NCBI GenBank assembly: GCA_002839605.1
Contig: PGYK01000002.1
Span: forward strand, 124,001 to 188,000
Reading direction: 5' to 3'
From: Methanomicrobiales archaeon HGW-Methanomicrobiales-3
GTDB taxonomy: Archaea > Halobacteriota > Methanomicrobia > Methanomicrobiales > Methanospirillaceae
DNA length: 64,000 nt
In this document: piece by piece, positions 1 through 64,000 of the stretch
Layout of the letters: the number at the start of each line of letters is the position of its first letter
Position numbering within the stretch: the first letter of the stretch is position 1
Made by a program: the position numbers and the translations under genes
Notes under the pieces: model-generated
The model's input: the letters and a program-made list of their open reading frames with translations, nothing else
The model's database searches: none
Told to the model about the DNA's origin: nothing

Positions 1-970
1 TATGGAGTTTCTTGTGGGTATTTTTCAGTTCATCCTCTGCAAGCCGGCGTTCGGTGATATCTTCGAGTGTCTCGACAGCCCCGATGATCCTGCCCTGTGC
101 GTCCCGGATTGCGGCTGCGGTAAAATCAAGCCATTTCCCGCCCCCGCCAAGATCTGCAAAAAAGTCTGTTACCTCATAGCCGGTCTCCACCAGCCGGGAT
201 TTACACATCTTTTCCCCGTAATATACCGGGATTTTTTCCGGCATTTCATCCACGATGAGATCCGCAAGGCAGGGGCGCTCTTCATGGTAAAACGCCCTCC
301 AGTGCCCGGACGTCCCGATGATATCCTGCGCCCTGATCCCCGTGTAGTTCTCGATCGCCTCGTTCCAGTGGATAACCCGGTGGTTTTTGTCAATGACAAA
401 CTGCGGGATGGGTGAACCGTGGACAACCGCGTGGAGCCGGGCCTCGCTCTCGAGAAGTTTCTGCTGGCTGAGAATAAGGTCATCGAGATTTGACCGGACC
501 TCCTCTTCCATTGCCGTCAGCTCCTCGTACGCGGCGTTCAGCTCATCGTTCTGCTTTTTGAGGGCCCATTCGGCCTGCTGTTTCTGCACCGCCTGGGTGA
601 TCTTGTGGGCGAGCTCGGCAAACTGGGCTTTTGCATCGCCCCCCTTCTGGATATAAAAATCAGCCCCGGAGTTGAGGGCTTCGATGACCACCTCTTCCCT
701 CCCCCGCCCGGTGAAGAGGATGAACGGGAGCGTCCCGTGGTTTGACCGGACGTACTTCAGGAAGCTGATGCCGTCCATTTCGGGCATCTGGTAATCGGAG
801 ATGATGCCATCGTACACTCGGCCGTTGATCTTCGGGATCGCCTCTGCTGCCGAGCGTGCGGTATCAATCCGGAAGGATCCTGACTTTTCAAGAAATATCT
901 TGCCCAGGTCAAGGAGGTGGGGTTCGTCATCAACATACAAAATCGAGAGAGGATCAGCAGAGGGAGTCAT
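1..970 (-). CDS. Response regulator receiver/PAS protein, 3' end outside window
   Basis: Reading the minus strand from ATG at 970 gives an open frame of at least 323 residues that runs off the left edge. The N-terminus (MTPSADPLSILYVDDEP) is a CheY-like receiver with the acidic DD pair. The phosphoacceptor lies in the ISDYQMPEMDG segment and the conserved Thr/Lys region in FILFTGRG. A coiled linker of about 70 residues follows (QKQQAEWALKKQNDELN), then a PAS domain (LHAVVHGSPIPQFVID) ending with the usual PAC signature LEDITERRLAEDELK. The architecture is common among cytoplasmic hybrid signalling proteins of Methanomicrobiales; more PAS domains or a histidine kinase core may follow outside the window. 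Input and output are unknown. Confidence 0.85.
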   Translation of the reverse strand, partial: MTPSADPLSILYVDDEPHLLDLGKIFLEKSGSFRIDTARSAAEAIPKINGRVYDGIISDYQMPEMDGISFLKYVRSNHGTLPFILFTGRGREEVVIEALNSGADFYIQKGGDAKAQFAELAHKITQAVQKQQAEWALKKQNDELNAAYEELTAMEEEVRSNLDDLILSQQKLLESEARLHAVVHGSPIPQFVIDKNHRVIHWNEAIENYTGIRAQDIIGTSGHWRAFYHEERPCLADLIVDEMPEKIPVYYGEKMCKSRLVETGYEVTDFFADLGGGGKWLDFTAAAIRDAQGRIIGAVETLEDITERRLAEDELKNTHKKLH

Positions 971-1235
971 CTTTAGCACGGAGAATGAAGGGGCATGGGA
1001 GGGCCAGGTTCCGGGTACAGCGTTCGTGGTTCAGTACGGAATATTTTATCATTGACATTCGGAATGATTGGAGGAGGAGAACTATCTTCCCCGTTACTAA
1101 AATGAACGGTCAAAACGGTATTTAACCTTTTATCATTGGACCTGCCATTGGTATGGTGTCACACCGGCATGGCCTGCCGCAGTTCCCCAATCCATATATC
1201 CTCCGGATCGCCATTCTTCCTATAGGAGCACTGGG

Positions 1236-2543
1236 ATGAAATCGTACGAGCAGCAGTACCGGGCAAAACTCACCAGCCCGGACCATGCCATGGAGCACGT
1301 CAGGAACGGGGACACGATCATCTACGGCATGAGCATCGCCCAGCCGCCGGCGCTGCTTGCCGCTCTTGCCAATCGTGCGAGGCATGGCGGGGTGAGCGGC
1401 CTGAAGATGTACACGTTCCTCCCCCGCGACCCTGCCGCCCGGACCGTCCTCTCCCCCGACCTTGCCGACATCATCGAGCACCACTCGTGGTTTGTCACCG
1501 CCGCCGACCGGGACTCGGTCAAAGTCGGCCTCAACTACCATGTCCCCTCATACCTTCACCAGATCCCGCAACTGGTCGAGGATTACATGGAGACCGATGT
1601 GGCGATGGCAACCGTCTCGCCCATGGACAAGGCCGGCTTCTTCAGCCTCGGGACGGCAAACGACTACTTCTCCACTGCCGCCCGGACCTGTAAGAAACTG
1701 ATCCTTGAAGTCAACAACGCTATGCCCCGGGTCTTTGGCGACTCCTTCATCCATATCTCGGAAGTGACCGCTGTTGTCGAGAACCACGTACCGTTGATGG
1801 AACTGCCGCCTTCAAACGCAAAACCCGAGGACGATATCATCGGCCCGGCCATTGCGGCGCTGATCCCGGACGGTGCCACCATCCAGCTCGGGATCGGGAA
1901 CGTTCCCAACGCGGTTGCCCGGTACCTCATGAACCATGCGGATCTCGGGATCCATTCGGAGATGTTCACGGAAGGCATGGTCGACCTGATCGAGAACGGC
2001 GTGGCGACCGGCGCACAGAAATCCATCCATCCCCACAAGCACGTCTTCACGACAGCAGCCGGCACCAAACGGATGTACGAGTTCATGAACGACAACCCGT
2101 CAATCGAGAGTTATTCTGCTGCCCATGTCTGCTCGCCGGCGGTGATTGCCAAGAACACGAAGATGATCTCCATCAACTCGGTGCTGGAAGTCGACCTGCT
2201 CGGGCAGGCGAATGCCGAGCATCTTGAGGGTGCCACCTTCTCCGGCACGGGAGGCCAGCTCGATTTCGTCCGTGGCGCGTTTGCCTCGAAAGGTGGCAAG
2301 TCGTTCCTTGCATTCTATGCAACTGCAAAAGGCGGCACCATCTCCCGCGTGGTCCCGCAGCTCCCGCCCGGCGCGGTGGTCACGACCCCCCGTGCCGACA
2401 CCCATTACCTTGCAACCGAGTACGGGATCATTGACCTGAAAGGCAAATCCACCCGCGAGCGGGCGCTTGCCATCATCAGCATCGCCGCCCCGCAGTTCCG
2501 CGACGACCTGACCCGGGCTGCCGAGGACATGTACCTGATCTGA
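1236..2543 (+). CDS. Acetyl-CoA hydrolase/transferase family protein (4-hydroxybutyrate CoA-transferase-like)
   Basis: This 435-residue cytosolic protein has full family length for class I CoA-transferases of the acetyl-CoA hydrolase / 4-hydroxybutyrate CoA-transferase group, which move CoA between carboxylic acids. Visible signatures are the glycine-rich GIGNVPNAV segment, the HSEMFTEGMVDLIENG stretch that carries the expected catalytic glutamate (SEMF), and GTGGQLDFVRGA near the C-terminus. The start is supported by an AGGAG about 8 nt before ATG 1236, and a TATA-like TATTTAACC lies near 1117. The gene stands alone between two signalling genes, so the physiological acyl substrate cannot be told; acetate or short-chain acid activation is plausible. 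Confidence 0.85.
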   Translation: MKSYEQQYRAKLTSPDHAMEHVRNGDTIIYGMSIAQPPALLAALANRARHGGVSGLKMYTFLPRDPAARTVLSPDLADIIEHHSWFVTAADRDSVKVGLNYHVPSYLHQIPQLVEDYMETDVAMATVSPMDKAGFFSLGTANDYFSTAARTCKKLILEVNNAMPRVFGDSFIHISEVTAVVENHVPLMELPPSNAKPEDDIIGPAIAALIPDGATIQLGIGNVPNAVARYLMNHADLGIHSEMFTEGMVDLIENGVATGAQKSIHPHKHVFTTAAGTKRMYEFMNDNPSIESYSAAHVCSPAVIAKNTKMISINSVLEVDLLGQANAEHLEGATFSGTGGQLDFVRGAFASKGGKSFLAFYATAKGGTISRVVPQLPPGAVVTTPRADTHYLATEYGIIDLKGKSTRERALAIISIAAPQFRDDLTRAAEDMYLI

Positions 2544-2686
2544 ACGGGTGCCGGGATCGGGCTTTTTTCGTAAACCGGGTCCTTGCACAGGGTGCAGACG
2601 GCAGCATCCCGGGTCCCGTATCCTCCGGGAAGGGTGAGAATAAATACCGTCATGCAGATGGTATCCTGAGAAGTGAGGACACAAAA

Positions 2687-4777
2687 ATGGACCTGCGCAG
2701 GAAAGTGCTCTTGGGCTTTTTCATCATCATCATCGCCACGATGGTCGTTCTCGCCTCCCTGCCGGTCCTGGTCATTTTAGGGAATTACCAGACCTTAGAG
2801 TCCACCTATGTCCGTACCGATGTCAGCCTTGTCCTGAAAAACCTTGAAGGAGAGATCCGGAGCCTTGAAGCCAATGCCCCGGACTGGGGGGCGTGGGATG
2901 ACACCTACGCTTTTGTAACCGGGGAAAAACCTGACTTTGCCGAGGTGAACCTCATGGCATCAACCTTTGAGACCCTCCGGGCCAGTTTTTTCATCATCAC
3001 GGATGAAGAGGGCACGATCCTCTACGCGAACGGGTATGATCTTGTTAATGGCACCGCAGAGCCGGTCAGCCCCTCTCTGGTTGCAGAACTCGAAACGGGC
3101 GAAATTTTGTCGCGAACCCTCGATGGGATGACCGGGGTCTCGGGGTTCCTCAGCCTGCCCGAAGGCCCGGTCATTATGAGTTCCTATCCCATCCTGAAAA
3201 GTGACTACTCCGGGCCCCCGGAAGGGATGGTGATCATCGGCCGGAACGTAGCCGATACGGAGATTCTCCGCTCAAATGACGATACGGTTCCCACCATCTC
3301 GCTCATGCCGTTTGACCCGTCCACGGTCCGGCCTGCCGATCCCGCCCTGCGTACGGGAAGTGGGGAGGGATCCGTCCTGGTCCGGCCCATCAATGATGAA
3401 CGGGTGGAAGGACAGACCGTGATCCGGGACATTTACGGCAGGGACGCGCTGCTGCTCACCATCGGGACACCCCGCGGCATCTACCAGCAGGGAAAGGAGA
3501 CCATCCTCACCTTCATCCTGCTCCAGCTTGCCATCATCCTCGTGGTGGGGATCTTCGGGATCCTTGCCCTTGACCGGGGAGTTTTTGCCCGCATCAATGC
3601 CATCAACACGGATATTGAATCTATCACCGGAAAAACGGGAGGCACCCGGCGGATCCGGGCTGACGGCAGCGACGAACTCTCGCGCCTTGCCGGTGCCATG
3701 AACGCCCTGCTCGACCAGATCGGGAAGAACCAGGCTGAACTTTTAGAGAGCGAAGAGAAGTTCCGGTCGATTGTCGAGACCTCGCCCAACCTGATCTGGG
3801 AACTGGACCGTGAGGGAACATTCCTCTACCTGAGCCCGGCCGTCACCTCCATCCTGGGGTATACCCCGGAAGAGGCGATCGGGCGACGTGTCACGGACCT
3901 GGTCCCGGAGGAGGAGAGAGATGCGGCACTCCAAAAAATGGCAGGGCTGGTCTCATCGGACACCGGGCAGGTTACCCTTGAGATCCCCGCCCGCCACCGG
4001 AACGGGCATATCGTGTATCTCGATATCCGCACGGCCCGGATGGCCGGCCCGGCAGGAACCCTCAAAGGGTTCCGCGGGGTGGCAATCGACATCACCGAGC
4101 GGAAACTGGCTGAAAATACCCTCCGGCAGGTCATCAAAAAGCTCACCATCCTCTCAAGCATCACGCGCCACGACATCCTCAACCAGCTCTCGATCCTTCG
4201 CGGGTTCTTAACCCTGGTGAAGAAGAATGTCACCGACGCAAAACTCCAGACCTATATTGCAAAAGAGGAGTCAGCGGCAGCAGCCATTGAGCACCAGATC
4301 AGCTTCACGCGGGACTACGAGAATATCGGGGTCCACGCGCCACAGTGGCAGGACGTGAAGGCAACCATTGAGGGAGCGCTTGTTCCCCTCCGGCCCCTCC
4401 CCTTCCCGGTGACCGTGGATATCGAAGGTCTGCTCATCCATGCCGACCCGCTCCTTGCCAAGGTCTTTTACAATCTTGTCGAGAACTCGATCCGGCACGG
4501 GGAGAAGGTTACCCGGATCACCTTCTCCTGCCAGGAGTCGGCTGACAGCCAGCTCATCGTGTACGAAGATGACGGGAAAGGGGTCCCGCTCCCCGAGAAG
4601 GAGAACATCTTTAACCGGAAATACTTCAGCCATACCGGTCTTGGCCTCTTCCTCTCCCGGGAGATCCTCGGGATGACCGGTATCCGTATCCGGGAGTGCG
4701 GGGAAGAGGGCCGGGGTGCCCGGTTCGAGATAGCCGTGCCAAAGGTGGCGGTCCGGTTCAGCAAAAATCCGCAGTAA
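2687..4777 (+). CDS. Membrane sensor histidine kinase (CHASE4-HAMP-PAS-HATPase)
   Basis: This 696-residue protein has a transmembrane segment at residues 7-29, an extracellular CHASE4-type sensor with the characteristic WGAWDDTYAF motif near residue 65, and a second membrane segment at about 270-291. A HAMP linker follows, then a PAS domain from about 355 (SIVETSPNLIWELD) closing with the PAC signature GVAIDITERKLAE. The H-box is TRHDILNQL near 487, the N-box NLVENSIRHG near 592, and the G boxes DDGKGVPL and GLGLFLSREIL close the ATPase domain. It should phosphorylate a response regulator after sensing an external ligand. No partner regulator is adjacent; the receiver protein at the left edge is the nearest candidate. 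Confidence 0.92.
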   Translation: MDLRRKVLLGFFIIIIATMVVLASLPVLVILGNYQTLESTYVRTDVSLVLKNLEGEIRSLEANAPDWGAWDDTYAFVTGEKPDFAEVNLMASTFETLRASFFIITDEEGTILYANGYDLVNGTAEPVSPSLVAELETGEILSRTLDGMTGVSGFLSLPEGPVIMSSYPILKSDYSGPPEGMVIIGRNVADTEILRSNDDTVPTISLMPFDPSTVRPADPALRTGSGEGSVLVRPINDERVEGQTVIRDIYGRDALLLTIGTPRGIYQQGKETILTFILLQLAIILVVGIFGILALDRGVFARINAINTDIESITGKTGGTRRIRADGSDELSRLAGAMNALLDQIGKNQAELLESEEKFRSIVETSPNLIWELDREGTFLYLSPAVTSILGYTPEEAIGRRVTDLVPEEERDAALQKMAGLVSSDTGQVTLEIPARHRNGHIVYLDIRTARMAGPAGTLKGFRGVAIDITERKLAENTLRQVIKKLTILSSITRHDILNQLSILRGFLTLVKKNVTDAKLQTYIAKEESAAAAIEHQISFTRDYENIGVHAPQWQDVKATIEGALVPLRPLPFPVTVDIEGLLIHADPLLAKVFYNLVENSIRHGEKVTRITFSCQESADSQLIVYEDDGKGVPLPEKENIFNRKYFSHTGLGLFLSREILGMTGIRIRECGEEGRGARFEIAVPKVAVRFSKNPQ

Positions 4778-4826
4778 CCGGCCCGCTGTTGTGGAACGGA
4801 ACCCTTGTCAGCCCGGTCAGCGGTTC

Positions 4827-5570
4827 CTAGATCTCCACGGTCAGCCCGTCTGTTGCCGCGATGAGGCCGGGGAACATCTTCCCGAACTCCTCCTGCACGG
4901 CAGCCCGCTCATCCAGCGTTTTGTACACCTCCGCCCCGAAGTGCACGAGCGCAAGCCGTTTTGCGTGTGCCCGCTCTGCGATCCCGATCGCGTCCTGCGG
5001 GTTTAAGTGCGGCCAGCCGGGGCTCTCCTCGCCGGGCTTCAAGGCGCATTCCGTGATGAACAGGTCGGCGTTCCGGGCAAGGAGGGCAGCATTGTCGCAG
5101 ACGCCGGTGTCCGTGCAGAACGCGATGACCTTCCCGTCGATCTCCACCCGGTAGCCATAGCAGGGGGCGGGGTGGACGAGCGGCCGGCACTCCACGGTGA
5201 AGGGGAGCTGGTGGACGCCCTCGGAGAGTTCGTGCGCCTGCGCCGGGAAGGGGAGCTTGTCGAGCGGGACGGTGAATGGCTCGTTGACAAAAGTTGCGAG
5301 GAGCGCACACCCGCCCGGCAGGGTGTAGATCTTCAGCCCTTTGTGGAACCGGAACTTGACGAGCGTATGGAGCCCGGCGATATGGTCGATGTGGAAGTGG
5401 GAGAGGAAGAGGTATACCGGTTTCTCCTGCGAGATGTACTGGTCGGCCTTTGCGATCCCGTTGCCGGCATCGAAGATGATGTCATACTCCTCTGTCTGCA
5501 CGAGCACGGAGACGGTGTTGCCGGTGGCGGTATCAAACCAGCCGTTGGTTCCAAGGAAGGTCACCTTCAT
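4827..5570 (-). CDS. Metallo-beta-lactamase fold hydrolase, RNase Z-like
   Basis: The 247-residue product begins MKVTFLGTNGWFDTATGNT, a standard opening for beta-lactamase-fold hydrolases. It carries the metal-binding motif SHFHIDHIAG and later ligands (FCTDTGVCD, FITECAL, LALVHFGAE) in the order found in RNase Z and the related phosphodiesterase/YycJ groups. The flexible exosite arm of true tRNase Z is not obvious, so substrate assignment stops at metal-dependent hydrolase. I use ATG 5570 because homology-like sequence starts there; the open frame extends back to 5654, but that extension (rich in Pro and Phe) looks like leader. The promoter region is shared with the divergent gene at 5667. 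Confidence 0.8.
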   Translation of the reverse strand: MKVTFLGTNGWFDTATGNTVSVLVQTEEYDIIFDAGNGIAKADQYISQEKPVYLFLSHFHIDHIAGLHTLVKFRFHKGLKIYTLPGGCALLATFVNEPFTVPLDKLPFPAQAHELSEGVHQLPFTVECRPLVHPAPCYGYRVEIDGKVIAFCTDTGVCDNAALLARNADLFITECALKPGEESPGWPHLNPQDAIGIAERAHAKRLALVHFGAEVYKTLDERAAVQEEFGKMFPGLIAATDGLTVEI

Positions 5571-5666
5571 GGTACAAGGGTTTACCGGGCAGGAGAAAAA
5601 GGGTGGCGGTGGGGTATCCTTTAATGCCTCACGGGAGGACTCGTTATATATCAAAAGGAGAAAAAA

Positions 5667-6512
5667 ATGGCCCGAACACTCTACTTACCCCTAATCCTCG
5701 TTGTCCTTGTCCTGTGCCTCGGTGTGCTGCCGGTATCGGCAGTCATCATGGAAGTCACGCTTTCAGGCACCGTGTCTGCCATGAGCGCGGAGACAAACAC
5801 GCTCACCATCGAAAACCCGGCCCGGTACGGCTGCGATTACCCGGCAGAAGGAAGCCCGGTCTGCACCTTCACGCCCATCGACAGCGTGCCCGTGACCGGC
5901 TCCGTGCCCGACAGCGCTGCGTTCTCTGTCTTCAAACCGGGGGATACCGTTGTTGCGACCAGCCTCGGGGATGTTGGCGGGAACTGGATCACGCTTGCAA
6001 AACTCTATGGTCCCGGCCCGGGCGAAGAGTTTGTGACGGATATCGTGGGCGACCCTTCGACGGTTGTGGTCCCGCTTGCTGGTGACTACTCGCTCGATAT
6101 CGCGACCAGCCCCGACTGCACAACCTGTTCCGGCACGACCTGCACGGCACAATCGGCAAAGGTGAAAGTGCAGAGCAGCGGATCCGTGGTGTTTGAGAAG
6201 ATCCTCCTGCCCCGGTATGCGCTTGAGTATAATGGCCGCAACGACGGGTCGGCTGTCGCGGTCACGTTCGTGCACGGCGAGGCGTCATCCATGACCTGTG
6301 CGGCGGGCAGCGCCGGTATGGCCGGCCCGCAGCCAATTTCGGTCTTTATCGTGAATGTCGTGCCGCCCGTCGGGTTCTCACCGCAGGCTCCCGCCCCGGC
6401 AGAGACTCCCGCTCCGGCGACACCGGTCCCGACCACGAAGTCCCCGCTTTCGGCTGCTGCCGCGCTCGGTGCGCTGGCTCTGGTGGGGCTTGCCGTTATC
6501 CGACGGCAGTAG
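5667..6512 (+). CDS. Secreted cell-surface protein with C-terminal membrane anchor
   Basis: The 281-residue protein has a signal peptide (LYLPLILVVLVLCLGVLPVSA), a beta-rich central region with two cysteine clusters, and a linker of Pro/Ala/Thr. It ends in a C-terminal hydrophobic segment and RRQ tail (AAALGALALVGLAVIRRQ). This matches methanogen surface proteins held by a C-terminal helix, possibly processed by an archaeosortase. An AAGGAG lies 6-7 nt before ATG 5667, and TTATATA at about 5643 is the likely promoter core. The function of the central domain is not recognised. Confidence 0.75.
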   Translation: MARTLYLPLILVVLVLCLGVLPVSAVIMEVTLSGTVSAMSAETNTLTIENPARYGCDYPAEGSPVCTFTPIDSVPVTGSVPDSAAFSVFKPGDTVVATSLGDVGGNWITLAKLYGPGPGEEFVTDIVGDPSTVVVPLAGDYSLDIATSPDCTTCSGTTCTAQSAKVKVQSSGSVVFEKILLPRYALEYNGRNDGSAVAVTFVHGEASSMTCAAGSAGMAGPQPISVFIVNVVPPVGFSPQAPAPAETPAPATPVPTTKSPLSAAAALGALALVGLAVIRRQ

Positions 6513-6646
6513 GTGGCACGTATCCGGTCACAAACCGGAATGTACCCGCATCCTTTTTTTCCTGCACCGTGCAAAACTTTTTATCCTGACAGCAGGATTG
6601 ATTTTTTATTTTCAGGCAGATGAACAACAACGGAGGTGAGGTGAGG

Positions 6647-6856
6647 ATGGTGCGAAGTGGAAAGAGTCGTGCCGGCAGCAAGGCAGGCAGTTCATCGGTC
6701 AGGACGGGTGCCCGGGGTGGCAGGAACACGGTTCCGGTGCCGGCGGTGGAGGATGAGGATCCCCTGCATGACCTGCGGGTGCAGGACGACGACTGGCAGG
6801 ATCCCGCAAACGACGAGTACGTGTGGCCGCAGTTCGATGAAGAGGTGGATGACTAA
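6647..6856 (+). CDS. Small charge-polarised protein, unknown function
   Basis: This is a 69-residue open frame. I choose ATG 6647 rather than 6620 because GGAGGTGA at 6632-6639 sits 7 nt before it, a near-perfect Shine-Dalgarno. The N-terminal half is basic and low-complexity (VRSGKSRAGSKAGSS, RTGARGGRN); the C-terminal half is strongly acidic (VEDEDPLHDL, DDDWQDP, FDEEVDD). No known domain is visible; the pattern suggests a disordered nucleic-acid- or protein-binding peptide. A run of eight T directly after the stop is a probable terminator. The strong ribosome site and terminator support a real gene. Confidence 0.55.
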   Translation: MVRSGKSRAGSKAGSSSVRTGARGGRNTVPVPAVEDEDPLHDLRVQDDDWQDPANDEYVWPQFDEEVDD

Positions 6857-6864
6857 TTTTTTTT
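6857..6864 (+). terminator. Poly-T terminator after the 69-residue gene
   Basis: Eight T residues directly follow the stop codon at 6856, the usual form of an archaeal intrinsic terminator. Confidence 0.5.
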
Positions 6865-6997
6865 GCAGTCAAATCCTGTCGGGTTTTTGGGGTCGCCGGC
6901 TTGCCCCTTGGGGCGGTTCCATTGCCGATATTTTTTGCTCCCGACTGTTTTGAGTGGGTACAATAAACGGTGAATTCATCTGCCCTTTGCATTGCGT

Positions 6998-7048
6998 GAG
7001 CCGCGGCGGAAGCGTCCGTCGGCGTGGCGGAGTTCATCGTAAGGGGGG
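6998..7048 (+). repeat. Palindromic repeat B, copy 1 (divergent)
   Basis: A GC-rich inverted repeat (GCCGCGGCGGAAGCG ... GTGGCGG) is followed by the family's trailing motif AGTTCATCGTAAGGGGGG. The trailing motif is the same as in the copy at about 58.2 kb. It lies in a 250-bp space with no gene between 6857 and 7107. Confidence 0.65.
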
Positions 7049-7107
7049 AGTATATGGCAAAACAGGTGGACCGGTATAAGGAGAACCAGCCGGTCTCCCC
7101 GTAATTT

Positions 7108-7416
7108 TTACATCTTTGACTGGTCCTTGGGCCGCGCCGTGCTGTGGACCGTGGGCCCCTTTGCCCCGAGGCCGAGCATCGGGTCGCGCTTCTTCTTCCG
7201 CGCCTCACCGGGTTCCGCTTCGGGCATCTTTGCCAAAAAGCACTCCACCGGGTCCCTGCCGCCGGCGCAGGTCCGGTCTTTGAACTCGCTGCACTCCTCA
7301 CAGGCTGGCACCTGGGTTGGCAGCAGCGATGGGAAATGGTTCTTCCAGAGCGCGGGGTCGATCTTCCCCTGCTCCAGGAACCGCTGGATGTGACGTGCCG
7401 TGTATTTCATGCTCAT
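7108..7416 (-). CDS. Small Cys-containing protein, unknown function
   Basis: The 102-residue product begins MSMKYTARHIQRFLEQGKID. A central cysteine set (CEECSEFKDRTC, then C in VECFLAK) could bind metal. The tail is basic and rich in Lys/Arg (ARKKKRDPM). The frame extends upstream to 7725, but that part overlaps the divergent enzyme start at 7624 and looks non-coding, so ATG 7416 (or 7410) is preferred. I know similar short proteins only as conserved hypotheticals of methanogens; no function can be given. Confidence 0.6.
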   Translation of the reverse strand: MSMKYTARHIQRFLEQGKIDPALWKNHFPSLLPTQVPACEECSEFKDRTCAGGRDPVECFLAKMPEAEPGEARKKKRDPMLGLGAKGPTVHSTARPKDQSKM

Positions 7417-7623
7417 CTCTATGGGTGTGCTCCTGTTTATGATTCTTTGCTGCAGGCCAAAAATTCCGTTCATTTCCCGCACGGAAGGGGGGATGCCCGG
7501 ATGGGACCGGATCCTCCTGCTGCTTGCGGATGGCATGAAAAATATATACGCTCCAAAATACAATGGAGATGAGCGGATGGTTCTTTGGGCTGCCATGGCC
7601 CGGGACCCGGCCGGGAGCCGGTT

Positions 7624-8667
7624 ATGCCAGAAGAATTTACCCTTGCCACGTTCAACTGCGAGAACCTCTTTTCGAGGCCCGCCATCTTTGAAGAGAACGA
7701 TGAACGATCCCGGGAGCTCCTGCACGAGGTTGATCTCCTCAAGGCCGAGCTCAAAAAACCGGTCTTTGACAAAGCCGAGATCGCCCGGCTGGAAAAATCC
7801 CTCAAAGGGTTTGCCGTCATCACCGATATCCGCGGCAAGGCTGCTTCTGCCAAAGGTGCGGCGGACTGGCTCGGGTACGTGAGCCTTGTGAAGACCACGC
7901 TCGCGGACGTGACGGCGAGCAACGTTGCCCGGGTGATAGCCGATACCAATGCGGACGTGGTCTGCTTAATCGAGGTCGAGGACCGGCTCACGCTCAAGGG
8001 GTTCCACAACGATATCCTGAACAAACAGTTCCTGAAACCGGCACAGCAGGAGCCGTACCCGTACCTCATGTCCATCCAGGGCAACGACGGCCGGGGGATC
8101 AACGTGGCCGTGATGTCGCGGGTTCCCATCACCTGGATGCAGAGCCATGTCCATGACAGGACGGAGAAGAACACACCGCTCTTCTCCCGCGACTGCCTTG
8201 AAGTGAACCTTGCTCTTGAGAATAAACCCTTACACCTGCTCCTGAACCATTTCAAGTCCATGGGGTACAGTTCCGGAGACGACCCGCAGGGGAGCAAGCG
8301 GCGGCTCGTGCAGAGTACGCGGGTTGCAGAACTGCTCGATTCCCACGATCTGTCGGAGGAGTACGTGGTTGTTGCCGGCGACTTCAACTCGCCCGCGGAC
8401 AGCCCGTCGCTTGCCCCGGTCCTGAAAAAAGCCGGGATGTATAACGTGAACGAGGAACTTCCCGAGGGAAAGCGCGGCACGTACCGGACCGGCAAAGACC
8501 AGCTCGATTATATCGTGGTCTCCGATGCGCTGAAGGAGCAACTCTCCGGGGTCCGGATCGAACGCCGGGGCGTGTACACCGCCCGGGGGGAGAAGTACCC
8601 GACCGTGACGAGCCGGCGCACGGAAGCCTCGGACCATGCGGCGGTCGTGGCAACGTTTGCGGTGTGA
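7624..8667 (+). CDS. Endonuclease/exonuclease/phosphatase family protein
   Basis: The 347-residue protein begins TLATFNCENLFSRP, the first conserved block of the EEP fold (Asn/Glu metal ligands). It continues with CLIEVEDR, VAVMSRVPI, LLLNHFKSMG, VVVAGDFNSPADSPS (catalytic Asp/Asn) and ends with SDHAAVVATF (Asp-His pair). All EEP catalytic blocks are present, so it should cleave phosphodiester or phosphomonoester bonds with Mg2+. Homologues include exported nucleases, but no signal peptide is seen here, so the protein is cytosolic. ATG 7624 has GGAG 7 nt upstream; the earlier ATG 7585 gives a Gly/Pro-rich extension that is unlikely to be coding. Confidence 0.85.
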   Translation: MPEEFTLATFNCENLFSRPAIFEENDERSRELLHEVDLLKAELKKPVFDKAEIARLEKSLKGFAVITDIRGKAASAKGAADWLGYVSLVKTTLADVTASNVARVIADTNADVVCLIEVEDRLTLKGFHNDILNKQFLKPAQQEPYPYLMSIQGNDGRGINVAVMSRVPITWMQSHVHDRTEKNTPLFSRDCLEVNLALENKPLHLLLNHFKSMGYSSGDDPQGSKRRLVQSTRVAELLDSHDLSEEYVVVAGDFNSPADSPSLAPVLKKAGMYNVNEELPEGKRGTYRTGKDQLDYIVVSDALKEQLSGVRIERRGVYTARGEKYPTVTSRRTEASDHAAVVATFAV

Positions 8668-8717
8668 GGCGGGGCGTCCCCGGAACGGTCAAAATGATTC
8701 ATCGAACTGCTCTGTAA

Positions 8718-8939
8718 AAATCATTCCCACAGTGTCATTTTGTGGAATTGCGAGAGTGACCCCCTCTCTACCTAAAGAGGAGGGAGCACCCCAAGGGAGA
8801 AGCCCCCAAAAACCCCGGTTCTATCGTTTTAGTTTCAAGTGCCCATGTACGGCCTGCTCCTCGGGGCGAGGGTCGATGAGGCCCCGAGCGCCCGTGGCCC
8901 CCATCGCAGATCAATCTATGATTTCTGGCAGGTTTTCTA
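8718..8939 (+). repeat. Dispersed repeat A, copy 1
   Basis: About 222 bp starting AAATCATTCCCACAGTGTCA and ending GGCAGGTTTTCTA align nearly end to end with 39264-39486, with substitutions and short indels. Internal stems include CTCGGGGC/GCCCCGAG (from about 8860) and a CCCTC/GAGGG stem around 8763-8785. A minus-strand reading frame in the other copy is broken here by a 1-nt indel, which argues against protein coding. Confidence 0.85.
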
Positions 8940-8971
8940 AATGAAAAACACAATTTCTAAAAGAATATATT

Positions 8972-8991
8972 ATGGGGGCTGATGCCCCCAT
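8972..8991. terminator. Perfect 8-bp stem hairpin, shared with 42.65 kb
   Basis: ATGGGGGC - TGAT - GCCCCCAT forms a perfect stem-loop. The same 20 nt occur in inverted orientation at 42649-42668, after another convergent gene end, so it probably acts as a two-way transcription stop or is a mobile hairpin. Confidence 0.5.
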
Positions 8992-8994
8992 GCC

Positions 8995-9055
8995 CCCGGT
9001 TGCGATTCCTGCCGCCGCCCCCGCGGGAGCGCTCCCGCGGCGGCTTCAATTCGGG
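8995..9055 (-). repeat. Palindromic repeat B, copy 2
   Basis: Read on the minus strand it gives AATTGAAGCCGCCGCGGG and a GCGGGGGCGGCGG arm, the same layout as the copies at 39.15 and 58.17 kb. The core CCGCGGGAGCGCTCCCGCGG is a perfect palindrome. Confidence 0.75.
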
Positions 9056-9130
9056 TTTATTTCATATCCGGTGGTTTCCCCCACCGAGCCGTATCACGTC
9101 CCTGAACGGATAAAACCCCTGTAAAAAGGC

Positions 9131-9185
9131 AGTATTTTTCATAGTTCTAGTGTGAACCCCCGTTCATGCCCGTTTCTACAGAGCA
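9131..9185 (-). repeat. Repeat C, copy 1
   Basis: The minus strand reads CTCTGTAGAAACGGGCATGA, then ACGGGGGTTCACAC and ATGAAAAA. This matches the copies at 39021-39076 and 50301-50353. It precedes a B copy in the same orientation, as in the other two loci. Confidence 0.75.
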
Positions 9186-9281
9186 GATTTTTTCTGAACC
9201 GATCCGGTGCATCCACGTTTCACCAGAAGAGACTATTCCGGTCAGGCATCCCTGCCAGAAAAGAGCGAAGGGGAAAAATCC

Positions 9282-9734
9282 CTATTTCACCCGGGTGAAC
9301 GAGTCGATCGAAGCGCTGTAGGGCGAGCCGTCCTCAAGGTAGGTGATCTCGATGGTGTCCGGCCCGAGGATCTCCCCAAAGCAGTAGCCGCCGGTCTGTT
9401 CGGACATTGCAAACGTCCTGCCCTCCCGGCCGATGACGCCGGCAAACTCTGTTGCCGATTCGGTGCCGTTCACCACAAAGAGGATCCGGCCGGCGAAGAC
9501 CCGGTCTTTCTGTTCGGTGACGATCATCCGGATGTCAAGGTCGCGGTAATCGGAGAATCCCACGCCCTCCTCATATCCCGCGGAAGGTCCGTTCCAGGTT
9601 CCGACAAGGCTGGGGATGGTTGGTGCGGTAGTCGGGGTTGTTGCCGGAGTTGTTGCTGCCAACGGTGCGGAGGCGGTACATCCTGCGGCGAGGACGGCGA
9701 GGATGACGATCAGAAGGATACCTGCATTTCTCAT
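9282..9734 (-). CDS. Lipoprotein, unknown function
   Basis: The 150-residue protein starts at ATG 9734 (MRNAGILLIVILAVLAAGC). The hydrophobic stretch ending LAAGC is a lipobox, so it is probably a lipid-anchored extracytoplasmic protein. A Thr/Pro/Ala linker (TTPATTPTTAPT) leads to a beta-rich domain of about 110 residues (SLVGTWNGPSAGYEEG ... IEITYLEDGSPYSASIDSF). The opening 'LVGTW' and regular beta pattern suggest a small barrel similar in style to lipocalin-like or avidin-like lipoproteins, but no family is firmly recognised. The frame upstream to 9779 lacks signal-peptide logic. Confidence 0.75.
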   Translation of the reverse strand: MRNAGILLIVILAVLAAGCTASAPLAATTPATTPTTAPTIPSLVGTWNGPSAGYEEGVGFSDYRDLDIRMIVTEQKDRVFAGRILFVVNGTESATEFAGVIGREGRTFAMSEQTGGYCFGEILGPDTIEITYLEDGSPYSASIDSFTRVK

Positions 9735-9965
9735 GAACAGGCCATTGGGGAACCCGCGTGATAAATATAGCGGGTTCACGGATCGTTGACGGTATCCCCC
9801 ATGCGGGAATTAGGTATTCAGAGTCTCGTTTGGGTAGCCCGCAGGGTTGGTACCGTGAGGAAGAGACCGTTGCACTATCCAAAAACAGGTTGGCCGGTTT
9901 TTTACGTCCGGGGATAATTTTATCAGCCCTGCCCGGTTCTTCAATCTGCCCGTTCTTTTTGGATC

Positions 9966-11222
9966 CTACGGCCGGAAATCGATGAGCCATTTCCAGACCG
10001 GCATCACCTGTATCGTCACGTCCCCTTCCGTGATATACTCCTCCTGGTGATACGTGAGAATGAGGCCGGATTTCAGGTGGTTGGCTTGCAGGGCATTGAC
10101 AAGCCCGCCAGTCTCCCGGTCGCGGTTATCCTGCGAGAGTTCAAAGCAGACCTGGATGGCACTGGTGATCTTCCCCCGGTCTTCTGTGACAAAATCGCAT
10201 TCCTTTGGATTTTTGAAAAAGAAGACCGTCAGTCCCCGGCGCAAAAGTTCGATGAGGACGAGGTTCTCAAGAAGCCTGCCCCGGTCATCCGAAAACCGGA
10301 ATGCCACCGCATTGCGCATCCCGGTATCGATGCAGTAGAGTTTCTTTTCGTGGACATACTGTTTCTTGAGCGAGAAGTCGTACCGGAATATTTCAAAGAC
10401 CAGGTACGCTTCCTCAAGGAACCCGACATAGTCCCTGACCGACACCACGCTCTTGAACCCGAGGGTGTTTTTCAGGGCATTGTATGTCTGGGCATTTGCA
10501 AGGTTGGTGAAGATATACCGGGCGAGCTGGCGGAACCCCTTCACCTCCCGGATCCCATACCGGCTGATGATGTCCCGGTACAGGATGTCATCATAGGTCC
10601 GCTTGAGATAGTCAGGATCCTCAAACTTCAGGTACTCGGGAAATCCGCCGCCATCGAGATACCGATCGAATTCTGCAAGGATGGCGGCCTTCTTCTTCTC
10701 CGTGATCCGGCCGGGGGTCATGGACAAAAACCGCAGTACTTCCCGAAACGAGAACGGGTACAGGGTGATGACGGTGTACCGCCCGGTGAGCCGGGTGCCG
10801 AGTTCGGCCGAGAGGAGGTTTGCGTTGGACCCGGTGAGAAAGACCTTGTATCCTTCGTCATGGACCCGGCGGACGAACCGTTCCCAGCCGGTAACGTTCT
10901 GGACTTCATCGATGAAGAGGACTTTTGTGCCCGGGGAGGTCTTTTCGAAGACCAGCATGAGAGTGGGGAAGTCTGCTACCGTGAAGTCCATGAGCCGGTC
11001 GTCGTCGAAGTTGACGTATAAAAAATCGCTGTACTGTTCTGCGAGCTGGCGCATGAACGTTGATTTCCCGCACCTCCGTATGCCGGTGATGACGACAATG
11101 GCGCCACTCTTCGTAAACCGCCCGCAGTCGATCTCCCGGGGGATGCCCGGGTTGCGGGAAAGGAACGATTCTTTCTGGGATAGTACCAGTTCTTCGAGCT
11201 GCGGTGCGGAGATCATGTTCAT
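9966..11222 (-). CDS. AAA ATPase with DUF4143 (AAA_14 type)
   Basis: The 418-residue protein has Walker A GIRRCGKSTFMRQL near residue 52, Walker B VLFIDEVQNV with the typical 'W..FVR' follow-up, and a sensor segment FLTGSNANLLS. The C-terminal DUF4143 region contains RTYDDILYRDIISRYGI, a winged-helix-like segment, and a restriction-nuclease-like ending (ECDFVTED) that is common in this family. Such ATPases are abundant in archaea; their role is unknown, and a toxin-like or mobile-element link has been suggested. ATG 11222 is used; an in-frame TTG lies at 11228 and another ATG at 11216. The promoter overlaps two copies of a 13-bp repeat. Confidence 0.85.
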   Translation of the reverse strand: MNMISAPQLEELVLSQKESFLSRNPGIPREIDCGRFTKSGAIVVITGIRRCGKSTFMRQLAEQYSDFLYVNFDDDRLMDFTVADFPTLMLVFEKTSPGTKVLFIDEVQNVTGWERFVRRVHDEGYKVFLTGSNANLLSAELGTRLTGRYTVITLYPFSFREVLRFLSMTPGRITEKKKAAILAEFDRYLDGGGFPEYLKFEDPDYLKRTYDDILYRDIISRYGIREVKGFRQLARYIFTNLANAQTYNALKNTLGFKSVVSVRDYVGFLEEAYLVFEIFRYDFSLKKQYVHEKKLYCIDTGMRNAVAFRFSDDRGRLLENLVLIELLRRGLTVFFFKNPKECDFVTEDRGKITSAIQVCFELSQDNRDRETGGLVNALQANHLKSGLILTYHQEEYITEGDVTIQVMPVWKWLIDFRP

Positions 11223-11269
11223 TACCAATGTACACTTTTATCTGATTGTTTACATTACTAATGTATAAA
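11220..11269 (-). promoter_or_regulatory. ATPase promoter with two 13-bp operator-like repeats
   Basis: CATTACCAATGTA (11220-11232) and CATTACTAATGTA (11253-11265) differ at one base and are spaced 33 bp, about three helical turns. The minus-strand TATA element (TTTATACAT) lies in the upstream copy, and the downstream copy overlaps the start codon. This is a good layout for repression by a dimeric protein, possibly the ATPase itself. Confidence 0.5.
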
Positions 11270-11544
11270 ATTATTTCTCCGGAGGGGCAGTCATTCCCGG
11301 TCAACGGCCATTGCTGCAATCGCGGGTGTAGGAATGGGCTCAACGGTGATGTCGGCATGGCTGCCGGATGCCTCCGGCACCATGATGCGTAACCGTGCGC
11401 ACGGACCGTTTCATCTGCCGGCACAACCGTGTTGCAACCCCGCTGGCGCCACGGCTCGTCCGGGTCATTGGCAGCGTCGAAGACGAGGGGATCCTACAAC
11501 CATAATCACCCGGGGGATTTCCCTGGCAGCGGTCCCCTTCAGAA
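11270..11544. other. Intergenic stretch with no recognised gene
   Basis: Between the ATPase promoter and the terminator of the 40-residue peptide gene there are only short, uncharacteristic reading frames. I see no RNA gene or clear repeat. Confidence 0.5.
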
Positions 11545-11575
11545 TTAAAAAGGTGGGCAGGGGAGGTCCCCGCCC
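11545..11575 (-). terminator. Hairpin plus T-run terminator
   Basis: On the minus strand GGGC-GGGG / CCCC-GCCC (11555-11575) folds into a stem and is followed by TTTTTAATT. It lies 8 nt after the stop of the 40-residue peptide gene. Confidence 0.6.
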
Positions 11576-11583
11576 GGTTGTTC

Positions 11584-11706
11584 TTAGAACTTTCCTCCCA
11601 TGTGGTCGAGGACCCGGTCCCACATCACGAGGAGCCCGGGGATGATGACGTAGGCGATGAGCCCGGCGCCGAGGAAGGCGCCGGTGATGATGAGTTCGTT
11701 CTCCAT
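11584..11706 (-). CDS. 40-residue single-span membrane peptide
   Basis: ATG 11706 to TAA 11584 encodes a peptide with a hydrophobic span (LIITGAFLGAGLIAYVIIPG) and a short charged tail (MWDRVLDHMGGKF). Its ribosome site AAGGAGGGGG overlaps the stop codon of the upstream gene, so the two are transcribed and probably translated together. A hairpin terminator follows at once. The peptide may be a membrane partner of the upstream protein; function is unknown. Confidence 0.7.
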   Translation of the reverse strand: MENELIITGAFLGAGLIAYVIIPGLLVMWDRVLDHMGGKF

Positions 11707-11718
11707 GCTTCCCCCTCC

Positions 11719-12222
11719 TTACGCCAGCGCCGGGACGGTGTCCGCCCAGGTCTCGACTTTGGTCCGGATGGCGTCGTCCGAGTACGAGGTGAGGCTCACG
11801 CTCTCCCGGCCGAAGGTGACGAAGTACAGTTCCCCGTTGGGGTCGTGGCACTTGAGGGTGGCCGAGTAGGTCTCGTTTCCGAGATCCCGGACCGCCGTGC
11901 CCCCGTGGGCTGCGGCAAGGCCGGTGTCGGCGAGGAGCGCAGCGGCGCCGGCAGTGAACCCGGCGATGGTGTCGAACTTCGAGGAGTCGGTGCCCACGGT
12001 CTTTGCCTCCGTGTCCTGGTACACGAGTTTGGTGACGTAGTACTCCCTGGTCTTCTCAACGGCCGGGTGGGTGACGCCGGCAGTCATGTATTCCACGCAG
12101 CCGAACGGGTTTGTGGTGAGCACCGATGCGACGATGGCATCGAATGCCGCAACGTCCGTAATCGGGCTTGCGAGTGTTCTGAGTGCGGTCTTGACGGTTG
12201 TTTTCTGGATAAAGTCTGCCAT
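11719..12222 (-). CDS. Conserved protein of unknown function, with a truncated paralogue at 27.36 kb
   Basis: The 167-residue protein starts MADFIQKTTVKTALRTLASP (ATG 12222; the frame continues to 12336, but the 27.36-kb paralogue also starts at MADF). It is rich in Ala and Thr, has no signal peptide and no recognised catalytic motif. A C-terminal beta-rich part (NGELYFVTFGRESVSLTSYS) follows an Ala/Gly helical segment (FTAGAAALLADTGLAAAHGG). It is followed by a co-transcribed 40-residue membrane peptide and a terminator. The paralogue's place beside an integrated element suggests a mobile-element or virus-linked family, but this is inference. A TATA-like TATAAGTGTATG lies near 12340. Confidence 0.65.
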   Translation of the reverse strand: MADFIQKTTVKTALRTLASPITDVAAFDAIVASVLTTNPFGCVEYMTAGVTHPAVEKTREYYVTKLVYQDTEAKTVGTDSSKFDTIAGFTAGAAALLADTGLAAAHGGTAVRDLGNETYSATLKCHDPNGELYFVTFGRESVSLTSYSDDAIRTKVETWADTVPALA

Positions 12223-12776
12223 GTTTTTTCTCAACTCTTTTTGGTTTTGCTTGTTTTGTCCGGCAGGTCCTGCAGAACCTGGCGGGCGGGAAGAATCCAC
12301 GAGGATTCTTCGCGGTCTCCGGGGCCCCTTTGACATACACTTATACGTCGTGAAAGGGCTTAGTCGTGACTGAACCGCTGGTTTTTTTGGAAAACGGCCG
12401 GGTATGCGCAGCGGGTTTGGGGAATTACGTGAATATCGGGGGGCGATTATCCGGGAAAAAACGGGGTACTCGTTGCACCGGTTGCCACATGGGAGTGACC
12501 GGGATCATGGTACCTGTGACCGGCGGGAATTTTTCTTTACTACGATTGGACCAGTGGGGATTTATGCCCCGGCTCTGGTATCCGGAATGGGATATCGGGC
12601 CTGTCCTGGCAACGGAGGGGAACGATACGATCTCATCTCTTAAAAAAAAGAACGTTCCTTTCGGAGATCCTGACACTCTCCATGACATAGTTATGAATAT
12701 TGGGAGAAATACCAATACATACGAATCCGGAACTGACAATGGCACAAAATTATCAGAATTTTTTCCCGGTGCGTCC
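12223..12776. other. 554-bp divergent intergenic region
   Basis: It contains the putative promoter of the minus-strand gene near 12340 and the upstream region of the exported deaminase. An open frame in phase with the deaminase reaches back to 12366, but it has no protein-like character and precedes a clear signal peptide, so I treat it as non-coding. Confidence 0.5.
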
Positions 12777-14306
12777 ATGAAGCCGGGCAAGACGCTGCTC
12801 ACCCTCATTTTCATTATTGCGCTCACCAGCTGGTGTCCCGTAAGTTCGACAACGATCCCCTGTTTTATCAACCCGCTCTCACCGGATCACGACCTCGTTA
12901 TCATCGACCGTTACTTTGAATCTGTCCGTTCCGATCCAGAAGAGATCCGGGCATTTTTTTATACAATGCCAAAAGGCGGGGATCTCCACACCCATCTCTC
13001 CGGAAACGTCTATGCTGAGGACATCATCGACATCGCAGCCCGGCACAATCTCGTTGTCGACCCCGCAACCGGGCAACTCTTTGATCCCGCAACCGGACAA
13101 CCCTCTGGTGTGCAGATGCCAGCGTCAGTTGTCCCGGTCACTGCCGCATACAGCAATGCCACCCTGTATGACGCACTGGTTGGATCCTGGTCCATGCGGG
13201 ATTATATTCCGGGCAACCAGTCGGGACATGACCAGTTCTTTGGGACATTCGACCTGATCGACCCGGTAACGTATTACAATGGCGACGTCATAGCCACGAT
13301 CCGCAACCGGGCGGCAGACGAAAATATCCAGTATCTTGAGCTGATGACGTCCCAGACCGACACGGAACAGGTACACGAGATCGTAGCGGCCGTGGACTGG
13401 GATGACAACTTCAGCGTGATGCGAAAGAACCTCCTCGATGCGGGGCTCGATGAGATCATTGACCGGAAGGTGCGGACACATGAATTCTATGACCGGGAAT
13501 CGTGGGAACTCGCGAGCCCGGCGGGAAAGAATGTGACGGTACGGTATATCTATGAGGCCCTCCGGTTTTACCCGAAAAAAGAGGTTTTTGCCAATCTTCT
13601 CCAGGCATTTGAGATCGCCGACCGGTGCCCCGTAGTCGTTGGCATTAACTTAGTGGGCGATGAGGCTGACGATTATTCCCGGACCGATTACCACCTCCAC
13701 ATGGAGATGGTATCGTACCTTGCCTCGGTCTATCCCCAGGTCTCTGTCTCCCACCATGCCGGTGAGCTGACGTACGGTCTCGTCCCAGAAGAAGACCTCC
13801 GGTTCCATATAGCCGATGCGGTGTATACCGGAAAAGCCTCGCGGATAGGCCACGGGGTATCTATCCTTTCCGAAGATGCCTGGCAGGAAACCCTCGCTGA
13901 AATGAAAAAACGGGACATTCCTGTTGAGATTCTCCTGACCAGCAACGAACAGATCCTCTCGATCAGTGGTCATGACCACCCGGTATCGGTGTACCTGGAT
14001 CACCAGGTTCCGGTGGTGATTGCCACCGATGATCCGGGCATTGAGAGAACCGACCTGTCCGGGGAGTTTGTCAAGCTCACGCTCCAGCATCCTGAACTAC
14101 GGTATGAGGATATCCGTGCTATCACCATCAACAGCATCCGGTTCAGTTACCTCCCCGGGCCTGAGAAGGAACTGATGCTTGTGCAGTTTAATGAACGCCT
14201 TGAACCGTTCGAAAGATCGATTGCGAAACGAGAGCGGCCGTTCATGATTACGGCTCTCCCTTCATTCTTTAAGGAACCCTGCCGGGTGCAGGATACCGCC
14301 CTTTGA
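12777..14306 (+). CDS. Exported adenosine deaminase-like metal hydrolase
   Basis: The 509-residue protein starts at ATG 12777 with a signal peptide (MKPGKTLLTLIFIIALTSWC). The mature part has the amidohydrolase/adenosine deaminase ligands: GDLHTHLSGN (HxH), SVSHHAGEL (His), SRIGHGVSIL (His next to Gly) and VIATDDPGIERT (Asp pair). This set matches the adenosine deaminase/ADGF group, which converts adenosine or a related nucleoside to inosine plus ammonia using Zn2+. The export signal points to use of external nucleosides. A lipobox is not clear although Cys occurs at the end of the signal. True substrate may be another purine derivative. Confidence 0.85.
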   Translation: MKPGKTLLTLIFIIALTSWCPVSSTTIPCFINPLSPDHDLVIIDRYFESVRSDPEEIRAFFYTMPKGGDLHTHLSGNVYAEDIIDIAARHNLVVDPATGQLFDPATGQPSGVQMPASVVPVTAAYSNATLYDALVGSWSMRDYIPGNQSGHDQFFGTFDLIDPVTYYNGDVIATIRNRAADENIQYLELMTSQTDTEQVHEIVAAVDWDDNFSVMRKNLLDAGLDEIIDRKVRTHEFYDRESWELASPAGKNVTVRYIYEALRFYPKKEVFANLLQAFEIADRCPVVVGINLVGDEADDYSRTDYHLHMEMVSYLASVYPQVSVSHHAGELTYGLVPEEDLRFHIADAVYTGKASRIGHGVSILSEDAWQETLAEMKKRDIPVEILLTSNEQILSISGHDHPVSVYLDHQVPVVIATDDPGIERTDLSGEFVKLTLQHPELRYEDIRAITINSIRFSYLPGPEKELMLVQFNERLEPFERSIAKRERPFMITALPSFFKEPCRVQDTAL

Positions 14307-14701
14307 GCCGGGTGATCCGTTGTTTTTCGGGAGGCTGGTATCGCGTTTCGCAAACGCTTCGATTCGGTCTTCTGAGGTTTTTACCGTTCCCGGGGTCGTC
14401 ATGATGTTTTTTTGCCCATCGTCTTACGGTTCATTCGGGGCTGTTGCATGTTTCTCCCCTCTCTTTTGGCAGTCCGCATCTTTTCTTCAGCGAATACGAC
14501 TGCTATGGTTTTGATCTCCCTTGCTGCGTTCACCCGCAGGCACCCGACTGGTGCTCTTGAAAGCGGACATACATTATGTCACGATCTTCGGACAGAAACT
14601 CTGGCACGCTACACTCGGGTTTATTCGTTCACCCCCGGCGTTTATCGTGGTGGTCGCTACGAAGGAATCACCTGAAGTAACTTATTTGCAAAGTGCTTGT
14701 A
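14307..14701. other. Intergenic region with no recognised gene
   Basis: About 395 bp after the deaminase gene show only short, unconvincing frames. It leads into a decayed gene fragment. Confidence 0.45.
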
Positions 14702-14849
14702 ATTCGCCCGCGTTGTGGAGGAGGTGGAGCGGATTTGTGAGCGGCAGGTGGCATCGGGTAGGGAGATTGAGGGGTTGTGCGAGTGGGTGAAGGCGAGGGT
14801 GGTTGAGGGGGAAGTTGGCAGGACAATCCTGCTCACGCATATTCTTTGA
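14702..14849 (+). pseudogene. Decayed gene fragment, copy 1 (C-terminal end)
   Basis: The frame TTC GCC CGC GTT... reads FARVVEEVERICERQVASG, then REIEGLCEWVKARVVEGEVG, and ends at TGA 14849. It has no start codon and is preceded by a stop at 14700. The composition is protein-like (alternating charged and hydrophobic residues), so it looks like the end of a lost gene. Its first 87 bp recur at 15540-15627, on the other side of the HepT/MntA pair. Confidence 0.6.
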
Positions 14850-15177
14850 GCAGCACCTTCACCGCAGCCGCAAGCGGTGCGAGATCGTGCCGGCTCGTCT
14901 CCCAGATGATCGTCGGGCTGATCATGAAATAGCCGTGTACCCTCTTGTCCCGCATTCCGCTGAACTCCTTCCAGGGGACATCCGGGTGGCGATCGATGAT
15001 CTCCTGCGGGATCTTCTTGATCGCTTCTCCTATCACGACAAAATTGAGAATGATTGCCTCACGGGTTTTCCGGTCGGCAAGCAGTTGCTCGTAGGTCATG
15101 TCCTGCGTGTAGGACTGGATCGTGGAGATGGCATCGTCAATATCCGTGAGATACAATCTCATCTCACGTTTAGACAT
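14833..15177 (-). CDS. hepT: HepT-like HEPN ribonuclease toxin (DUF86)
   Basis: The 114-residue helical protein has the HEPN RX4H motif in MRDKRVHGYF (Arg-Asp-Lys-Arg-Val-His) and the usual preceding block NFVVIGEAIKKIP. In HepT/MntA modules HepT is a ribonuclease toxin that its nucleotidyltransferase partner silences by adding AMP to the conserved Tyr just after the RX4H motif; a Tyr is present here (HGYF). It overlaps the upstream mntA gene by 8 bp, the usual order antitoxin then toxin. Its 3' end overlaps a decayed gene fragment on the other strand. Confidence 0.9.
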   Translation of the reverse strand: MSKREMRLYLTDIDDAISTIQSYTQDMTYEQLLADRKTREAIILNFVVIGEAIKKIPQEIIDRHPDVPWKEFSGMRDKRVHGYFMISPTIIWETSRHDLAPLAAAVKVLLKEYA

Positions 15178-15466
15178 AGATGACCTCGGCGAGCACGTCC
15201 TGTCGGATCACCGGTTTTAAGGAATCTGATGTCACCAGGTCCACCTGTTCCCCGAGGCGCTCGGAAAGGAAATGTTCAAGCCGCATGAAGGTGACGAACC
15301 CCACCGGCTTTGAGAACTCCACCAGCAGGTCGATATCGCTGGTGCCCGTCTGCTCGTTCCGGGCAACTGAGCCAAACACTCCGATAGTTTTGACAAAATA
15401 CTCTTTTGCCACTTCCCCTTTGAGGTTTTTTAAGGAGGCGAGGATATCCTGCCGGGTGGACTTCAT
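15170..15466 (-). CDS. mntA: MntA-like minimal nucleotidyltransferase antitoxin
   Basis: The 98-residue protein has the nucleotidyltransferase signature VFGSVARNEQTGTSDIDLLV (GSxARx..SDxDLLV) with both metal-binding Asp residues, followed by MRLEHFLSERLGEQVDLV. It is the antitoxin of the HepT/MntA pair and should AMPylate HepT. Start ATG 15466 is followed directly by a full-length family N-terminus. The pair is bracketed by two copies of a decayed gene, so the module was probably acquired. Confidence 0.9.
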   Translation of the reverse strand: MKSTRQDILASLKNLKGEVAKEYFVKTIGVFGSVARNEQTGTSDIDLLVEFSKPVGFVTFMRLEHFLSERLGEQVDLVTSDSLKPVIRQDVLAEVIYV

Positions 15467-15539
15467 GGCTGTACCTATGTAACAGTGGGTGATGAACTAT
15501 TAATAAATATTTTAAGGACGGGGGTGTCTTCCGGCAGCA

Positions 15540-15627
15540 GTTCGCCCGTGTTGGGGAAGCGGTGGCGCGGATTCGTGAGCGGCAGGTGGCGTCGGGAGGG
15601 AGATTGAGGGGTTGTGCGAGTGGGTGA
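15540..15627 (+). repeat. Decayed gene fragment, copy 2 (direct repeat of 14702-14789)
   Basis: 87 bp with about eight differences from copy 1. It reads FRQQFARVGEAVARIRERQV before a 1-nt deletion breaks the frame in the GGGAGGGAG run. Together with copy 1 it brackets hepT-mntA in direct orientation. The rest of 15467-15837 shows nothing recognisable. Confidence 0.75.
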
Positions 15628-15837
15628 TGTAAGATCCGTCGGTAATTTCTCATGAGCGGGTATCACTGTTTAGGGATAGGTATTTCAGGGTATCAGTGAT
15701 GGGGGGTAGCCGGCGGTCTGGATGCGGAGGTATCCGGTTGTGCATTCCTTGCGGGCGATGGGGATTACAGACCGGGCCTTATCCAGGCAACTGCCTGACT
15801 TAATCCGGCAGCGGGATAAGGCGATTGCAGCGCAGAG

Positions 15838-16107
15838 TCATACATTCCGGTAGACCGAGCTGCGATGATCGATGGTAATGACAAAGATCACGAGTATGCC
15901 GTTGTCAATGGTGAGGATCGCCCGGAAGCTGCCGATGCGACAGGAATAGATCGGTACGTGCTCGTGACCCTTGAGTTTCTTGACGCATGCCTGCGGGTTT
16001 TCTTCCGCGGCAAGATCGTTTAACGCCGCTCGGATACGCCGGGCATCTTTTTTCGGAATTGCCAGCAGGTCTTTCTGTGCCCCGCGGGAGAGGTGAACCG
16101 TATACAC
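15838..16107 (-). CDS. RelE/ParE-family toxin
   Basis: The 89-residue protein MYTVHLSRGAQKDLLAIPKK ... has the RelE fold pattern: N-terminal strand, two helices (KDARRIRAALNDLA), then KKLKGHEHVPIYSCRIGSFRAI and a closing strand with VITIDHRSSVY. The conserved 'R(I)GSFRAI' and the terminal His/Arg/Tyr are typical of mRNA-cleaving RelE toxins that work at the ribosome. It lies 1 bp after its antitoxin gene in the same direction. Confidence 0.88.
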   Translation of the reverse strand: MYTVHLSRGAQKDLLAIPKKDARRIRAALNDLAAEENPQACVKKLKGHEHVPIYSCRIGSFRAILTIDNGILVIFVITIDHRSSVYRNV

Positions 16108-16108
16108 G

Positions 16109-16339
16109 TCAGATCCCGTGGGCGTCGCAGAACTCGTTGAGTTCCCGGGTCTTCTTGTTCCGGATGTCGGCGAGCCCCTCTTCGATTGCCTTGATGGTCT
16201 CTTCGCTCACCATTGTTGAGTCCACCTGGGAATCCATGAGCCGGGTGATGACCTCATCGTAGGTTTCCCTGGGGTGTGTCCGGAATTTGGTGAGTGACTC
16301 CTTAGTCTCTTTCCGGATCCGGATGGGGATGCTCTCCAT
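16109..16339 (-). CDS. Antitoxin of the RelE pair
   Basis: The 76-residue protein begins MESIPIRIRKETKESLTKFR, a ribbon-helix-helix-like DNA-binding N-terminus. It carries on with TYDEVITRLMDS, a pattern common in archaeal VapB/RelB-type antitoxins, and an acidic helical C-terminus that would wrap the toxin. Position directly upstream of the relE-like gene supports the role. It probably represses its own promoter. Confidence 0.8.
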   Translation of the reverse strand: MESIPIRIRKETKESLTKFRTHPRETYDEVITRLMDSQVDSTMVSEETIKAIEEGLADIRNKKTRELNEFCDAHGI

Positions 16340-16477
16340 GATCCTATGTAGTGCGGGGTAGCATATCAGACTACTGGTGTATGCATGCGTGCAACAAAAA
16401 AGGAAAAAGGCCGGGTGTTCCGAATGTCAGGATGCGGATGATTGCTGTAAAAAGATATTGAGTATCGCTTATGGGGA

Positions 16478-16810
16478 ATGGAGGTGGCGCGGGTGTTTCT
16501 CAATCCGCCGTTCGGGCCCGGTGTCGAGCGGTGGTTTTCGAAGTTATACCAGGAGCGGTCCGCAGGCCGGACCACGGAGGCGATTGTGTTGTGGAAATCG
16601 GCGACCGAGACTGCTGCGTGGAAGACGCTAACGGCGATCTCGTGCCGGGTGTGTTTTCCATCGGCACGGATCCGTTTTGTGGGGCCTGCTGGCTATGAGG
16701 GTCCCGGTCCGACGTTTTCACCGGCACTGTTTTATGTTGGCGAGAGACCGGAGCGGTTCGAGCGGGCGTTTGCGGGGATTGGGGCTGTATGGGTCGTGCC
16801 GGGGAAATGA
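16478..16810 (+). pseudogene. C-terminal fragment of a phage-type DNA adenine methylase
   Basis: The frame reads RVFLNPPFGPGVERWFSKLY then TEAIVLWKSATETAAWKTL and ends RFERAFAGIGAVWVVPGK. The NPPF catalytic tetrapeptide and the spacing to the W...K and 'ALFYVGERPERF' blocks match phage N6-adenine methylases (Dam, PF05869 type). About half of the usual length, including the SAM-binding N-terminus, is missing, and a stop codon lies shortly upstream. A 110-residue product from ATG 16478 is possible but unlikely to be active. Confidence 0.6.
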
Positions 16811-16881
16811 GAGAATTCTCCATATACTTTTTAAAAAACAGGTCAATAGCATTTTTTATGTTCAGATATAAATGACCAGTA

Positions 16882-19239
16882 ATGATCACTGAGGCTGATA
16901 CCTGCCGAACTTACATCCTGCCCAAACTCTATGATGCAGGCTGGACCAACGAGCAGATCAGCGAACAGAAATCTTTCACCGACGGCCAGATTTTTGTTTC
17001 TGGAAATACAACCCAACGGGGAAAATCAAAACGTGCGGATTATCTCCTACGAATCACCAGGAATTTTCCTATAGCGGTCCTCGAAGCGAAAGCAGCGTAC
17101 AAAAAACCCGGTGACGGTCTTCAGCAGGCCAAAGATTACGCAAAAATTCTCGATCTGAGATTTGCCTACGCAACAAACGGTCATCGCATCATTGAATACG
17201 ACGACATCACTCACCTCGAACGCGAGATCGATAAATTTCCAACCCCTGACGAACTCTGGAAACGCCTTAAACAGGTAGATGGAATTGCGGATGACGTTGG
17301 AGAGAAGATCCTCGAACCATTCCATCATATTGCAGGGAAGACACCCAGGTATTATCAGGAGATAGCGATCAACCGGTCGATCAAGGAGATTTACCGGAAT
17401 CGGAAACGTATCCTCCTCACTCTCGCAACGGGAACCGGGAAGACATTCATAGCATTTCAGATCATCTGGAAGATCTGGAACCAGCGCTGGAACCGGACTG
17501 GAGAACATCGGCGGCCGAAGGTGCTGTATCTCGCTGACCGGAACGTACTGATTGATCAGCCTAAGGATAATGTCTTCACCGACTTTGGCGACGCCCGATG
17601 GAAGATTCAGGGCGAAGCAAACAAGAGTCGCGACCTGTACTTCTCGACATACCAGGCAATCGCCGGCGATGAAAACCGGAAAGGACTGTACAAGGAGTAC
17701 AGCCCGGAATTTTTTGATTTCATTGTCGTGGATGAGTGTCATCGAGGCAGCGCAAAAGATGACGGGAACTGGCGCGAGATCCTCGATTATTTTTCTCCTG
17801 CGGTAAAACTCGGGATGACCGCAACCCCGCTCCGGACCGATAACGTCGATACGTACCAGTATTTCGGCAACCCGATTTACACGTACACGCTCAAGCAGGG
17901 GATCGAGGATGGATTCCTTGCACCGTACCGGGTCCACCGGATTGTGAGTTCAGTTGATGCGACCGGCTGGCGTCCCTACAAAGGTCAGAAAGACAAGTTT
18001 GGTAATGAGATCCCCGGTGGCGTTTATGAGACGCCGGACTTCGAGCGGATCATCTCGTTCCGAAAACGAACCGAAGCGGTTGCCCGTCACCTGTCAGAGT
18101 ACCTGAAAAAAGACGATCGGTTTGCCAAAACGATTGTTTTCTGCGTTGACCAGGAACACGCTGATGAGATGCGACGGGCACTCTCGAATATCAACGCCGA
18201 CCTGATAGGGAAATATCCCTCGTATGTTGTGCGGATCACTTCTGAAGAAGGAGATATTGGCAGAGGATTCCTTGATCAGTTCATGGATATCGAGACGATT
18301 ACCCCGGTCATCGCGACGACATCGAAATTGCTGACAACCGGTGTCGATATCCCGACCTGTAAGAACATCGTGATCTTCACAACGATTAACTCCATGACCG
18401 AGTTCAAACAGATCATCGGGCGAGGGACACGCATCCGGGCGGATTACGATAAGCTGTTCTTCACGATTCTCGACTATACTGGCAGTGCGACGCGGTTATT
18501 TGCGGATCCGGATTTCGACGGGGAACCGATTACGCTCACTGAAGAAGAGATAGATGAGAATGGCGACCCGGTATCTGCAACCGAACCGGTCGTCCAGCCG
18601 GTCCCTGAACCGGACCTCAAGCCCCGGGAAAAATGGAGGCCGAAGATCTCGAATGATGATGAAGGCAGGAACCGGAAGTATTACGTTGATGATCTTCAGG
18701 TTGAGATCACGACAGAGATGGTCTACGAACTCGACAGCAGCGGCAACCGGCTCCGGACCATCGAGTTTACGGATTACACCCGGGAACAGGTGAAGAAATT
18801 ATTCCCGTCGTTCGATATTCTCCGGTCCCACTGGACAACATCGGATGAGCGGAAAGCGATTGTCGATAGTCTCGCGGATCGCGGGATATCGTTCGAGCAT
18901 CTCGTGGAAGTTACGAAACACCCGGAGGCCGATCCTTTCGATCTCCTCTGTCACGTCGCATACAATACACCCATCCGAACCAGGAAGGAACGGGCCGAGA
19001 AGGTAAAGAAAGAGCGGATGGCGTTTTTTGAGAAATATAGTCTGCCCGCCCGGGAGATCTTGCAGGAGATTCTCGACAAATATACCGAGTACGGGTTCGA
19101 GCAGATCGACAACATGAACATTCTCAAAGTCCCACCGATAAGCAGACACGGGAACGTGATGGAGATCGCGCAGGCATTCGGGGGAGTTCCCGAGCTGAAG
19201 AAGGCACTCGCGGATCTCCAGACAATGATTTACGCATAA
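16882..19239 (+). CDS. hsdR: Type I restriction enzyme R subunit
   Basis: The 785-residue protein has an N-terminal HsdR nuclease region (RADYLLRITRNFPIAVLEAK, the PD...ExK core). SF2 helicase motifs follow: Walker A LATGTGKTFIAF near residue 181, VVDECHRGSA near 282, MTATPL, and motif VI IIGRGTRIR. The C-terminus is of EcoEI type. It is the DNA-translocating and cleaving subunit; with HsdM and HsdS it cuts DNA lacking the host methylation pattern. Length is usual for the EcoEI-like subgroup. ATG 16882 follows an AT-rich promoter (TTTTTTATG and ATATAAATG between about 16853 and 16872). Confidence 0.95.
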   Translation: MITEADTCRTYILPKLYDAGWTNEQISEQKSFTDGQIFVSGNTTQRGKSKRADYLLRITRNFPIAVLEAKAAYKKPGDGLQQAKDYAKILDLRFAYATNGHRIIEYDDITHLEREIDKFPTPDELWKRLKQVDGIADDVGEKILEPFHHIAGKTPRYYQEIAINRSIKEIYRNRKRILLTLATGTGKTFIAFQIIWKIWNQRWNRTGEHRRPKVLYLADRNVLIDQPKDNVFTDFGDARWKIQGEANKSRDLYFSTYQAIAGDENRKGLYKEYSPEFFDFIVVDECHRGSAKDDGNWREILDYFSPAVKLGMTATPLRTDNVDTYQYFGNPIYTYTLKQGIEDGFLAPYRVHRIVSSVDATGWRPYKGQKDKFGNEIPGGVYETPDFERIISFRKRTEAVARHLSEYLKKDDRFAKTIVFCVDQEHADEMRRALSNINADLIGKYPSYVVRITSEEGDIGRGFLDQFMDIETITPVIATTSKLLTTGVDIPTCKNIVIFTTINSMTEFKQIIGRGTRIRADYDKLFFTILDYTGSATRLFADPDFDGEPITLTEEEIDENGDPVSATEPVVQPVPEPDLKPREKWRPKISNDDEGRNRKYYVDDLQVEITTEMVYELDSSGNRLRTIEFTDYTREQVKKLFPSFDILRSHWTTSDERKAIVDSLADRGISFEHLVEVTKHPEADPFDLLCHVAYNTPIRTRKERAEKVKKERMAFFEKYSLPAREILQEILDKYTEYGFEQIDNMNILKVPPISRHGNVMEIAQAFGGVPELKKALADLQTMIYA

Positions 19240-19335
19240 TTCAGGTGATTTTTTACGGTAAAATCAAAGAAGACCGAGACTCCGGTCACGACCGGGCAAC
19301 AGCTGGCGAGCATCGTCAAGGCGTGCCGGGACATC

Positions 19336-20811
19336 ATGCGCAAGGACAAGGGCCTGAACGGGGACCTTGACCGGCTCCCGATGCTGACCTGGATCATGTT
19401 CCTGAAGTTTCTCGATGACATGGAGAAGATCCATGAGACCGAGGCACAACTGAAAGGAAAAACTTTCGTCCCTGCCATCGAGCCACCGTACCGCTGGCGT
19501 GACTGGGCAGAGAAGTCCGATGGCATCACGGGTGACGACCTGATCGCGTTTGTGGACCAGGACGAGGCAATGCGCCCGGATAGCACAAAGGGAAAGGGCC
19601 TGTTCAAGTACCTCGAATCCCTGCATGGAGAAAATGGAGGCGACCGTCGTGATGTGATCGCAACAGTCTTCCGGGGAACCGTGAACCGTATGATCAATGG
19701 GTACCTGCTCCGCGACGTTGTAAATAAGATCAATAACATTCACTTCACCTCTTCGGAAGAAATCCACACTCTTTCGCATCTCTATGAATCTATGCTGAAG
19801 GAGATGCGAGACGCGGCAGGAGATTCCGGCGAGTTCTATACCCCGCGTCCTGTTGTGCAGTTCATTGTCGAAGTCATCGACCCAAAGATCGGCGAAACGA
19901 TACTTGATCCAGCGTGCGGAACCGGTGGTTTCCTTGTCGAGACGTTCGAACATCTGAAGAAACAGGAGAAGACGACCAAGGATCACGAGCGTATCCAAAA
20001 AGGTTCGATTTTCGGCGGTGAAGCAAAGTCATTACCGTATCTCCTTGCGCAGATGAACCTCCTTCTCCACGGGCTTGAATCCCCGAAGATTGATCCGCAG
20101 AATTCTCTGCGGTTCCCTCTCCGTGAGATCGGTGATACTGAACGGGTGGACGTGATCGTGACGAATCCGCCGTTCGGAGGCGAGGAGGAGAAGGGAATTC
20201 TTGGGAATTTCCCGGAGGACAAACAGACCTCCGAGACAACGCTCCTATTCCTACAACTCATAATGAGGAAACTTAAGCGCAGTGCCTCCGGGAAGAAGGG
20301 CGGGCGTTGCGGGATGGTCGTACCGAATGGAATGCTCTTTGGCGATGGCATCGGTGCTCGAATAAAGGAAGATCTTCTCCGGGATTTTAACCTTCATACG
20401 ATCGTCCGGCTGCCGAAGGGAGTCTTTTCTCCCTACACTGATATCGAAACAAATCTTCTGTTCTTTGATCATGGCGATCCAACAAAAGAAATCTGGTATT
20501 ATCAGGTACCACTTCCCGAAGGACGAAAGACGTACACCAAAACGAAACCAATGAAGTTTGAAGAATACGCACCGGTGCTCGCATGGTGGAAGAATCGAGC
20601 CGAGAGCGAGCAGGCTTGGAAAGTTCCTGTCGATGCTGTTCTTGAAAACAATTTCAACCTCGATATCAAGAATCCGAATTCGGCAAAGATGGATGAGCAC
20701 CGCGAACCCGAAGAGATTGTGGTCGTGATTGTCGAGAAGGAACAGCGGATCATCACGCTGATGCAAGAGATCCAGATGGAGATAGGAAAGGGTCGGGGTA
20801 ATGCAGAGTAA
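19336..20811 (+). CDS. hsdM: Type I restriction-modification methyltransferase subunit
   Basis: From ATG 19336 the product has 491 residues. It shows the HsdM helical N-domain (DIMRKDKGLNGDLDRLPML), the SAM-binding motif DPACGTGGFLVETF near residue 192 and the catalytic NPPF (VTNPPFGGEEE) near 274. It methylates adenine in the target chosen by HsdS. The true N-terminus is almost certainly longer: the same frame is open from 19249 and reads KSKKTETPVTTGQQLASIVK just ahead, which resembles known HsdM N-termini. AGGTGA at 19243-19248 is a perfect ribosome site for a start near 19255. No ATG, GTG or TTG exists there in frame. Confidence 0.93.
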   Translation: MRKDKGLNGDLDRLPMLTWIMFLKFLDDMEKIHETEAQLKGKTFVPAIEPPYRWRDWAEKSDGITGDDLIAFVDQDEAMRPDSTKGKGLFKYLESLHGENGGDRRDVIATVFRGTVNRMINGYLLRDVVNKINNIHFTSSEEIHTLSHLYESMLKEMRDAAGDSGEFYTPRPVVQFIVEVIDPKIGETILDPACGTGGFLVETFEHLKKQEKTTKDHERIQKGSIFGGEAKSLPYLLAQMNLLLHGLESPKIDPQNSLRFPLREIGDTERVDVIVTNPPFGGEEEKGILGNFPEDKQTSETTLLFLQLIMRKLKRSASGKKGGRCGMVVPNGMLFGDGIGARIKEDLLRDFNLHTIVRLPKGVFSPYTDIETNLLFFDHGDPTKEIWYYQVPLPEGRKTYTKTKPMKFEEYAPVLAWWKNRAESEQAWKVPVDAVLENNFNLDIKNPNSAKMDEHREPEEIVVVIVEKEQRIITLMQEIQMEIGKGRGNAE

Positions 20812-21970
20812 TGTCCCGAGGGTGAAACTCGGTGAGGTACTCACTCATCGAGGAGATTTCATCACCGTTAATGATTTGCAATTGTACAGACGTGTGACCG
20901 CACAACTCCATGCAAAGGGGATTATTCTCCGTGACGAGATTGACGGGTCACTAATCAAAACAAAGAAACAAAGGGTGTGTAGAGCGGGCGATTTTCTTGT
21001 TGCGGAGATTGATGCAAAACTTGGGGGTTTTGGGATAGTTCCCCCATATCTCGAAGGATCGATTGTCAGTTCTCACTATTTTCTATTCGAAATAGATGAA
21101 ACGAAACTTGAAAGAGAATATCTGGATTTTTTTATCAGGACTGAGGAGTTTCAGAAACAGATTACCGCACGAGGTTCAACAAATTATGCAGCGATCAGAC
21201 CTCCCGATGTTTTACAACTGGAAATTCCTCTTCCTTCGGTTAAAGAACAGCGGCGAATTGTTGCGACGCTTGAAAGGTTGTTTAATGATGTTAATGCGGC
21301 AAGAAAAGAGCGAGCCGCATCTATTAAAGAATTGGAAACACTCCAATCCCAAATAAAAAATACTGCATTTCCTAAACCTCACACAACGACTGTCGGAGAA
21401 TTTGTCAGATTCCAAACCGGTTATGCGTTCAAGAGTGAGTGGTTCAGTGAGGAAGGAATCCGATTAGTACGGAATGCAAACATAGGACATGGCAATATCG
21501 ATTGGTCTGACACAATGCGAATCCCTGAATCACTCCGAAAACAATTCGGAAATTTTGAACTTCGAATGGGGGATATCCTGGTCTCATTGGATCGTCCCAT
21601 TATCTCAACAGGTGTTAAAGTTGCAAAGGTATCAGAAGCTGATCTTCCCAGCCTTTTGTTACAGCGCGTTGCTCGGGCTCAATTCGACGAGAATAAGGTA
21701 GATGTAAATTATTTTTTCCACTGGCTGACGTCGCCGAATTTTATTACTGCAATCAATCCTGGTCGTAGCAGCGGAGTTCCGCATATCTCCCATAAAGAAA
21801 TTGAGAGGATTCCTTTTTCGCTACCACCATTCAAAGAGCAGCGCCGTATCGTCGCCCGTCTCGATCGATTGCAGGACAAGGTTGATGAGGTGAAACGGCT
21901 GCAGGCTGAGACAGAGCGGGAGATGGTGGCGCTGGTACCGGCGGTGCTGGCGAAGGCGTTTGGGAATTGA
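20801..21970 (+). CDS. hsdS: Type I restriction-modification specificity subunit
   Basis: The 389-residue protein overlaps hsdM by 11 bp. Two target-recognition domains are visible, each followed by a helical spacer with the HsdS signature PSVKEQRRIVATLERLFNDV (first) and PPFKEQRRIVARLDRLQDKV (second). Each domain reads one half of a bipartite recognition site. The recognition domains are more AT-rich than the neighbouring hsdM, as expected for fast-evolving specificity genes. Confidence 0.95.
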   Translation: MQSNVPRVKLGEVLTHRGDFITVNDLQLYRRVTAQLHAKGIILRDEIDGSLIKTKKQRVCRAGDFLVAEIDAKLGGFGIVPPYLEGSIVSSHYFLFEIDETKLEREYLDFFIRTEEFQKQITARGSTNYAAIRPPDVLQLEIPLPSVKEQRRIVATLERLFNDVNAARKERAASIKELETLQSQIKNTAFPKPHTTTVGEFVRFQTGYAFKSEWFSEEGIRLVRNANIGHGNIDWSDTMRIPESLRKQFGNFELRMGDILVSLDRPIISTGVKVAKVSEADLPSLLLQRVARAQFDENKVDVNYFFHWLTSPNFITAINPGRSSGVPHISHKEIERIPFSLPPFKEQRRIVARLDRLQDKVDEVKRLQAETEREMVALVPAVLAKAFGN

Positions 21971-21977
21971 TATTTAA

Positions 21978-23615
21978 TTATTTAAGAAATTCACTTTCAA
22001 GAAAATCTAATAAATTGGCAGAACGGGTTAGAATTTCCCGATAAATGTCTTGATATCTCTTTTTACCGATTCCCCACTTTTTCGCCACCGATTCATACTC
22101 TCTACCTTTCCTATGGCTTGTTGATGTAGATTTTAAACTTTGAAGGTCCCTCAAAAATTGGATATGACTCTCAAAGTTTTTCACTCCTTTTTCGGATAGG
22201 AAGCGATAAAATTTAGAAATCCCTCTCTCGTCTTGTTCCTTCGATGATAATTGTTCTCCAAGTTTTGCTTCGTTTATTGAATCAATGATTACCTTGGTAA
22301 TCGCTAATACCAGTTCGTCAAATTCTGACTGACTTTCTTTGAGAGGAACACGAATTTTATTAAAGAAGTGACTATCGCTTTTACCGAGTGGAAGAAAAAG
22401 ATCCCACCCAAGTTTCTTCATCCACGATTCTTGGAATCTCTCGAATTTTCCTTTGAAAATGAGATCCTCCATTGAGGGGTCAGTCCATTCAGCTGCAAAA
22501 CCTCTTTTAAATGCAACCTCACTGAAGCCTCCATCCGGTTTTACGTTGAAACTTCTCCAATACCTTTGTTCAGATATTGAAAGATGCCCAAGATCTCCGA
22601 GCATTACAATAACGTATTTTTCATGATTATTATCTAACCTCAACGACCACAATCCCCCACAAAATAGATTCCCGTCGTGAATGGAATATTTTTCAGTATT
22701 TGCGTAATATTTTTCCAGTACTTCACGTTTAAAAAAAACTGGTGTTACATAATTTGGTTTTCCTTTGTTTTTTCCAAAAAAATTCGCCAATTTTTCTTCA
22801 TCACAGGAAAATAAAATTTCTTTTCCTTCTGAATCAACACCAATGATAAATTCCAGGTATTCATCGTGTTTGACCCCACACGGATCAAATGTCTCTGGAT
22901 CAAAATCATCCAAACCTGAAATTATTTTTTTTCCTAATAGTCTGCTAAAAATAACTGTATCATCACGTTTACGAGGATCGTCAGAAATACTAATTTCGCA
23001 AGTTACAAAATTTGTTTGTTTAATATCTCGAATAATCTCATCGCCAAGTTCTGAAAATTTTCCTGATAAAAACCGATCGACATTGAAGTACAAAACCAAA
23101 TTTGCGTTCTTTACAGCAAGGTATTCTTTAAGATATTTTGCATTGATCTGAATCAATTCATCAGAAATTCTGATAACATCCTCTTCTTCCCCATCATCGA
23201 GAATAATTATGAATTTCTTTTCATGTTCATCGAAATATAGGTTATATAAATGCCGAAATTCTTCAGACAGATCAAAAAATGCCTTTTTTATTCCATGAAA
23301 GTGCCGTTGGATCAGTATTGGTTCAATTCCATCCTCTCGTCCATATCGTAAATATTTGGCATCAGTCATCTTCCCTCGACCATAACTAATAATGTGCCCA
23401 GGGTAAAAGCTTGCAATATCGATTTCCCATTCATATTGTGATAAAATTTGTTCAGTTGAAGTTTTTGGGGCGATAGCTGAAAAAAGGAAGAAATCATCAT
23501 CAGTATCAGGGATTTTATCGTGTAAATAAAGGGGAATCCAGGCATCGGTTCCTAATTTTTCTTGAATGAATCGATACCAATCATTCATATGAGGATCAAT
23601 TTTTTGCATTGTCAT
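21978..23615 (-). CDS. Large AT-rich protein of unknown function next to the RM system
   Basis: This is a 545-residue soluble protein. Segments include WIPLYLHDKIPDTDDDFF, PNYVTPVFFKREVLEKYYAN, a block FCGGLWSLRLDNNHEKYVI followed by MLGDLGHLSISEQRYWRSFN, and a helical C-terminus with STSHRKGREYE. I recall proteins with the 'PVFF..EVL.KYY' and 'LGDL..L...EQ.YW' blocks as hypotheticals in accessory regions but know no assigned function. The C-terminal helical bundle may be HEPN-like; this is weak. Codon use is AT-rich, unlike the host core, and its end is 7 bp from the hsdS end (convergent), so it probably moved in with the RM system. Confidence 0.7.
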   Translation of the reverse strand: MTMQKIDPHMNDWYRFIQEKLGTDAWIPLYLHDKIPDTDDDFFLFSAIAPKTSTEQILSQYEWEIDIASFYPGHIISYGRGKMTDAKYLRYGREDGIEPILIQRHFHGIKKAFFDLSEEFRHLYNLYFDEHEKKFIIILDDGEEEDVIRISDELIQINAKYLKEYLAVKNANLVLYFNVDRFLSGKFSELGDEIIRDIKQTNFVTCEISISDDPRKRDDTVIFSRLLGKKIISGLDDFDPETFDPCGVKHDEYLEFIIGVDSEGKEILFSCDEEKLANFFGKNKGKPNYVTPVFFKREVLEKYYANTEKYSIHDGNLFCGGLWSLRLDNNHEKYVIVMLGDLGHLSISEQRYWRSFNVKPDGGFSEVAFKRGFAAEWTDPSMEDLIFKGKFERFQESWMKKLGWDLFLPLGKSDSHFFNKIRVPLKESQSEFDELVLAITKVIIDSINEAKLGEQLSSKEQDERGISKFYRFLSEKGVKNFESHIQFLRDLQSLKSTSTSHRKGREYESVAKKWGIGKKRYQDIYREILTRSANLLDFLESEFLK

Positions 23616-23717
23616 TCAACTCGCACTCGTGGCATTTTACTATTTTATGTCATATAACATATCATGCATTCTTATCTTGAAAATTAATTTGCCATTTCTT
23701 CATTAAAAAAAGGGGTT

Positions 23718-23864
23718 TTACCATCGGTGGCCAGACCACCAGAAACTCAGAGCAAAACCTCCAACGAGAACAAGCCATCCCGCAGGATTTCCTGCGACGA
23801 TGAAGAATGCACCAACAAGGATTGCTGCTGCCGGGCCGGTACCTGCACTCAAATTCGGAAACAT
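23718..23864 (-). CDS. 48-residue membrane peptide
   Basis: ATG 23864 to TAA 23718 encodes MFPNLSAGTGPAAAILVGAF and continues with two hydrophobic stretches (AAILVGAFFIVAG, WLVLVGGFALSFWW) ending HRW. An AGGAGGTGAT ribosome site, among the strongest in the window, sits 8 nt upstream (23873-23880 on the complement), and an AT-rich promoter element (TTAAATAT) lies near 23905. It stands alone between the 545-residue gene and the divergent CARF-like gene. Role unknown; a small membrane-active peptide fits the setting. Confidence 0.6.
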   Translation of the reverse strand: MFPNLSAGTGPAAAILVGAFFIVAGNPAGWLVLVGGFALSFWWSGHRW

Positions 23865-23954
23865 ATTGGTATCACCTCCTGAGGGAGTATTTGTATCAAG
23901 GCGATATTTAACCCTGAATAAGTTATTTAGATAAAAAAACTAAATATGGTTTAA

Positions 23955-24707
23955 ATGACCCGGGCCTCACTCTTCAAACTCCGTGTTCACATTGTACCTG
24001 TCGGGTTTGAAATTGACCGGGTGATCGAGCCACTCATCCGGTTTAAGGCAGACAAGGTTTGGTTGATCATCGAAGAAAATATCGAGACCAGCGATGCGAA
24101 TTACCACTACCAGGAAATTAAACGCCGATTAAGCGAGATCGATATGAAATTCGATGAACGGAGATGCCAGTTCAGGGCTCTGTTCGAATTATTAAATGAA
24201 TACCGGATTATCATCGAGCAAGAACATGAACACGAGATTTTTATCAACGTCTCTACCGGAAACAAGATCGAGGCGATCGCCGGCATGATGGCGGCGATGA
24301 TGTTTCATTCTGATAAAATCAGCATAACTCCTTATTATGCGGTCCCGAAAAATTACGAAATAAAACCCAAAGAGGGCGAACAGTTTACCAGCGGTTACAA
24401 AGATGTAATCCAGTTGCCGAATTACAGAATTGAACGTCCGAAAGAACATCTCGTGGCCGCGCTGAAAATAATTAAAGAGAGCGGGATAGTAAGCAAGAAG
24501 GAGCTCATTGAGATATTTCTATCAAAGAAGCTGATCGTAATCGAGAAAATTAATCATTCTGAGTCTGCCAAGCATTCCCAGTTGAATAAGAAGTTTTTAG
24601 AACCCTTGAACGAGAAAAAATTCATCGAAATTGAAGGTAAGGGGAAAGCAGCCCGTATAAAAATCTCTATTGACGGAGAGAATATATTGAAGTTTTTACC
24701 GAAATAA
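23955..24707 (+). CDS. CARF-like domain/winged-helix regulator (HFX_2341/DUF6293-like)
   Basis: The 250-residue protein begins with a Rossmann-like segment (VHIVPVGFEIDRVIEPLIRF, KADKVWLIIEEN). It then has IFINVSTGNKIEAIAGMMAA, the glycine-containing ligand-binding strand typical of CARF domains. Residues from about 165 form a winged helix (IIKESGIVSKKELIEIF ... HSQLNKKFLEPL). This layout is that of archaeal HFX_2341-family (DUF6293) regulators, relatives of Csa3. It may sense a cyclic oligonucleotide or other nucleotide and control transcription. No CRISPR array or cas gene is in the window. Its stop lies 2 bp from the convergent 432-residue gene. Confidence 0.7.
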   Translation: MTRASLFKLRVHIVPVGFEIDRVIEPLIRFKADKVWLIIEENIETSDANYHYQEIKRRLSEIDMKFDERRCQFRALFELLNEYRIIIEQEHEHEIFINVSTGNKIEAIAGMMAAMMFHSDKISITPYYAVPKNYEIKPKEGEQFTSGYKDVIQLPNYRIERPKEHLVAALKIIKESGIVSKKELIEIFLSKKLIVIEKINHSESAKHSQLNKKFLEPLNEKKFIEIEGKGKAARIKISIDGENILKFLPK

Positions 24708-24709
24708 TC

Positions 24710-26008
24710 TTACAAATTTCCTAAAAAATCCATGAGGTCCGGTGCCCTCTGGGGGACAACAATGTTGTCCATGATATCCGGATTTTCCTGAATTGCGGCC
24801 TTTGTGTTGAGATATTTCTTTACCGATTTTGTCTCGCTGATTGTCTTCTTTGTCCGTTCCACTTCGAGATGCATCAGGGTGCTATTCAGGAACTGGTTAA
24901 CCGCGTTGTCCTTCAATAACGTAGAGTCTGAAATCGGCAATGACTGAGGATAATGATCAAGATTCAGGTAATAATAGGAATCAGGGTCGAAGATGCGGTG
25001 TTTGTGAAAAGTGTGAGCTTCAAGATAAGCGTCCTTAGTTGCGAAGTTATTTTTACTGGCCCGTTCTGCAAGTGCATCGTCATTGTATAAATTACCTAAA
25101 AATGGTCGCCATGGTTCCCGGTCGGTCCCTATGAAATCTGCCCCTAAAAATTGAGTTAGGATGTCGGAAGCTGCAGCTTTATTTTCTTGAACATGTGGCA
25201 GAAGTTCCTTTTTAATATGGGAGAAATATAGGGTAGCGTTGGAATTTCCCATAATCTTGTCAATGAGATGAATTATTGTTTTCAGTCGGGATGAATATGT
25301 ATCATTACAAGACTTGGCATCGAAGTCGATCCAGATATTAGTGTAACCCTGAGTTTTATAATGAGACAGGATCGCCTCTAGATTTTTCTTGGATAATTCA
25401 ATATGCAGGGGAGCAAAAATCGGCCGGTTATTGCGGTCCATTAGGATTTTGATGCTCTGATCGACAAAGGCAAGATACTGGGTTGTATTGATATCGTCCT
25501 TTTTTTCAAGCCGGACATCAGGACATAACACAAACGCCTTCGATGCTGAATGAATATAATCGAGCAGGCATATGTAGCTGTTTTCATCAAGACCCGGAAA
25601 TGTTTTTTTTGTCTCGCCGGAGCCTACTGAAAATTCTTTAAATGGATTTTTTGGGAAGACTAGGGATACCGTTGTCAATGCGGAATTCCACATGCGCTTT
25701 TTTATATTGAAAAAAGAGTCGAGACCGTGAACCCGGTCGGGGCCTGCCTCATTCAGCAGATGGTAGAGAGAATTCCAGCTGCGGATATCAGTGATAAATT
25801 TCTGGTATTCCAGGAATGGTTGTGCTATCATTCCGGAAACCGGAGAGACATCCTCAACGTTAATCCCGTTCCCGGCCAGAACCTTGAACGGTGTCTCTAT
25901 CTTCCGCCGGAGATGTTCAATCTCGATCTGTTTGATGTAATAATCGCCGTCTTTTGCGTGCGTGATCGGATCAATGGAAATATGGGGATCAAACTCACGC
26001 GCTGACAT
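24710..26008 (-). CDS. 432-residue protein of unknown function, third gene of the Panacea-PIN operon
   Basis: No family is recognised. The middle of the protein shows regularly spaced strand-like blocks, each with polar residues at the end: KAFVLCPDVRLE, NRPIFAPLHIELSK, YTNIWIDFDAKS, NATLYFSHIKKE and GADFIGTDREP. This spacing is compatible with a TIM barrel such as tRNA-guanine transglycosylase relatives, but I cannot confirm it. The C-terminus is helical and charged. Its start overlaps the end of the PIN-like gene by 14 bp, so it is translated with it. It could be a nucleic-acid-modifying effector or a sensor for the operon. Confidence 0.6.
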   Translation of the reverse strand: MSAREFDPHISIDPITHAKDGDYYIKQIEIEHLRRKIETPFKVLAGNGINVEDVSPVSGMIAQPFLEYQKFITDIRSWNSLYHLLNEAGPDRVHGLDSFFNIKKRMWNSALTTVSLVFPKNPFKEFSVGSGETKKTFPGLDENSYICLLDYIHSASKAFVLCPDVRLEKKDDINTTQYLAFVDQSIKILMDRNNRPIFAPLHIELSKKNLEAILSHYKTQGYTNIWIDFDAKSCNDTYSSRLKTIIHLIDKIMGNSNATLYFSHIKKELLPHVQENKAAASDILTQFLGADFIGTDREPWRPFLGNLYNDDALAERASKNNFATKDAYLEAHTFHKHRIFDPDSYYYLNLDHYPQSLPISDSTLLKDNAVNQFLNSTLMHLEVERTKKTISETKSVKKYLNTKAAIQENPDIMDNIVVPQRAPDLMDFLGNL

Positions 26009-26573
26009 GATAGTTCCTAATATATTCGATCGCAGGCATAAGGATTGTCCTCAAAATCTCGGGATCGATGCTGCACGGGCGTTGTTTTTCCCCGCTTATA
26101 AGCACATTCTCAATTTTCAGGAGAAATTCGAGTGCCTGGGCCGGGGTAATCTTCTGATCTTCACAACAGGCAACCTGAACAAATCCGATTGTTCCTTTCA
26201 CACGGGGTGCAAGGTTCCTGAAATGTTTTTTCGCAAACTTATTGGGGCGGCGGTCATCGAGAATCAGGAAGCGGAGTCTGCCCTGTGCATCCAGCATATA
26301 CCCGATACCGATTGCTTCATATTCCCCGTCATTGATATGACGCGGGTTTCTGCCAAAAAAGGGTTTGATGAGCTGATAATAGTCAAAATTGTACGTTGTA
26401 ACGCTGCGGGTAAAATCCCCGTCATTCGTGAGTCGTTCGGGTAACTCACCTAAGATTTTGTCACCGAGGAAGAAGGGATATGCCGAAAGAAACCGGAAAA
26501 GGATATCCTTGCGTTTGATATCACAGGCACAACAGCTGTAAAACGTTGAATCAGCGGCGACAGAATCTCTCAT
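25995..26573 (-). CDS. PIN-like domain protein (putative toxin RNase)
   Basis: The 192-residue protein opens SVAADSTFYSCCACDIKRKD (first acidic residue of a PIN core). It continues FLSAYPFFLGDKILGELPER (Gly...Glu), then DGEYEAIGIGYMLD (Glu-Ala-Ile helix) and FLILDDRRPNKFAKKHF (the DD pair before a helix). These four acidic positions in this order are the metal site of PIN nucleases as in VapC. A cysteine pair after the first block is unusual. The gene begins 2 bp after the Panacea-like gene, the place expected for the toxin. Confidence 0.65.
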   Translation of the reverse strand: MRDSVAADSTFYSCCACDIKRKDILFRFLSAYPFFLGDKILGELPERLTNDGDFTRSVTTYNFDYYQLIKPFFGRNPRHINDGEYEAIGIGYMLDAQGRLRFLILDDRRPNKFAKKHFRNLAPRVKGTIGFVQVACCEDQKITPAQALEFLLKIENVLISGEKQRPCSIDPEILRTILMPAIEYIRNYHVSA

Positions 26574-26574
26574 T

Positions 26575-27150
26575 TCAGTTGCTCGCCATGAGGTCTTCGT
26601 ACCGCTCTGCGTCGATATATCCCTTCTTTACAAGATTATCTGCCAGTTTCTTTTTTGATTTCTGGATGCCGTCAAAAACGTTTGATTTTTTCTGATATTC
26701 GGGGTACGTATCATAAATGAGAAGAAGCAATTCTTCGGGACTGAGCTTGTCATAGAGTTCGCGGACCATCTTCATGGCTGCGAGGATCGGGCCCATCTGC
26801 GGATTTGCGGAACTTGCAGCATAGAGACGCTTGTACTCGGACCTGCCTTGGGTCGTCAGCTCTACATATCCCCCGGTAAGGGTATCATACCGTGCAGGTG
26901 GAATGTACGTCCAGCAGTTAATGAGGTAAAAGGGATTCCTGATAATCTGTTCAATCTCTTCTGAATACGGGCCCCGGTAATGAGAGATGAATCTCATGAA
27001 TTTCTTGATATCGGGATGGAAATTCCAGATGAAGAATGCTTCCTTTTCCAGATGGAGGATAGAGATTTTCTGGTCCTCGGCACCCAGAAGTAAGAGGATG
27101 AGATGTTCCAGCGCCCTGGACCTCGTGTCTGCTGCGTTTCTCTGTTGCAT
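26575..27150 (-). CDS. Panacea-like (SocA/DUF4065-type) antitoxin candidate
   Basis: The 191-residue protein has the block ISILHLEKEAFFIWNFHPDI followed by ISHYRGPYSEEIEQIIRNPF. This resembles the Panacea core, where a Lys-containing helix is followed by an aromatic 'GP' loop and a helix. A second helical half ends KKLADNLVKKGYID. Panacea domains neutralise many unrelated toxins, so its position as first gene of a three-gene operon with a PIN-like protein supports the antitoxin role. The upstream region 27151-27240 contains CGAA-TTT-TTCG and GTTTATGATAAAC inverted repeats suited to self-repression. Confidence 0.6.
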   Translation of the reverse strand: MQQRNAADTRSRALEHLILLLLGAEDQKISILHLEKEAFFIWNFHPDIKKFMRFISHYRGPYSEEIEQIIRNPFYLINCWTYIPPARYDTLTGGYVELTTQGRSEYKRLYAASSANPQMGPILAAMKMVRELYDKLSPEELLLLIYDTYPEYQKKSNVFDGIQKSKKKLADNLVKKGYIDAERYEDLMASN

Positions 27151-27240
27151 TCTTTATCATCACGAATTTTTCGTCGAATTCTAGTGAAATGTATCCATAT
27201 GGGTGTTTAAACAGTTTATCATAAACCCGGCACCGCATGG
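27151..27240 (-). promoter_or_regulatory. Operator-like inverted repeats upstream of the Panacea-PIN operon
   Basis: CGAATTTTTCG near 27165 and GTTTATGATAAAC (read on the minus strand, near 27222) are short inverted repeats in the only promoter space of the operon. Binding by an operon product is inferred, not shown. Confidence 0.35.
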
Positions 27241-27354
27241 AGCGAAATTGATTTTTTCCTGTTTTACCAGTGGATCCGCTCCCTTCAGTAAAACCTAAGC
27301 CCCGCCTCCCACAGAGTACTATTCAGCCCAAGGGCCCAAGGGCGGGAGAAACGT

Positions 27355-27440
27355 ATGGCAGATTTCGTACAGAGTGCAAATGTCAAGAGTGCAGTCCGCA
27401 CCCTTGCAGAATCCATTGCGGATGTCGCGACGTACGGGCA
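27355..27440 (+). pseudogene. Truncated 5' copy of the 12.2-kb unknown gene
   Basis: ATG 27355 reads MADFVQSANVKSAVRTLAES then IADVATY, closely matching the N-terminus of the protein encoded at 11719-12222. After about 27438 similarity stops and the sequence runs into the end of the oppositely oriented gene of the integrated element (stop at 27462). GGGCGGGAG about 7 nt upstream still looks like a ribosome site. The rest of the gene is absent from the window, so an insertion or deletion joined the two sequences here. Confidence 0.7.
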
Positions 27441-27461
27441 CGATCGTCCAGTTGGCATGTT

Positions 27462-27977
27462 TCACCCCATCCCCCACACCGCCTCCTCCACCGCCGCCAG
27501 CCTCTCCTGCACCCTCATGCACGCCTCCCGGTCCAGCACCGACTCCTCGACCCAGTACTCTATCCGGGTCTGAACCCTCCCGTCGTCCTCCATCCACGCG
27601 AGAACCGAGAGCTGCCAGACAAACACTCCCGCCATGATATACGGCAGGAACCTGGCTGCACTCTCATTTTTCCGGAACACCTCCATCGTCTTCTCCTGCT
27701 CCTGCTGCTCTTCTTCCATCATCGCGTGGTGGAGATTACCAAAATCGTCCGTTGCCGTTGCGCAGATCGCCCGCACCTTTGCGAGCATCTCCGCAGGCCC
27801 CCCCTCCCCGTCACGGAATGCCGATGAGATGATACAGGGCTCGCAGTTCCCGATCTGCCCGCCGGATTTTTTTGGATCCGGCGGACACTGGACCTCGACG
27901 TTCAGGAGCGTCACATCGTTACCCCTGATCAAATCCTCCCGGCCAGCATCAGTCAGAAGATCCACAAGCGGGCTCAT
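27462..27977 (-). CDS. Element protein with one membrane segment, unknown
   Basis: The 171-residue protein has an N-terminal region with cysteines (VQCPPDPKKSGGQIGNCEPC), an acidic Gln/Glu-rich coiled segment (MMEEEQQEQEKTMEV), a hydrophobic span (FLPYIMAGVFVWQLSVLAW) and a C-terminal helix (MRVQERLAAVEEAVWGMG). It starts on the ATGA overlap with the 45-residue gene. It is the last gene of the primase operon and ends 22 bp from the truncated host-type gene. Confidence 0.6.
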   Translation of the reverse strand: MSPLVDLLTDAGREDLIRGNDVTLLNVEVQCPPDPKKSGGQIGNCEPCIISSAFRDGEGGPAEMLAKVRAICATATDDFGNLHHAMMEEEQQEQEKTMEVFRKNESAARFLPYIMAGVFVWQLSVLAWMEDDGRVQTRIEYWVEESVLDREACMRVQERLAAVEEAVWGMG

Positions 27978-28111
27978 CCGTCCACCCCCGGCTCCCGGCC
28001 GACAACGGGCCCTGCCCCGGCAGCCTGCCTGTCCATTTCGTGGATGTTCGCACCGCTATCCGGAATAATCCTGTACGCTTCGTTACCTTGTGTGTCGAAA
28101 ACTGGTCTCAT
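27974..28111 (-). CDS. 45-residue element protein, unknown
   Basis: ATG 28111 to TGA 27974 encodes MRPVFDTQGNEAYRIIPDSG and a short Gly/Pro-rich tail. A GGAG lies 8 nt upstream of the start. The stop overlaps the start of the next gene (ATGA), indicating coupled translation. No domain is recognised. Confidence 0.55.
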   Translation of the reverse strand: MRPVFDTQGNEAYRIIPDSGANIHEMDRQAAGAGPVVGREPGVDG

Positions 28112-28169
28112 GGTAAATTCTCCATCGTTTGATTGTGCCCTCGCATCCGTCCGGATTCCGGCCCGGCAC

Positions 28170-28267
28170 TTGCGTCACATTGCATGCCATTTCCGGAATC
28201 TTTTTTCTGTACAATTTTCTCGTAAGAGATCCCGGAAAAAGGGTACATAGTGACGCAAGTGACGCAA
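28170..28267. repeat. Three GTGACGCAA iterons, one inverted
   Basis: GTGACGCAA occurs twice in tandem at 28250-28267 and once in inverted form (TTGCGTCAC) at 28170-28178. All lie in the 173-bp space between the primase gene and the 45-residue gene. Short repeats of this kind next to a replication gene suggest a replication origin or an operator. Confidence 0.5.
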
Positions 28268-28284
28268 AACCACTTTTTTCCGCT

Positions 28285-30846
28285 TCATCCATCCGCAGGA
28301 AGCACATCCTGGTATCCTCCGTTTCGCTCTGACTCAACCCTCTCCTCATGATTCTTCCACCGGATTCCGGACCAGAACCGTTCATTCCCCGACCTCCCGC
28401 CTTCAAGTACGCCCCGCTCTTTGAGTGCCAGGGCGATCCTGCGTCCCGATGGAACATGCCGGACACCTTCTTCTTCACACCATTTCACAAACAATTCCTT
28501 AAACGCAGACCTCGACAACGACGCCCCGGCTTCAAGCACGCACTCCGTTGCAAGGAACAGCCCCACCGTGTCGCTCACCGTCCGCAGGTTCGCCGTTGCC
28601 TGCGAGACCTTCTTTGACTGCACGAGCCGGCTCCCGTTTGCGTAATACCGCTTGAGCCCTTCAAGGCACCAGTTCAGGATGCCCGGCGACTCCGCGAGCA
28701 GTTTTGCCGCAATGTCCGGGTCGCACTTCTCCTCCGGGATCTGGACCGAGAACGGCACCATCCAGATCCGGCGCCAGATCCCGTCATCCGTGCCGGGGAT
28801 GACCGGCTCGTGGTTGGTGGTCATCCAGATCTTGGCAACCGGCGTGAACTCGAACTCGTTCTCGTAGAGTTTCCGCACCGTGATGACATACTCGCCCGTG
28901 AGCTGCTTGATGATAGCCTCGTCCATCCGGGCGCCCTCCGCCCCCTCGGCAGCCGTGGCAAGCCGGGCCCCGGCAAGGCGTGCAAGGTCCGACCGGGCGT
29001 TCTCGAAGCGCCGGGCCATCAGGGAGTCGGCGGCGATGTTGACCGCGTAATCAGAAAAGATCCGGGCCAGCACCTCGATGGTCTTGGACTTCCCGTTCCG
29101 GCCCCGGCCATAAAGGATGAACATCACCTGCCGGGGGTTGGTGCCAAGCAGCGTGTACCCGCACATGGACTGGAAGCCATAGATGGAGTCCGCGTCGCCT
29201 GCGAAGATCAGGTCAAGGTGGGCGAGCCACTGGGGGCACTCCGCCTTCGGGTCGAAGGTGACCGCCGCCATCTTCGTGAGCATGTCCTCCATCCGGTGCT
29301 CGCGGAAGGTCATCGTGGGGAGTTCGAGGGTGCCGTTATAACAGTTGAAGAGATCCGGCCGGGCATCGAACCCGTCCGGCTGGACCGGGATGTGCGGGGC
29401 GGCGGAGTCGATCATCGCTTTCCTTGCGTGCAGGCTCTCGGAGATGATCGCCCACCGGGAGAGTGCCCGCGAGCGGTCGGCAGTCGGGGCCGTGGCAGCC
29501 TCCCGGTGGATCGAGCGGGCAACGCTGGTCGCAATCAGGAGCATCCGCCCGGCATCGTCCCGCACCCAGACCCGGCCGTTCCAGAGGTACCAGGCATTGA
29601 AGGCCGCACAGTACCGCACCCGGTCGCCGAAACCGGCGATCAGCCGCTCGGCATTCCCGGCATCGGTGAGGGGGTACTCGTGCGGTTCCCCGTCGGCGGA
29701 ATCCGTCGGGCCCAAAGGCCCGTAGGATAAACCTGCCGGCAGTTTATTCGCATCCGGAACCGCGGGTCCGGCCCGCTCTGCTGCGGCTTTTGCCCTCGCT
29801 CGTTCACGACGGCCGGCGTCCAGCCGCTCCTCCGCGGTCCCGTACCGGTCCCGCAGCTCCTTCCAGCGCTGCTTCCCGCCGCCGCAGGAGGCGTGATGGC
29901 AGCCGGCATGGATGGCGCCGCTCGCAAACTGGATCGCGTACGCCCCGTCATTGTGGGCGGAGGAGAAGGGGCACGATTCCAGGAGATAGATCCTCCCGTC
30001 CAGGTAGGGCTTTTCGGACCGGACCGGGATGCTATGTTCCCGGAGCCAGACAGACAGGTCAAGCCTGTTCTTCCCCGCCGTTGCCTCCGCAGGAGGCCCG
30101 TCATACGGGGGGAGTGCCATGCCCAGCCGTTCGAGCAGTTCCGGGCCGGCAACCTCCAGCCGGTCCGGCACCGAGAGGATCTTACTCCTCCGGTGCGGCC
30201 GGTCGGGCGTGCTGTCGCCCTTGCGGGAGACCGTGCCGTAGAGTTTCCAGATCCGGCCGGCATTATGGTTTGCCGCATCCACGGTCACCGACCGGTCCGA
30301 GAAGATTGCATCGAGAACCCGGAGCCCCCGCTTCACGAGCGCGAGCGATGCCGCATCGTTGGGCAGGTCGATCCGGTAGAGAAGGTGCGCCCCGTTCCCC
30401 GAGGCAGCCCGCACCGGCTCCGGAAAACCGAGCTCCGCGAGCCATGCACCGACTGCGTCGGCCATCGCAAGTGCCGCCGCGTGCTCCGCGTCCGTTGACG
30501 AGATCCCGGCAGGCCGGACCGGGTCGATATCGACCGGGAACCAGCGGCGCCGGAGGATATCCGCATCGCCCGTTGTCGCATCGGTGCGGGAGAGGCGCAT
30601 CCGGATCCGGTTCGCCCGCCGGGACAACAGGGACGGGTTCACTTCGTTCAGCGTCACGTAGATCCCGTGCACCGAAGGGTCGGTATCGAGCGCCTCGCAG
30701 GAGCGGGCAAGGGCCGCAGGGTCCGTGAAGTACCCGCTGTGCACGGCACCCGAAGATAACGCCCGCACCTCCACGACATTCCCGGCGCCTGCCAGCAGGT
30801 CAGCGGCAGCAGCAATCTCCGGCATTGCGGGGGCCGGATCAGGCAT
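28285..30846 (-). CDS. P4-type primase-helicase of an integrated element
   Basis: The 853-residue protein has an N-terminal archaeo-eukaryotic primase-like region (FPVDIDPVRPAG, with the acidic pair; VRAASGNGAHLLYRIDLP; a His/Cys stretch AGCHHASCGGGKQRW). A D5_N-type linker follows, and then a superfamily 3 helicase with Walker A YGRGRNGKSKTIEV near residue 580, the basic RFENARSDLARLAGARLATAAE region and sensor WMTTNHEPVIPGTDDGIWRR. Such proteins start replication of plasmids and viruses. ATG 30846 is used because the upstream gene ends on it; the frame's upstream part is arginine-rich shadow. Confidence 0.88.
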   Translation of the reverse strand: MPDPAPAMPEIAAAADLLAGAGNVVEVRALSSGAVHSGYFTDPAALARSCEALDTDPSVHGIYVTLNEVNPSLLSRRANRIRMRLSRTDATTGDADILRRRWFPVDIDPVRPAGISSTDAEHAAALAMADAVGAWLAELGFPEPVRAASGNGAHLLYRIDLPNDAASLALVKRGLRVLDAIFSDRSVTVDAANHNAGRIWKLYGTVSRKGDSTPDRPHRRSKILSVPDRLEVAGPELLERLGMALPPYDGPPAEATAGKNRLDLSVWLREHSIPVRSEKPYLDGRIYLLESCPFSSAHNDGAYAIQFASGAIHAGCHHASCGGGKQRWKELRDRYGTAEERLDAGRRERARAKAAAERAGPAVPDANKLPAGLSYGPLGPTDSADGEPHEYPLTDAGNAERLIAGFGDRVRYCAAFNAWYLWNGRVWVRDDAGRMLLIATSVARSIHREAATAPTADRSRALSRWAIISESLHARKAMIDSAAPHIPVQPDGFDARPDLFNCYNGTLELPTMTFREHRMEDMLTKMAAVTFDPKAECPQWLAHLDLIFAGDADSIYGFQSMCGYTLLGTNPRQVMFILYGRGRNGKSKTIEVLARIFSDYAVNIAADSLMARRFENARSDLARLAGARLATAAEGAEGARMDEAIIKQLTGEYVITVRKLYENEFEFTPVAKIWMTTNHEPVIPGTDDGIWRRIWMVPFSVQIPEEKCDPDIAAKLLAESPGILNWCLEGLKRYYANGSRLVQSKKVSQATANLRTVSDTVGLFLATECVLEAGASLSRSAFKELFVKWCEEEGVRHVPSGRRIALALKERGVLEGGRSGNERFWSGIRWKNHEERVESERNGGYQDVLPADG

Positions 30847-31084
30847 GATCCTCCGCCTCATCCGGTAACGCCTGCCCGGGCAACGGGGACTCACCGGGGA
30901 AGTCCGGCCGGGTACTGCGGGCATCCCGTGCCCGGCACGTGTACTTGATCCGGTACTGGTGTTCTGCGATCCGGACAACCGAGATCCGGAAGAGCTTCCC
31001 GCCCCGCTTCTTCACGCCATTCGCTATGGCGGAGGCGATCATGAAGAGCGGCACATCCGGATCATAGACTTTCCGCCGGGTCAT
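30839..31084 (-). CDS. 81-residue element protein
   Basis: The protein MTRRKVYDPDVPLFMIASAI ... continues with FRISVVRIAEHQYRIKYTC, a short beta-rich part that is probably compact, and an acidic/proline C-terminus. It overlaps the upstream gene by 4 bp and the primase gene by 8 bp, so all three are translated together. No family recognised. Confidence 0.6.
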   Translation of the reverse strand: MTRRKVYDPDVPLFMIASAIANGVKKRGGKLFRISVVRIAEHQYRIKYTCRARDARSTRPDFPGESPLPGQALPDEAEDHA

Positions 31085-31497
31085 CGCTGCCCCCTCCCCT
31101 CCCGGAGGTTTTGCATATCTTCCTCTACGTCATCGAGCCGGTACCCGAGGTCGTTGAGTTTTAAGAAGATCGCCTCGTTCATCCGGTCCTGCCGCTCCAG
31201 TAAGGAGCAGACAAGGTCGCGGACTGCCCGCTCGGTCTTCGCGTACGGGATTTCAGGATCCGAAGACGAGAGATCCCGCTCGGTCCTCCGCCGCATGGTA
31301 CTCTTCGGTTCCCGGCGGGCGGCGATCCCCTGGCCCCGGAGTTCTGTCTTCCGCTCCACCAGCCGGGGCGGGGATGCCGTCTTTTTGGCCACCCCCTCCC
31401 CACCGGGAATATTCTGGTCTTCCTGCGTTACGGTACGGGAAGCTGCGGTCTTTTTTCCCTCTTCCCGGATATCTTGTGTCTCATCGTTGTTTGTCAT
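31081..31497 (-). CDS. 138-residue element protein with C-terminal coiled coil
   Basis: The first 90 residues are low-complexity and rich in Lys, Arg, Glu and Thr. The C-terminal part (TERAVRDLVCSLLERQDRMN ... KLNDLGYRLDDVEEDMQNLR) is a heptad-type helix. It is the first gene of the element operon. A minus-strand TATA-like TTTAATTTATT lies near 31563. Possible roles are a DNA-binding or oligomerising regulator; this is not shown by any motif. Confidence 0.6.
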   Translation of the reverse strand: MTNNDETQDIREEGKKTAASRTVTQEDQNIPGGEGVAKKTASPPRLVERKTELRGQGIAARREPKSTMRRRTERDLSSSDPEIPYAKTERAVRDLVCSLLERQDRMNEAIFLKLNDLGYRLDDVEEDMQNLREGRGQR

Positions 31498-31688
31498 CGC
31501 TTGTGGTTCTGTCTCGTGTTCCCCCTGCCATACCGGAAAAGAGCCGTTCGCTCTTGAGAATAAATTAAAAAAATCCCGGTCGCGGTGCAGGGCCCGGGCT
31601 TGTCCGGACTACCACAAACTCATGCCGGCAGGCGGCAGGTTCCCTCGCAGGAACAAACCATCAGCCAGCCGGGGACCGGGAACAAACG

Positions 31689-31928
31689 CTACCGTTGTAT
31701 CAGGAAAAGAGCAGGGCAGCCCCGTACCGGGCCCTGCCCGCAGGCACCCTGGCGGGTTCCAGGAATCTCAAAATCCGTTATGTCCTGCACGATCCGCAAT
31801 GCCCCCATCAGCGTGGCGACAATCACCATCTCCACGATAAAGAATCCGGCATAGAAGCGGGCCGCTGCGTGTGCGTACCCGAGCTTGAGGATCTTCGTCG
31901 TTAAGCGGTGAAGGATTTTTGCGATCAT
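31689..31928 (-). CDS. Small membrane protein of the element
   Basis: The 79-residue product starts at ATG 31928 (MIAKILHRLTTKILKLGYAH). A basic amphipathic N-terminus is followed by one membrane span (FYAGFFIVEMVIVATLMGAL). A clear TATA box GTATATAA (31958-31965 on the complement) is 30 bp upstream, so the message is nearly leaderless. The reading frame upstream of this start is not coding. Confidence 0.6.
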   Translation of the reverse strand: MIAKILHRLTTKILKLGYAHAAARFYAGFFIVEMVIVATLMGALRIVQDITDFEIPGTRQGACGQGPVRGCPALFLIQR

Positions 31929-31957
31929 TGCAATAAAGAAAAATCGTGATGATGGAT

Positions 31958-31965
31958 TATATACT
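31958..31965 (-). promoter_or_regulatory. TATA box of the 79-residue membrane protein gene
   Basis: GTATATAA on the minus strand, 30 bp before ATG 31928. Confidence 0.6.
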
Positions 31966-32116
31966 AATTGGTGATTGCGATTATTTTCGCACTCATCCGC
32001 GCGATCCGGCTGCTCTGCGGCCGCCAATTGTCAGACCGGATCAAGGGGGTCGGGTGGCGCGGTAAAGCGGGCTTCCGGCACCCCAAAAGCACGCCGAAGA
32101 ACCATTCCGGGAAGCG

Positions 32117-33052
32117 TCAGTTCTTCTTGTGGTACACGGTGTAGTACTGGTACACCCGGGGCGAGGTGGACGTGGTGCCGGTAGCCGGGTTTGTCACCGT
32201 CCGGGTATCGAAGAACCAGCCGATCTCCCGCGGCTCGTCAAGGACACCCCCCTGCGGGAACGAGAGCACCTGGAGAACTTTTCCATCCTCTGCCACCGTG
32301 TAATGGGGGGCGTTCTTCGGATCCGGGACCGCATCGAACCCGAAGACGATGATGTCCCCGTCCTGCAGGGTCACCTGCGGGGCCTGCCCCTTCTCCACGT
32401 ACCCCTGCGATGCAACCTCGTAGCCGGCAAGGAGTCTCTCTCCCACCTCCCCCTTGCGCTGGCCGCCGGCATATGCCCGGGCCGCGGGGCCGAGGTTCTC
32501 TAAAGAGTCCGGCGGCTTCCTGAAGATCTCGGTATAAGCAAGATCCTGGCAGTACACGTACCGGTCCGTGTTCTCGTGGTAATAGTCGGTTACGCCCTTC
32601 CCGGTGCCGACCGCTCTGAGGCAGTCCTCCTTACTGAAGGTTCCCGAAAACATGCTCGAAGATCTGCCGCTTCCCATCTGTTCGCAGACGGACGGGTCGC
32701 CGGCCGCGATCGCCACCCGCTGGAGGCATTCGAGGCGCGAGTACTCCCCCGTGGGACCCGGGGTGTCCTTCATCCGGTCGCAGTACGCGGGGTCCATCTC
32801 CTTCTCCGCGATCAGCATGTAGCACTTGCTCTCGGGCGGGGGGCGTTCGATGTCAGCGCAGAGCTCCGCGTCGCTCTTCCGGATCGCCGCGTCCTGCACG
32901 CAGTGGTCGCGGTCAACCCCGACGGAATCAAGCGGCACGTTTGCGCAGATGCTTGCCTCAACAGAACCAAGGATGAGGTCGATCTCGAAGCAGCCCGCGC
33001 TCAGGGCTGTGACCGCAAGAACGAGTGCCAGAGGGAGGTGGCCCGGTCGCAT
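32117..33052 (-). CDS. Cys-rich lipoprotein, unknown
   Basis: The 311-residue protein has a lipobox signal (LALVLAVTALSAGC). About 150 residues of short cysteine-bounded units follow, each of the type C..ID/AE.C or AYCDRMKD (VDRDHCVQDAAIRKSDAELC, SKCYMLIAEKEMDPAYCDRM, SVCEQM). The C-terminal domain contains QVTLQDGDIIVFGFDAVPDP and a Thr-rich end. The cysteine units resemble small disulphide-stapled helices seen in methanogen exported proteins. It is divergent from the HExxH membrane protein at 33204, which is also Cys-rich; the two may act together at the cell surface. Confidence 0.65.
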   Translation of the reverse strand: MRPGHLPLALVLAVTALSAGCFEIDLILGSVEASICANVPLDSVGVDRDHCVQDAAIRKSDAELCADIERPPPESKCYMLIAEKEMDPAYCDRMKDTPGPTGEYSRLECLQRVAIAAGDPSVCEQMGSGRSSSMFSGTFSKEDCLRAVGTGKGVTDYYHENTDRYVYCQDLAYTEIFRKPPDSLENLGPAARAYAGGQRKGEVGERLLAGYEVASQGYVEKGQAPQVTLQDGDIIVFGFDAVPDPKNAPHYTVAEDGKVLQVLSFPQGGVLDEPREIGWFFDTRTVTNPATGTTSTSPRVYQYYTVYHKKN

Positions 33053-33203
33053 GATCGGAACATACGGGCCGGAGATGAAAAAGGTTCGTGTGACTGTGTC
33101 CGCACCCGTACCCTTCCGGACGGTCGCCTTGCACCCTGGCAGCTACGAAACCGAGAAAAATGCCGTGCGGGTATTTATTACCCGGTATCCACAACAGACT
33201 TTC

Positions 33204-33974
33204 ATGGACGATGATGCGGTATGGACGCTGGGAGGCACGGCAATCTTGATCGCGGTCTGCCTGCTGGTGGTTGCCGTGATCGTGACGGCGGGCTGGGCAG
33301 TAAAATGCGGCACGGGAACCACGAGCTGCGATTGTTCTGCCGAAACGGTTCCCCCGGAGTGCAACTACCAGTGTTACGAATCCTGGAAATGCACCTGTGA
33401 CGATCTGGACGATATGAAAGCCGTGCGGAACAACATCAACGCGTTTGTTGAAAAGAAGAAGACGGAAGGGTCAGAGAGCGGGAGTGACGGTGATTCCGGT
33501 GGCAGCGCGGGTGCCGGCCAGCGGGACTGGCTCTCGGGCGGCAAGATCGCGGGGCTGAATGACAACGGGGAGATCTGGATTGCCGACAGCGTGTACAACC
33601 ACTGCCAGGACGTGGTCGAGTCGGTGTACCTCCACGAGCAGGTGCATGCCGGCGATGATACCTGCCGGAACCCGTGGACGTTCCTCACCGGCGTAATCGG
33701 GGGCATGGGGGATTCCAGTTATGCACTGACGGTCCACGACCGGTCCGAGTTCTCGGCATATGGCACCCAGCTCGCATATCTCGACCAGCGGATCCAGGTA
33801 CTGGAAGGCAGCTGCAACACGGAATACCGGTGTTCCTGGTCCGGTGAACGGTATGATAACCGCTTCGCCTGCATCGATGCCTGCCCGTGCAGCCTTGCCC
33901 ATCCCTGCGCCGGTATCCCGCCCTGCATCGAGCAGAACAAGGATACCGGTGAGCCGACCGGGATGCGGTATTAA
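33204..33974 (+). CDS. Membrane-anchored HExxH protein (putative zinc metallopeptidase)
   Basis: The 256-residue protein starts at ATG 33204 with an N-terminal membrane anchor (ILIAVCLLVVAVIVTAGWAV). A Cys-rich segment follows (CGTGTTSCDCS, CNYQCYESWKCTC), then a Gly/Ser linker, and then a domain with VYLHEQVHAGDDTC. HEQVH fits the HExxH zinc motif, and DRSEFSAYGTQ about 45 residues later could supply the third ligand. The C-terminus has another cysteine cluster. I know no exact family; an external protease acting on cell-surface protein or peptide is likely. The frame upstream of 33204 is shadow of the lipoprotein gene. Confidence 0.65.
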   Translation: MDDDAVWTLGGTAILIAVCLLVVAVIVTAGWAVKCGTGTTSCDCSAETVPPECNYQCYESWKCTCDDLDDMKAVRNNINAFVEKKKTEGSESGSDGDSGGSAGAGQRDWLSGGKIAGLNDNGEIWIADSVYNHCQDVVESVYLHEQVHAGDDTCRNPWTFLTGVIGGMGDSSYALTVHDRSEFSAYGTQLAYLDQRIQVLEGSCNTEYRCSWSGERYDNRFACIDACPCSLAHPCAGIPPCIEQNKDTGEPTGMRY

Positions 33975-33984
33975 ACCCTTTTTT

Positions 33985-34040
33985 TACGCTCCCGCCCGGA
34001 TCGCCTCCAGGAATGCCAGCCCGTACCTTGTCAGCCGGGA
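33985..34040 (-). pseudogene. Duplicated 3' end of recQ
   Basis: The minus strand encodes LTRYGLAFLEAIRAG, matching LAKYGPAFLEAIRAG at the C-terminus of the RecQ gene at 36.5 kb. About 49 bp are nearly identical (about five differences). Orientation is the same, so the two copies form a direct repeat around the beta-propeller gene. Confidence 0.75.
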
Positions 34041-34120
34041 CTGGTTCATGCAGTGAATTGTTCTGACCTCCGGCCGGAATGCGGGCGAAAATACATGGCC
34101 GATATAACTCAAATCTTGTA

Positions 34121-34182
34121 GTTTTTAAAATTAAAAACAAAAGCAATAAATCAGTTTATTAAAAAACAGGAAATGAAGGTGA
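34121..34182 (+). promoter_or_regulatory. Promoter and ribosome site of the beta-propeller gene
   Basis: GTTTTTA-AAAT-TAAAAAC (34121-34138) is an inverted repeat in an AT-rich promoter, followed by TTTATTAAAA. AGGTGA at 34177-34182 is a perfect ribosome site but lies 100 bp before the first ATG of the frame. Confidence 0.45.
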
Positions 34183-34281
34183 TTTATTCTGCTGACAAAA
34201 AGCGACGGTATCCTGATAGTCCTTGGATGCATTATCGGAATTCTTGCAACACTCGTCCTGCTACCCCTGGTCCTGCCGGCA

Positions 34282-36468
34282 ATGGGCCCGATGAGTACTC
34301 TCGCTGAAGAAACTCCCGTGGTACCGGAAAAAATCCCGGTAATTTCCGGTATCACGACCAGCGTCAGCCAGCTCGCAACCAAAGAAGACGTGGCAGCATT
34401 CATCCGCTCCCATTCGGGGCAGACGCAGGTATCTTCATCGCCAGATTATTCCCCGGTCATTGTCCCGGGCGGGGCACGGAGCTTCAGTTTCGACGTGGAC
34501 ACATCGACATTTATGCCGGATGAATATATCGTGACTGTCAATGCCGTCCGCCAGGACGTAACCAGCACGGCGCTTTTTAATGTCCTTGAAGCCCCGGCTG
34601 GCCTGAAGATTGCATTGCCGACCCAGATGCCGGTTTCGATAACCACAAGCAAAGACGGGTTGTACATCTCCATCAACCCGATCAGTGACAAGTATGTTGG
34701 TGAGAAATTCAGTATTACCGGCACCACCAGCCTCCCGGCAGACGAAGAGATCCTCGTGGAGGTCTACTCCTCCTCTTTCAAGCCGACCCAGAAAAGCCAG
34801 TCCGGCGAGTTCTCCGGTGCCACCGGTACGATAAAGACCTCGTCATCAGTTCCGCCGCCCGTGTCAACCCGGGCACCGACCCTGGCAATGACAGCCGCAC
34901 CGACTGCGGCACCCGGGACCCCGGACCGGGAATATTCGACAACCAACGTCCAGGTCAAGGAGGTAGATGAAGGGGATATTATCAAGACAGACGGCGAGAA
35001 CATCTATATCGTCACCCGCAACTGCATGCATATCGTAAAGGCATATCCCGCAAAGGATGCGGAGATCCTCTCTACCCTGCGGTTTGCTGGCAGCCCGCAG
35101 GCACTCTACATCAGCGGCAACCGGGTCGTGCTTATCGCAACCGATTACTGGACGCGGCCGGTCACTGAATGCAGGCCGGGATTTTGTAATGGCTATTCTT
35201 CCTCGACCCAGAGGACGCTGGTCTATGTCTTCTCGGTAAAGGACCCTGCAAACCCCGTGCAGGTCCGGGAACTGGCCATCGACGGGGGATATTCGAGCTC
35301 CCGGATGATCGGGTCGCAGCTCTATTTCGTCACGGGCACATCCATCCCCTACCAGCTCGATGACCTGGAACTCCCCACCATCCACGATGACCACGGGGGT
35401 ATCACGACCCCGCCGGTGTACGGGTTCAATACCACCGACAATGCGTTCGCGTTCTCCACCATCGGGTCGCTGGACGTGGGAGGCAACACACCGGTAATGG
35501 CAAAGTCGTTCCTCGTCGGGACGGCCGGGACTGTGTATGTCTCCCCCACCCATCTCTACATCGCTGTCCCTGACCAGACCCTGTACCGTTTATCCCCGTC
35601 CACAACCATCCATTCCTTTGCCATCGATAACGGGAAGATCTCCTATGCCGCAGGAGGAAATGTTGACGGCACGCTCCTCAACCAGTATTCGCTCGATGAG
35701 TATGACGGCAACCTGCGCGTGGCCACAACGATAACGGCCGGTTCATGGCGGTGGAATACCGACTCTTATAGCAAGATCTCGGTACTTGACAAGAACCTCG
35801 ATATTCTCGGCACGCTTCCCGGCATCGCACCCGGGGAACGGATCTATGCAGCCCGGTTTATGGGAGACCGCCTATATCTCGTGACGTTCCGGGAGACCGA
35901 CCCGTTCTTTGTGATCGGCCTTGCGGATCCAAAACACCCGGTAATTCTTGGCGAACTGAAACTGCCGGGGTTCTCGAACTACCTGCATCCCTATGACGCT
36001 GACCATATCATCGGCATCGGCAAGGAGTCACAGTCGGGCCCGGTCAAGATCGCCCTCTTCGATGTTTCCGATGTGAGCAGCCCGGTACTGAAAGACAGTG
36101 AATCTCTTGGCGGGACCTACAGTTCGTCTCCGGTCCTTGACGATCCGAAGGCATTCCTGTTCGACAAGGAGAAAAATCTACTTGTCCTGCCAGTTCATCT
36201 GAACAACGGGGAATACCGGTGTCCTGTCAGCGGGCCGTGTACTGCCCCGACAGTCTGGGGCGGCGTTTATGTGTATGGCGTGAACCCGAAGACGGGTTTT
36301 GTCCTGAAAGGCACGGTGACGCACTATGACAATTATTACGGGGCACAGGACCCGGTCCGGCGTTCTTTGTACATCGAGGACACGTTATACACTATGTCCG
36401 AGAAAAAGATCGTGATGTCCGATCTCGCACATTCGCTTGAGAGGATGAACGAGATCGATTTCCGGTAA
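34282..36468 (+). CDS. Secreted beta-propeller domain protein
   Basis: From ATG 34282 the product has 728 residues. The core is the Beta_propel family (PF09826-like): VKEVDEGDIIKTDGENIYIV, then repeated blade segments such as RFAGSPQALYISGNRVVLIA, RELAIDGGYSSSRMIGSQLY and KISVLDKNLDILGTLPGIAP, ending in a YGVNPKTGFVLKG blade. The true start is probably upstream: the same frame is open from 34183 and reads GILIVLGCIIGILATLVLL, an N-terminal membrane anchor, just after a perfect AGGTGA. It would begin at ATT or CTG (34186-34192). The protein is then anchored outside the cell; ligand unknown. Confidence 0.85.
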   Translation: MGPMSTLAEETPVVPEKIPVISGITTSVSQLATKEDVAAFIRSHSGQTQVSSSPDYSPVIVPGGARSFSFDVDTSTFMPDEYIVTVNAVRQDVTSTALFNVLEAPAGLKIALPTQMPVSITTSKDGLYISINPISDKYVGEKFSITGTTSLPADEEILVEVYSSSFKPTQKSQSGEFSGATGTIKTSSSVPPPVSTRAPTLAMTAAPTAAPGTPDREYSTTNVQVKEVDEGDIIKTDGENIYIVTRNCMHIVKAYPAKDAEILSTLRFAGSPQALYISGNRVVLIATDYWTRPVTECRPGFCNGYSSSTQRTLVYVFSVKDPANPVQVRELAIDGGYSSSRMIGSQLYFVTGTSIPYQLDDLELPTIHDDHGGITTPPVYGFNTTDNAFAFSTIGSLDVGGNTPVMAKSFLVGTAGTVYVSPTHLYIAVPDQTLYRLSPSTTIHSFAIDNGKISYAAGGNVDGTLLNQYSLDEYDGNLRVATTITAGSWRWNTDSYSKISVLDKNLDILGTLPGIAPGERIYAARFMGDRLYLVTFRETDPFFVIGLADPKHPVILGELKLPGFSNYLHPYDADHIIGIGKESQSGPVKIALFDVSDVSSPVLKDSESLGGTYSSSPVLDDPKAFLFDKEKNLLVLPVHLNNGEYRCPVSGPCTAPTVWGGVYVYGVNPKTGFVLKGTVTHYDNYYGAQDPVRRSLYIEDTLYTMSEKKIVMSDLAHSLERMNEIDFR

Positions 36469-36471
36469 ACC

Positions 36472-36479
36472 TTTTTTTT
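36472..36479 (+). terminator. Poly-T terminator after the beta-propeller gene
   Basis: Eight T residues start 4 bp after the stop codon. Confidence 0.5.
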
Positions 36480-36533
36480 CGTTCAAGTTCGTATGATACA
36501 TGAAGTTTTTTACCGAGAGTTAACCTGCGCCTT

Positions 36534-37961
36534 TTATCCCGCCCGGATCGCCTCCAGGAACGCCGGCCCGTACTTCGCCAGCTTGAACGGCCCGACCCCG
36601 GAGATCGCGGCAAACCCGGCCCGGTCTTCGGGCTTTGCCTTTGCCATCTCGCGGAGGCTCTTGTCGGCGAAGATCATGTAGGGGAGCACCCCCCGCTTCT
36701 CGGCAAGGGTCTTCCGTACGGTCTTTAAGCGGAGGAAGAGGGCGTCCTCGGCATCCATACCAGCAACCCCGGCGCACGCATCGCACGCCCCGCAGGTGTC
36801 GGCCGGGTACGCCTCGCCAAAGTACCGGAGCAGGGCGCGGCGCCGGCAGCCGGACGCCTCGCAATAGTCCCGCATGGCATCGATCTTGGCAAGAGCCACA
36901 CGGAGGGTGCCCGCGGTATACCCGTCCCGGGAAGCAAGGGCGCGGAGCCGTGCTGCATCGGACGGGCTGTAGAGGAGGACACACTCGCCGGGTTTGCCGT
37001 CCCGGCCGGCCCGGCCGGTCTCCTGGTAGTAGGCTTCGGGCGAGCGGGGGAGGCTCGTGTGGACCACGAACCGGACATCGGGCTTGTCGATGCCCATCCC
37101 GAACGCGATGGTTGCACAGACCGCCTGGAGCCCTCCCTTGAGAAAAGCGTCCTGCACCGACTCGCGCACCTGCTGCGAGAGGCCGGCGTGGTAGGCGGCG
37201 ACCGTAAACCCGCGTTTCTTCAGCGAGCGGGCAAGGTCCTCGGTCTCCTGCCGGCTCCGGCAGTACACGATACCGGTCTCCTTCCGGCGGTTGGCGAGAT
37301 AGGTGCGGAGGAAGAGGTCCGGGTCGGTCCTCTTCCGGACCTGGTATGTCAGGTTCTGGCGATCGAAACTCCCGACAAACTCCTTTGGGCGAACAAGGCC
37401 GAGCTGACGGGCAATGTCCTTTCTCACATCGGGGGTTGCCGTTGCGGTCAGGGCGATGACCGGCACATCGGCAAAGGTTGTGCGGAGGCTTGCGAGCTGC
37501 CGGTACTCGGGCCGGAAGTTGTGGCCCCACGCGGAGATGCAGTGCGCCTCGTCCACCGCGATGAGCCGGAGCGGGCAGTCTTTGAGGCAGGCGAGGAAGG
37601 CGGGCTGCACGCAGCGCTCGGGCGAGACGAAGAGGATCCGGATGGTGCCGTTTTTGAGCCCCTCGCCGAGCTGCGACCGGCCTCGGGAGTCGAGGGTGCT
37701 CGTCCAGGCAGCGGCGTGGATGCCCCGGCGGTTGAGGGCGTCTACCTGGTCTTTCATCAGCGCGATCAAGGGGGAGACGACCAGCGTCACCCCGCCAAGG
37801 CACAGCGCCGGCAGCTGGTAGCAGAGCGACTTGCCGCTCCCGGTGGCAAGGATGGCGAGCGTGTCGTGCCCCGCGAGGACCGAGCTGATGATCTCCTGCT
37901 GGAGCGGGCGGAACGTGGAGTAGCCCCAGTAGCGCCGTAAGAGTTCCTTTGCCGTGTCCAT
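36534..37961 (-). CDS. recQ: ATP-dependent DNA helicase RecQ
   Basis: The 475-residue protein starts MDTAKELLRRYWGYSTFRPL, with the RecQ aromatic motif 0. It has Walker A ILATGSGKSLCYQLP, motif II VDEAHCISAWGHNFRPEYRQ, motif VI QETGRAGRDG, the zinc-binding cysteine set (EASGCRRRALLRYF, CGACDAC) and an HRDC-like C-terminus (REMAKAKPEDRAGFAAISGV). It unwinds recombination and replication intermediates from 3' to 5'. ATG 37961 is chosen because motif 0 follows directly. Its 3' end is duplicated at 34.0 kb. Confidence 0.95.
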   Translation of the reverse strand: MDTAKELLRRYWGYSTFRPLQQEIISSVLAGHDTLAILATGSGKSLCYQLPALCLGGVTLVVSPLIALMKDQVDALNRRGIHAAAWTSTLDSRGRSQLGEGLKNGTIRILFVSPERCVQPAFLACLKDCPLRLIAVDEAHCISAWGHNFRPEYRQLASLRTTFADVPVIALTATATPDVRKDIARQLGLVRPKEFVGSFDRQNLTYQVRKRTDPDLFLRTYLANRRKETGIVYCRSRQETEDLARSLKKRGFTVAAYHAGLSQQVRESVQDAFLKGGLQAVCATIAFGMGIDKPDVRFVVHTSLPRSPEAYYQETGRAGRDGKPGECVLLYSPSDAARLRALASRDGYTAGTLRVALAKIDAMRDYCEASGCRRRALLRYFGEAYPADTCGACDACAGVAGMDAEDALFLRLKTVRKTLAEKRGVLPYMIFADKSLREMAKAKPEDRAGFAAISGVGPFKLAKYGPAFLEAIRAG

Positions 37962-38143
37962 TCCGCTGCCTGCCGTGTATAGGAGAACGTTCGAACGGGG
38001 GGTATAAAAACCACGGAGAGCGGGGGATGAAAGTGAAGGGCGCGTGGTTATGAGGAGTTTGTGAACGCAGCGTTCCAACCCCTCCCCCCTTCGGGCCGGC
38101 TGGTCCATTCTGCGTATTCACGCCAGCTCAAAAAATTATAATG

Positions 38144-38153
38144 TTTAAATATT
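38144..38153 (+). promoter_or_regulatory. TATA-like element upstream of the DUF4013 gene
   Basis: TTTAAATATT, 36 bp before ATG 38189; GGTGA about 10 nt before the start is the ribosome site. Confidence 0.45.
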
Positions 38154-38188
38154 TGGAAATTTTACCTGATAATGGTGATTTTTTCAGA

Positions 38189-38971
38189 ATGGACCACAGT
38201 GCAGCAGTATCAGCATCGATCGATTATACCAAAGAAGCATTCATCGGAAAATGGACCCGCTGGATCATCTTTGTCATCCTCGGCCTTCCCATGGCGTTGT
38301 TGCCGTTTGTCTTTGACGCAAATACGATCCCGGTATCGGAAAATTTCAGCTGGGACCAGGTGCCGTGGGGCCAGGTTGCCGCATTAGTCATTGCCGGCAT
38401 TCTCCTGTCCTTCATCCTCTCGGGATACATTGTCCGGATTTACCGCGGGATACAACCCGCCCCGGATTTTGAGGACTGGGGAACCCTCTTCATCGACGGA
38501 CTGAAACTGAATATCCTGAGTCTTATCTGGATCCTGCCCATCCTCATCTTCGTTCTTGGTGTCGTCGGGCTCGCGGTTTTCCTGATGGGAACACCGGAAT
38601 CCGGGTCGATGGCCCTGGTCGCGGTGCTGCTTGCCGTCATTGCAATCGCGATGGTCTTCTTTATTGTTATCGCTCTCTTCATTCCCATGGCCCTGATCCG
38701 GTTTGCCCGGACGGGAAGCATCCGCGAAGGCCTCCGTTTCTCGGAAATCTCGTCTCACATCGCCAGGATCGGATGGGGGCAGTACATCATCGCGCTCATC
38801 GTTCTCCTTGTCGTGATGCTCATCTACGGGATAGTCGTGACCATCCTCTCCCTAATCCCCTTCATCGGCTGGGTGCTGGAACTGGTTGCAACCCCGCTCA
38901 TCACGGTCTTTGCTGCCCGGTTCTATACACTTGTGTACGAGCAGGGCACGGAGCAGCCGGTTGTTGCCTGA
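38189..38971 (+). CDS. DUF4013 multi-span membrane protein
   Basis: The 260-residue protein begins MDHSAAVSASIDYTKEAFIG, the usual opening of archaeal DUF4013 proteins. It has about five to six membrane spans, including WIIFVILGLPMALLPFVF, VAALVIAGILLSFILSGYIV, LIWILPILIFVLGVVGLAVF and LVAVLLAVIAIAMVFFIVIA, with a final pair near the C-terminus. The function of the family is unknown. ATG 38189 is favoured over ATG 38141, which lies within the TATA-like promoter. Confidence 0.8.
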   Translation: MDHSAAVSASIDYTKEAFIGKWTRWIIFVILGLPMALLPFVFDANTIPVSENFSWDQVPWGQVAALVIAGILLSFILSGYIVRIYRGIQPAPDFEDWGTLFIDGLKLNILSLIWILPILIFVLGVVGLAVFLMGTPESGSMALVAVLLAVIAIAMVFFIVIALFIPMALIRFARTGSIREGLRFSEISSHIARIGWGQYIIALIVLLVVMLIYGIVVTILSLIPFIGWVLELVATPLITVFAARFYTLVYEQGTEQPVVA

Positions 38972-39020
38972 ACACCGCCAACTTTCTTTTTTTGCAGGGT
39001 ATCAATAAAAAAAACAAATG

Positions 39021-39076
39021 CTCTGTAGAAACGCACATGAACGGGAGTTCGCACCCGAAGCATGAAAAACGCTACA
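39021..39076 (+). repeat. Repeat C, copy 2
   Basis: CTCTGTAGAAACGCACATGA ... GTTCGCACCCGAAGCATG ... AAAAACGCTACAC. Nested pairs CATG/CATG, CGGG/CCCG and GTAG/CTAC give a possible long hairpin. Close matches lie at 9131-9185 and 50301-50353 (both minus). Confidence 0.75.
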
Positions 39077-39150
39077 CGTGGGATTTCTTTGAGTAAGATC
39101 GATTCAGGGCCTCCAATGAGACATGGCGGGGCAATTTCCATCCCGGGAAA

Positions 39151-39210
39151 TCGGTAATTAAAGCCGCCGCGGGGCGCCCTTCGGGGCGGCGGCCGTTCAT
39201 CCCATTCAGG
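39151..39210 (+). repeat. Palindromic repeat B, copy 3
   Basis: CGGTAATTAAAGCCGCCGCG, then GGGCGCCCTTCGGGGCGGCGG and GTTCATCCCATT. The arms GCCGCC.../...GGCGGC form a strong stem. Repeat C lies 75 bp upstream in the same orientation, as at the 9-kb locus. Confidence 0.8.
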
Positions 39211-39263
39211 GAAAGTGGAGCAGTGTGCACCTGTTATCATATCATTACGCTTTTTTTCATGGG

Positions 39264-39486
39264 AAATCATTCCCACGGTGTCATTTTGTGGAATTATGAG
39301 GGTAACTCCCTCTCTACCTAAAGTGGAGGGAGGCAGCCTGCGGGGGCAAGCCCCCTTGACCCCCGGTTCTATCATTTTAGTTTCAAGCGCCCATTTACCT
39401 CCTGCTCCACGGGGCGAGGGTCGATGAGACCCCGAGCGCCCACATCCCCATCGCAGATCATTCTATGATTTCTGGCAGGTTTTCTA
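39264..39486 (+). repeat. Dispersed repeat A, copy 2
   Basis: It begins AAATCATTCCCACGGTGTCA and ends GGCAGGTTTTCTA, aligning with 8718-8939. CTCCCTC/GAGGGAG and GGGGGC/GCCCCC stems are present. The minus strand holds a short frame (MICDGDVGARGLIDPRPVEQ) that is broken by a 1-nt indel in the other copy. Confidence 0.85.
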
Positions 39487-39573
39487 CAAGCAAAAAAATC
39501 AAACGTTCTTGGGTGCTGCGCCCCTGCAGCGCCAGCGTTTTCCGGCACGCCTGTCGATCCAATCCGGGGGAAA

Positions 39574-39786
39574 TTATGTCTTCTTCCCGCCCACGATCTC
39601 CGCGGCCGGCGCCTCGAATTTTGCTGCCAGGTGCGAGCCGTCGCAGAGCGGCTTGGTCTTCGAATGGCCGCACCGGCAGAGATAGCAGGGGGTCTTGAGC
39701 GGCTTTTCGCCCGCATCGGTTTTGAGGGTCAGGCTCTCTTCCGTCTCCAGCATGTTGGGCCCGTTTGGCAGCGATTTGATCTTCAT
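39574..39786 (-). CDS. CDGSH iron-sulfur domain protein
   Basis: The 70-residue protein contains CYLCRCGHSKTKPLCDGSH, the complete 3-Cys/1-His CDGSH motif that holds a 2Fe-2S cluster. Length and motif match the single-domain archaeal/bacterial mitoNEET-like proteins. It probably serves in electron or cluster transfer in the cytosol. It stands alone after the repeat cluster, with no partner visible. Confidence 0.9.
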   Translation of the reverse strand: MKIKSLPNGPNMLETEESLTLKTDAGEKPLKTPCYLCRCGHSKTKPLCDGSHLAAKFEAPAAEIVGGKKT

Positions 39787-39872
39787 GCTATCCCCTCTTG
39801 CCGCGGGAAATAATGAGGTTTTGGGTTACTGCATGGAACCGGAATGACCTGGGGGAACCCTGAATTTTTTTC

Positions 39873-40592
39873 TTAAAATGCGATGAACTGCACCGGCTCG
39901 TCCGGGTGGGCTGCCTCGTAATGTTTCCGGAGGTGCATCCGGATGTCCATCCAGGTCTTGAGGGCGAGGAAGAGGACAAGCACCGGGAGCACCGTGGGAA
40001 CCCCGAGAAGTTCAAAGACCAGCACGACAATCGAGCCGAAGATGATCGTCAGGTGCATCGGGATGATCCGGTTGTAGGGCCGGAAGAACTGGCCGTTGAG
40101 GTACCGGGCGCCCTGCCGCTCCTTTCCGCGGTTGTAGAGGAACGAGTAGAGATGGTTGAAGAAGAAGATACCGCAGGAAGCCCAGACGCCGGGGTTTGAG
40201 AAGTCCGGCGGGCCAAAGAGGCCGCCATCGACAATGAACGCGAAGTACCCCCAGTGGAAGAGACCGTAGTGGAGGCAGAAGAACCCGGCCATGACGAGAA
40301 GGTAGAGCCCGATGCTTCGCTCGCTCCAGACCGCTTTTTTCGGGGTATCGGGATCCGGTGTGTTCATGTCCGCGATGAGCGTCGTCCTGTCGCAGGAGAG
40401 GATGGCAATGACGGCAAAGAGCCCGATGATGATGCTCTGCGCCCAGTACACGAAGAGGACGGTCGCAAGGTCCCAGTTCTCTGCGATGGCGAGAACGATG
40501 GTGAACAGGTTTGCCAAAAGCAGGGCGGCGAGGGAAGGATCGGTTGAGAAATCTTCCGGCAGGACACGGGAGATGGCGGGGGGGAGCTGCAT
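39873..40592 (-). CDS. DUF6498-like membrane protein
   Basis: The 239-residue protein starts at ATG 40592 (MQLPPAISRVLPEDFSTDPS). Membrane spans include LAALLLANLFTIVLAIAENW, TVLFVYWAQSIIIGLFAVIA, LYLLVMAGFFCLHYGLFHWG and IIFGSIVVLVFELLGVPTVL. The 'YW.QSIIIG.F...' and 'FFFNHLYSFLYNRGKE' blocks match DUF6498 proteins as I recall them. Function unknown. It is divergent from endonuclease IV with a short shared promoter region. Confidence 0.7.
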   Translation of the reverse strand: MQLPPAISRVLPEDFSTDPSLAALLLANLFTIVLAIAENWDLATVLFVYWAQSIIIGLFAVIAILSCDRTTLIADMNTPDPDTPKKAVWSERSIGLYLLVMAGFFCLHYGLFHWGYFAFIVDGGLFGPPDFSNPGVWASCGIFFFNHLYSFLYNRGKERQGARYLNGQFFRPYNRIIPMHLTIIFGSIVVLVFELLGVPTVLPVLVLFLALKTWMDIRMHLRKHYEAAHPDEPVQFIAF

Positions 40593-40716
40593 GGTCCGTA
40601 TGCTCTGGTTGGCGGGCGGGGGGATGGATGTTGTGGTGAACTGGTATGCCCGTTCCACAACTTCCTAATATCCCGCACACAACGGTATGATCAGGAAATT
40701 CCATGGAGGAACAACG

Positions 40717-41556
40717 ATGGTGAAAGTCGGGGTGCACGTCTCGATTGCGGGGTCGCTCGACCTTGCGGTGGACCGGGCCAAAGACGCCGGGTGCGATGTC
40801 TTCCAGATGTTCTCGCGCAACCCCCGGGGGTGGGGGTATGCCCCGGTCACTGACGAGGTCCGGGACGCGTTCCGCAGAAAGGTGAAGACGACCGGCATGA
40901 TCCCGGTCGACCACATGCCCTACCTGCCCAACCTTGCCTCGCCCAAGCCGGAGGTGTACGAGAAGTCGGTCGCCACCCTGACCGCGGAGCTCGACCGGTG
41001 CGGCACGCTCGGCATCCCGTTTCTCGTCACCCATCTCGGCCACCATCTCGGGGACGGCATCGCGGGCGGCCGGGCCCGGGTCATCAAAGCGATCAACACC
41101 TCCCTTGCAGCATCGGGCGCTGACGTGATGCTCATCCTCGAGAACACCGCGGGCGAGAAGAACAGCGTGGGCAGCAGTATCGAGCATATCCGGGGGATCA
41201 TCGACGGGCTCGATGACACCCGGCGGATCGGGGTCTGTTTCGATACCTGCCATGCCTTTGCCGCCGGCTACGAACTCCGGACTGCGGAAGGGCTTGAAGA
41301 GACGCTCGGGCAGTTCGATGAACAGATCGGGCTGGAAAAACTCAAGGTCATCCACCTCAACGATACCAAGGGCGAGAAGGGCAGCGGCCTTGACCGGCAC
41401 GAGCATATCGGGCTTGGCCAAATCGGTGAGGACGGCTTCCGCTGCATCCTCCACCACAAGGTCATCGCCGCCCTCCCGCTCATCTGCGAGACGCCGGTCG
41501 ATGACCGGCGGGACGACCGGGGCAACATCGCGGTCGTCCGCAAACTGGCAGAATAG
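40717..41556 (+). CDS. nfo: Endonuclease IV (AP endonuclease)
   Basis: The 279-residue TIM-barrel protein starts MVKVGVHVSIAGSLDLAVDR at ATG 40717, with GGAGG 7 nt upstream. The metal ligands are visible in order: VTHLGHHLGDG, LILENTAGEKNSVGSS (Glu), GVCFDTCHAFAAGY (Asp, His), KVIHLNDTKGEKGSGLDRHE (His, Asp, His) and LPLICETPVDDR (Glu). It nicks DNA at abasic sites in base excision repair. The HisxGlu set is complete, so it should be active. Confidence 0.95.
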   Translation: MVKVGVHVSIAGSLDLAVDRAKDAGCDVFQMFSRNPRGWGYAPVTDEVRDAFRRKVKTTGMIPVDHMPYLPNLASPKPEVYEKSVATLTAELDRCGTLGIPFLVTHLGHHLGDGIAGGRARVIKAINTSLAASGADVMLILENTAGEKNSVGSSIEHIRGIIDGLDDTRRIGVCFDTCHAFAAGYELRTAEGLEETLGQFDEQIGLEKLKVIHLNDTKGEKGSGLDRHEHIGLGQIGEDGFRCILHHKVIAALPLICETPVDDRRDDRGNIAVVRKLAE

Positions 41557-41600
41557 CCCGATACCTTTTTCTTCCTGCCTCGCGGTATCCACTTACTATC

Positions 41601-42632
41601 ATGCCTCCCCGGTTCTGCCCGGCATGCGGCGCACCCCTCCAGTTCTCTGCGCAGAAGTTCTGCACGAGCTGCGGGGCGACCGTTCCGGAAGTCCCTGCGG
41701 CAGCGCCGTCACCGGGTTCGACCGGGCCGGCCGGCATCCCGCTCATCGTTCTTGCGGCCGGGGCGGTCGTTGTCCTTATCCTCATCGCTGCCGGGGCACT
41801 CTTCCTCCTCCCGGGCCTGGCAAAAGACGCCGGAGCATCCTCCGCTGAAGCGGGCGGCAGCGGCAACGGCGCGTCCCTGGCCGGCTCCCCTGCCATGACA
41901 CCAGCAGCGGGCCGGACAACCCTCCCCGTCACCACCACGGCAACAACTGTTCCCACCTCCCCGCCAACCACAATCCCCACGACCATCCCGACAACGTCCC
42001 CCACCCCCACGCTGACTCCCACTCCAACAACAACCGTCCCGACCCCTACGCCGACACCAAGGCCGACCTCGGTCATCATCGCGTCGGAGACCCGGGTGCC
42101 CGAGCAGCCGCCCGCGTCATCGTACACCAGCAGCACGCCGGGGGCGCCGTACATTGACCCGGGAGCGCTCGAGGCGCGGGTTCATGAGCTGACCAATGTT
42201 CAGCGGCAGAACAACGGTCTTGCCACGCTCTCCTATGATTTGTTCCTTGCCGACATCGCCCGGGGGCACAGCTGGAATATGGTGCGGCTTGACTTCTTCG
42301 AGCACGTGGATCCCAATGGCATGAATGCCCGGGCCCGGGGGGACTGGGCCGGGTACCCGTGTGTCCGGGTCATCGGGCTTTACACCTACAGCGGTATCTC
42401 GGAGAACCTGTACCAGGGACACCGGGCCGGCTCCTACTATACCAATGCTGAAGGAGACGTCGTCTCGTATGACTGGCGATCCCTTGAGGAGATTGCACAG
42501 GTGACCGTGGATGGCTGGATGGCAAGCCCCGGTCACCGCGAGAATATCCTCACCCCGCACCTCTCCAACGAGGGAATCGGGGTGGCGTTCGGGCCGGATG
42601 ACAAAGTGTACGTAACGCAGAACTTCTGCTGA
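41601..42632 (+). CDS. Zinc-ribbon, membrane-anchored CAP/SCP domain protein
   Basis: The 343-residue protein has an N-terminal zinc ribbon (FCPACGAPLQ ... KFCTSCGATV), a membrane span at about residues 46-72 (IPLIVLAAGAVVVLILIAAG), and a Thr/Pro-rich linker of about 70 residues. The extracellular CAP domain has ELTNVQRQNNGLATLSYDLF, ARGHSWNMVRLDFFEH, GISENLYQGH and MASPGHRENILTPHLSNEG. The HxxEN..HRxN pattern is the CAP cavity motif. Role may be surface adhesion or peptide/lipid binding. The cytoplasmic zinc ribbon with an external CAP is a common archaeal arrangement. Confidence 0.85.
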   Translation: MPPRFCPACGAPLQFSAQKFCTSCGATVPEVPAAAPSPGSTGPAGIPLIVLAAGAVVVLILIAAGALFLLPGLAKDAGASSAEAGGSGNGASLAGSPAMTPAAGRTTLPVTTTATTVPTSPPTTIPTTIPTTSPTPTLTPTPTTTVPTPTPTPRPTSVIIASETRVPEQPPASSYTSSTPGAPYIDPGALEARVHELTNVQRQNNGLATLSYDLFLADIARGHSWNMVRLDFFEHVDPNGMNARARGDWAGYPCVRVIGLYTYSGISENLYQGHRAGSYYTNAEGDVVSYDWRSLEEIAQVTVDGWMASPGHRENILTPHLSNEGIGVAFGPDDKVYVTQNFC

Positions 42633-42648
42633 AGGGGAGTCGGCCGAT

Positions 42649-42668
42649 ATGGGGGCATCAGCCCCCAT
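42649..42668. terminator. 8-bp stem hairpin between convergent genes
   Basis: ATGGGGGC-ATCA-GCCCCCAT, 17 bp after the CAP gene and 56 bp beyond the DUF2997 stop on the other strand. It is the exact inverse of the hairpin at 8972-8991. Confidence 0.5.
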
Positions 42669-42723
42669 GGTATCAGGCCAGGAATTATGCCAGGCCGTTT
42701 TGAACAAACCTGCCTTCTGGTGG

Positions 42724-42927
42724 TTACCGCAGTCCGTTCTGCTGGTATTCCGGCACTTCCACCGGCTGCTCGTAGTACTCCGCGGTGTATTCCCGCTCTT
42801 CCACGGTCCCGACCGCATCCTCGATATTTTTCGTGAGCGCAAGGCACCCTTCACCTTTCACGCCGCGGACGGCAACCTGCACCCTTCCTTCCCTGTCAAT
42901 CGTTATCTCCAGTTCCTGCATCTCCAT
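42724..42927 (-). CDS. DUF2997 protein, last gene of the six-gene ATPase/chaperone operon
   Basis: The 67-residue protein MEMQELEITIDREGRVQVAV ... carries on with RGVKGEGCLALTKNIEDAVG and an acidic Tyr/Glu-rich tail (EYTAEYYEQPVEVPEY). This matches DUF2997, a small family found next to DUF1257 in bacteria. ATG 42927 has GGAG 8 nt upstream. The 'GxxC' stretch holds the single Cys. Its presence here, five genes away from the DUF1257 gene but in one operon, ties the cluster to the known bacterial DUF1257-DUF2997 association. Confidence 0.8.
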   Translation of the reverse strand: MEMQELEITIDREGRVQVAVRGVKGEGCLALTKNIEDAVGTVEEREYTAEYYEQPVEVPEYQQNGLR

Positions 42928-42941
42928 AGTTTCAACTCCTT

Positions 42942-44555
42942 TCAGGTCAGCCGGTGGACCGGCTCGTTCTGTTTTATGTACTTTCCCGTCACCAGGTCCC
43001 GGGCCGAGAGGCAGAGATTCCGTTCGGCATCCACCGTAAACGTGCATTCAAAGCGCGGCTCGCCTTTCCGGGCCGGGGGGTTTGCCACAAGGAGGGTGGG
43101 CGCCCGCTCGTTGGCAGGGACTGCCTGCCGGTGCGCATCCGCGTCCTGCACCGGCCCCGCGAGCCGGACCCCCCCGCCCCGTTCCGAGACCAGCTCGATT
43201 GCCGGCGTGTGCCCGGCATCCCCGTCCTCGTGCCCCATCCTGCAGAGCGGGATGCCAAGGTGGGTCTGCCCGTCATACGCGGCGCTGATGATAATCCTCG
43301 CAACCTGCCCGGCGCTCGGGTAGCGGGCGCCGCTGTGCACGAGATAGCGGTAGTGGTGCTCCTGCGCCACCGGGTCCCAGTACCGGAGGGCATACGAGCA
43401 CGCAATCCGGTTCTCCTTTTTCGGGAGGAAGGCCGGCTCCGCTGCCCCGCGGGCGATGGCATCGATCGGGTGAGCGGTATGCACCGTTGTCGACGGGAAC
43501 TTCTCCCGCACCGCATCCTGCACCTGCGGCAAAAGCCCGCCTTCCCCGAGGATGAGCACGTGAGTAATCCGGGCCGGATCCCCGCCCCGCATACGGAGTG
43601 CCGAGAGGGCCCGGTCCATGCAGTCCTGCAGGGATTGGATGACGTTGTGGGAAGAGAGGATGCAGTCAAGGTCGGCAGCGGTGTACACGGCAGCAAAGCT
43701 CCTGCCGGAAACGGGGTCGTCCAGCCGGACCGTCGCCTCCCTGGTGCGGGGGAGCTCTTCGCGGAGCCGTGCCGCCTCGCGCCGGAAAGTCGAAGCGAGC
43801 CGGACTGCCCGCGGGCCGCCGGGGGAGAGCCGGCATTTCAGGATCAGGTCGTTCGCGATCCAGCCGTCGATTGCATGGCAGCCGGAAGAACCGGTGGCAG
43901 AGGCGAGTACCCGCAGCCCCCCGGCAGCTTGTCCTGCCCCCGCCCCTTCTCCGGCAACGATGACTGCCTCCGGCTCGGTCTCCGGAACGGAAAGGATGAG
44001 GACCGGCTCCCCAGCCGCGGGCTGGCAGCCGTTGCCCGGAAGTGCTGCCCGGTACTCGGGTACCAGCGAACAGGACCGGGCGCCGGCGGTGCGGGCGGCC
44101 CGTTGCAAAAGCTCCCCGTAGGAAGGAGGAGCGCCCGCCGGCACGGCAAAGACCAGTGCTGCACCGGGGTGTGCCGCTAAAACCCGGGCAAGGATGCAGG
44201 TCAGGAACGATGCCGTTGCCTCTTCGTAACCCACGGTCCGGCCGTCCCCCCGGGGGATCTGCACCGGGCTCCCCTCACAGAGATACCGCCGCATCCAGCG
44301 GACGGTGCCGGGATCCGGGCCGGTACCGGCTGCCTCTTCCCCGCATCCGGCCAGTTTCCCGCCCGCGTACTGTACCAGCGAAGGGATGGCGTGGACCGAA
44401 GGATCGCCCGGGTACTGGTGTGAGATGCCGGGAATGGCAAACGTCGTGGTCCCGCTGCCCGGCACCGCAACGGCTATCACGGTGGTGCTCACGCCAAAAT
44501 CCACCCCGATGCGTGTCGTGTCCGCCCCTGAATCCTGCTGCTGTGGCATCGTCAT
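42942..44555 (-). CDS. Divergent Hsp70-family protein
   Basis: The 537-residue protein has the actin/Hsp70 ATPase phosphate-1 loop TRIGVDFGVSTTVIAVAV, a second region GAALVFAVPAGAPPSYGELL, and the adenosine motif THVLILGEGGLLPQVQDAVR. A beta-rich C-terminal half (RFECTFTVDAERNLCLSARD) resembles a substrate-binding domain. It is shorter and more divergent than DnaK (about 610-640 residues), and it lacks the usual C-terminal lid. It starts on a TGATG overlap with the WD40 gene. It is likely a dedicated chaperone ATPase of this operon rather than the housekeeping DnaK. Confidence 0.82.
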   Translation of the reverse strand: MTMPQQQDSGADTTRIGVDFGVSTTVIAVAVPGSGTTTFAIPGISHQYPGDPSVHAIPSLVQYAGGKLAGCGEEAAGTGPDPGTVRWMRRYLCEGSPVQIPRGDGRTVGYEEATASFLTCILARVLAAHPGAALVFAVPAGAPPSYGELLQRAARTAGARSCSLVPEYRAALPGNGCQPAAGEPVLILSVPETEPEAVIVAGEGAGAGQAAGGLRVLASATGSSGCHAIDGWIANDLILKCRLSPGGPRAVRLASTFRREAARLREELPRTREATVRLDDPVSGRSFAAVYTAADLDCILSSHNVIQSLQDCMDRALSALRMRGGDPARITHVLILGEGGLLPQVQDAVREKFPSTTVHTAHPIDAIARGAAEPAFLPKKENRIACSYALRYWDPVAQEHHYRYLVHSGARYPSAGQVARIIISAAYDGQTHLGIPLCRMGHEDGDAGHTPAIELVSERGGGVRLAGPVQDADAHRQAVPANERAPTLLVANPPARKGEPRFECTFTVDAERNLCLSARDLVTGKYIKQNEPVHRLT

Positions 44556-47335
44556 CACCCCATGATCTGGATATCGTAACACCCGGCCACGTCAAGCGGC
44601 GGGCAGATCTCGATCTCGCCCCGGAACCGGGCGGTAAGCAGGAGTTCCAGGAACGACCACTGGGCCGAAGCCGTACTCCCCCGAACTAACCCTGCCTGCT
44701 CCTGCACGGAGGGGATTGTGTCAAGACCGGCATGCACAAGAAACGGCGCGTGGGGCAGCGGGTGGAACCGGCAGAGCCCGTCCTCCCCGCTGGTGACAAG
44801 CGTCCTGCCATCGGCGGTGATGACGGCCCCGGTCACCGAGCCGCTGTGGGCCGGCAGCGTGCGGATGAGGGAACGGTCATGGACGGAGAAGAAGGCGCAG
44901 GTCCCGCTCGCGTATCCTGCGACAAGGATGCAGCTGTCCGGCGTGAAGGTAAGGGCAGTCACGGTGCCGGGGAGGCCCGGCAGCTCGCCTGCGGGGGTGG
45001 CGTACGGGAGGAAAAAGAGCCGGACCGGACCATCGGAACTGCCTGCCGCAAGGAGCGTGCCGTCCGGGGAGAGGGCAACGGCACCCACCTCGGACCGGAA
45101 CCCATCGGCCACGGCATATGCCTCATCTTCGTCAGGCCGGAAGAGCCGGACCGTGGTGTCGTTGCTGCCGGTCACAAGCAGGGTGCCGTCGCCCGACACC
45201 GTGCAGCAGGTGACAACGCTCGTGTGACCGGCAAGGGTCCGGAGTGGTGTTGCGTCCGGTACGGCAAAGAGCCGGACCACCCCGTCCCATCCCCCGGTGA
45301 CGAGCACCGGGCGATCAGGGAGAAAGGTGCAGCAGCGCTGGGAGGTTTGGAGCTTTTCGGCAGCGGCAGCGAGACTGCCATCACGGATGTTCCAGATCCG
45401 TATGGACGCGTCCGCCCCGGTGCTGGCAAGAAAGGTGCCGTCACGGTCAAGAGCGGCCGACCGGATCTCTGCCGTGTAGAGGTCGATGGTGCGGAGGGTG
45501 GTGCCGTCGCGGGCATCAACAAGCCGTGCCGCGCCGTCCTGTGTTACGGGAACCACAAGGGAGCCGGCCGGGCCGGCAAGGCTGACGATCCCGCCGGCAT
45601 GAGCGTCCAGCGTCCGGACGATCTCCCCGCCCGGCACCCGCCAGAGTTTCGTGGTCCCGTCCCAGCTCACGGTTGCAAGCCGGCCACCGTCCGCTGCCAG
45701 GGTACAGGAGGTGATGGTCTTCGTATGTCCCCGGAACTCCCGCAGGAGCCTGGCGTCCGGCATCCGGTACAGCCGGACCGTGCCTTCGTGGAACCCGCAG
45801 GCGAGCAGGCTGCCGTCCGGCGCGGCAGTGCAGGAGGTGAGGCGGCGGTTGTAGGTCGGAACCTCCGCCAAGGGTGCGGTATTGTCAAGGCTCCAGACCC
45901 GGATCATCCGGTTGCTGTCCCCGATGGCAAACCACCGTGCGGCTGCCGCGGTGCAGACAACCCGCCCGGTCATCCCGGTGAAGGTCCGGCATTTTTTCCG
46001 GGAGGGAAGATCCCAGAGAACGGGTGATCCTTCCTCGTGGACGACCAAAAGTCCGGTCCCGTCAGCGTCAGGCACTATGGAGCGGACCGGGCTGCCGCTG
46101 CCCGGCAGAATTACCGGTTGCTCCGCCCCGACCGGACGGACGATCGAGATCGTGCCATCGGCATGACCGCAGGCAATGGTCTGCCCGGCAGGGACAAGGC
46201 AGGTTACGGGCGACGGATGGAGCGGTGTGGCGGGAAGCGTCCGGCCGTCTTGGCACGCGAGCGTGTGCAGGGTGCCCCGGTCATCCCCGATGAAGACCAA
46301 CCCGACGTCCGAATCGAGAGCGAATGCCGTTGCACCGGTCCAGCCCTCCCGGCACCAGAGCAGGGAACGGTCAGTGAGGCTGTGGCAGCACACCGTCCCG
46401 TTGTCTCCGCTGCTCACGATGCGGGGGTTGTCATTTGGGATGGCAAGGAACCTGACCGAGCTCTGCCCCAAAGAGAATTCTGCGGTCGTCCCGGCAGAGG
46501 TTGTGTGCCGGACCGTGATGGTGCCGTTGCAGGAGCCGGTGGCAAGGAGCGTGCCGTCCGGCGAGAAGCAGAGCCGTGTCACCTGCCCGGCCGGCCGACT
46601 CCCGGCCGATTCCCTGCCATTCCCCGCAGGAGCCGGGTGCGTCCAGCGGTCCGGAAGCGTTGCGGCAAGGTCGAAAAAGAGGGCCCGGTCGTCTCCTGAC
46701 GTGATCCAGCCGGAATCTATGAGTGCCGCAAGCGCGGTGATGGCATGCGGGACCGGCGCAAGGGAGCTCAGGAGCCAGAGATCCTCCCACCGGCCGTCCC
46801 CGATAAGGCCGGTGATGACGATCTCCCATTCATCGTACGACCAGGTGCCGGCGTTTCTGGTGGTGCCGGTGCCCATGAGTGCCTGTCCAAGCAGGCTGCA
46901 CGTCCCGAACCTGCGTGCAGCACTTCGGACCCTTGCACGGACTGGTGCGGATGCCCTGGTATAACCGGCAGCAAGCAGCAGGCAGTCTTCCGTGCCGGTG
47001 CTGCCGGGTCCACCCGTGGTTGTACAGAAATACCAGAGCGCCTGTTCTTCCGCATCTGACGGGAGATGACCGGACTCCTGCACCAGGGTAAGAAGCGCCG
47101 GGTTGTCCCGGAGCAGTGCCTCCCGGCAGAGGATAACGGCTTGCACCGGTACAGGGAGGGACCGGAGGGCTCCTGCTGCCCGCTCCCGCACCTTCGGATC
47201 GGGCGTGGTGCAGAATACCCCTGCCAGTGCAGTCACGGCCGGAATATCCCCGGCTGCTGCCCTGCGGGCGAGCTGCCATACCTCTGCCCGGTACAACCAT
47301 TGGCCGACCAGGGGGAGTACGCAGCGGGACTTCAC
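44555..47335 (-). CDS. Large WD40 protein with helical N-terminal domain
   Basis: The 926-residue protein has about 230 helical, HEAT-like N-terminal residues (LYRAEVWQLARRAAAGDIPA, KVRERAAGALRSLPVPVQAV). At least a dozen WD40-type repeats follow, with clear blades such as GQVTRLCFSPDGTLLATGSC, KTITSCTLAADGGRLATVSW, SVVTCCTVSGDGTLLVTGSN and GSVTGAVITADGRTLVTSGE. This is enough for two beta-propellers. It is a likely scaffold for the other operon products. The start is GTG 47335, 7 bp after the ATPase stop. Cytosolic: no signal peptide. Confidence 0.85.
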   Translation of the reverse strand: MKSRCVLPLVGQWLYRAEVWQLARRAAAGDIPAVTALAGVFCTTPDPKVRERAAGALRSLPVPVQAVILCREALLRDNPALLTLVQESGHLPSDAEEQALWYFCTTTGGPGSTGTEDCLLLAAGYTRASAPVRARVRSAARRFGTCSLLGQALMGTGTTRNAGTWSYDEWEIVITGLIGDGRWEDLWLLSSLAPVPHAITALAALIDSGWITSGDDRALFFDLAATLPDRWTHPAPAGNGRESAGSRPAGQVTRLCFSPDGTLLATGSCNGTITVRHTTSAGTTAEFSLGQSSVRFLAIPNDNPRIVSSGDNGTVCCHSLTDRSLLWCREGWTGATAFALDSDVGLVFIGDDRGTLHTLACQDGRTLPATPLHPSPVTCLVPAGQTIACGHADGTISIVRPVGAEQPVILPGSGSPVRSIVPDADGTGLLVVHEEGSPVLWDLPSRKKCRTFTGMTGRVVCTAAAARWFAIGDSNRMIRVWSLDNTAPLAEVPTYNRRLTSCTAAPDGSLLACGFHEGTVRLYRMPDARLLREFRGHTKTITSCTLAADGGRLATVSWDGTTKLWRVPGGEIVRTLDAHAGGIVSLAGPAGSLVVPVTQDGAARLVDARDGTTLRTIDLYTAEIRSAALDRDGTFLASTGADASIRIWNIRDGSLAAAAEKLQTSQRCCTFLPDRPVLVTGGWDGVVRLFAVPDATPLRTLAGHTSVVTCCTVSGDGTLLVTGSNDTTVRLFRPDEDEAYAVADGFRSEVGAVALSPDGTLLAAGSSDGPVRLFFLPYATPAGELPGLPGTVTALTFTPDSCILVAGYASGTCAFFSVHDRSLIRTLPAHSGSVTGAVITADGRTLVTSGEDGLCRFHPLPHAPFLVHAGLDTIPSVQEQAGLVRGSTASAQWSFLELLLTARFRGEIEICPPLDVAGCYDIQIMG

Positions 47336-47341
47336 GCGGCT

Positions 47342-48904
47342 TCACGTCCGGATCGGATCGAAGGTCTCAAGCGCAATGGTCTGGCCGGCTGGTGCCGTGG
47401 TGCGGCCGGCCGGCCGGGAGGCGGAGACTGCCCGCCCCTCGGCAAGATAGGCCCGGAGCGAGTCAACGGTCTCGCGCTGGGAGATGGAGAGCGGGACCTG
47501 TTTTTTAATGCAGGAGAGGATATCAGCCGTCGTCACCCGGCGCAGGTTCTCGTTGAACGCAAGGTACATGGCATCGATCACGGTCTGCTCGATCTCGGCC
47601 CCGACATACCCCTCGCTTGCCTGCGCCAGCAGGTCAAGGTCGTAGTCGGCCGGCACGCACTTGCGTTTCTTTAGGTGAACGCTGAAGATCTCGCGGCGCT
47701 CTTCTGTACTCGGCAGGTCTAAAAAGAAGATCTCGTCAAACCGTCCCTTCCGGAGAAGTTCGGGCGGGAGGGCAGCGATGTTGTTTGCCGTTGCCACGAC
47801 AAAACAGGGCGAGGTCTTGTCCTGCATCCACGTCAGGAGATGGGCAAAGACCCGCTGGCTTGTGCCGGCGTCCCCGCTCCCGAAGGCAAAGGCCTTCTCG
47901 ATCTCGTCCACCCAGAGGATGCAGGGCGCGATAGTCTCGGCAAGGGAGAGTGCCCGCCGGGTCCGCTCCTCGGATTCCCCGACCAGGCTCCCGAAGAGCG
48001 CCCCGACATCGAGCCGGAGAAGCGGGAGGTGCCAGAGGTCGGCTATCATCTTCGCAGTCAGGCTTTTTCCGGTGCCCGGAATGCCGATGAGCGCGATGCC
48101 CTTGGGTGACGGCAGGCCGTAATCGCGGGCCTCTTCCGTGAACGCCCGCTCGCGGAGCCGGAGCCAGTCTTTTAGGACCATGAGGCCGCCGACATTGTCG
48201 GGCGTCTCGGTGAGGCTGTAGAATTCGAGAGCGTCCGACTGGGAGAGGATGTCCTTTTTGTCGGCGATGATGGTGTCGATGTCCCGGTCATCGAGCGTGC
48301 CTTTTGTCACGATCGCTTTTGAGAAGGACCGGCGGGCCTGGTTGAGCGTCATCCCGAGCGCTGCCTGGATGATCTTCTCGCGGCCGGCTTTTGAGAGGGC
48401 AACCTCGATCCCGCTCGTTGCAAGGAGCAGATCGAGGTCTGATGAGAGTTCGGCTGCGGAGGGTGGCGGGAAGTGGACGAGGACGGCATCGTCCCGGATC
48501 TCCTCGGGCACCCGCTGGACCGGGGTCACGATGACGATTGACCGCCGGTTGTACTTGAAGGAGTGGGAGAAGTTCCGGATCCGGCGTTTCACCTGCGGGT
48601 TGTTCCAGTACTCGTGGAAGTCCTTGAAGATCACCACCGCGTTCTCGTCAGTCTTCTGGATGTCGTCGAGTGCAGCAAGGGGATCGCGGGACTGGGTGTG
48701 GAAGTTCTTGTTGCCCGCAATGACCGAGTAGCCGTCCACCGCATCCCACGCAATGCACTGCCGGGGCGGGTCCCAGGTCTCGCATACGTCTTTTATCTTT
48801 GCAACCACCCGCTCCTCCTCCGGGGTCATGACCACGATGAGGGTCACCCGCGCCCGGAGCGAGACATTCAGTTTCCGGGAAAAATCCGGTTCTGTTCTTG
48901 CCAT
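47342..48904 (-). CDS. Ycf46-like AAA+ ATPase
   Basis: The 520-residue protein has an N-terminal Ycf46-type domain of about 230 residues ([40 protein letters not shown]). A classical AAA+ module follows: Walker [21 protein letters not shown], Walker [17 protein letters not shown], sensor 1 [18 protein letters not shown], arginine fingers in [14 protein letters not shown], and a lid with [20 protein letters not shown] 48904 has GGAGGTGG upstream and overlaps the DUF1257 stop (TGATG). Ycf46 ATPases occur in cyanobacteria and red-algal plastids; their role is poorly known. Here it is the motor of the operon. Confidence 0.9.
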
Positions 48905-49302
48905 CACTTCCACCTCCGTACCACGATCCGCAGGCTGCCGTCCTGCGCATCGGTCTGGCTCACGACCTCAAAACCGTCGCGGGCTGCCTGTTCAAGGACC
49001 ATCCGGGTTGCATAGGCTTTCTGGATCGTCTCCGCCTGCACGGCAAGTTCCTGCGTCATCTTCCGCTCGTCCGTGCCGGACACGCCCCACCAGTCAGCAA
49101 CCATGTCGTATGTGCCGTCAGGGCCCCGGACAAACCCGATGCCGTGCCCGTCTCTCTTCTTCACCGCGATGTCCACCGTGTGCTCGCCGTGGTGGCCCCG
49201 GATGACCGTGTCCGTCTCCACGGCATAGTTGAGGTTCTGTAAGCAGGCAACGAGCGCTTCTTTGTTGTGGAATTTTGTCTTCACGCGGCTGTAGTGCGAC
49301 AT
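48904..49302 (-). CDS. DUF1257 (Ycf35-like) protein
   Basis: The 132-residue protein begins MSHYSRVKTKFHNKEALVAC and has the family blocks LQNLNYAVETDTVIRGHHGE, KRDGHGIGFVRGPDGTYDMV and ADWWGVSG, with a C-terminal beta hairpin (SLRIVVRRWK). This is DUF1257/Ycf35. It lies one base after the radical SAM gene and overlaps the Ycf46-like ATPase, reproducing the Ycf35-Ycf46 pairing known from cyanobacterial and plastid gene sets. The family's biochemical function is unknown. Confidence 0.88.
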   Translation of the reverse strand: MSHYSRVKTKFHNKEALVACLQNLNYAVETDTVIRGHHGEHTVDIAVKKRDGHGIGFVRGPDGTYDMVADWWGVSGTDERKMTQELAVQAETIQKAYATRMVLEQAARDGFEVVSQTDAQDGSLRIVVRRWK

Positions 49303-49303
49303 T

Positions 49304-49936
49304 TCAGGTACCCCGTAATTGTGCTCGGATCTGCCGGACCAGCGAGGGTTCGGGAAAACCGGTGGCGGTGATGGAACCGTCCGGCGCGATGGTGAATTCC
49401 GTCCGGCTGCCGAAAGTGTCCTGCCTTCCCGCGGAGAGCCGGGTCCCGAGCGCGATCACCTGCTGGTTTGCCGATCCGGTGAGGGAATCCGGCCGGGCAC
49501 GGGACGCGATGAAGGGGCCGGCGATGAGGAGATCGGTTGCGGCAAGCAGGGCCGGCCACGCGGGATCGTCCCCCTCTGCCAGATCTTCTGCGGTATACCC
49601 GGAGTAGGTGATGACACTCAGCCCGGCATTCCGGAGGGTAGCACCGAGCTCCGCGAGCGGTCCGGCCTGCGCAAACGGTTCGCCGCCCGAGAAGGTGACG
49701 CCGTCAATGCCTTCAAGGGAGAGGATCGTCTTGGCAAGCGTTGGTACCGAAGTAACGGTTGCAGGAGAAAAGGGCTGGAACTGCGGGTTGAAACATCCCT
49801 CGCAGCGGCGGGGGCATCCCTGTACCCAGAGAACGGCCCGGATGCCGGGACCGTTCACCTCTGACCGCGCGAGAAATCCCGCGAGGTTGAGCACGCTCAT
49901 CGGTCGGCATCCGGGGTCGTTGTTTGGTTTCACCAT
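49304..49936 (-). CDS. Radical SAM activase-like protein (NrdG-type, 4Fe-4S)
   Basis: The product has 210 residues from ATG 49936 (198 from ATG 49900; both are possible, and homologues often start near the second). The cluster motif is WVQGCPRRCEGCFNPQFQPF (Cx3Cx2C), followed by VTFSGGEPFAQAGPLAELGA, the SAM-binding GGE motif. Length and layout are those of small glycyl-radical-enzyme activases. No glycyl radical enzyme lies nearby, and the gene is first in the operon with DUF1257, Ycf46, WD40 and Hsp70, so its substrate may be one of these proteins. Confidence 0.85.
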   Translation of the reverse strand: MVKPNNDPGCRPMSVLNLAGFLARSEVNGPGIRAVLWVQGCPRRCEGCFNPQFQPFSPATVTSVPTLAKTILSLEGIDGVTFSGGEPFAQAGPLAELGATLRNAGLSVITYSGYTAEDLAEGDDPAWPALLAATDLLIAGPFIASRARPDSLTGSANQQVIALGTRLSAGRQDTFGSRTEFTIAPDGSITATGFPEPSLVRQIRAQLRGT

Positions 49937-50230
49937 TTTTTTCGCCGCGTTAAGTATTGGCTGAAAAATTTTTCCGGTGTGGGGACGGATCTATCTATGA
50001 AGTATTACCCAGGTATTCCCGGAATGAGGATTCATCCGCGGGGACGTGCAATTTTAAGCATACTTATAGGATACGATCTGACTATACACGTAGGATTTTC
50101 CCCTTTTTATAGGCAACGATCTGCACTTTTGTAATGCTTAAGGAATTTTTGTGGGGTGATGGACTAGTGCCCGGGTATCCAAAAAACTCACGCGCTTTTT
50201 TGAATTCCTGAGGGGGGTTGCGACCCTCAT

Positions 50231-50297
50231 ACCCCATTACGATGAACCCCGACGCACCCGAAGGAACGCCCCCGCGGCGGTTCAAAACGGTTAAAAA
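50231..50297 (-). repeat. Palindromic repeat B, copy 4
   Basis: The minus strand reads TTTAACCGTTTTGAACCGCC, then GCGGGGGCGTTCCTTCGG and GGTTCATCGTAATGGGG. The trailing TTCATCGTAATGGGG is identical to the 58.2-kb copy. Confidence 0.75.
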
Positions 50298-50300
50298 CCC

Positions 50301-50353
50301 TGTGTCGTTTTTCCTGGTTCGGGTGTGAACCGGATTGGTTCATGTGCGTTTCT
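50301..50353 (-). repeat. Repeat C, copy 3
   Basis: The minus strand reads AGAAACGCACATGAACC, then CACACCCGAACCAGG and AAAAACGACAC, matching 39021-39076 closely. It lies directly before B copy 4. The rest of 49937-50452 holds the operon promoter region and a 67-codon minus frame at 50082-50285 (ends KVQIVAYKKGKILRV) that I cannot support as a gene. Confidence 0.75.
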
Positions 50354-50420
50354 CCCGAGCATCCGTTTCCCTTTCTAGCCCTGCATCCCAGGAGACCTGC
50401 GCCAGCCCTGCCCCGTCGGG

Positions 50421-50429
50421 ATTATAATC
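50421..50429 (+). promoter_or_regulatory. TATA box of the endA-trpS-pheST run
   Basis: ATTATAATC centred about 28 bp before GTG 50453, giving a leaderless transcript that begins at or near the start codon. Confidence 0.5.
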
Positions 50430-50452
50430 TTCCGGGCACAATAGATTCATAC

Positions 50453-51463
50453 GTGTTGGCGAAATTTGATGGCACGACCGTGCGCACGGGAAAAGACGGA
50501 AGATCGCTGTATGACCAGAGCGGGTACGGCAGGCCGGACGGCGAGGGCCTCCGGCTCTCCCCGCAGGAGGCGCTGTATCTCCTCCACCGGCAGAAGATTG
50601 CCGTACCGGGTTACACGTTCGATTCCCTCTTTGCCGCATTAGCCGACCAGCCCACCTTCATGCGCAGTTTCCTGGTGTACCGCGACCTCCGCGAGCGGGG
50701 CTACGTGGTCCAGACCGGCCCGCACGATTTCCGCGTATTCCGGCGGGGCGAGAAGCCGGGGAAGGGCGAGTCGCTTTACCTTGTCCGCGTCCTCTCCGAG
50801 CGGGACCCGATCCGGTTCGAGAAGCTCATCGAAGAGGTGATCGCGTCCCGGAACATGCGCAAGCAGTACGTGCTCGCGGTGGTGGATGACGAGGAGGAGC
50901 TCACTTACTACGAGATCAAGCTCCAGAAACTGGCCGATGCCTGCTCCGCCCTCCCCGCCCTTGGCCGGCACAATGCCGTGCTGGTCGGCAAATCCGCGAT
51001 GGTCCGGACCCCCGCGGGATCCGACCTTGAACAGGCAGGGTACGGCAAGCGCCTTGACCCCGAACGTCTCATCCTCTCCCCAGTGGAACTCCTCTGCTTA
51101 ATGGAGAAGGGGACGGTCACGCTCACCCGGGGAAAAGAGACGATTGCCCCGCAGGCATTTCTCGAAATGGCCGGCGAAACCGACAACGAACTGGCAGGAA
51201 AGATTGCCGTTTACTCCGAGCTCCGGTCCCACGACTATACGCCCCGGACCGGCTACAAGTTCGGCCACCACTTCCGCGTATACTGCGGCAAGAACGTCCA
51301 CTCCGATCTCCTCGTCCATGCCGTGGAGAAGGAAGCCGCGCTCCCCATGAGCGTCATCTCCCGCTCCGTGCGGATGGCGCACAGTGTCAAAAAGAAGATG
51401 TTCTTTGGCGCTGTACACTCCTCAGGAATCCAGTTCGTCGAATTCGCACGAATCAAACTGTGA
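50453..51463 (+). CDS. endA: tRNA-splicing endonuclease
   Basis: The 336-residue, two-repeat archaeal enzyme (homodimer type) has an N-terminal half (GYGRPDGEGLRLSPQEALYL) that repeats in the second half (GYGKRLDPERLILSPVELLC). Catalytic residues lie near the end: Tyr in SHDYTPRTGYKFG, His in GHHFRVYCGKNVHSDLLVHA, and Lys in VRMAHSVKKKMFFG. It cuts introns from pre-tRNA. The start GTG 50453 (or TTG 50456) is chosen from the TATA box and because family homology begins LAKFDGTTV. It is followed by trpS 7 bp downstream. Confidence 0.92.
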   Translation: MLAKFDGTTVRTGKDGRSLYDQSGYGRPDGEGLRLSPQEALYLLHRQKIAVPGYTFDSLFAALADQPTFMRSFLVYRDLRERGYVVQTGPHDFRVFRRGEKPGKGESLYLVRVLSERDPIRFEKLIEEVIASRNMRKQYVLAVVDDEEELTYYEIKLQKLADACSALPALGRHNAVLVGKSAMVRTPAGSDLEQAGYGKRLDPERLILSPVELLCLMEKGTVTLTRGKETIAPQAFLEMAGETDNELAGKIAVYSELRSHDYTPRTGYKFGHHFRVYCGKNVHSDLLVHAVEKEAALPMSVISRSVRMAHSVKKKMFFGAVHSSGIQFVEFARIKL

Positions 51464-51470
51464 GCTACCC

Positions 51471-52727
51471 ATGCCAGAACCGCACATCAACCCCTGGTCA
51501 GGCACCCCGTCCCTGGATATCGAAAAGACGTTTGCCGAATTCGGAATCGACCCCATAGCCCCGGTCATGGATGAACTCCCTGAGGCCCCGTACTTCATGC
51601 GCCGGGGCATCGTGGTCGGCCACCGCGACTACCGTCCCATCGCGCAGGCGATCCGGAACAAAACGCCTTTTCATATCCTGACCGGGTTCATGCCGAGCGG
51701 CCACCCGCACCTCGGTCACCTGATGGTGATGAAGGAGGTGGTCTGGCACGTGCAGCAGGGCGGCAACGGGTACATCACCATCGCCGACCGGGAAGCCCAC
51801 GCGGTCCGGGGTCTTTCGTGGGAGAAGTGCGACGAGTTCGGGCGCGAGTACCTCGCCTGCCTTTATGCTCTCGGGTTCGAAGGCACCACCTTCTTCCAGA
51901 GCCGGAACAACCGGCTCAAGGACCTGGCGTTCGAGGCGGCAACGAAAGTCAACTTCTCGGAACTGGCGGCCATCTACGGCTTCGGTCCCGAGACCGATCT
52001 CGCCCATGCGGATGCCGTGATCACGCAGGTTGCCGATATTCTCTATCCCCAGATCGACCGCGAGCCGGCGCCAACGCTGGTGCCGGTCGGGGTTGACCAG
52101 GACCCGCACATCCGGCTCACCCGGGGCATTGCCCACAAGATGCGGATGTTCACGGTCGAGGAGCGGGACGGGTACATCAGCGTCCGGTCCAAGAATGCCC
52201 CCGATGCCGCAATGGGCGCAGTGGCAAAAGCATTCCCGCACGCGAAGAAGTACGAGGGGCACGTGGATATCAAGGGGGCGCAGTGCGTGGATGTTGCGGC
52301 AAAGGTGCGGGAGATCGAGCGGGCGCATGGCGGTTTTGCGTTCTACACGCCCTCGTCCACGTATCATATCTTCATGCCCGGCCTTACCGGAGGGAAGATG
52401 TCAAGCAGTATTCCCGAGAGTATCATCTCCTTCTACGAGACCGAGGCGGTGGTGAGAAAGAAGGTGATGAGCGGGATCACCGGGGGAAGGATGACGCTTG
52501 AAGAGCAGAAGCGGCTTGGCGGCGAGCCGGACAAGTGCTCGATCTTCCTCCTCAACCTCTTCCACATGGTAACGGACGATGCGGAACTGGCTGAGATTAA
52601 GCGGAAGTGCATGGCCGGCGAGGTCACCTGCGGCCAGTGCAAGAAGGATACCGCCGAGCGGGTGGTGGCATTCTTAAAGGATTTCCGGGAGAAGATGGAC
52701 GCATGTGCAGACAGGATTGTGATGTGA
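51471..52727 (+). CDS. trpS: Tryptophanyl-tRNA synthetase
   Basis: The 418-residue class I enzyme of archaeal/eukaryotic type starts MPEPHINPWSGTPSLDIEKT, including the 'WSG' N-terminal motif. The HIGH-like motif is GFMPSGHPHLGHLMV near residue 70, and the KMSKS-like motif is GGKMSSSIPES near 305. Other conserved parts are VPVGVDQDPHIRLTRGIAHK and ITGGRMTLEEQKRLGGEPDK. It charges tRNA-Trp. ATG 51471 is 7 bp after endA, and pheS follows after 1 bp, so these genes form one operon. Confidence 0.95.
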   Translation: MPEPHINPWSGTPSLDIEKTFAEFGIDPIAPVMDELPEAPYFMRRGIVVGHRDYRPIAQAIRNKTPFHILTGFMPSGHPHLGHLMVMKEVVWHVQQGGNGYITIADREAHAVRGLSWEKCDEFGREYLACLYALGFEGTTFFQSRNNRLKDLAFEAATKVNFSELAAIYGFGPETDLAHADAVITQVADILYPQIDREPAPTLVPVGVDQDPHIRLTRGIAHKMRMFTVEERDGYISVRSKNAPDAAMGAVAKAFPHAKKYEGHVDIKGAQCVDVAAKVREIERAHGGFAFYTPSSTYHIFMPGLTGGKMSSSIPESIISFYETEAVVRKKVMSGITGGRMTLEEQKRLGGEPDKCSIFLLNLFHMVTDDAELAEIKRKCMAGEVTCGQCKKDTAERVVAFLKDFREKMDACADRIVM

Positions 52728-52728
52728 G

Positions 52729-54171
52729 ATGGCGGAACTGACCCAGAACGAGAAGCGGTTGCTGGCACTCCTTGCAACAGAGAAGAAGGCGGATGCCCCG
52801 CACCTTGCCGGGCTCCTTGATGCTACCCCCGAAGCAGTGGTGCAGTGGGCTCACCTTGCACAGGACAACGGGCTTGCCACGGTTGAGCGGATTGTTGCAA
52901 AAGAGTTTGTGTACACGGATGAGGGGAAGACCTGCAAACAAGACGGCCTCCCCGAGACACGGCTCCTCCGGTTTATCCTGCCCGGCACCACTCTTGCCGA
53001 CCTCCAGAAACACGAGGCGTTCAGGATCGGGTTTGGCCAGCTCCGGAAAAAGGGCCTCATCAAGGTCGAGGGCACCTCCGTTACCCAAGTTGCCGGAGCC
53101 TCCACGGACGCGGATGAAGCAGCACTCCACCATCCCACTGCTGCCGACCCGAAGACAAAGGAACTCATCAAACGCGGGATCCTGCGGGAGGAGGAGACCG
53201 TCCGGTACGCCATTGCCATCACTCCTGAAGGGCTTGCCCTCGCAGGAAAAGGCCTCGACCTCCGCGAGGAGACCGGCACGCTCACCCGCGAACAGATCAT
53301 CTCCGGCGGGTGGAAGAGCCTCAACCTGCGGAAATATGATGTGACCAAGCTCCCGAAGAAGGCGTATCCCGGCAAGGTCCACCCCTACCAGCGGATCATC
53401 GGCGAGATGCGCGAGATCCTCCTCGAAATGGGATTCGAGGAACTGTACGGCGGCATCGTCCAGCAGTCTTTCTGGAACTTCGACGCCCTCTTCCAGCCGC
53501 AGGACCACCCGGCCCGCGAGATGCAGGACACCTTCTACCTCAACGAGACCCTCCCGCTCCCGCCGGGGTACGAGAAGGTGAAGGCCATGCACATCTCCGG
53601 CGGGGAAACCTCATCCACCGGCTGGGGCGGAACGTGGAAGGAGGAGAAGGCCGAGCAGTGCGTGCTCCGCACCCATACCACGAGCGTCTCGATCCAGCAC
53701 CTTGCAAAGAACCCGAATCCGCCGGTCAAGGCGTTCTGTGTCGGGAGAGTGTACCGGCGCGAGACCATCGACACCACCCACCTTGCCGAGTTCGAGCAGC
53801 TCGAAGGGATCGTGATGGACGAGGATGTCTCGTTTGCCAACCTGCTCGGGATCCTCCGCGAGTTCTACAACCGGATGGGCTTCGAGAGCGTCCGGTTCAA
53901 ACCCTCGTTCTACCCTTACACCGAACCCAGTCTTGATGCTGAGGTGTACGTTGACGGGATCGGCTGGATCGAGATGGGCGGCGCCGGGGTCTTCCGCGAG
54001 GAGGTCACCGCACCGATCGGGATCCAGTTCCCGGTCCTTGCCTGGGGCCTTGGCGTGAGCCGGATCGCGATGCTCCGGCTCGGCTTAAAGGACCTCCGGC
54101 TCCTGCATAAGAGCGACGTGGCATTCCTCCGGGAAACGCCCTCGTTACGGAAGGCAAAGGGAGGTATCTGA
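52729..54171 (+). CDS. pheS: Phenylalanyl-tRNA synthetase alpha subunit
   Basis: The 480-residue archaeal-type PheS has N-terminal winged-helix repeats ([20 protein letters not shown]). The class II core follows, with motif 1 region [20 protein letters not shown], motif 2 [18 protein letters not shown] and [20 protein letters not shown], and motif 3 [18 protein letters not shown]. It forms the catalytic part of the alpha2beta2 enzyme. It lies 1 bp after trpS and 1 bp before pheT. Confidence 0.96.
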
Positions 54172-54172
54172 C

Positions 54173-55801
54173 ATGGCAGTTATCACCCTCCCCTACAAGT
54201 ATCTCGAACGGCTCACCCGCACCGACCGGAAGACGATCTTAGAGAAAGTCCCGCTCATCGGGTCGGACGTGGAACGGACCGAAGAGGACCATGCGGACGT
54301 GGAGTTCTTCCCGGACCGCCCGGATCTCTTCAGTCCCGAAGGGGTTGCCCGGGCCATGCGGGGCTTTCTTGAGATCGAGACCGGCCTGCCGTCCTATTCG
54401 GTCAAGCCGTCCGGAATCTCGTTCACGGTCGATCCCCAGCTTGCAGAGATCCGCCCGGTGCTCGGCGCAGCGGTCATCCGCGGCGTGCAGTTCGACGATG
54501 AGTCGATCCAGAGCATCATGTCCCTGCAGGAGTCGCTCCACTGGGCGGTAGGCCGGGGCCGGAGCAAGGTCGCCATTGGTATCCACGACATGGATACGGT
54601 CAAACCGCCGTTCCATTACATTGCCTCGCGCCGCAGCCGGGGTTTCATCCCGCTCGACTTTACCGGGAAGATGACGATGGACGAGATCCTCGAGAAGCAC
54701 CCGAAGGGCCGGGACTACGCGAAGATCGTGAAGGATTTCCCGCTCTTCCCGCTGATCGTGGACGACGACGACCATGTTCTATCGTTCCCGCCGATCATCA
54801 ACGGCGAGCGGACCCGCGTCACCATTGATACCAAGAATATCCTCTTAGACACGACCGGCACCGACAAACGGGCAGTCGCGGTTGCCGTCAACATCATCTG
54901 CACGGCGATGGCAGAGGCAGGAGCGACCATCGAGAGCGTGGAGATCGGTGGAGTCCAGACCCCCACGCTCGCCCCCGCGGAGCGGACCGTCAGTGTTGCA
55001 GAATGCTCCCGGCTTCTCGGGGTTGACCTGGCCGCCCCGCAGATGGCAAAACTCCTCAGAAAGATGCGGTTTGGCGCTGAACCCTCCGGTGCGGAGCAGG
55101 TGAAGGTGCAGGTACCGTGCTACCGGGCCGACATCATGCACGACTGGGACCTCTTTGAGGACGTGGCGATCGCGTACGGGTATGACCGGCTCGAAAGCCA
55201 GCCCCCGAAGACTTTCACGGTGGGTAAACCCCACCCGGTGCAGGTCAATGCAGCCCTTGCCCGCGAGGCGTTCTGCGGACTTGGCTATCTTGAAGTGATG
55301 CCGTTCACGCTCACGAACGAGGGGGTGCTCTACCAGAAGATGCAGCGGGAAGAGAAGAAGGGCGTCCTCCACGTGATGCACCCGATCAGCATCGAGAATA
55401 CCGTGGTCAGGACCGAACTTCTGCCGCTGCTCCTCGAGTTCCTCACCATCAACCGTCACCGCGAGCTTCCCCAGCGCCTCTTCACCGTGGGCGATGTGGT
55501 GCTGGACTGTAAAACCCACCAGCAGGCAGCCGGTGTCAGCACGCATCCCGATGCAGACTTCTCGGAAGCCTATGCTTCAGCCGATGCGGTGCTCCACGAG
55601 CTCTCCATCGATTACACCGTGAAAGAATCTGCCGACCCGGCATTCATCGACGGGCGGCGGGGCGATATTATCGTGAACGGAAAAAAGGCTGGCGTGTTTG
55701 GCGAGATCCATCCCGCCGTACTTGTCGCGTTCGAGCTCGAGCACTCCGCTGCTGCGTTCGAGTTCGACCTCAGAGCCGTACCGGGATACCCCGGCGCCTG
55801 A
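54173..55801 (+). CDS. pheT: Phenylalanyl-tRNA synthetase beta subunit
   Basis: The 542-residue archaeal/eukaryotic-type (short) PheT begins [20 protein letters not shown]. It has the B3/B4 editing region ([40 protein letters not shown]), the B5 domain ([29 protein letters not shown] region) and the catalytic-like C-domain ([20 protein letters not shown]). It lies 1 bp after pheS. Its last 32 bp overlap the 3' end of hisF on the opposite strand. Confidence 0.96.
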
Positions 55802-56576
55802 GATACTCTTTAACCTCTTTTACCGTGAACTCGCCGTAGTGGAAGACGCTTGCCGCAAGGCAGGCATCCGCCTTTCCTTTCGTGAACCCGTCGTAGAAAT
55901 GCTCAAGGGTCCCGACACCGCCACTGGCAACCACGGGGATGCCGACCGCATCGGAGATCGCAGCCGTGACCGGGATGTCGAACCCGTCTTTTGTGCCGTC
56001 GGTCTCCATGCTGGTCAAGAGGATCTCACCCGCACCCCGGTCCTCGGCCTCCTTTGCCCATGCAATGGCATCGATGCCGGTCGGCTTGCTGCCGCCATAG
56101 ATGACCACCTCGTACCAGCAGATCCTGCCATCGGGCAGGTGGATGATCGTAACCCCCGGCTTTGGCGTGTAATTTCTCTTCACATCGATTGCAGCAACAA
56201 TGCACTGGGTGCCGAACGTTTTTGCACCCCGCGTGATGAGCGAAGGGTCCTGGATGGCGCTGGTGTTCATGCTGACCTTGTCGGCACCTGCCCGGAGGAT
56301 CTGTTGGATGTCGTCAACGGACCGGATGCCGCCACCAACCGTGAGCGGCAGAAAGAGCTGGTCGGCAGCCCGCTTGATGACATCGATGATGATGGCGCGC
56401 TTCTCGGTTGAGGCGGTGATATCGAGAAATACCACTTCATCTGCGCCCTGTTCGTTGTACCGGCTGGCAAGTTCCACCGGGTCCCCGGCATCGCGGAGCC
56501 CGACGAAGTTTGTCCCTTTTACGACCCTGCCGTCCTTTAAGTCAAGGCACGGGATGATGCGGCGTGTCAGTACCAT
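55770..56576 (-). CDS. hisF: Imidazole glycerol phosphate synthase subunit HisF
   Basis: The 268-residue TIM barrel begins [20 protein letters not shown] (catalytic Asp in CLDLKDG). It has [56 protein letters not shown], the second catalytic Asp in [16 protein letters not shown], and [18 protein letters not shown]. It closes the imidazole ring in histidine synthesis using ammonia from HisH, which is not in the window. Its 3' end overlaps pheT convergently by 32 bp. Confidence 0.96.
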
Positions 56577-56722
56577 GATATCCTGATTTGGTCGGGGGAT
56601 CCTATCTAGATTTCCAAACCCGTGTGCAGCGCACGGAGTTTTTATGATGCCTGCCGCCCCTATTGTTAGGGTAGTCAGTACAAGGGGCAGGCCGGTATCC
56701 GGCTCCCGTTTCGAGGATGTTC

Positions 56723-57949
56723 ATGAGCTCAGGAAAACTCAAGATCGAATGGGCTGCGCAGTACATGCCGGTGCTCGCCGCCATCAAAAAACAGTTCGTC
56801 AAGGAAAAACCGTTTGCGGGTATGACGATTGGCATGGCGCTCCATGTCGAGGCCAAGACCGCAAACCTCGTCACCACGCTCGCCGCGGGCGGTGCCACGG
56901 TGCACATCACCGGTTGCAACCCGCTCTCCACGCAGGATGATGTGGCTGAAGCCCTCAACAAGGTCAAGAACGTGCACTGCTATGCCAAACGGGCATGCAC
57001 GACTGAAGAGTACTACGACGCCATCAACCAGGTGCTGGATGCAAAACCGACCATCACCATCGATGACGGGATGGACCTTATCCACTATATCCACACCAAG
57101 CGCCGCGATCTCTTAAAGAAGGTCATCGGCGGGTGCGAGGAGACCACCACCGGTATCCACCGGCTCAAGGCAATGGCCGCCGAGGGCAAACTGGAATTCC
57201 CGGTCGTTGCGGTCAACGACACCCCCATGAAGCACTTCTTTGACAATGTCCACGGCACCGGGGAGAGTGTCCTCTCTTCGATCATGATCACGACCAACAC
57301 CCTGATTGCCGGGAAGTATTTCGTTGTCGCGGGTTACGGCTACTGCGGCCGCGGGCTTGCCCGGAAGGCCCACGGGCTTGGCGCCAAGGTCATCGTCACC
57401 GAGATCGATCCCCGCCGCGCTCTTGAGGCGCACATGGACGGGTTCATGGTCATGACCATGGAGGATGCCGCGGCAATCGGTGACATCTTTGTCACGACAA
57501 CCGGCAACTGTGCGGTCATTGGAAAGAAGCAGTTTGCAAAACTCAAAGACGGCGCCATTCTCGCCAATGCCGGTCACTTCAATGTCGAGATCGACCTTGA
57601 ATGGCTCCACAAGAACGCGGACAAGGTCATTGTGCGCGACGGCATCGAGACGTTCGTGCTCGGGAAGAGGTCCGTTCACGTCCTTGCCGAAGGCCGGCTC
57701 GTGAACCTCGCCACCCCCAAGGGCATGGGTCACCCGATTGAGGTCATGGACTTAAGTTTCGCCCTCCAGGCGCTCTGCACCCTTCACATTGCAAAGAACG
57801 GCAAGAAGATGAAAGGCGGCGTGTACGATGTGCCAAACGAAATCGACGAGCAGGTGGCAAACCTCAAGCTCGCGTCGCTTGGGCTCTCCATCGATTCACT
57901 GACAGCAGCCCAGAAGAAGTACGGGTGCAGCTGGGATATCGGGACGTAA
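56723..57949 (+). CDS. ahcY: S-adenosylhomocysteine hydrolase family protein
   Basis: From ATG 56723 (GAGG 7 nt upstream; ATG 56717 is also in frame) the product has 408 residues. Signatures include HITGCNPLSTQDDVAEAL, the substrate-binding segment FPVVAVNDTPMKHFFDNVHG, the NAD-binding loop FVVAGYGYCGRGLARKAHGL and TGNCAVIGKKQFAKLKDGAI. It belongs to the shorter archaeal type; in methanogens such enzymes may act on S-inosylhomocysteine formed by a deaminase step, and this cannot be settled from sequence. It recycles the product of SAM-dependent methylation. Confidence 0.94.
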   Translation: MSSGKLKIEWAAQYMPVLAAIKKQFVKEKPFAGMTIGMALHVEAKTANLVTTLAAGGATVHITGCNPLSTQDDVAEALNKVKNVHCYAKRACTTEEYYDAINQVLDAKPTITIDDGMDLIHYIHTKRRDLLKKVIGGCEETTTGIHRLKAMAAEGKLEFPVVAVNDTPMKHFFDNVHGTGESVLSSIMITTNTLIAGKYFVVAGYGYCGRGLARKAHGLGAKVIVTEIDPRRALEAHMDGFMVMTMEDAAAIGDIFVTTTGNCAVIGKKQFAKLKDGAILANAGHFNVEIDLEWLHKNADKVIVRDGIETFVLGKRSVHVLAEGRLVNLATPKGMGHPIEVMDLSFALQALCTLHIAKNGKKMKGGVYDVPNEIDEQVANLKLASLGLSIDSLTAAQKKYGCSWDIGT

Positions 57950-57991
57950 ATAGACGATCCATATTCTTTTTTCACATTGATTGCGTCCAGA

Positions 57992-58001
57992 TTTTTTTTT
58001 T
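57992..58001 (+). terminator. Poly-T terminator after ahcY
   Basis: Ten T residues, 43 bp after the ahcY stop; a shorter T-run lies at 57966. Confidence 0.5.
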
Positions 58002-58174
58002 ATCACCCGGCTTGTTATCCTGAACGGGATTCCGGTTCTATTCAATTAAACGAGCGGGTTCCCCCCAGTCCCCCCGTCCATCAGAACTGCCGCCACGGGC
58101 ACGCAGTTCTTCAGGGGGGGTTCCTTAAAAAAAATTTGTATTTCCTGTTGGTTAAAAACAGACAATTCTGTTAA

Positions 58175-58238
58175 AACCGTAATTGAGGCCGCCGCGGGGG
58201 CGCCCAGTCGGGGGCGGCGGAGTTCATCGTAATGGGGG
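58175..58238 (+). repeat. Palindromic repeat B, copy 5
   Basis: AACCGTAATTGAGGCCGCCG, then CGGGGGCGCCCAGTCGGGG and AGTTCATCGTAATGGGGG. A hairpin TGGGGGC/GCCCCCA follows at 58241-58260. Apart from this, 57950-58318 holds G- and C-runs (such as 58057-58068 and 58115-58120) and no gene. Confidence 0.8.
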
Positions 58239-58318
58239 TTTGGGGGCGAAATAGCCCCCATCAACGTGTTTACCGTAATCCAGGTTACCCACACAGATCA
58301 GCAAAGAGCCAAAAACCC

Positions 58319-59167
58319 TCACCCCTCCCGTCCCGCGAACAGGTACTCCTGCGCATACCCGCAGTACTCCCCGAAATGCTCCCGCGCAAACCGGCGGATG
58401 GTATCGTATTCCCGAATTGTGAGAGGAGCACCAGTGGCAAGATCCGGAAGATAGTGCTCCTGCATGATCCGGCGGATCCAGACATCGACCGGGAACGCCT
58501 CGTACTTCTGGAACGCAAAGAGAAGGATACAGTCCGCGGCTTTCGGGCCGATACCGTGCAGTTTTGTCACCTCCTTTCTGGCTTCCTCGTACGGGAGCTT
58601 GTGAACCTTCTTCTCCCATACCCCTGCATCGGTGACGGTGCAGGACGTGCCGAACACGTACGGCTGCCGGTACCCGAGCCGGCATTCCGTGAGCCCGTTA
58701 TGCCCCCCGCAGGCAATGATGCCCGGTTCCGGAAAGGAATAATACGTTGTCCCCTCACATTCGATCGGTTTTCCATACCGCTTTGCGATGGCGGCGATGC
58801 GGCGTCGGATCGTGGGGATGTTGGAGTTCGTTGCGCAGATATACGATGCCGTGCACTCCCAGGCCGGCTGGCGGACGAGGCGCAGGCCCCGGTTTTTGAT
58901 GATCGATGCATGGATGAAATCATCGCAGTCAACGGAGCGAAGGACCGCGTCAAGGTTGGTGTCGAGCGAGAAATAGTGGCGGATGAACGATGCCGGTGCG
59001 CCCCGGAACGTGAGGGTGTCCCCGTCCTGCCGGATTTTAATGACCCTGTCCGTAACCACCCCGCACCACCAGCCATCCGTGGCCCGGTCCCAGCGGAAGA
59101 CCTGCCCGCAGGAGAGCGTTGCGTCAAGGTTGAATGGCTGGTCGGGTTTCAGGGTAAGTGTCGGCAT
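58319..59167 (-). CDS. ogg: 8-oxoguanine DNA glycosylase (OGG1-like)
   Basis: The 282-residue protein starts MPTLTLKPDQPFNLDATLSC; the pattern GQVFRW, just after, is the OGG N-terminal block. The helix-hairpin-helix is VTKLHGIGPKAADCILLFAF with the catalytic Lys in GIGPKAAD, and the catalytic Asp is in FPVDVWIRRIM. Both residues are in register with OGG1. It removes 8-oxoguanine and nicks the strand (bifunctional). ATG 59167 is preferred to the earlier frame start because OGG homology begins there. Confidence 0.93.
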   Translation of the reverse strand: MPTLTLKPDQPFNLDATLSCGQVFRWDRATDGWWCGVVTDRVIKIRQDGDTLTFRGAPASFIRHYFSLDTNLDAVLRSVDCDDFIHASIIKNRGLRLVRQPAWECTASYICATNSNIPTIRRRIAAIAKRYGKPIECEGTTYYSFPEPGIIACGGHNGLTECRLGYRQPYVFGTSCTVTDAGVWEKKVHKLPYEEARKEVTKLHGIGPKAADCILLFAFQKYEAFPVDVWIRRIMQEHYLPDLATGAPLTIREYDTIRRFAREHFGEYCGYAQEYLFAGREG

Positions 59168-59307
59168 GCGTGATCCGGTGAACTCCGGTTTGTGCTGCGA
59201 TCTTATTATCCTTGATTTTGCCGCACCTGCGCACATGCCCGGCCGGGTTTTCGTGGCTGACTACTGATCTTTGGGTGGCCCGGGATCCCGGATCAGAACG
59301 AATAGGC

Positions 59308-59320
59308 TTTTAATATATAA
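59308..59320 (+). promoter_or_regulatory. TATA box of the 108-residue gene
   Basis: TTTAATATATAA, with ATG 59338 about 25 bp from its centre, gives a leaderless message and sets the start codon. Confidence 0.55.
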
Positions 59321-59337
59321 ATCAAATGTTGAGTACT

Positions 59338-59664
59338 ATGGAACTTGTTGAGAGCCTGAAGGAATTCATTGAAGAAGGGCAGGACTGGGAGCGCAAGAAC
59401 ACGTCGGTCAAGGGAGTCTCGATCATCCGCCTCCCGCAGTACAAGAACCGGCCGGCATCCCTTGCCATCGACATCAACCCCGTTGGCGAGACCGGTCTCC
59501 CGATGAAGAAGAAGGGTATCATGATCATGAGCGCGGGGGAACTCCAGGCATTCCGCGAGGTCTTTAAAAACGAGAAACTCGACAATCTCATGAAGGTGCT
59601 CGAGGACGTTACCGGAAAGAAACCCGCGGGAAAAGCAGCTAAGCCCGATGTTGTCCAGATCTGA
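59338..59664 (+). CDS. Conserved small archaeal protein, unknown function
   Basis: The 108-residue protein begins MELVESLKEFIEEGQDWERK. It has a beta hairpin region (IRLPQYKNRPASLAIDINPV, KKKGIMIMSAGELQAFREVF) and a Lys/Ala-rich tail (KKPAGKAAKPD). This looks like the conserved methanogen hypothetical family with a compact beta-alpha fold and possible nucleic-acid binding. ATG 59338 is preferred to ATG 59326 because of the TATA box distance. A lipoprotein gene follows 13 bp later. Confidence 0.7.
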   Translation: MELVESLKEFIEEGQDWERKNTSVKGVSIIRLPQYKNRPASLAIDINPVGETGLPMKKKGIMIMSAGELQAFREVFKNEKLDNLMKVLEDVTGKKPAGKAAKPDVVQI

Positions 59665-59677
59665 ACCGGACGGAGTG

Positions 59678-60166
59678 ATGCGTATCAGCAGTTGGAAAAT
59701 TGTCTGTTTAATCTGCCTGGTTATGGCAGTTCTCCTGAGCGGATGCCTTGGAGAGCGGACGTCCCCACAAACAAATGATCAACCGCCAGTAATCTTTGTT
59801 GATTACCAGCGGACCGGTGGCATTGCCGGGGTGAATGACCGGGTTGTCATCTTTGATAACGGTGTTGCGCTGGTCTCGACCCGGAAGATGACAACCGAGA
59901 TCGCGCTCAACCAGACCGAGCTTGATAAAATCAACTTGCTCTTCACCACAAGTGATTTTCTGGCTTTCGAAGGGAACTATACTTCCGGACGGGGCGGGGC
60001 GGATCTCCTGCAGTACCGTATCAGTTATTACGAAAAGACTGTCCAGACCGAGGATACGGCAATCCCTGTCAGGATGCAGCCGATCATTGATGAGATGAAC
60101 CAAATCGTTGCAGAAACCCTCGTTACTGCAAGGGCGGGATCGTCGCTTCCCCACATCATCCCGTAA
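59678..60166 (+). CDS. Lipoprotein, unknown function
   Basis: The 162-residue protein starts at ATG 59678 (GGAG just upstream) with signal CLICLVMAVLLSGCLGERTS, a lipobox. The mature part (PPVIFVDYQRTGGIAGVNDR, VVIFDNGVALVSTRKMTTEI, LNQTELDKINLLFTTSDFLA) forms a regular beta structure. It resembles the small domain often seen in archaeal/bacterial lipoproteins that begins 'v.y.RtGGiaG..d.l.i...G' (protealysin-inhibitor or emfourin type). That link is from memory and tentative. Confidence 0.7.
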   Translation: MRISSWKIVCLICLVMAVLLSGCLGERTSPQTNDQPPVIFVDYQRTGGIAGVNDRVVIFDNGVALVSTRKMTTEIALNQTELDKINLLFTTSDFLAFEGNYTSGRGGADLLQYRISYYEKTVQTEDTAIPVRMQPIIDEMNQIVAETLVTARAGSSLPHIIP

Positions 60167-60472
60167 TCCTCATTTTTCCTTAGCATTTTCGGGGCAGCAG
60201 GGTCACGGGCACGCCGGGTTAAAACCTGCCGGGGTGATGCTTCATCTGTTCTGATGGGCACTGAGCCTTCTTTCCGTTAAAAAAAACCTGCCTTTGCGAA
60301 GGAGGGCACGTTTTTGCCTGCATCGATCCCCGGACCTTCCCGGAGTGATTGGAGTTTTCGTGTTCCTGCTGATACCCTGAAGGCACTGCGAACGGGGGTA
60401 GCCCCTATTGGGGGGACAAAGCCAAACAAAGAGCCTTGCGATATTTACCAGGTTTATTGGTGTAAAAAAGGG
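60167..60472. other. Intergenic region without a gene
   Basis: It holds a short CCCC-TATT-GGGG hairpin at 60402-60413, about 60 bp beyond the NifB-like stop, and no supported reading frame. Confidence 0.4.
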
Positions 60473-61363
60473 TTATTTCTCGTACATGCACGACTGGATA
60501 TCATGGCCGAGTTTTCCGATGGCGTCGGCACGGCAGCGCTGGCAGTGGCGCATCTGTTTGACATATTTGCCACACTCGTCCTGCATCTTCCGCTTCATCT
60601 CGGGGGTTGGCGGAGTGATGTGGGCAAACTTGTACTGGGCGATGAGCGGGATGAGGTTGAAATTGTATACTCCCATCTCACCGACCTTTTTGGCGATGGC
60701 CGGGATATGATCCTCGTTGATGCCCGGGATATAGACCGTATTGATCTTGACGAACATCTTGCGTTCGACCGCCATCTCGATACCTTTGAGCTGCTGGGAG
60801 AGGAGAAGTTTCGCGCCCTCGAGACCGGTATAGCGTTTCCCCTCATAATCGACATGCTGGTAGATCTTTGCCCCGATCTCGGGGTCGACAGCGTTGAGGG
60901 TGACGGTGATATTCCCGACATCGTATTTTTGCAGGATATCGATCTTGTCCGGCAGGAGGAGCCCGTTGGTGCTGATGCACTTGATGACATTGGGGTACTG
61001 TTCGTGAAGCCGTTTCAAGGTCTCGAAGGTCTCCTCGTTTGCCAGCGGATCGCCCGGCCCCGCAATGCCGACGACCTTGATGTAGTTGTACTTTTCCACG
61101 ACTTTCTTGACAAGATCCATGGACTCGTCCGGGTTCAGCACCTTGGTCGTGACCCCGGGCCGGCTCTCGTTGACGCAGTCAAAATCCCGGATACAGTAAT
61201 TGCACTGGATATTGCACTTGGGGGCAACCGGGACATGGCACCTGCCAAAACCGTGACATGCTTTCTCGGAAAAGCAGGGGTGTTCCTGGATCTTCCGCAT
61301 TTGTGCCGGGTCCCACTGGACTTTCTTGCCGTTGACTTCAGCAACCCGTATCTCATCAGCCAT
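60473..61363 (-). CDS. nifB: NifB-like radical SAM protein
   Basis: The 296-residue protein begins MADEIRVAEVNGKKVQWDPA. It has HPCFSEKACHGFGRCHVPVA, then the radical SAM cluster APKCNIQCNYCIRDFDC, then VVGIAGPGDPLANEETFETL and a C-terminal Cys set (HCQRCRADAIGKLGHD). This full set of cysteines and the HxFGRxH part match archaeal NifB, which builds the carbide-containing 8Fe precursor (NifB-co) of nitrogenase cofactor. No other nif gene is in the window, and NifB homologues also occur in methanogens not known to fix nitrogen. Confidence 0.9.
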   Translation of the reverse strand: MADEIRVAEVNGKKVQWDPAQMRKIQEHPCFSEKACHGFGRCHVPVAPKCNIQCNYCIRDFDCVNESRPGVTTKVLNPDESMDLVKKVVEKYNYIKVVGIAGPGDPLANEETFETLKRLHEQYPNVIKCISTNGLLLPDKIDILQKYDVGNITVTLNAVDPEIGAKIYQHVDYEGKRYTGLEGAKLLLSQQLKGIEMAVERKMFVKINTVYIPGINEDHIPAIAKKVGEMGVYNFNLIPLIAQYKFAHITPPTPEMKRKMQDECGKYVKQMRHCQRCRADAIGKLGHDIQSCMYEK

Positions 61364-61494
61364 GCTAATCACCAGTACGTTCGCGCTCGTGGTATAAATA
61401 CCGTGCAATTCTGCACGTTTCCTTCATGGATCGGGAGTGCTGGTTCGGCACCTGTATAAACCATCCCTGCCAACGCTCTTTTCAGGAGCCGGGC

Positions 61495-62055
61495 ATGAAA
61501 CGATCCGAGAAAGAGAAGGGCAGGCAGAAGGCAGAGAAAGACAAGAACAGGATCCTGATGGTTGTTGGCGGTGCTATCGCGGCGCTCATCCTCGTGAGCA
61601 TCATCGCCCTCGTCTTTGTCAACCCGTCCGGTGCAAAGGCCGGTGACACCGTCGCGGTCTATTATACGGGGACGCTGGATGACGGGACGCAGTTCGATTC
61701 CAATATCGGAAGAGATCCCCTCGTCTTTGTCATCGGGCAGGGCAGGGTTGTTCCGGGAATGGAGGAGGCAGTCATTGGTATGACACCCGGCTCGACCAAA
61801 ACGGTTACCGTTCCTGTTGAGAAGGCATACGGCCCGTACCGGGACGACCTCGTTCATGTCATGGACCGGTCCCTGCTCCCGTCCGATGTCGATCTTGTGC
61901 CGGGAAACTATTACCAGATACGCAGGTCAGATGGGGCTGTCGCCACCGTGAAGATCCTCAACGTCACCGAATCGACCGTCACTCTCGATGAGAACCACGA
62001 ACTTGTGGGAAGGGATCTCACCTTCACGATTACGCTGTCCGAGATAGCCCGGTAA
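61495..62055 (+). CDS. Membrane-anchored FKBP-type peptidyl-prolyl isomerase
   Basis: The 186-residue protein starts at ATG 61495 (AGGAG upstream). A basic N-terminus is followed by a membrane span (ILMVVGGAIAALILVSIIAL) and an FKBP domain: AVYYTGTLDDGTQFDSNIGR, LVFVIGQGRVVPGMEEAVIG, MTPGSTKTVTVPVEKAYGPY. An inserted flap (DLVHVMDRSLLPSDVDLVPG) makes it the SlyD-like long type. It should help fold proteins outside the membrane. Confidence 0.92.
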   Translation: MKRSEKEKGRQKAEKDKNRILMVVGGAIAALILVSIIALVFVNPSGAKAGDTVAVYYTGTLDDGTQFDSNIGRDPLVFVIGQGRVVPGMEEAVIGMTPGSTKTVTVPVEKAYGPYRDDLVHVMDRSLLPSDVDLVPGNYYQIRRSDGAVATVKILNVTESTVTLDENHELVGRDLTFTITLSEIAR

Positions 62056-62225
62056 CGGCTGACAATCTCATCTGTTTTTCTTCAGCATCGCCCGGTGTTC
62101 TCCAAACCAGCCCGGGTGTGGTGCAGGAGGATGGTTCCGGTTGCTGCGGTCAATCCGACCTTCCGGAAACCCCTGAAGCGGGAGAGGATAGGTGAAGTAC
62201 CTTTCGTAACACTCACAAAAGAAGA

Positions 62226-62299
62226 TGGGCCCGGCCGGATTCGAACCGGCGATCTTCGCCGTGTAAGGGCGACGTCATAACCGACTAGACCACGAGCCC
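62226..62299 (-). tRNA. tRNA-Val (anticodon UAC)
   Basis: The minus strand reads GGGCTCGTGGTCTAGTCGGT ... and ends CGGGCCCA. The 7-bp acceptor stem GGGCTCG/CGGGCCC has one G-U pair, the T-arm is CCGGTTCGAATCCGG, and the anticodon loop is CTTACAC between TCGCC and GGCGA, giving UAC. Discriminator A is at 62226; CCA is not encoded. The 74 nt contain no intron. Confidence 0.95.
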
Positions 62300-62424
62300 T
62301 GATTCCTACTAATGTCGCCCTGCTCACTATTAATGATACTGTTTTTTAAAAAACCCGAATGACAGACCACGGGTCGGTGGATGCCAGTAAAAAATGAAGA
62401 GTCTGATCCGGATGGAGACCGCTT

Positions 62425-62934
62425 TTAAGCAACCGGGTCGAACTGGAGGATCTTCTTGCCGCTCTTGTCGAAGAAGATGAGCTGCCCATCGGTTATTGCG
62501 TACGTCTCTGACCATTCAAGATCCGTAAAGTACGCGGACTCCTGGCTCATCACGCCGGTCGGGGTCTGGCAGATCTTCTGGGACACTCCCGGGCGGCGGA
62601 ACCAGACATGCGGGGATTCGGTGAGCTGGTAATCCGTGACATAGTCGCTGCATCCCGAGAAGCCGCGGACTTTGCCGTCAGCAGAGAAATCAGCGGTGAT
62701 GGTGCTGCCTTCGGCAACCTTGGACCACATGCCTTTTGTGTCATCGAACCAGCCGAGCTTCCAGGAGGTTGCAAGGAGTGTCTCGGCATTGGTGGGGGCC
62801 GGGGTTGCGGACGGTTGTTCAATGACTGGTGCAGGGGCCGGGGTTGCAGGAGCAGCCGCCGGTTCGCTGGTACAGCCGGAGATCAGCACAGCAAGGACCA
62901 GGAGACCAAAACAAACGAAGAAACACGGTTTCAT
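62425..62934 (-). CDS. META-domain-like lipoprotein
   Basis: The 169-residue protein starts at ATG 62934 with signal FFVCFGLLVLAVLISGC (lipobox). A Pro/Ala linker follows, and then a domain reading LLATSWKLGWFDDTKGMWSK, STITADFSADGKVRGFSGCS and QTPTGVMSQESAYFTDL. The 'W.L..F/Y', 'G.v.GfsGCN/S.Y' and 'T.mac...' pattern is that of META (HslJ-like) domains. A TATA box TTATATTTAT lies at 62961-62970 on the complement. Cell-surface lipoprotein; role unknown. Confidence 0.8.
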   Translation of the reverse strand: MKPCFFVCFGLLVLAVLISGCTSEPAAAPATPAPAPVIEQPSATPAPTNAETLLATSWKLGWFDDTKGMWSKVAEGSTITADFSADGKVRGFSGCSDYVTDYQLTESPHVWFRRPGVSQKICQTPTGVMSQESAYFTDLEWSETYAITDGQLIFFDKSGKKILQFDPVA

Positions 62935-62960
62935 AGTAGTACGGGAGGTTTTTCTGGGGA

Positions 62961-62970
62961 ATAAATATAA
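62961..62970 (-). promoter_or_regulatory. TATA box of the META lipoprotein gene
   Basis: TTATATTTAT on the minus strand, about 30 bp before ATG 62934. Confidence 0.55.
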
Positions 62971-63125
62971 CGATTTGCAATTATCCTGCGATATACAACC
63001 GCCGTCGGGAAACGGGTGCAGCGGTGGCACTTCGATGTTCTTTTTAAAATACCTCGCAGGTGCATGAATCCGTGCCATCAATGCCCCGGTTGTTCCCGGG
63101 CAAAATAAGAAAAAATGGGAGGGGA

Positions 63126-64000
63126 TTATTCTTTCTTTGGCGGGAGCTTGATATCCAGCCCGTACTTCTCTGCATTCCGGTCGGCAATGGCCTGGATGGC
63201 GGCGATCTCGGTCTCCTGCAATTTTGGCTTGAAGAGGTGACGGAACCGTTTCTGGGTCTTGAGATATTCGGTGACCGGTTTCCTCACAACCTTTTTGACC
63301 TTCGTGACTTTGCCGTCCACCATCTCGAAGTTCACCCAGAGGCCGGTCTCGATGGCCAGCTTGGCAATGGCTACCGTCTGGTCGCCTTCAAAGCCCCAGC
63401 CGGTGCAGCAGGGGACATGAACCTGCACGTAGCAGGGCCCGGGGGTGTTGATGGCCCTCTCGATTTTCTGCATGAGGTCGGCCGGATAGGCAACGGACGC
63501 AGTGGCGACATAGGGTGCGCCGTGGGCGGCAAGGATCGCGGGCATATCCTTTTTGGGCAGTTTGTTCCCAAACGAACATTTCCCGGCCGGGCTTGTTGTG
63601 GTGCTGGCATCGTACGGCGTTGCCCCGGACCGCTGGATACCGGTATTCATATAGGCCTCGTTGTCGTAGCAGATGTAGGCAAAGTCATGGCCCCGCTCGA
63701 ACGCACCGCTGATACAGATCATGCCGATGTCAAACGTTGCCCCGTCCCCGGCCATGATAACGACTTTTTCCTTCCTGCCCTGTTTTTTCAAGGACGCTTC
63801 AATCCCCGATGCAACGGCCGCGGCGTTCTCGAAGAGCGAGTGGATCCACGGAACTTTCCACGCGGTCTCGGGATAGGGAGTGGAGAAGACTTCCATGCAT
63901 CCCGTGGCATTGACCACGATGGTCTCGGTCCCGGCAGCCTGCATGACAAGCCTGGCGGCAAGGGCTTCCCCGCAGCCTCCGCAGGCGCGATGGCCACAGT
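63126..64000 (-). CDS. porB: Pyruvate:ferredoxin oxidoreductase beta subunit, 5' end outside window
   Basis: The frame enters from the right edge with [20 protein letters not shown], including two of the cluster-binding cysteines. It continues with [20 protein letters not shown], the thiamine diphosphate motif [20 protein letters not shown] ... [20 protein letters not shown], and [10 protein letters not shown] with a further Cys pair. This is PorB, the TPP-binding subunit that makes pyruvate from acetyl-CoA and CO2 (or the reverse). About 291 residues are visible; only the first few are missing. porA and porG/D should lie outside the window. Confidence 0.94.

Follow-up and report, generated by a model that had tools for sequence, protein, structure and literature searches.

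Nearly all well-assembled genomes of the archaeal order Methanomicrobiales (123 of 132, ~93%) encode a soluble protein, here called P1, and in 79 of the 96 copies whose downstream DNA was profiled (a sample weighted to Methanoregula) a conserved membrane protein is encoded directly 3' of it. The reading that we favour, and to which we give close to an even chance, is that P1, an alpha+beta protein of the cytosol that is well expressed, docks on the membrane through an anchor which is translated along with it and can be swapped. Such docking is the simplest reading that covers the pairing, coupling, topology, swapping and constraint described below; the contact between P1 and the peptide, the membrane location and the abundance we infer.

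The window, that is, the whole analysed stretch of 64,000 nucleotides, carries the unit on its minus strand. The P1 gene (11719..12222) encodes 167 aa starting with MADFIQK and is followed by the gene for a 40-residue membrane peptide (11584..11706, MENELIITGAFLGAGLIAYVIIPGLLVMWDRVLDHMGGKF), here called type A, with one hydrophobic span and a predicted N-out/C-in orientation. An earlier note on this DNA had proposed such a two-gene unit of a soluble protein and a tiny membrane peptide, and both frames are present; its name 'MADF protein' describes the first four residues of P1 and not a MADF domain. The ribosome site AAGGAGGGGG (11711..11720, minus strand) overlaps the P1 stop codon, again as proposed. 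At the junction, TAAGGAGGGGGAAGCATG, the Shine-Dalgarno sequence (SD) shares bases with this stop, an arrangement which suggests that translation of the peptide is coupled to that of P1. The peptide ATG lies in the P1 reading frame by happenstance, and in the 28 type-A units the peptide starts a median of 13 nt after the P1 stop. Beyond the peptide gene, an intrinsic-terminator-like hairpin leads into a T run (11555..11575, minus strand; GGGCGGGGACCTCCCCTGCCC-ACCTTTTT, 8-bp stem, fold z -3.17), which bears out the terminator of the earlier note. An AAA/DUF4143 ATPase gene (9966-11228) lies on one side of the unit, with an adenosine-deaminase-like gene (12366-14306) on the other. Neither family is prominent among the neighbours of other P1 copies, and a comparison of neighbours by clustering alone revealed no recurrent family beside most P1 loci except G3 and G4 (see below). 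An Rfam scan of the window gave a tRNA as its sole match. Elsewhere in the window, a lower-GC island (16882-27150, GC down to 36%) contains a type I restriction set, one gene that matches a CARF-like/DUF6293 regulator and a candidate for the middle component of an ABC-3C system; it is probably a defence island.

P1 is acidic and soluble (pI 4.8, 17.7 kDa, GRAVY 0.04, overall not hydrophobic), and its N-terminus has no hydrophobic signal-like stretch. The family is defined by a length of ~167 aa and a set of conserved residues (F27, N38, C42, Y62, C125-D127, GE130-131, SY146-147, I152 and W159), both of which the window copy has. The 2.59 Mb home genome encodes nine full copies, that of the window included; the eight others are located elsewhere in the genome and share 36-72% identity with it. 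Within the class, P1 was present in 193 of 232 genomes with 1 to 17 copies each. P1 relatives occur in the named genera Methanoregula, Methanolinea, Methanoculleus and Methanocalculus; the window would accordingly derive from a methanogen of the Methanoregulaceae, probably Methanoregula itself. In a phylum-wide sample, matches were confined to Methanomicrobiales genomes, with none among ~230 other Halobacteriota genomes. Thus P1, a dispersed multi-copy chromosomal family, appears as far as searched to be restricted to this order. We found no paper describing it.

The window additionally contains an N-terminal P1 fragment (27279..27435, plus strand), which is a truncated copy of the P1 paralogue on C12, a contig of the home genome; it extends over promoter, leader and the initial ~27 codons and is not a working gene. 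The earlier note had placed a paralogue beside a replication element; a D5-type primase/helicase gene indeed adjoins, but the paralogue is this truncated 5' piece. A second lone 5' copy (C12:67361-67456) precedes the intact C12 P1 gene by 1.7 kb, with a ComEC-like metallo-hydrolase gene in between. Both lone copies look like insertion or duplication scars. The P1 5' end was considered as a general integration site and rejected, with direct repeats of this end near the gene found just at the home C12 locus and at 1 of 76 other loci.

The membrane proteins encoded behind P1 are of several kinds. A search of homologues that included short frames found a small single-span peptide directly 3' of P1 in 73 of the 96 copies, so homologues do not always occur as single genes; had they done so, this would have counted against the unit proposed in the earlier note. 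Type A stands behind 28 copies and type B (54-63 aa, METEILGIVLGAVLPIYPMLFAIYQKIGKYDEVVEEFKKL...) behind 39, starting a median of 91 nt past P1 with its own SD. In 34 of the 39 type-B units a third gene, G3 (~158 aa), comes next, and in 31 a fourth gene, G4, is also present (~195 aa, about 4 hydrophobic spans, hence 4-TM). Two rarer peptides, type D (4/96) and type E (2/96), the latter in the most diverged genus, complete the set, and in 6/96 copies G4 follows P1 immediately with no peptide between. G4 is confined to the home family among the sampled genomes and is often decayed. The G3 model is beta-rich and sandwich-like, of moderate confidence (pLDDT 76.7); its best, weak structure match was a Wzt protein with a sugar-binding domain (E 0.005).

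Relatives of the peptide recur in the same position behind P1 in many species, most copies match the profile at E of about 1e-16 to 1e-28, and the median dN/dS of type A is 0.23; the peptide is therefore real beyond chance. Median dN/dS values were 0.24 for P1, 0.21 for type B, 0.16 for G3 and 0.18 for G4, indicating that all five are translated and constrained. Lysine and arginine are almost absent before the span in all four peptide types and number 1.5-5.7 on average after it. By the positive-inside rule, this bias predicts N-out/C-in for all four.

Against docking stand the 17 of 96 copies with no recognised downstream partner, three divergent home-genome paralogues included. Four of these, the Methanoculleus-type copies L081, L086, L097 and L106, carry upstream, on the opposite strand, a gene for a small coiled-coil protein with a C-terminal span; L107 has a similar gene downstream. 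With these five set aside, ~12 of the 17 have none. The coiled-coil protein of Methanoculleus and relatives (~81 aa, MPEEKTTREMVYEISRDVKWI...) is transcribed away from P1 and occurs upstream on the other strand at L078, L081, L086, L097, L100, L102, L105 and L106. It weakly matches the phage family phrog_1103 (E 9e-5). Two further arrangements were observed. At G081 C1:2343649-2345623 and G137 C1:2428931-2433934, type-A units form clusters, seemingly tandem, that include truncated P1 genes. At C16:125135-125236 of the home genome there is a lone type-A-like peptide (58% identity over 33 residues), for which the genome search reported no P1 match nearby.

The library searches returned no known family for P1. 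Comparisons with Pfam, NCBIfam, PHROG, PADLOC and PDB sequences gave nothing significant, and identity with a known family was rejected on results that were empty or sub-threshold. The nearest candidate was DUF1508, which matched 6 of 85 P1 members below the cut-off. The best score among the matches listed was 14.5 bits against a Pfam gathering score of 22, so membership in DUF1508/YegP was rejected at this curated cut-off; a profile search found no PDB member. The AlphaFold model of P1 (85-row alignment) is confident, with pLDDT 94.7 and pTM 0.85, and its secondary-structure order is E-H-EEEE-HH-EEEE-H. Foldseek searches of PDB and BFVD gave no match with E below 0.001. Two matches serve as leads only: PH1819, a CYTH-like protein, as the best in PDB (E 0.015), and a giant-virus TBP-like protein (probability 0.95, TM 0.38). 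The fold may be new; beyond PDB and BFVD, a distant match to a cellular fold is conceivable, as is an unnamed database entry. The P1 system is thus without a matching known kind in the libraries searched, a newness that does not amount to a proven new function.

Sets of a soluble and a membrane protein resemble those of membrane-containing viruses, and the earlier note had likened the pair to viral structural or holin-like genes. P1 could then be the coat or matrix protein of a domesticated or remnant virus or vesicle module, with the peptide or G4 as its membrane or holin-like part; the D5 primase gene beside the P1 5' fragment and the phrog_1103 match of the divergent coiled-coil neighbour would fit. 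However, P1 relatives are absent from PHROGs, IMG/VR and INPHARED as well as from PLSDB, type A and G3 have none in IMG/VR, only G3 and G4 recur beside most copies, and the family is chromosomal and near-universal in the order. A capsid-like fold, for which the earlier note had suggested checking, was rejected because the confident model has no significant capsid match in BFVD or PDB. With nothing significant from the sequence searches or from the BFVD fold library, we rejected a viral origin as a candidate and consider the viral reading highly improbable. No holin family match was found, nor a lysis-gene context among the clustered neighbours, where no family recurs except G3 and G4; a holin is less likely than membrane docking.

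To follow the partners through the family, we mapped their labels onto a P1 tree with 95 proteins, with shuffled labels as control. Partner type changed at least 25 times (possible minimum 7, shuffled mean 53.5), so the anchors look interchangeable. Within Methanoregula, A and B-G3-G4 units are interleaved on several well-supported branches, which points to a constant soluble subunit whose membrane component is exchanged.

Partner exchange is also known in toxin-antitoxin families. The hydrophobic peptide might accordingly damage the membrane and be neutralised by P1, which is translated first. Such a system would share the gene order (the soluble protein ahead of the tiny membrane peptide, tightly coupled), the many scattered copies, some with decayed partner genes, and the exchange itself. 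Yet about 93% of the well-assembled genomes of the order retain P1, which sometimes stands alone; a 4-TM protein or a three-gene cassette can take the place of the peptide, which is as constrained as P1; and no known toxin-antitoxin or defence family was matched, in PADLOC included. A toxin-antitoxin-like function therefore seems very unlikely to us. Less far-fetched, while still unlikely, is that P1 is a cytosolic metabolic or ligand-binding protein and the peptide a separate protein that shares its strong promoter. Solo P1 copies and the distance and separate SD of type B are in line with this. Promoter sharing alone, however, hardly explains why several peptide types with one predicted topology occupy the same position and why swaps are confined to membrane proteins. 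The docking reading draws on the frequent downstream membrane protein, purifying selection, the partner changes, the K/R bias, the SD over the stop, the low GRAVY and acidic pI of P1, and the codon usage and private leader element considered next.

Codon adaptation was scored against ribosomal and mcr genes with a background of 258 genes. The six main P1 copies of the home genome ranked in the 82nd-94th percentile; type-A peptides reached the 92nd-100th. Upstream of the window P1 gene, the leader contains the element TGTCAAAGGGGCCCC and two clear hairpins, the first formed by GAAGAATCC-TCGT-GGATTCTTC (12290..12311, minus strand) and the second by CCGCCAGGTTCTGCAGGACCTGCCGG (12260..12285, minus strand). 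Close downstream of the predicted transcription start lies an operator-like, P1-family-specific dyad, TGTCAAAGGGGCCCCGGAGACC (12314..12335, minus strand), whose outer arm is imperfect in the window copy. A GC palindrome with complementary flanking arms was found in 72 of 95 P1 leaders, versus 13-23 shuffled leaders and 31 of 96 coding controls; the window copy, with an outer arm of just three bases, is outside the 72. The palindrome varies (GGGCGCCC, GGGGCCCC, GGGCCC, CCCGGG), and the arms differ in sequence as well (TGTC/GACA, TGTCC/GGACA, GCCC/GGGC and others). In the 2.59 Mb home genome, the exact core TGTCMAAGGGN{0,2}CCC occurs only before three P1 copies.

Both the loop-free core and the poor RNA fold of the dyad favour a DNA operator close to where transcription starts. 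Under any reading of P1, the dyad could instead be an RNA hairpin that controls translation: it lies just past the predicted transcription start, and in Methanoculleus-type leaders its 3' arm runs into AGGAG. We hold this to be rather unlikely, least so where the arm reaches the SD, given that the core is a complete palindrome, that the arms are largely symmetric and that the window copy folds worse as RNA than its shuffles (z +1.7). Long Methanoregula leaders (e.g. L096, L063, L030) string together different hairpins (GAAGAATTC..GAATTCTTC, AGATCCGGAGGATCT, GAGGTTCGGAGAACCTC), as if these were gained and lost as units. In draft genomes, some P1 copies lie 330-335 bases from a contig end (L060 335, L072 332, L090 335), a spacing which suggests a repeated upstream region that breaks assembly.

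According to the docking model, its co-translated anchor would keep P1 attached to the inner surface of the cytoplasmic membrane. In the window, this would be the 40-residue peptide, with its acidic N-terminus outward, a single span and a short WDRVLDH-type tail on the cytosolic side that would bind P1. Elsewhere the role would fall to type B with its helical tail, usually followed by the beta-sandwich-like G3 and the 4-TM protein, to the two further peptide types, or to the 4-TM protein alone. Expression would probably be set by the family-specific dyad at the transcription start together with the structured leader. Lineages would retain several P1-anchor pairs and exchange anchors, so that each pair is probably a membrane-associated assembly of shared design and different attachment. 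From the many copies and their private control element, we would guess at conditional use of different versions. The full picture, an order-wide membrane-docked assembly with an unseen fold, interchangeable anchors or a four-gene cassette and a private regulatory dyad, we put forward tentatively, as possible rather than probable.

Methanomicrobiales are major methane producers, and nearly all keep P1, often in many constrained copies, with a partner so short that gene finders may overlook it. The anchor swaps offer a natural series in which the recruitment of soluble partners by small membrane proteins can be studied, and the units are a defined gene set in cultured genera such as Methanoculleus. 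Should P1 turn out to have a structural or protective role, an undescribed area of archaeal cell biology would become accessible.

Among known systems, the MspA sheath protein of Methanospirillum has a signal peptide, a mass of 40.6 kDa and amyloid character (PMC6242892). Like P1, it belongs to this order and has several paralogues per genome (PMC6242892), whereas P1 has 17.7 kDa and no signal-like start; P1 was rejected as the M. hungatei sheath protein because the sheath paper names another protein (PMC6242892). TBP-like and CYTH-like folds both weakly resemble P1 in the structure search, at non-significant E-values; P1 is acidic, unlike the DNA-binding TBP. With DUF1508/YegP (UPF0339), a ~30-residue stretch of some P1 copies can be aligned at 13-15 bits. 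Toxin-antitoxin and phage holin units share the short hydrophobic peptide, the tight two-gene unit and the scattered copies, but the P1 unit differs in its 4-TM substitute, its near-universal soluble gene and its lack of matches in PADLOC, PHROGs and Pfam. A known general class consists of small membrane proteins with one span to which soluble partners are docked. The P1 unit is like these in that a tiny single-span protein, predicted N-out/C-in by charge, is encoded beside a soluble partner; it differs in that no sequence relation was found and in that several anchors serve one soluble family.
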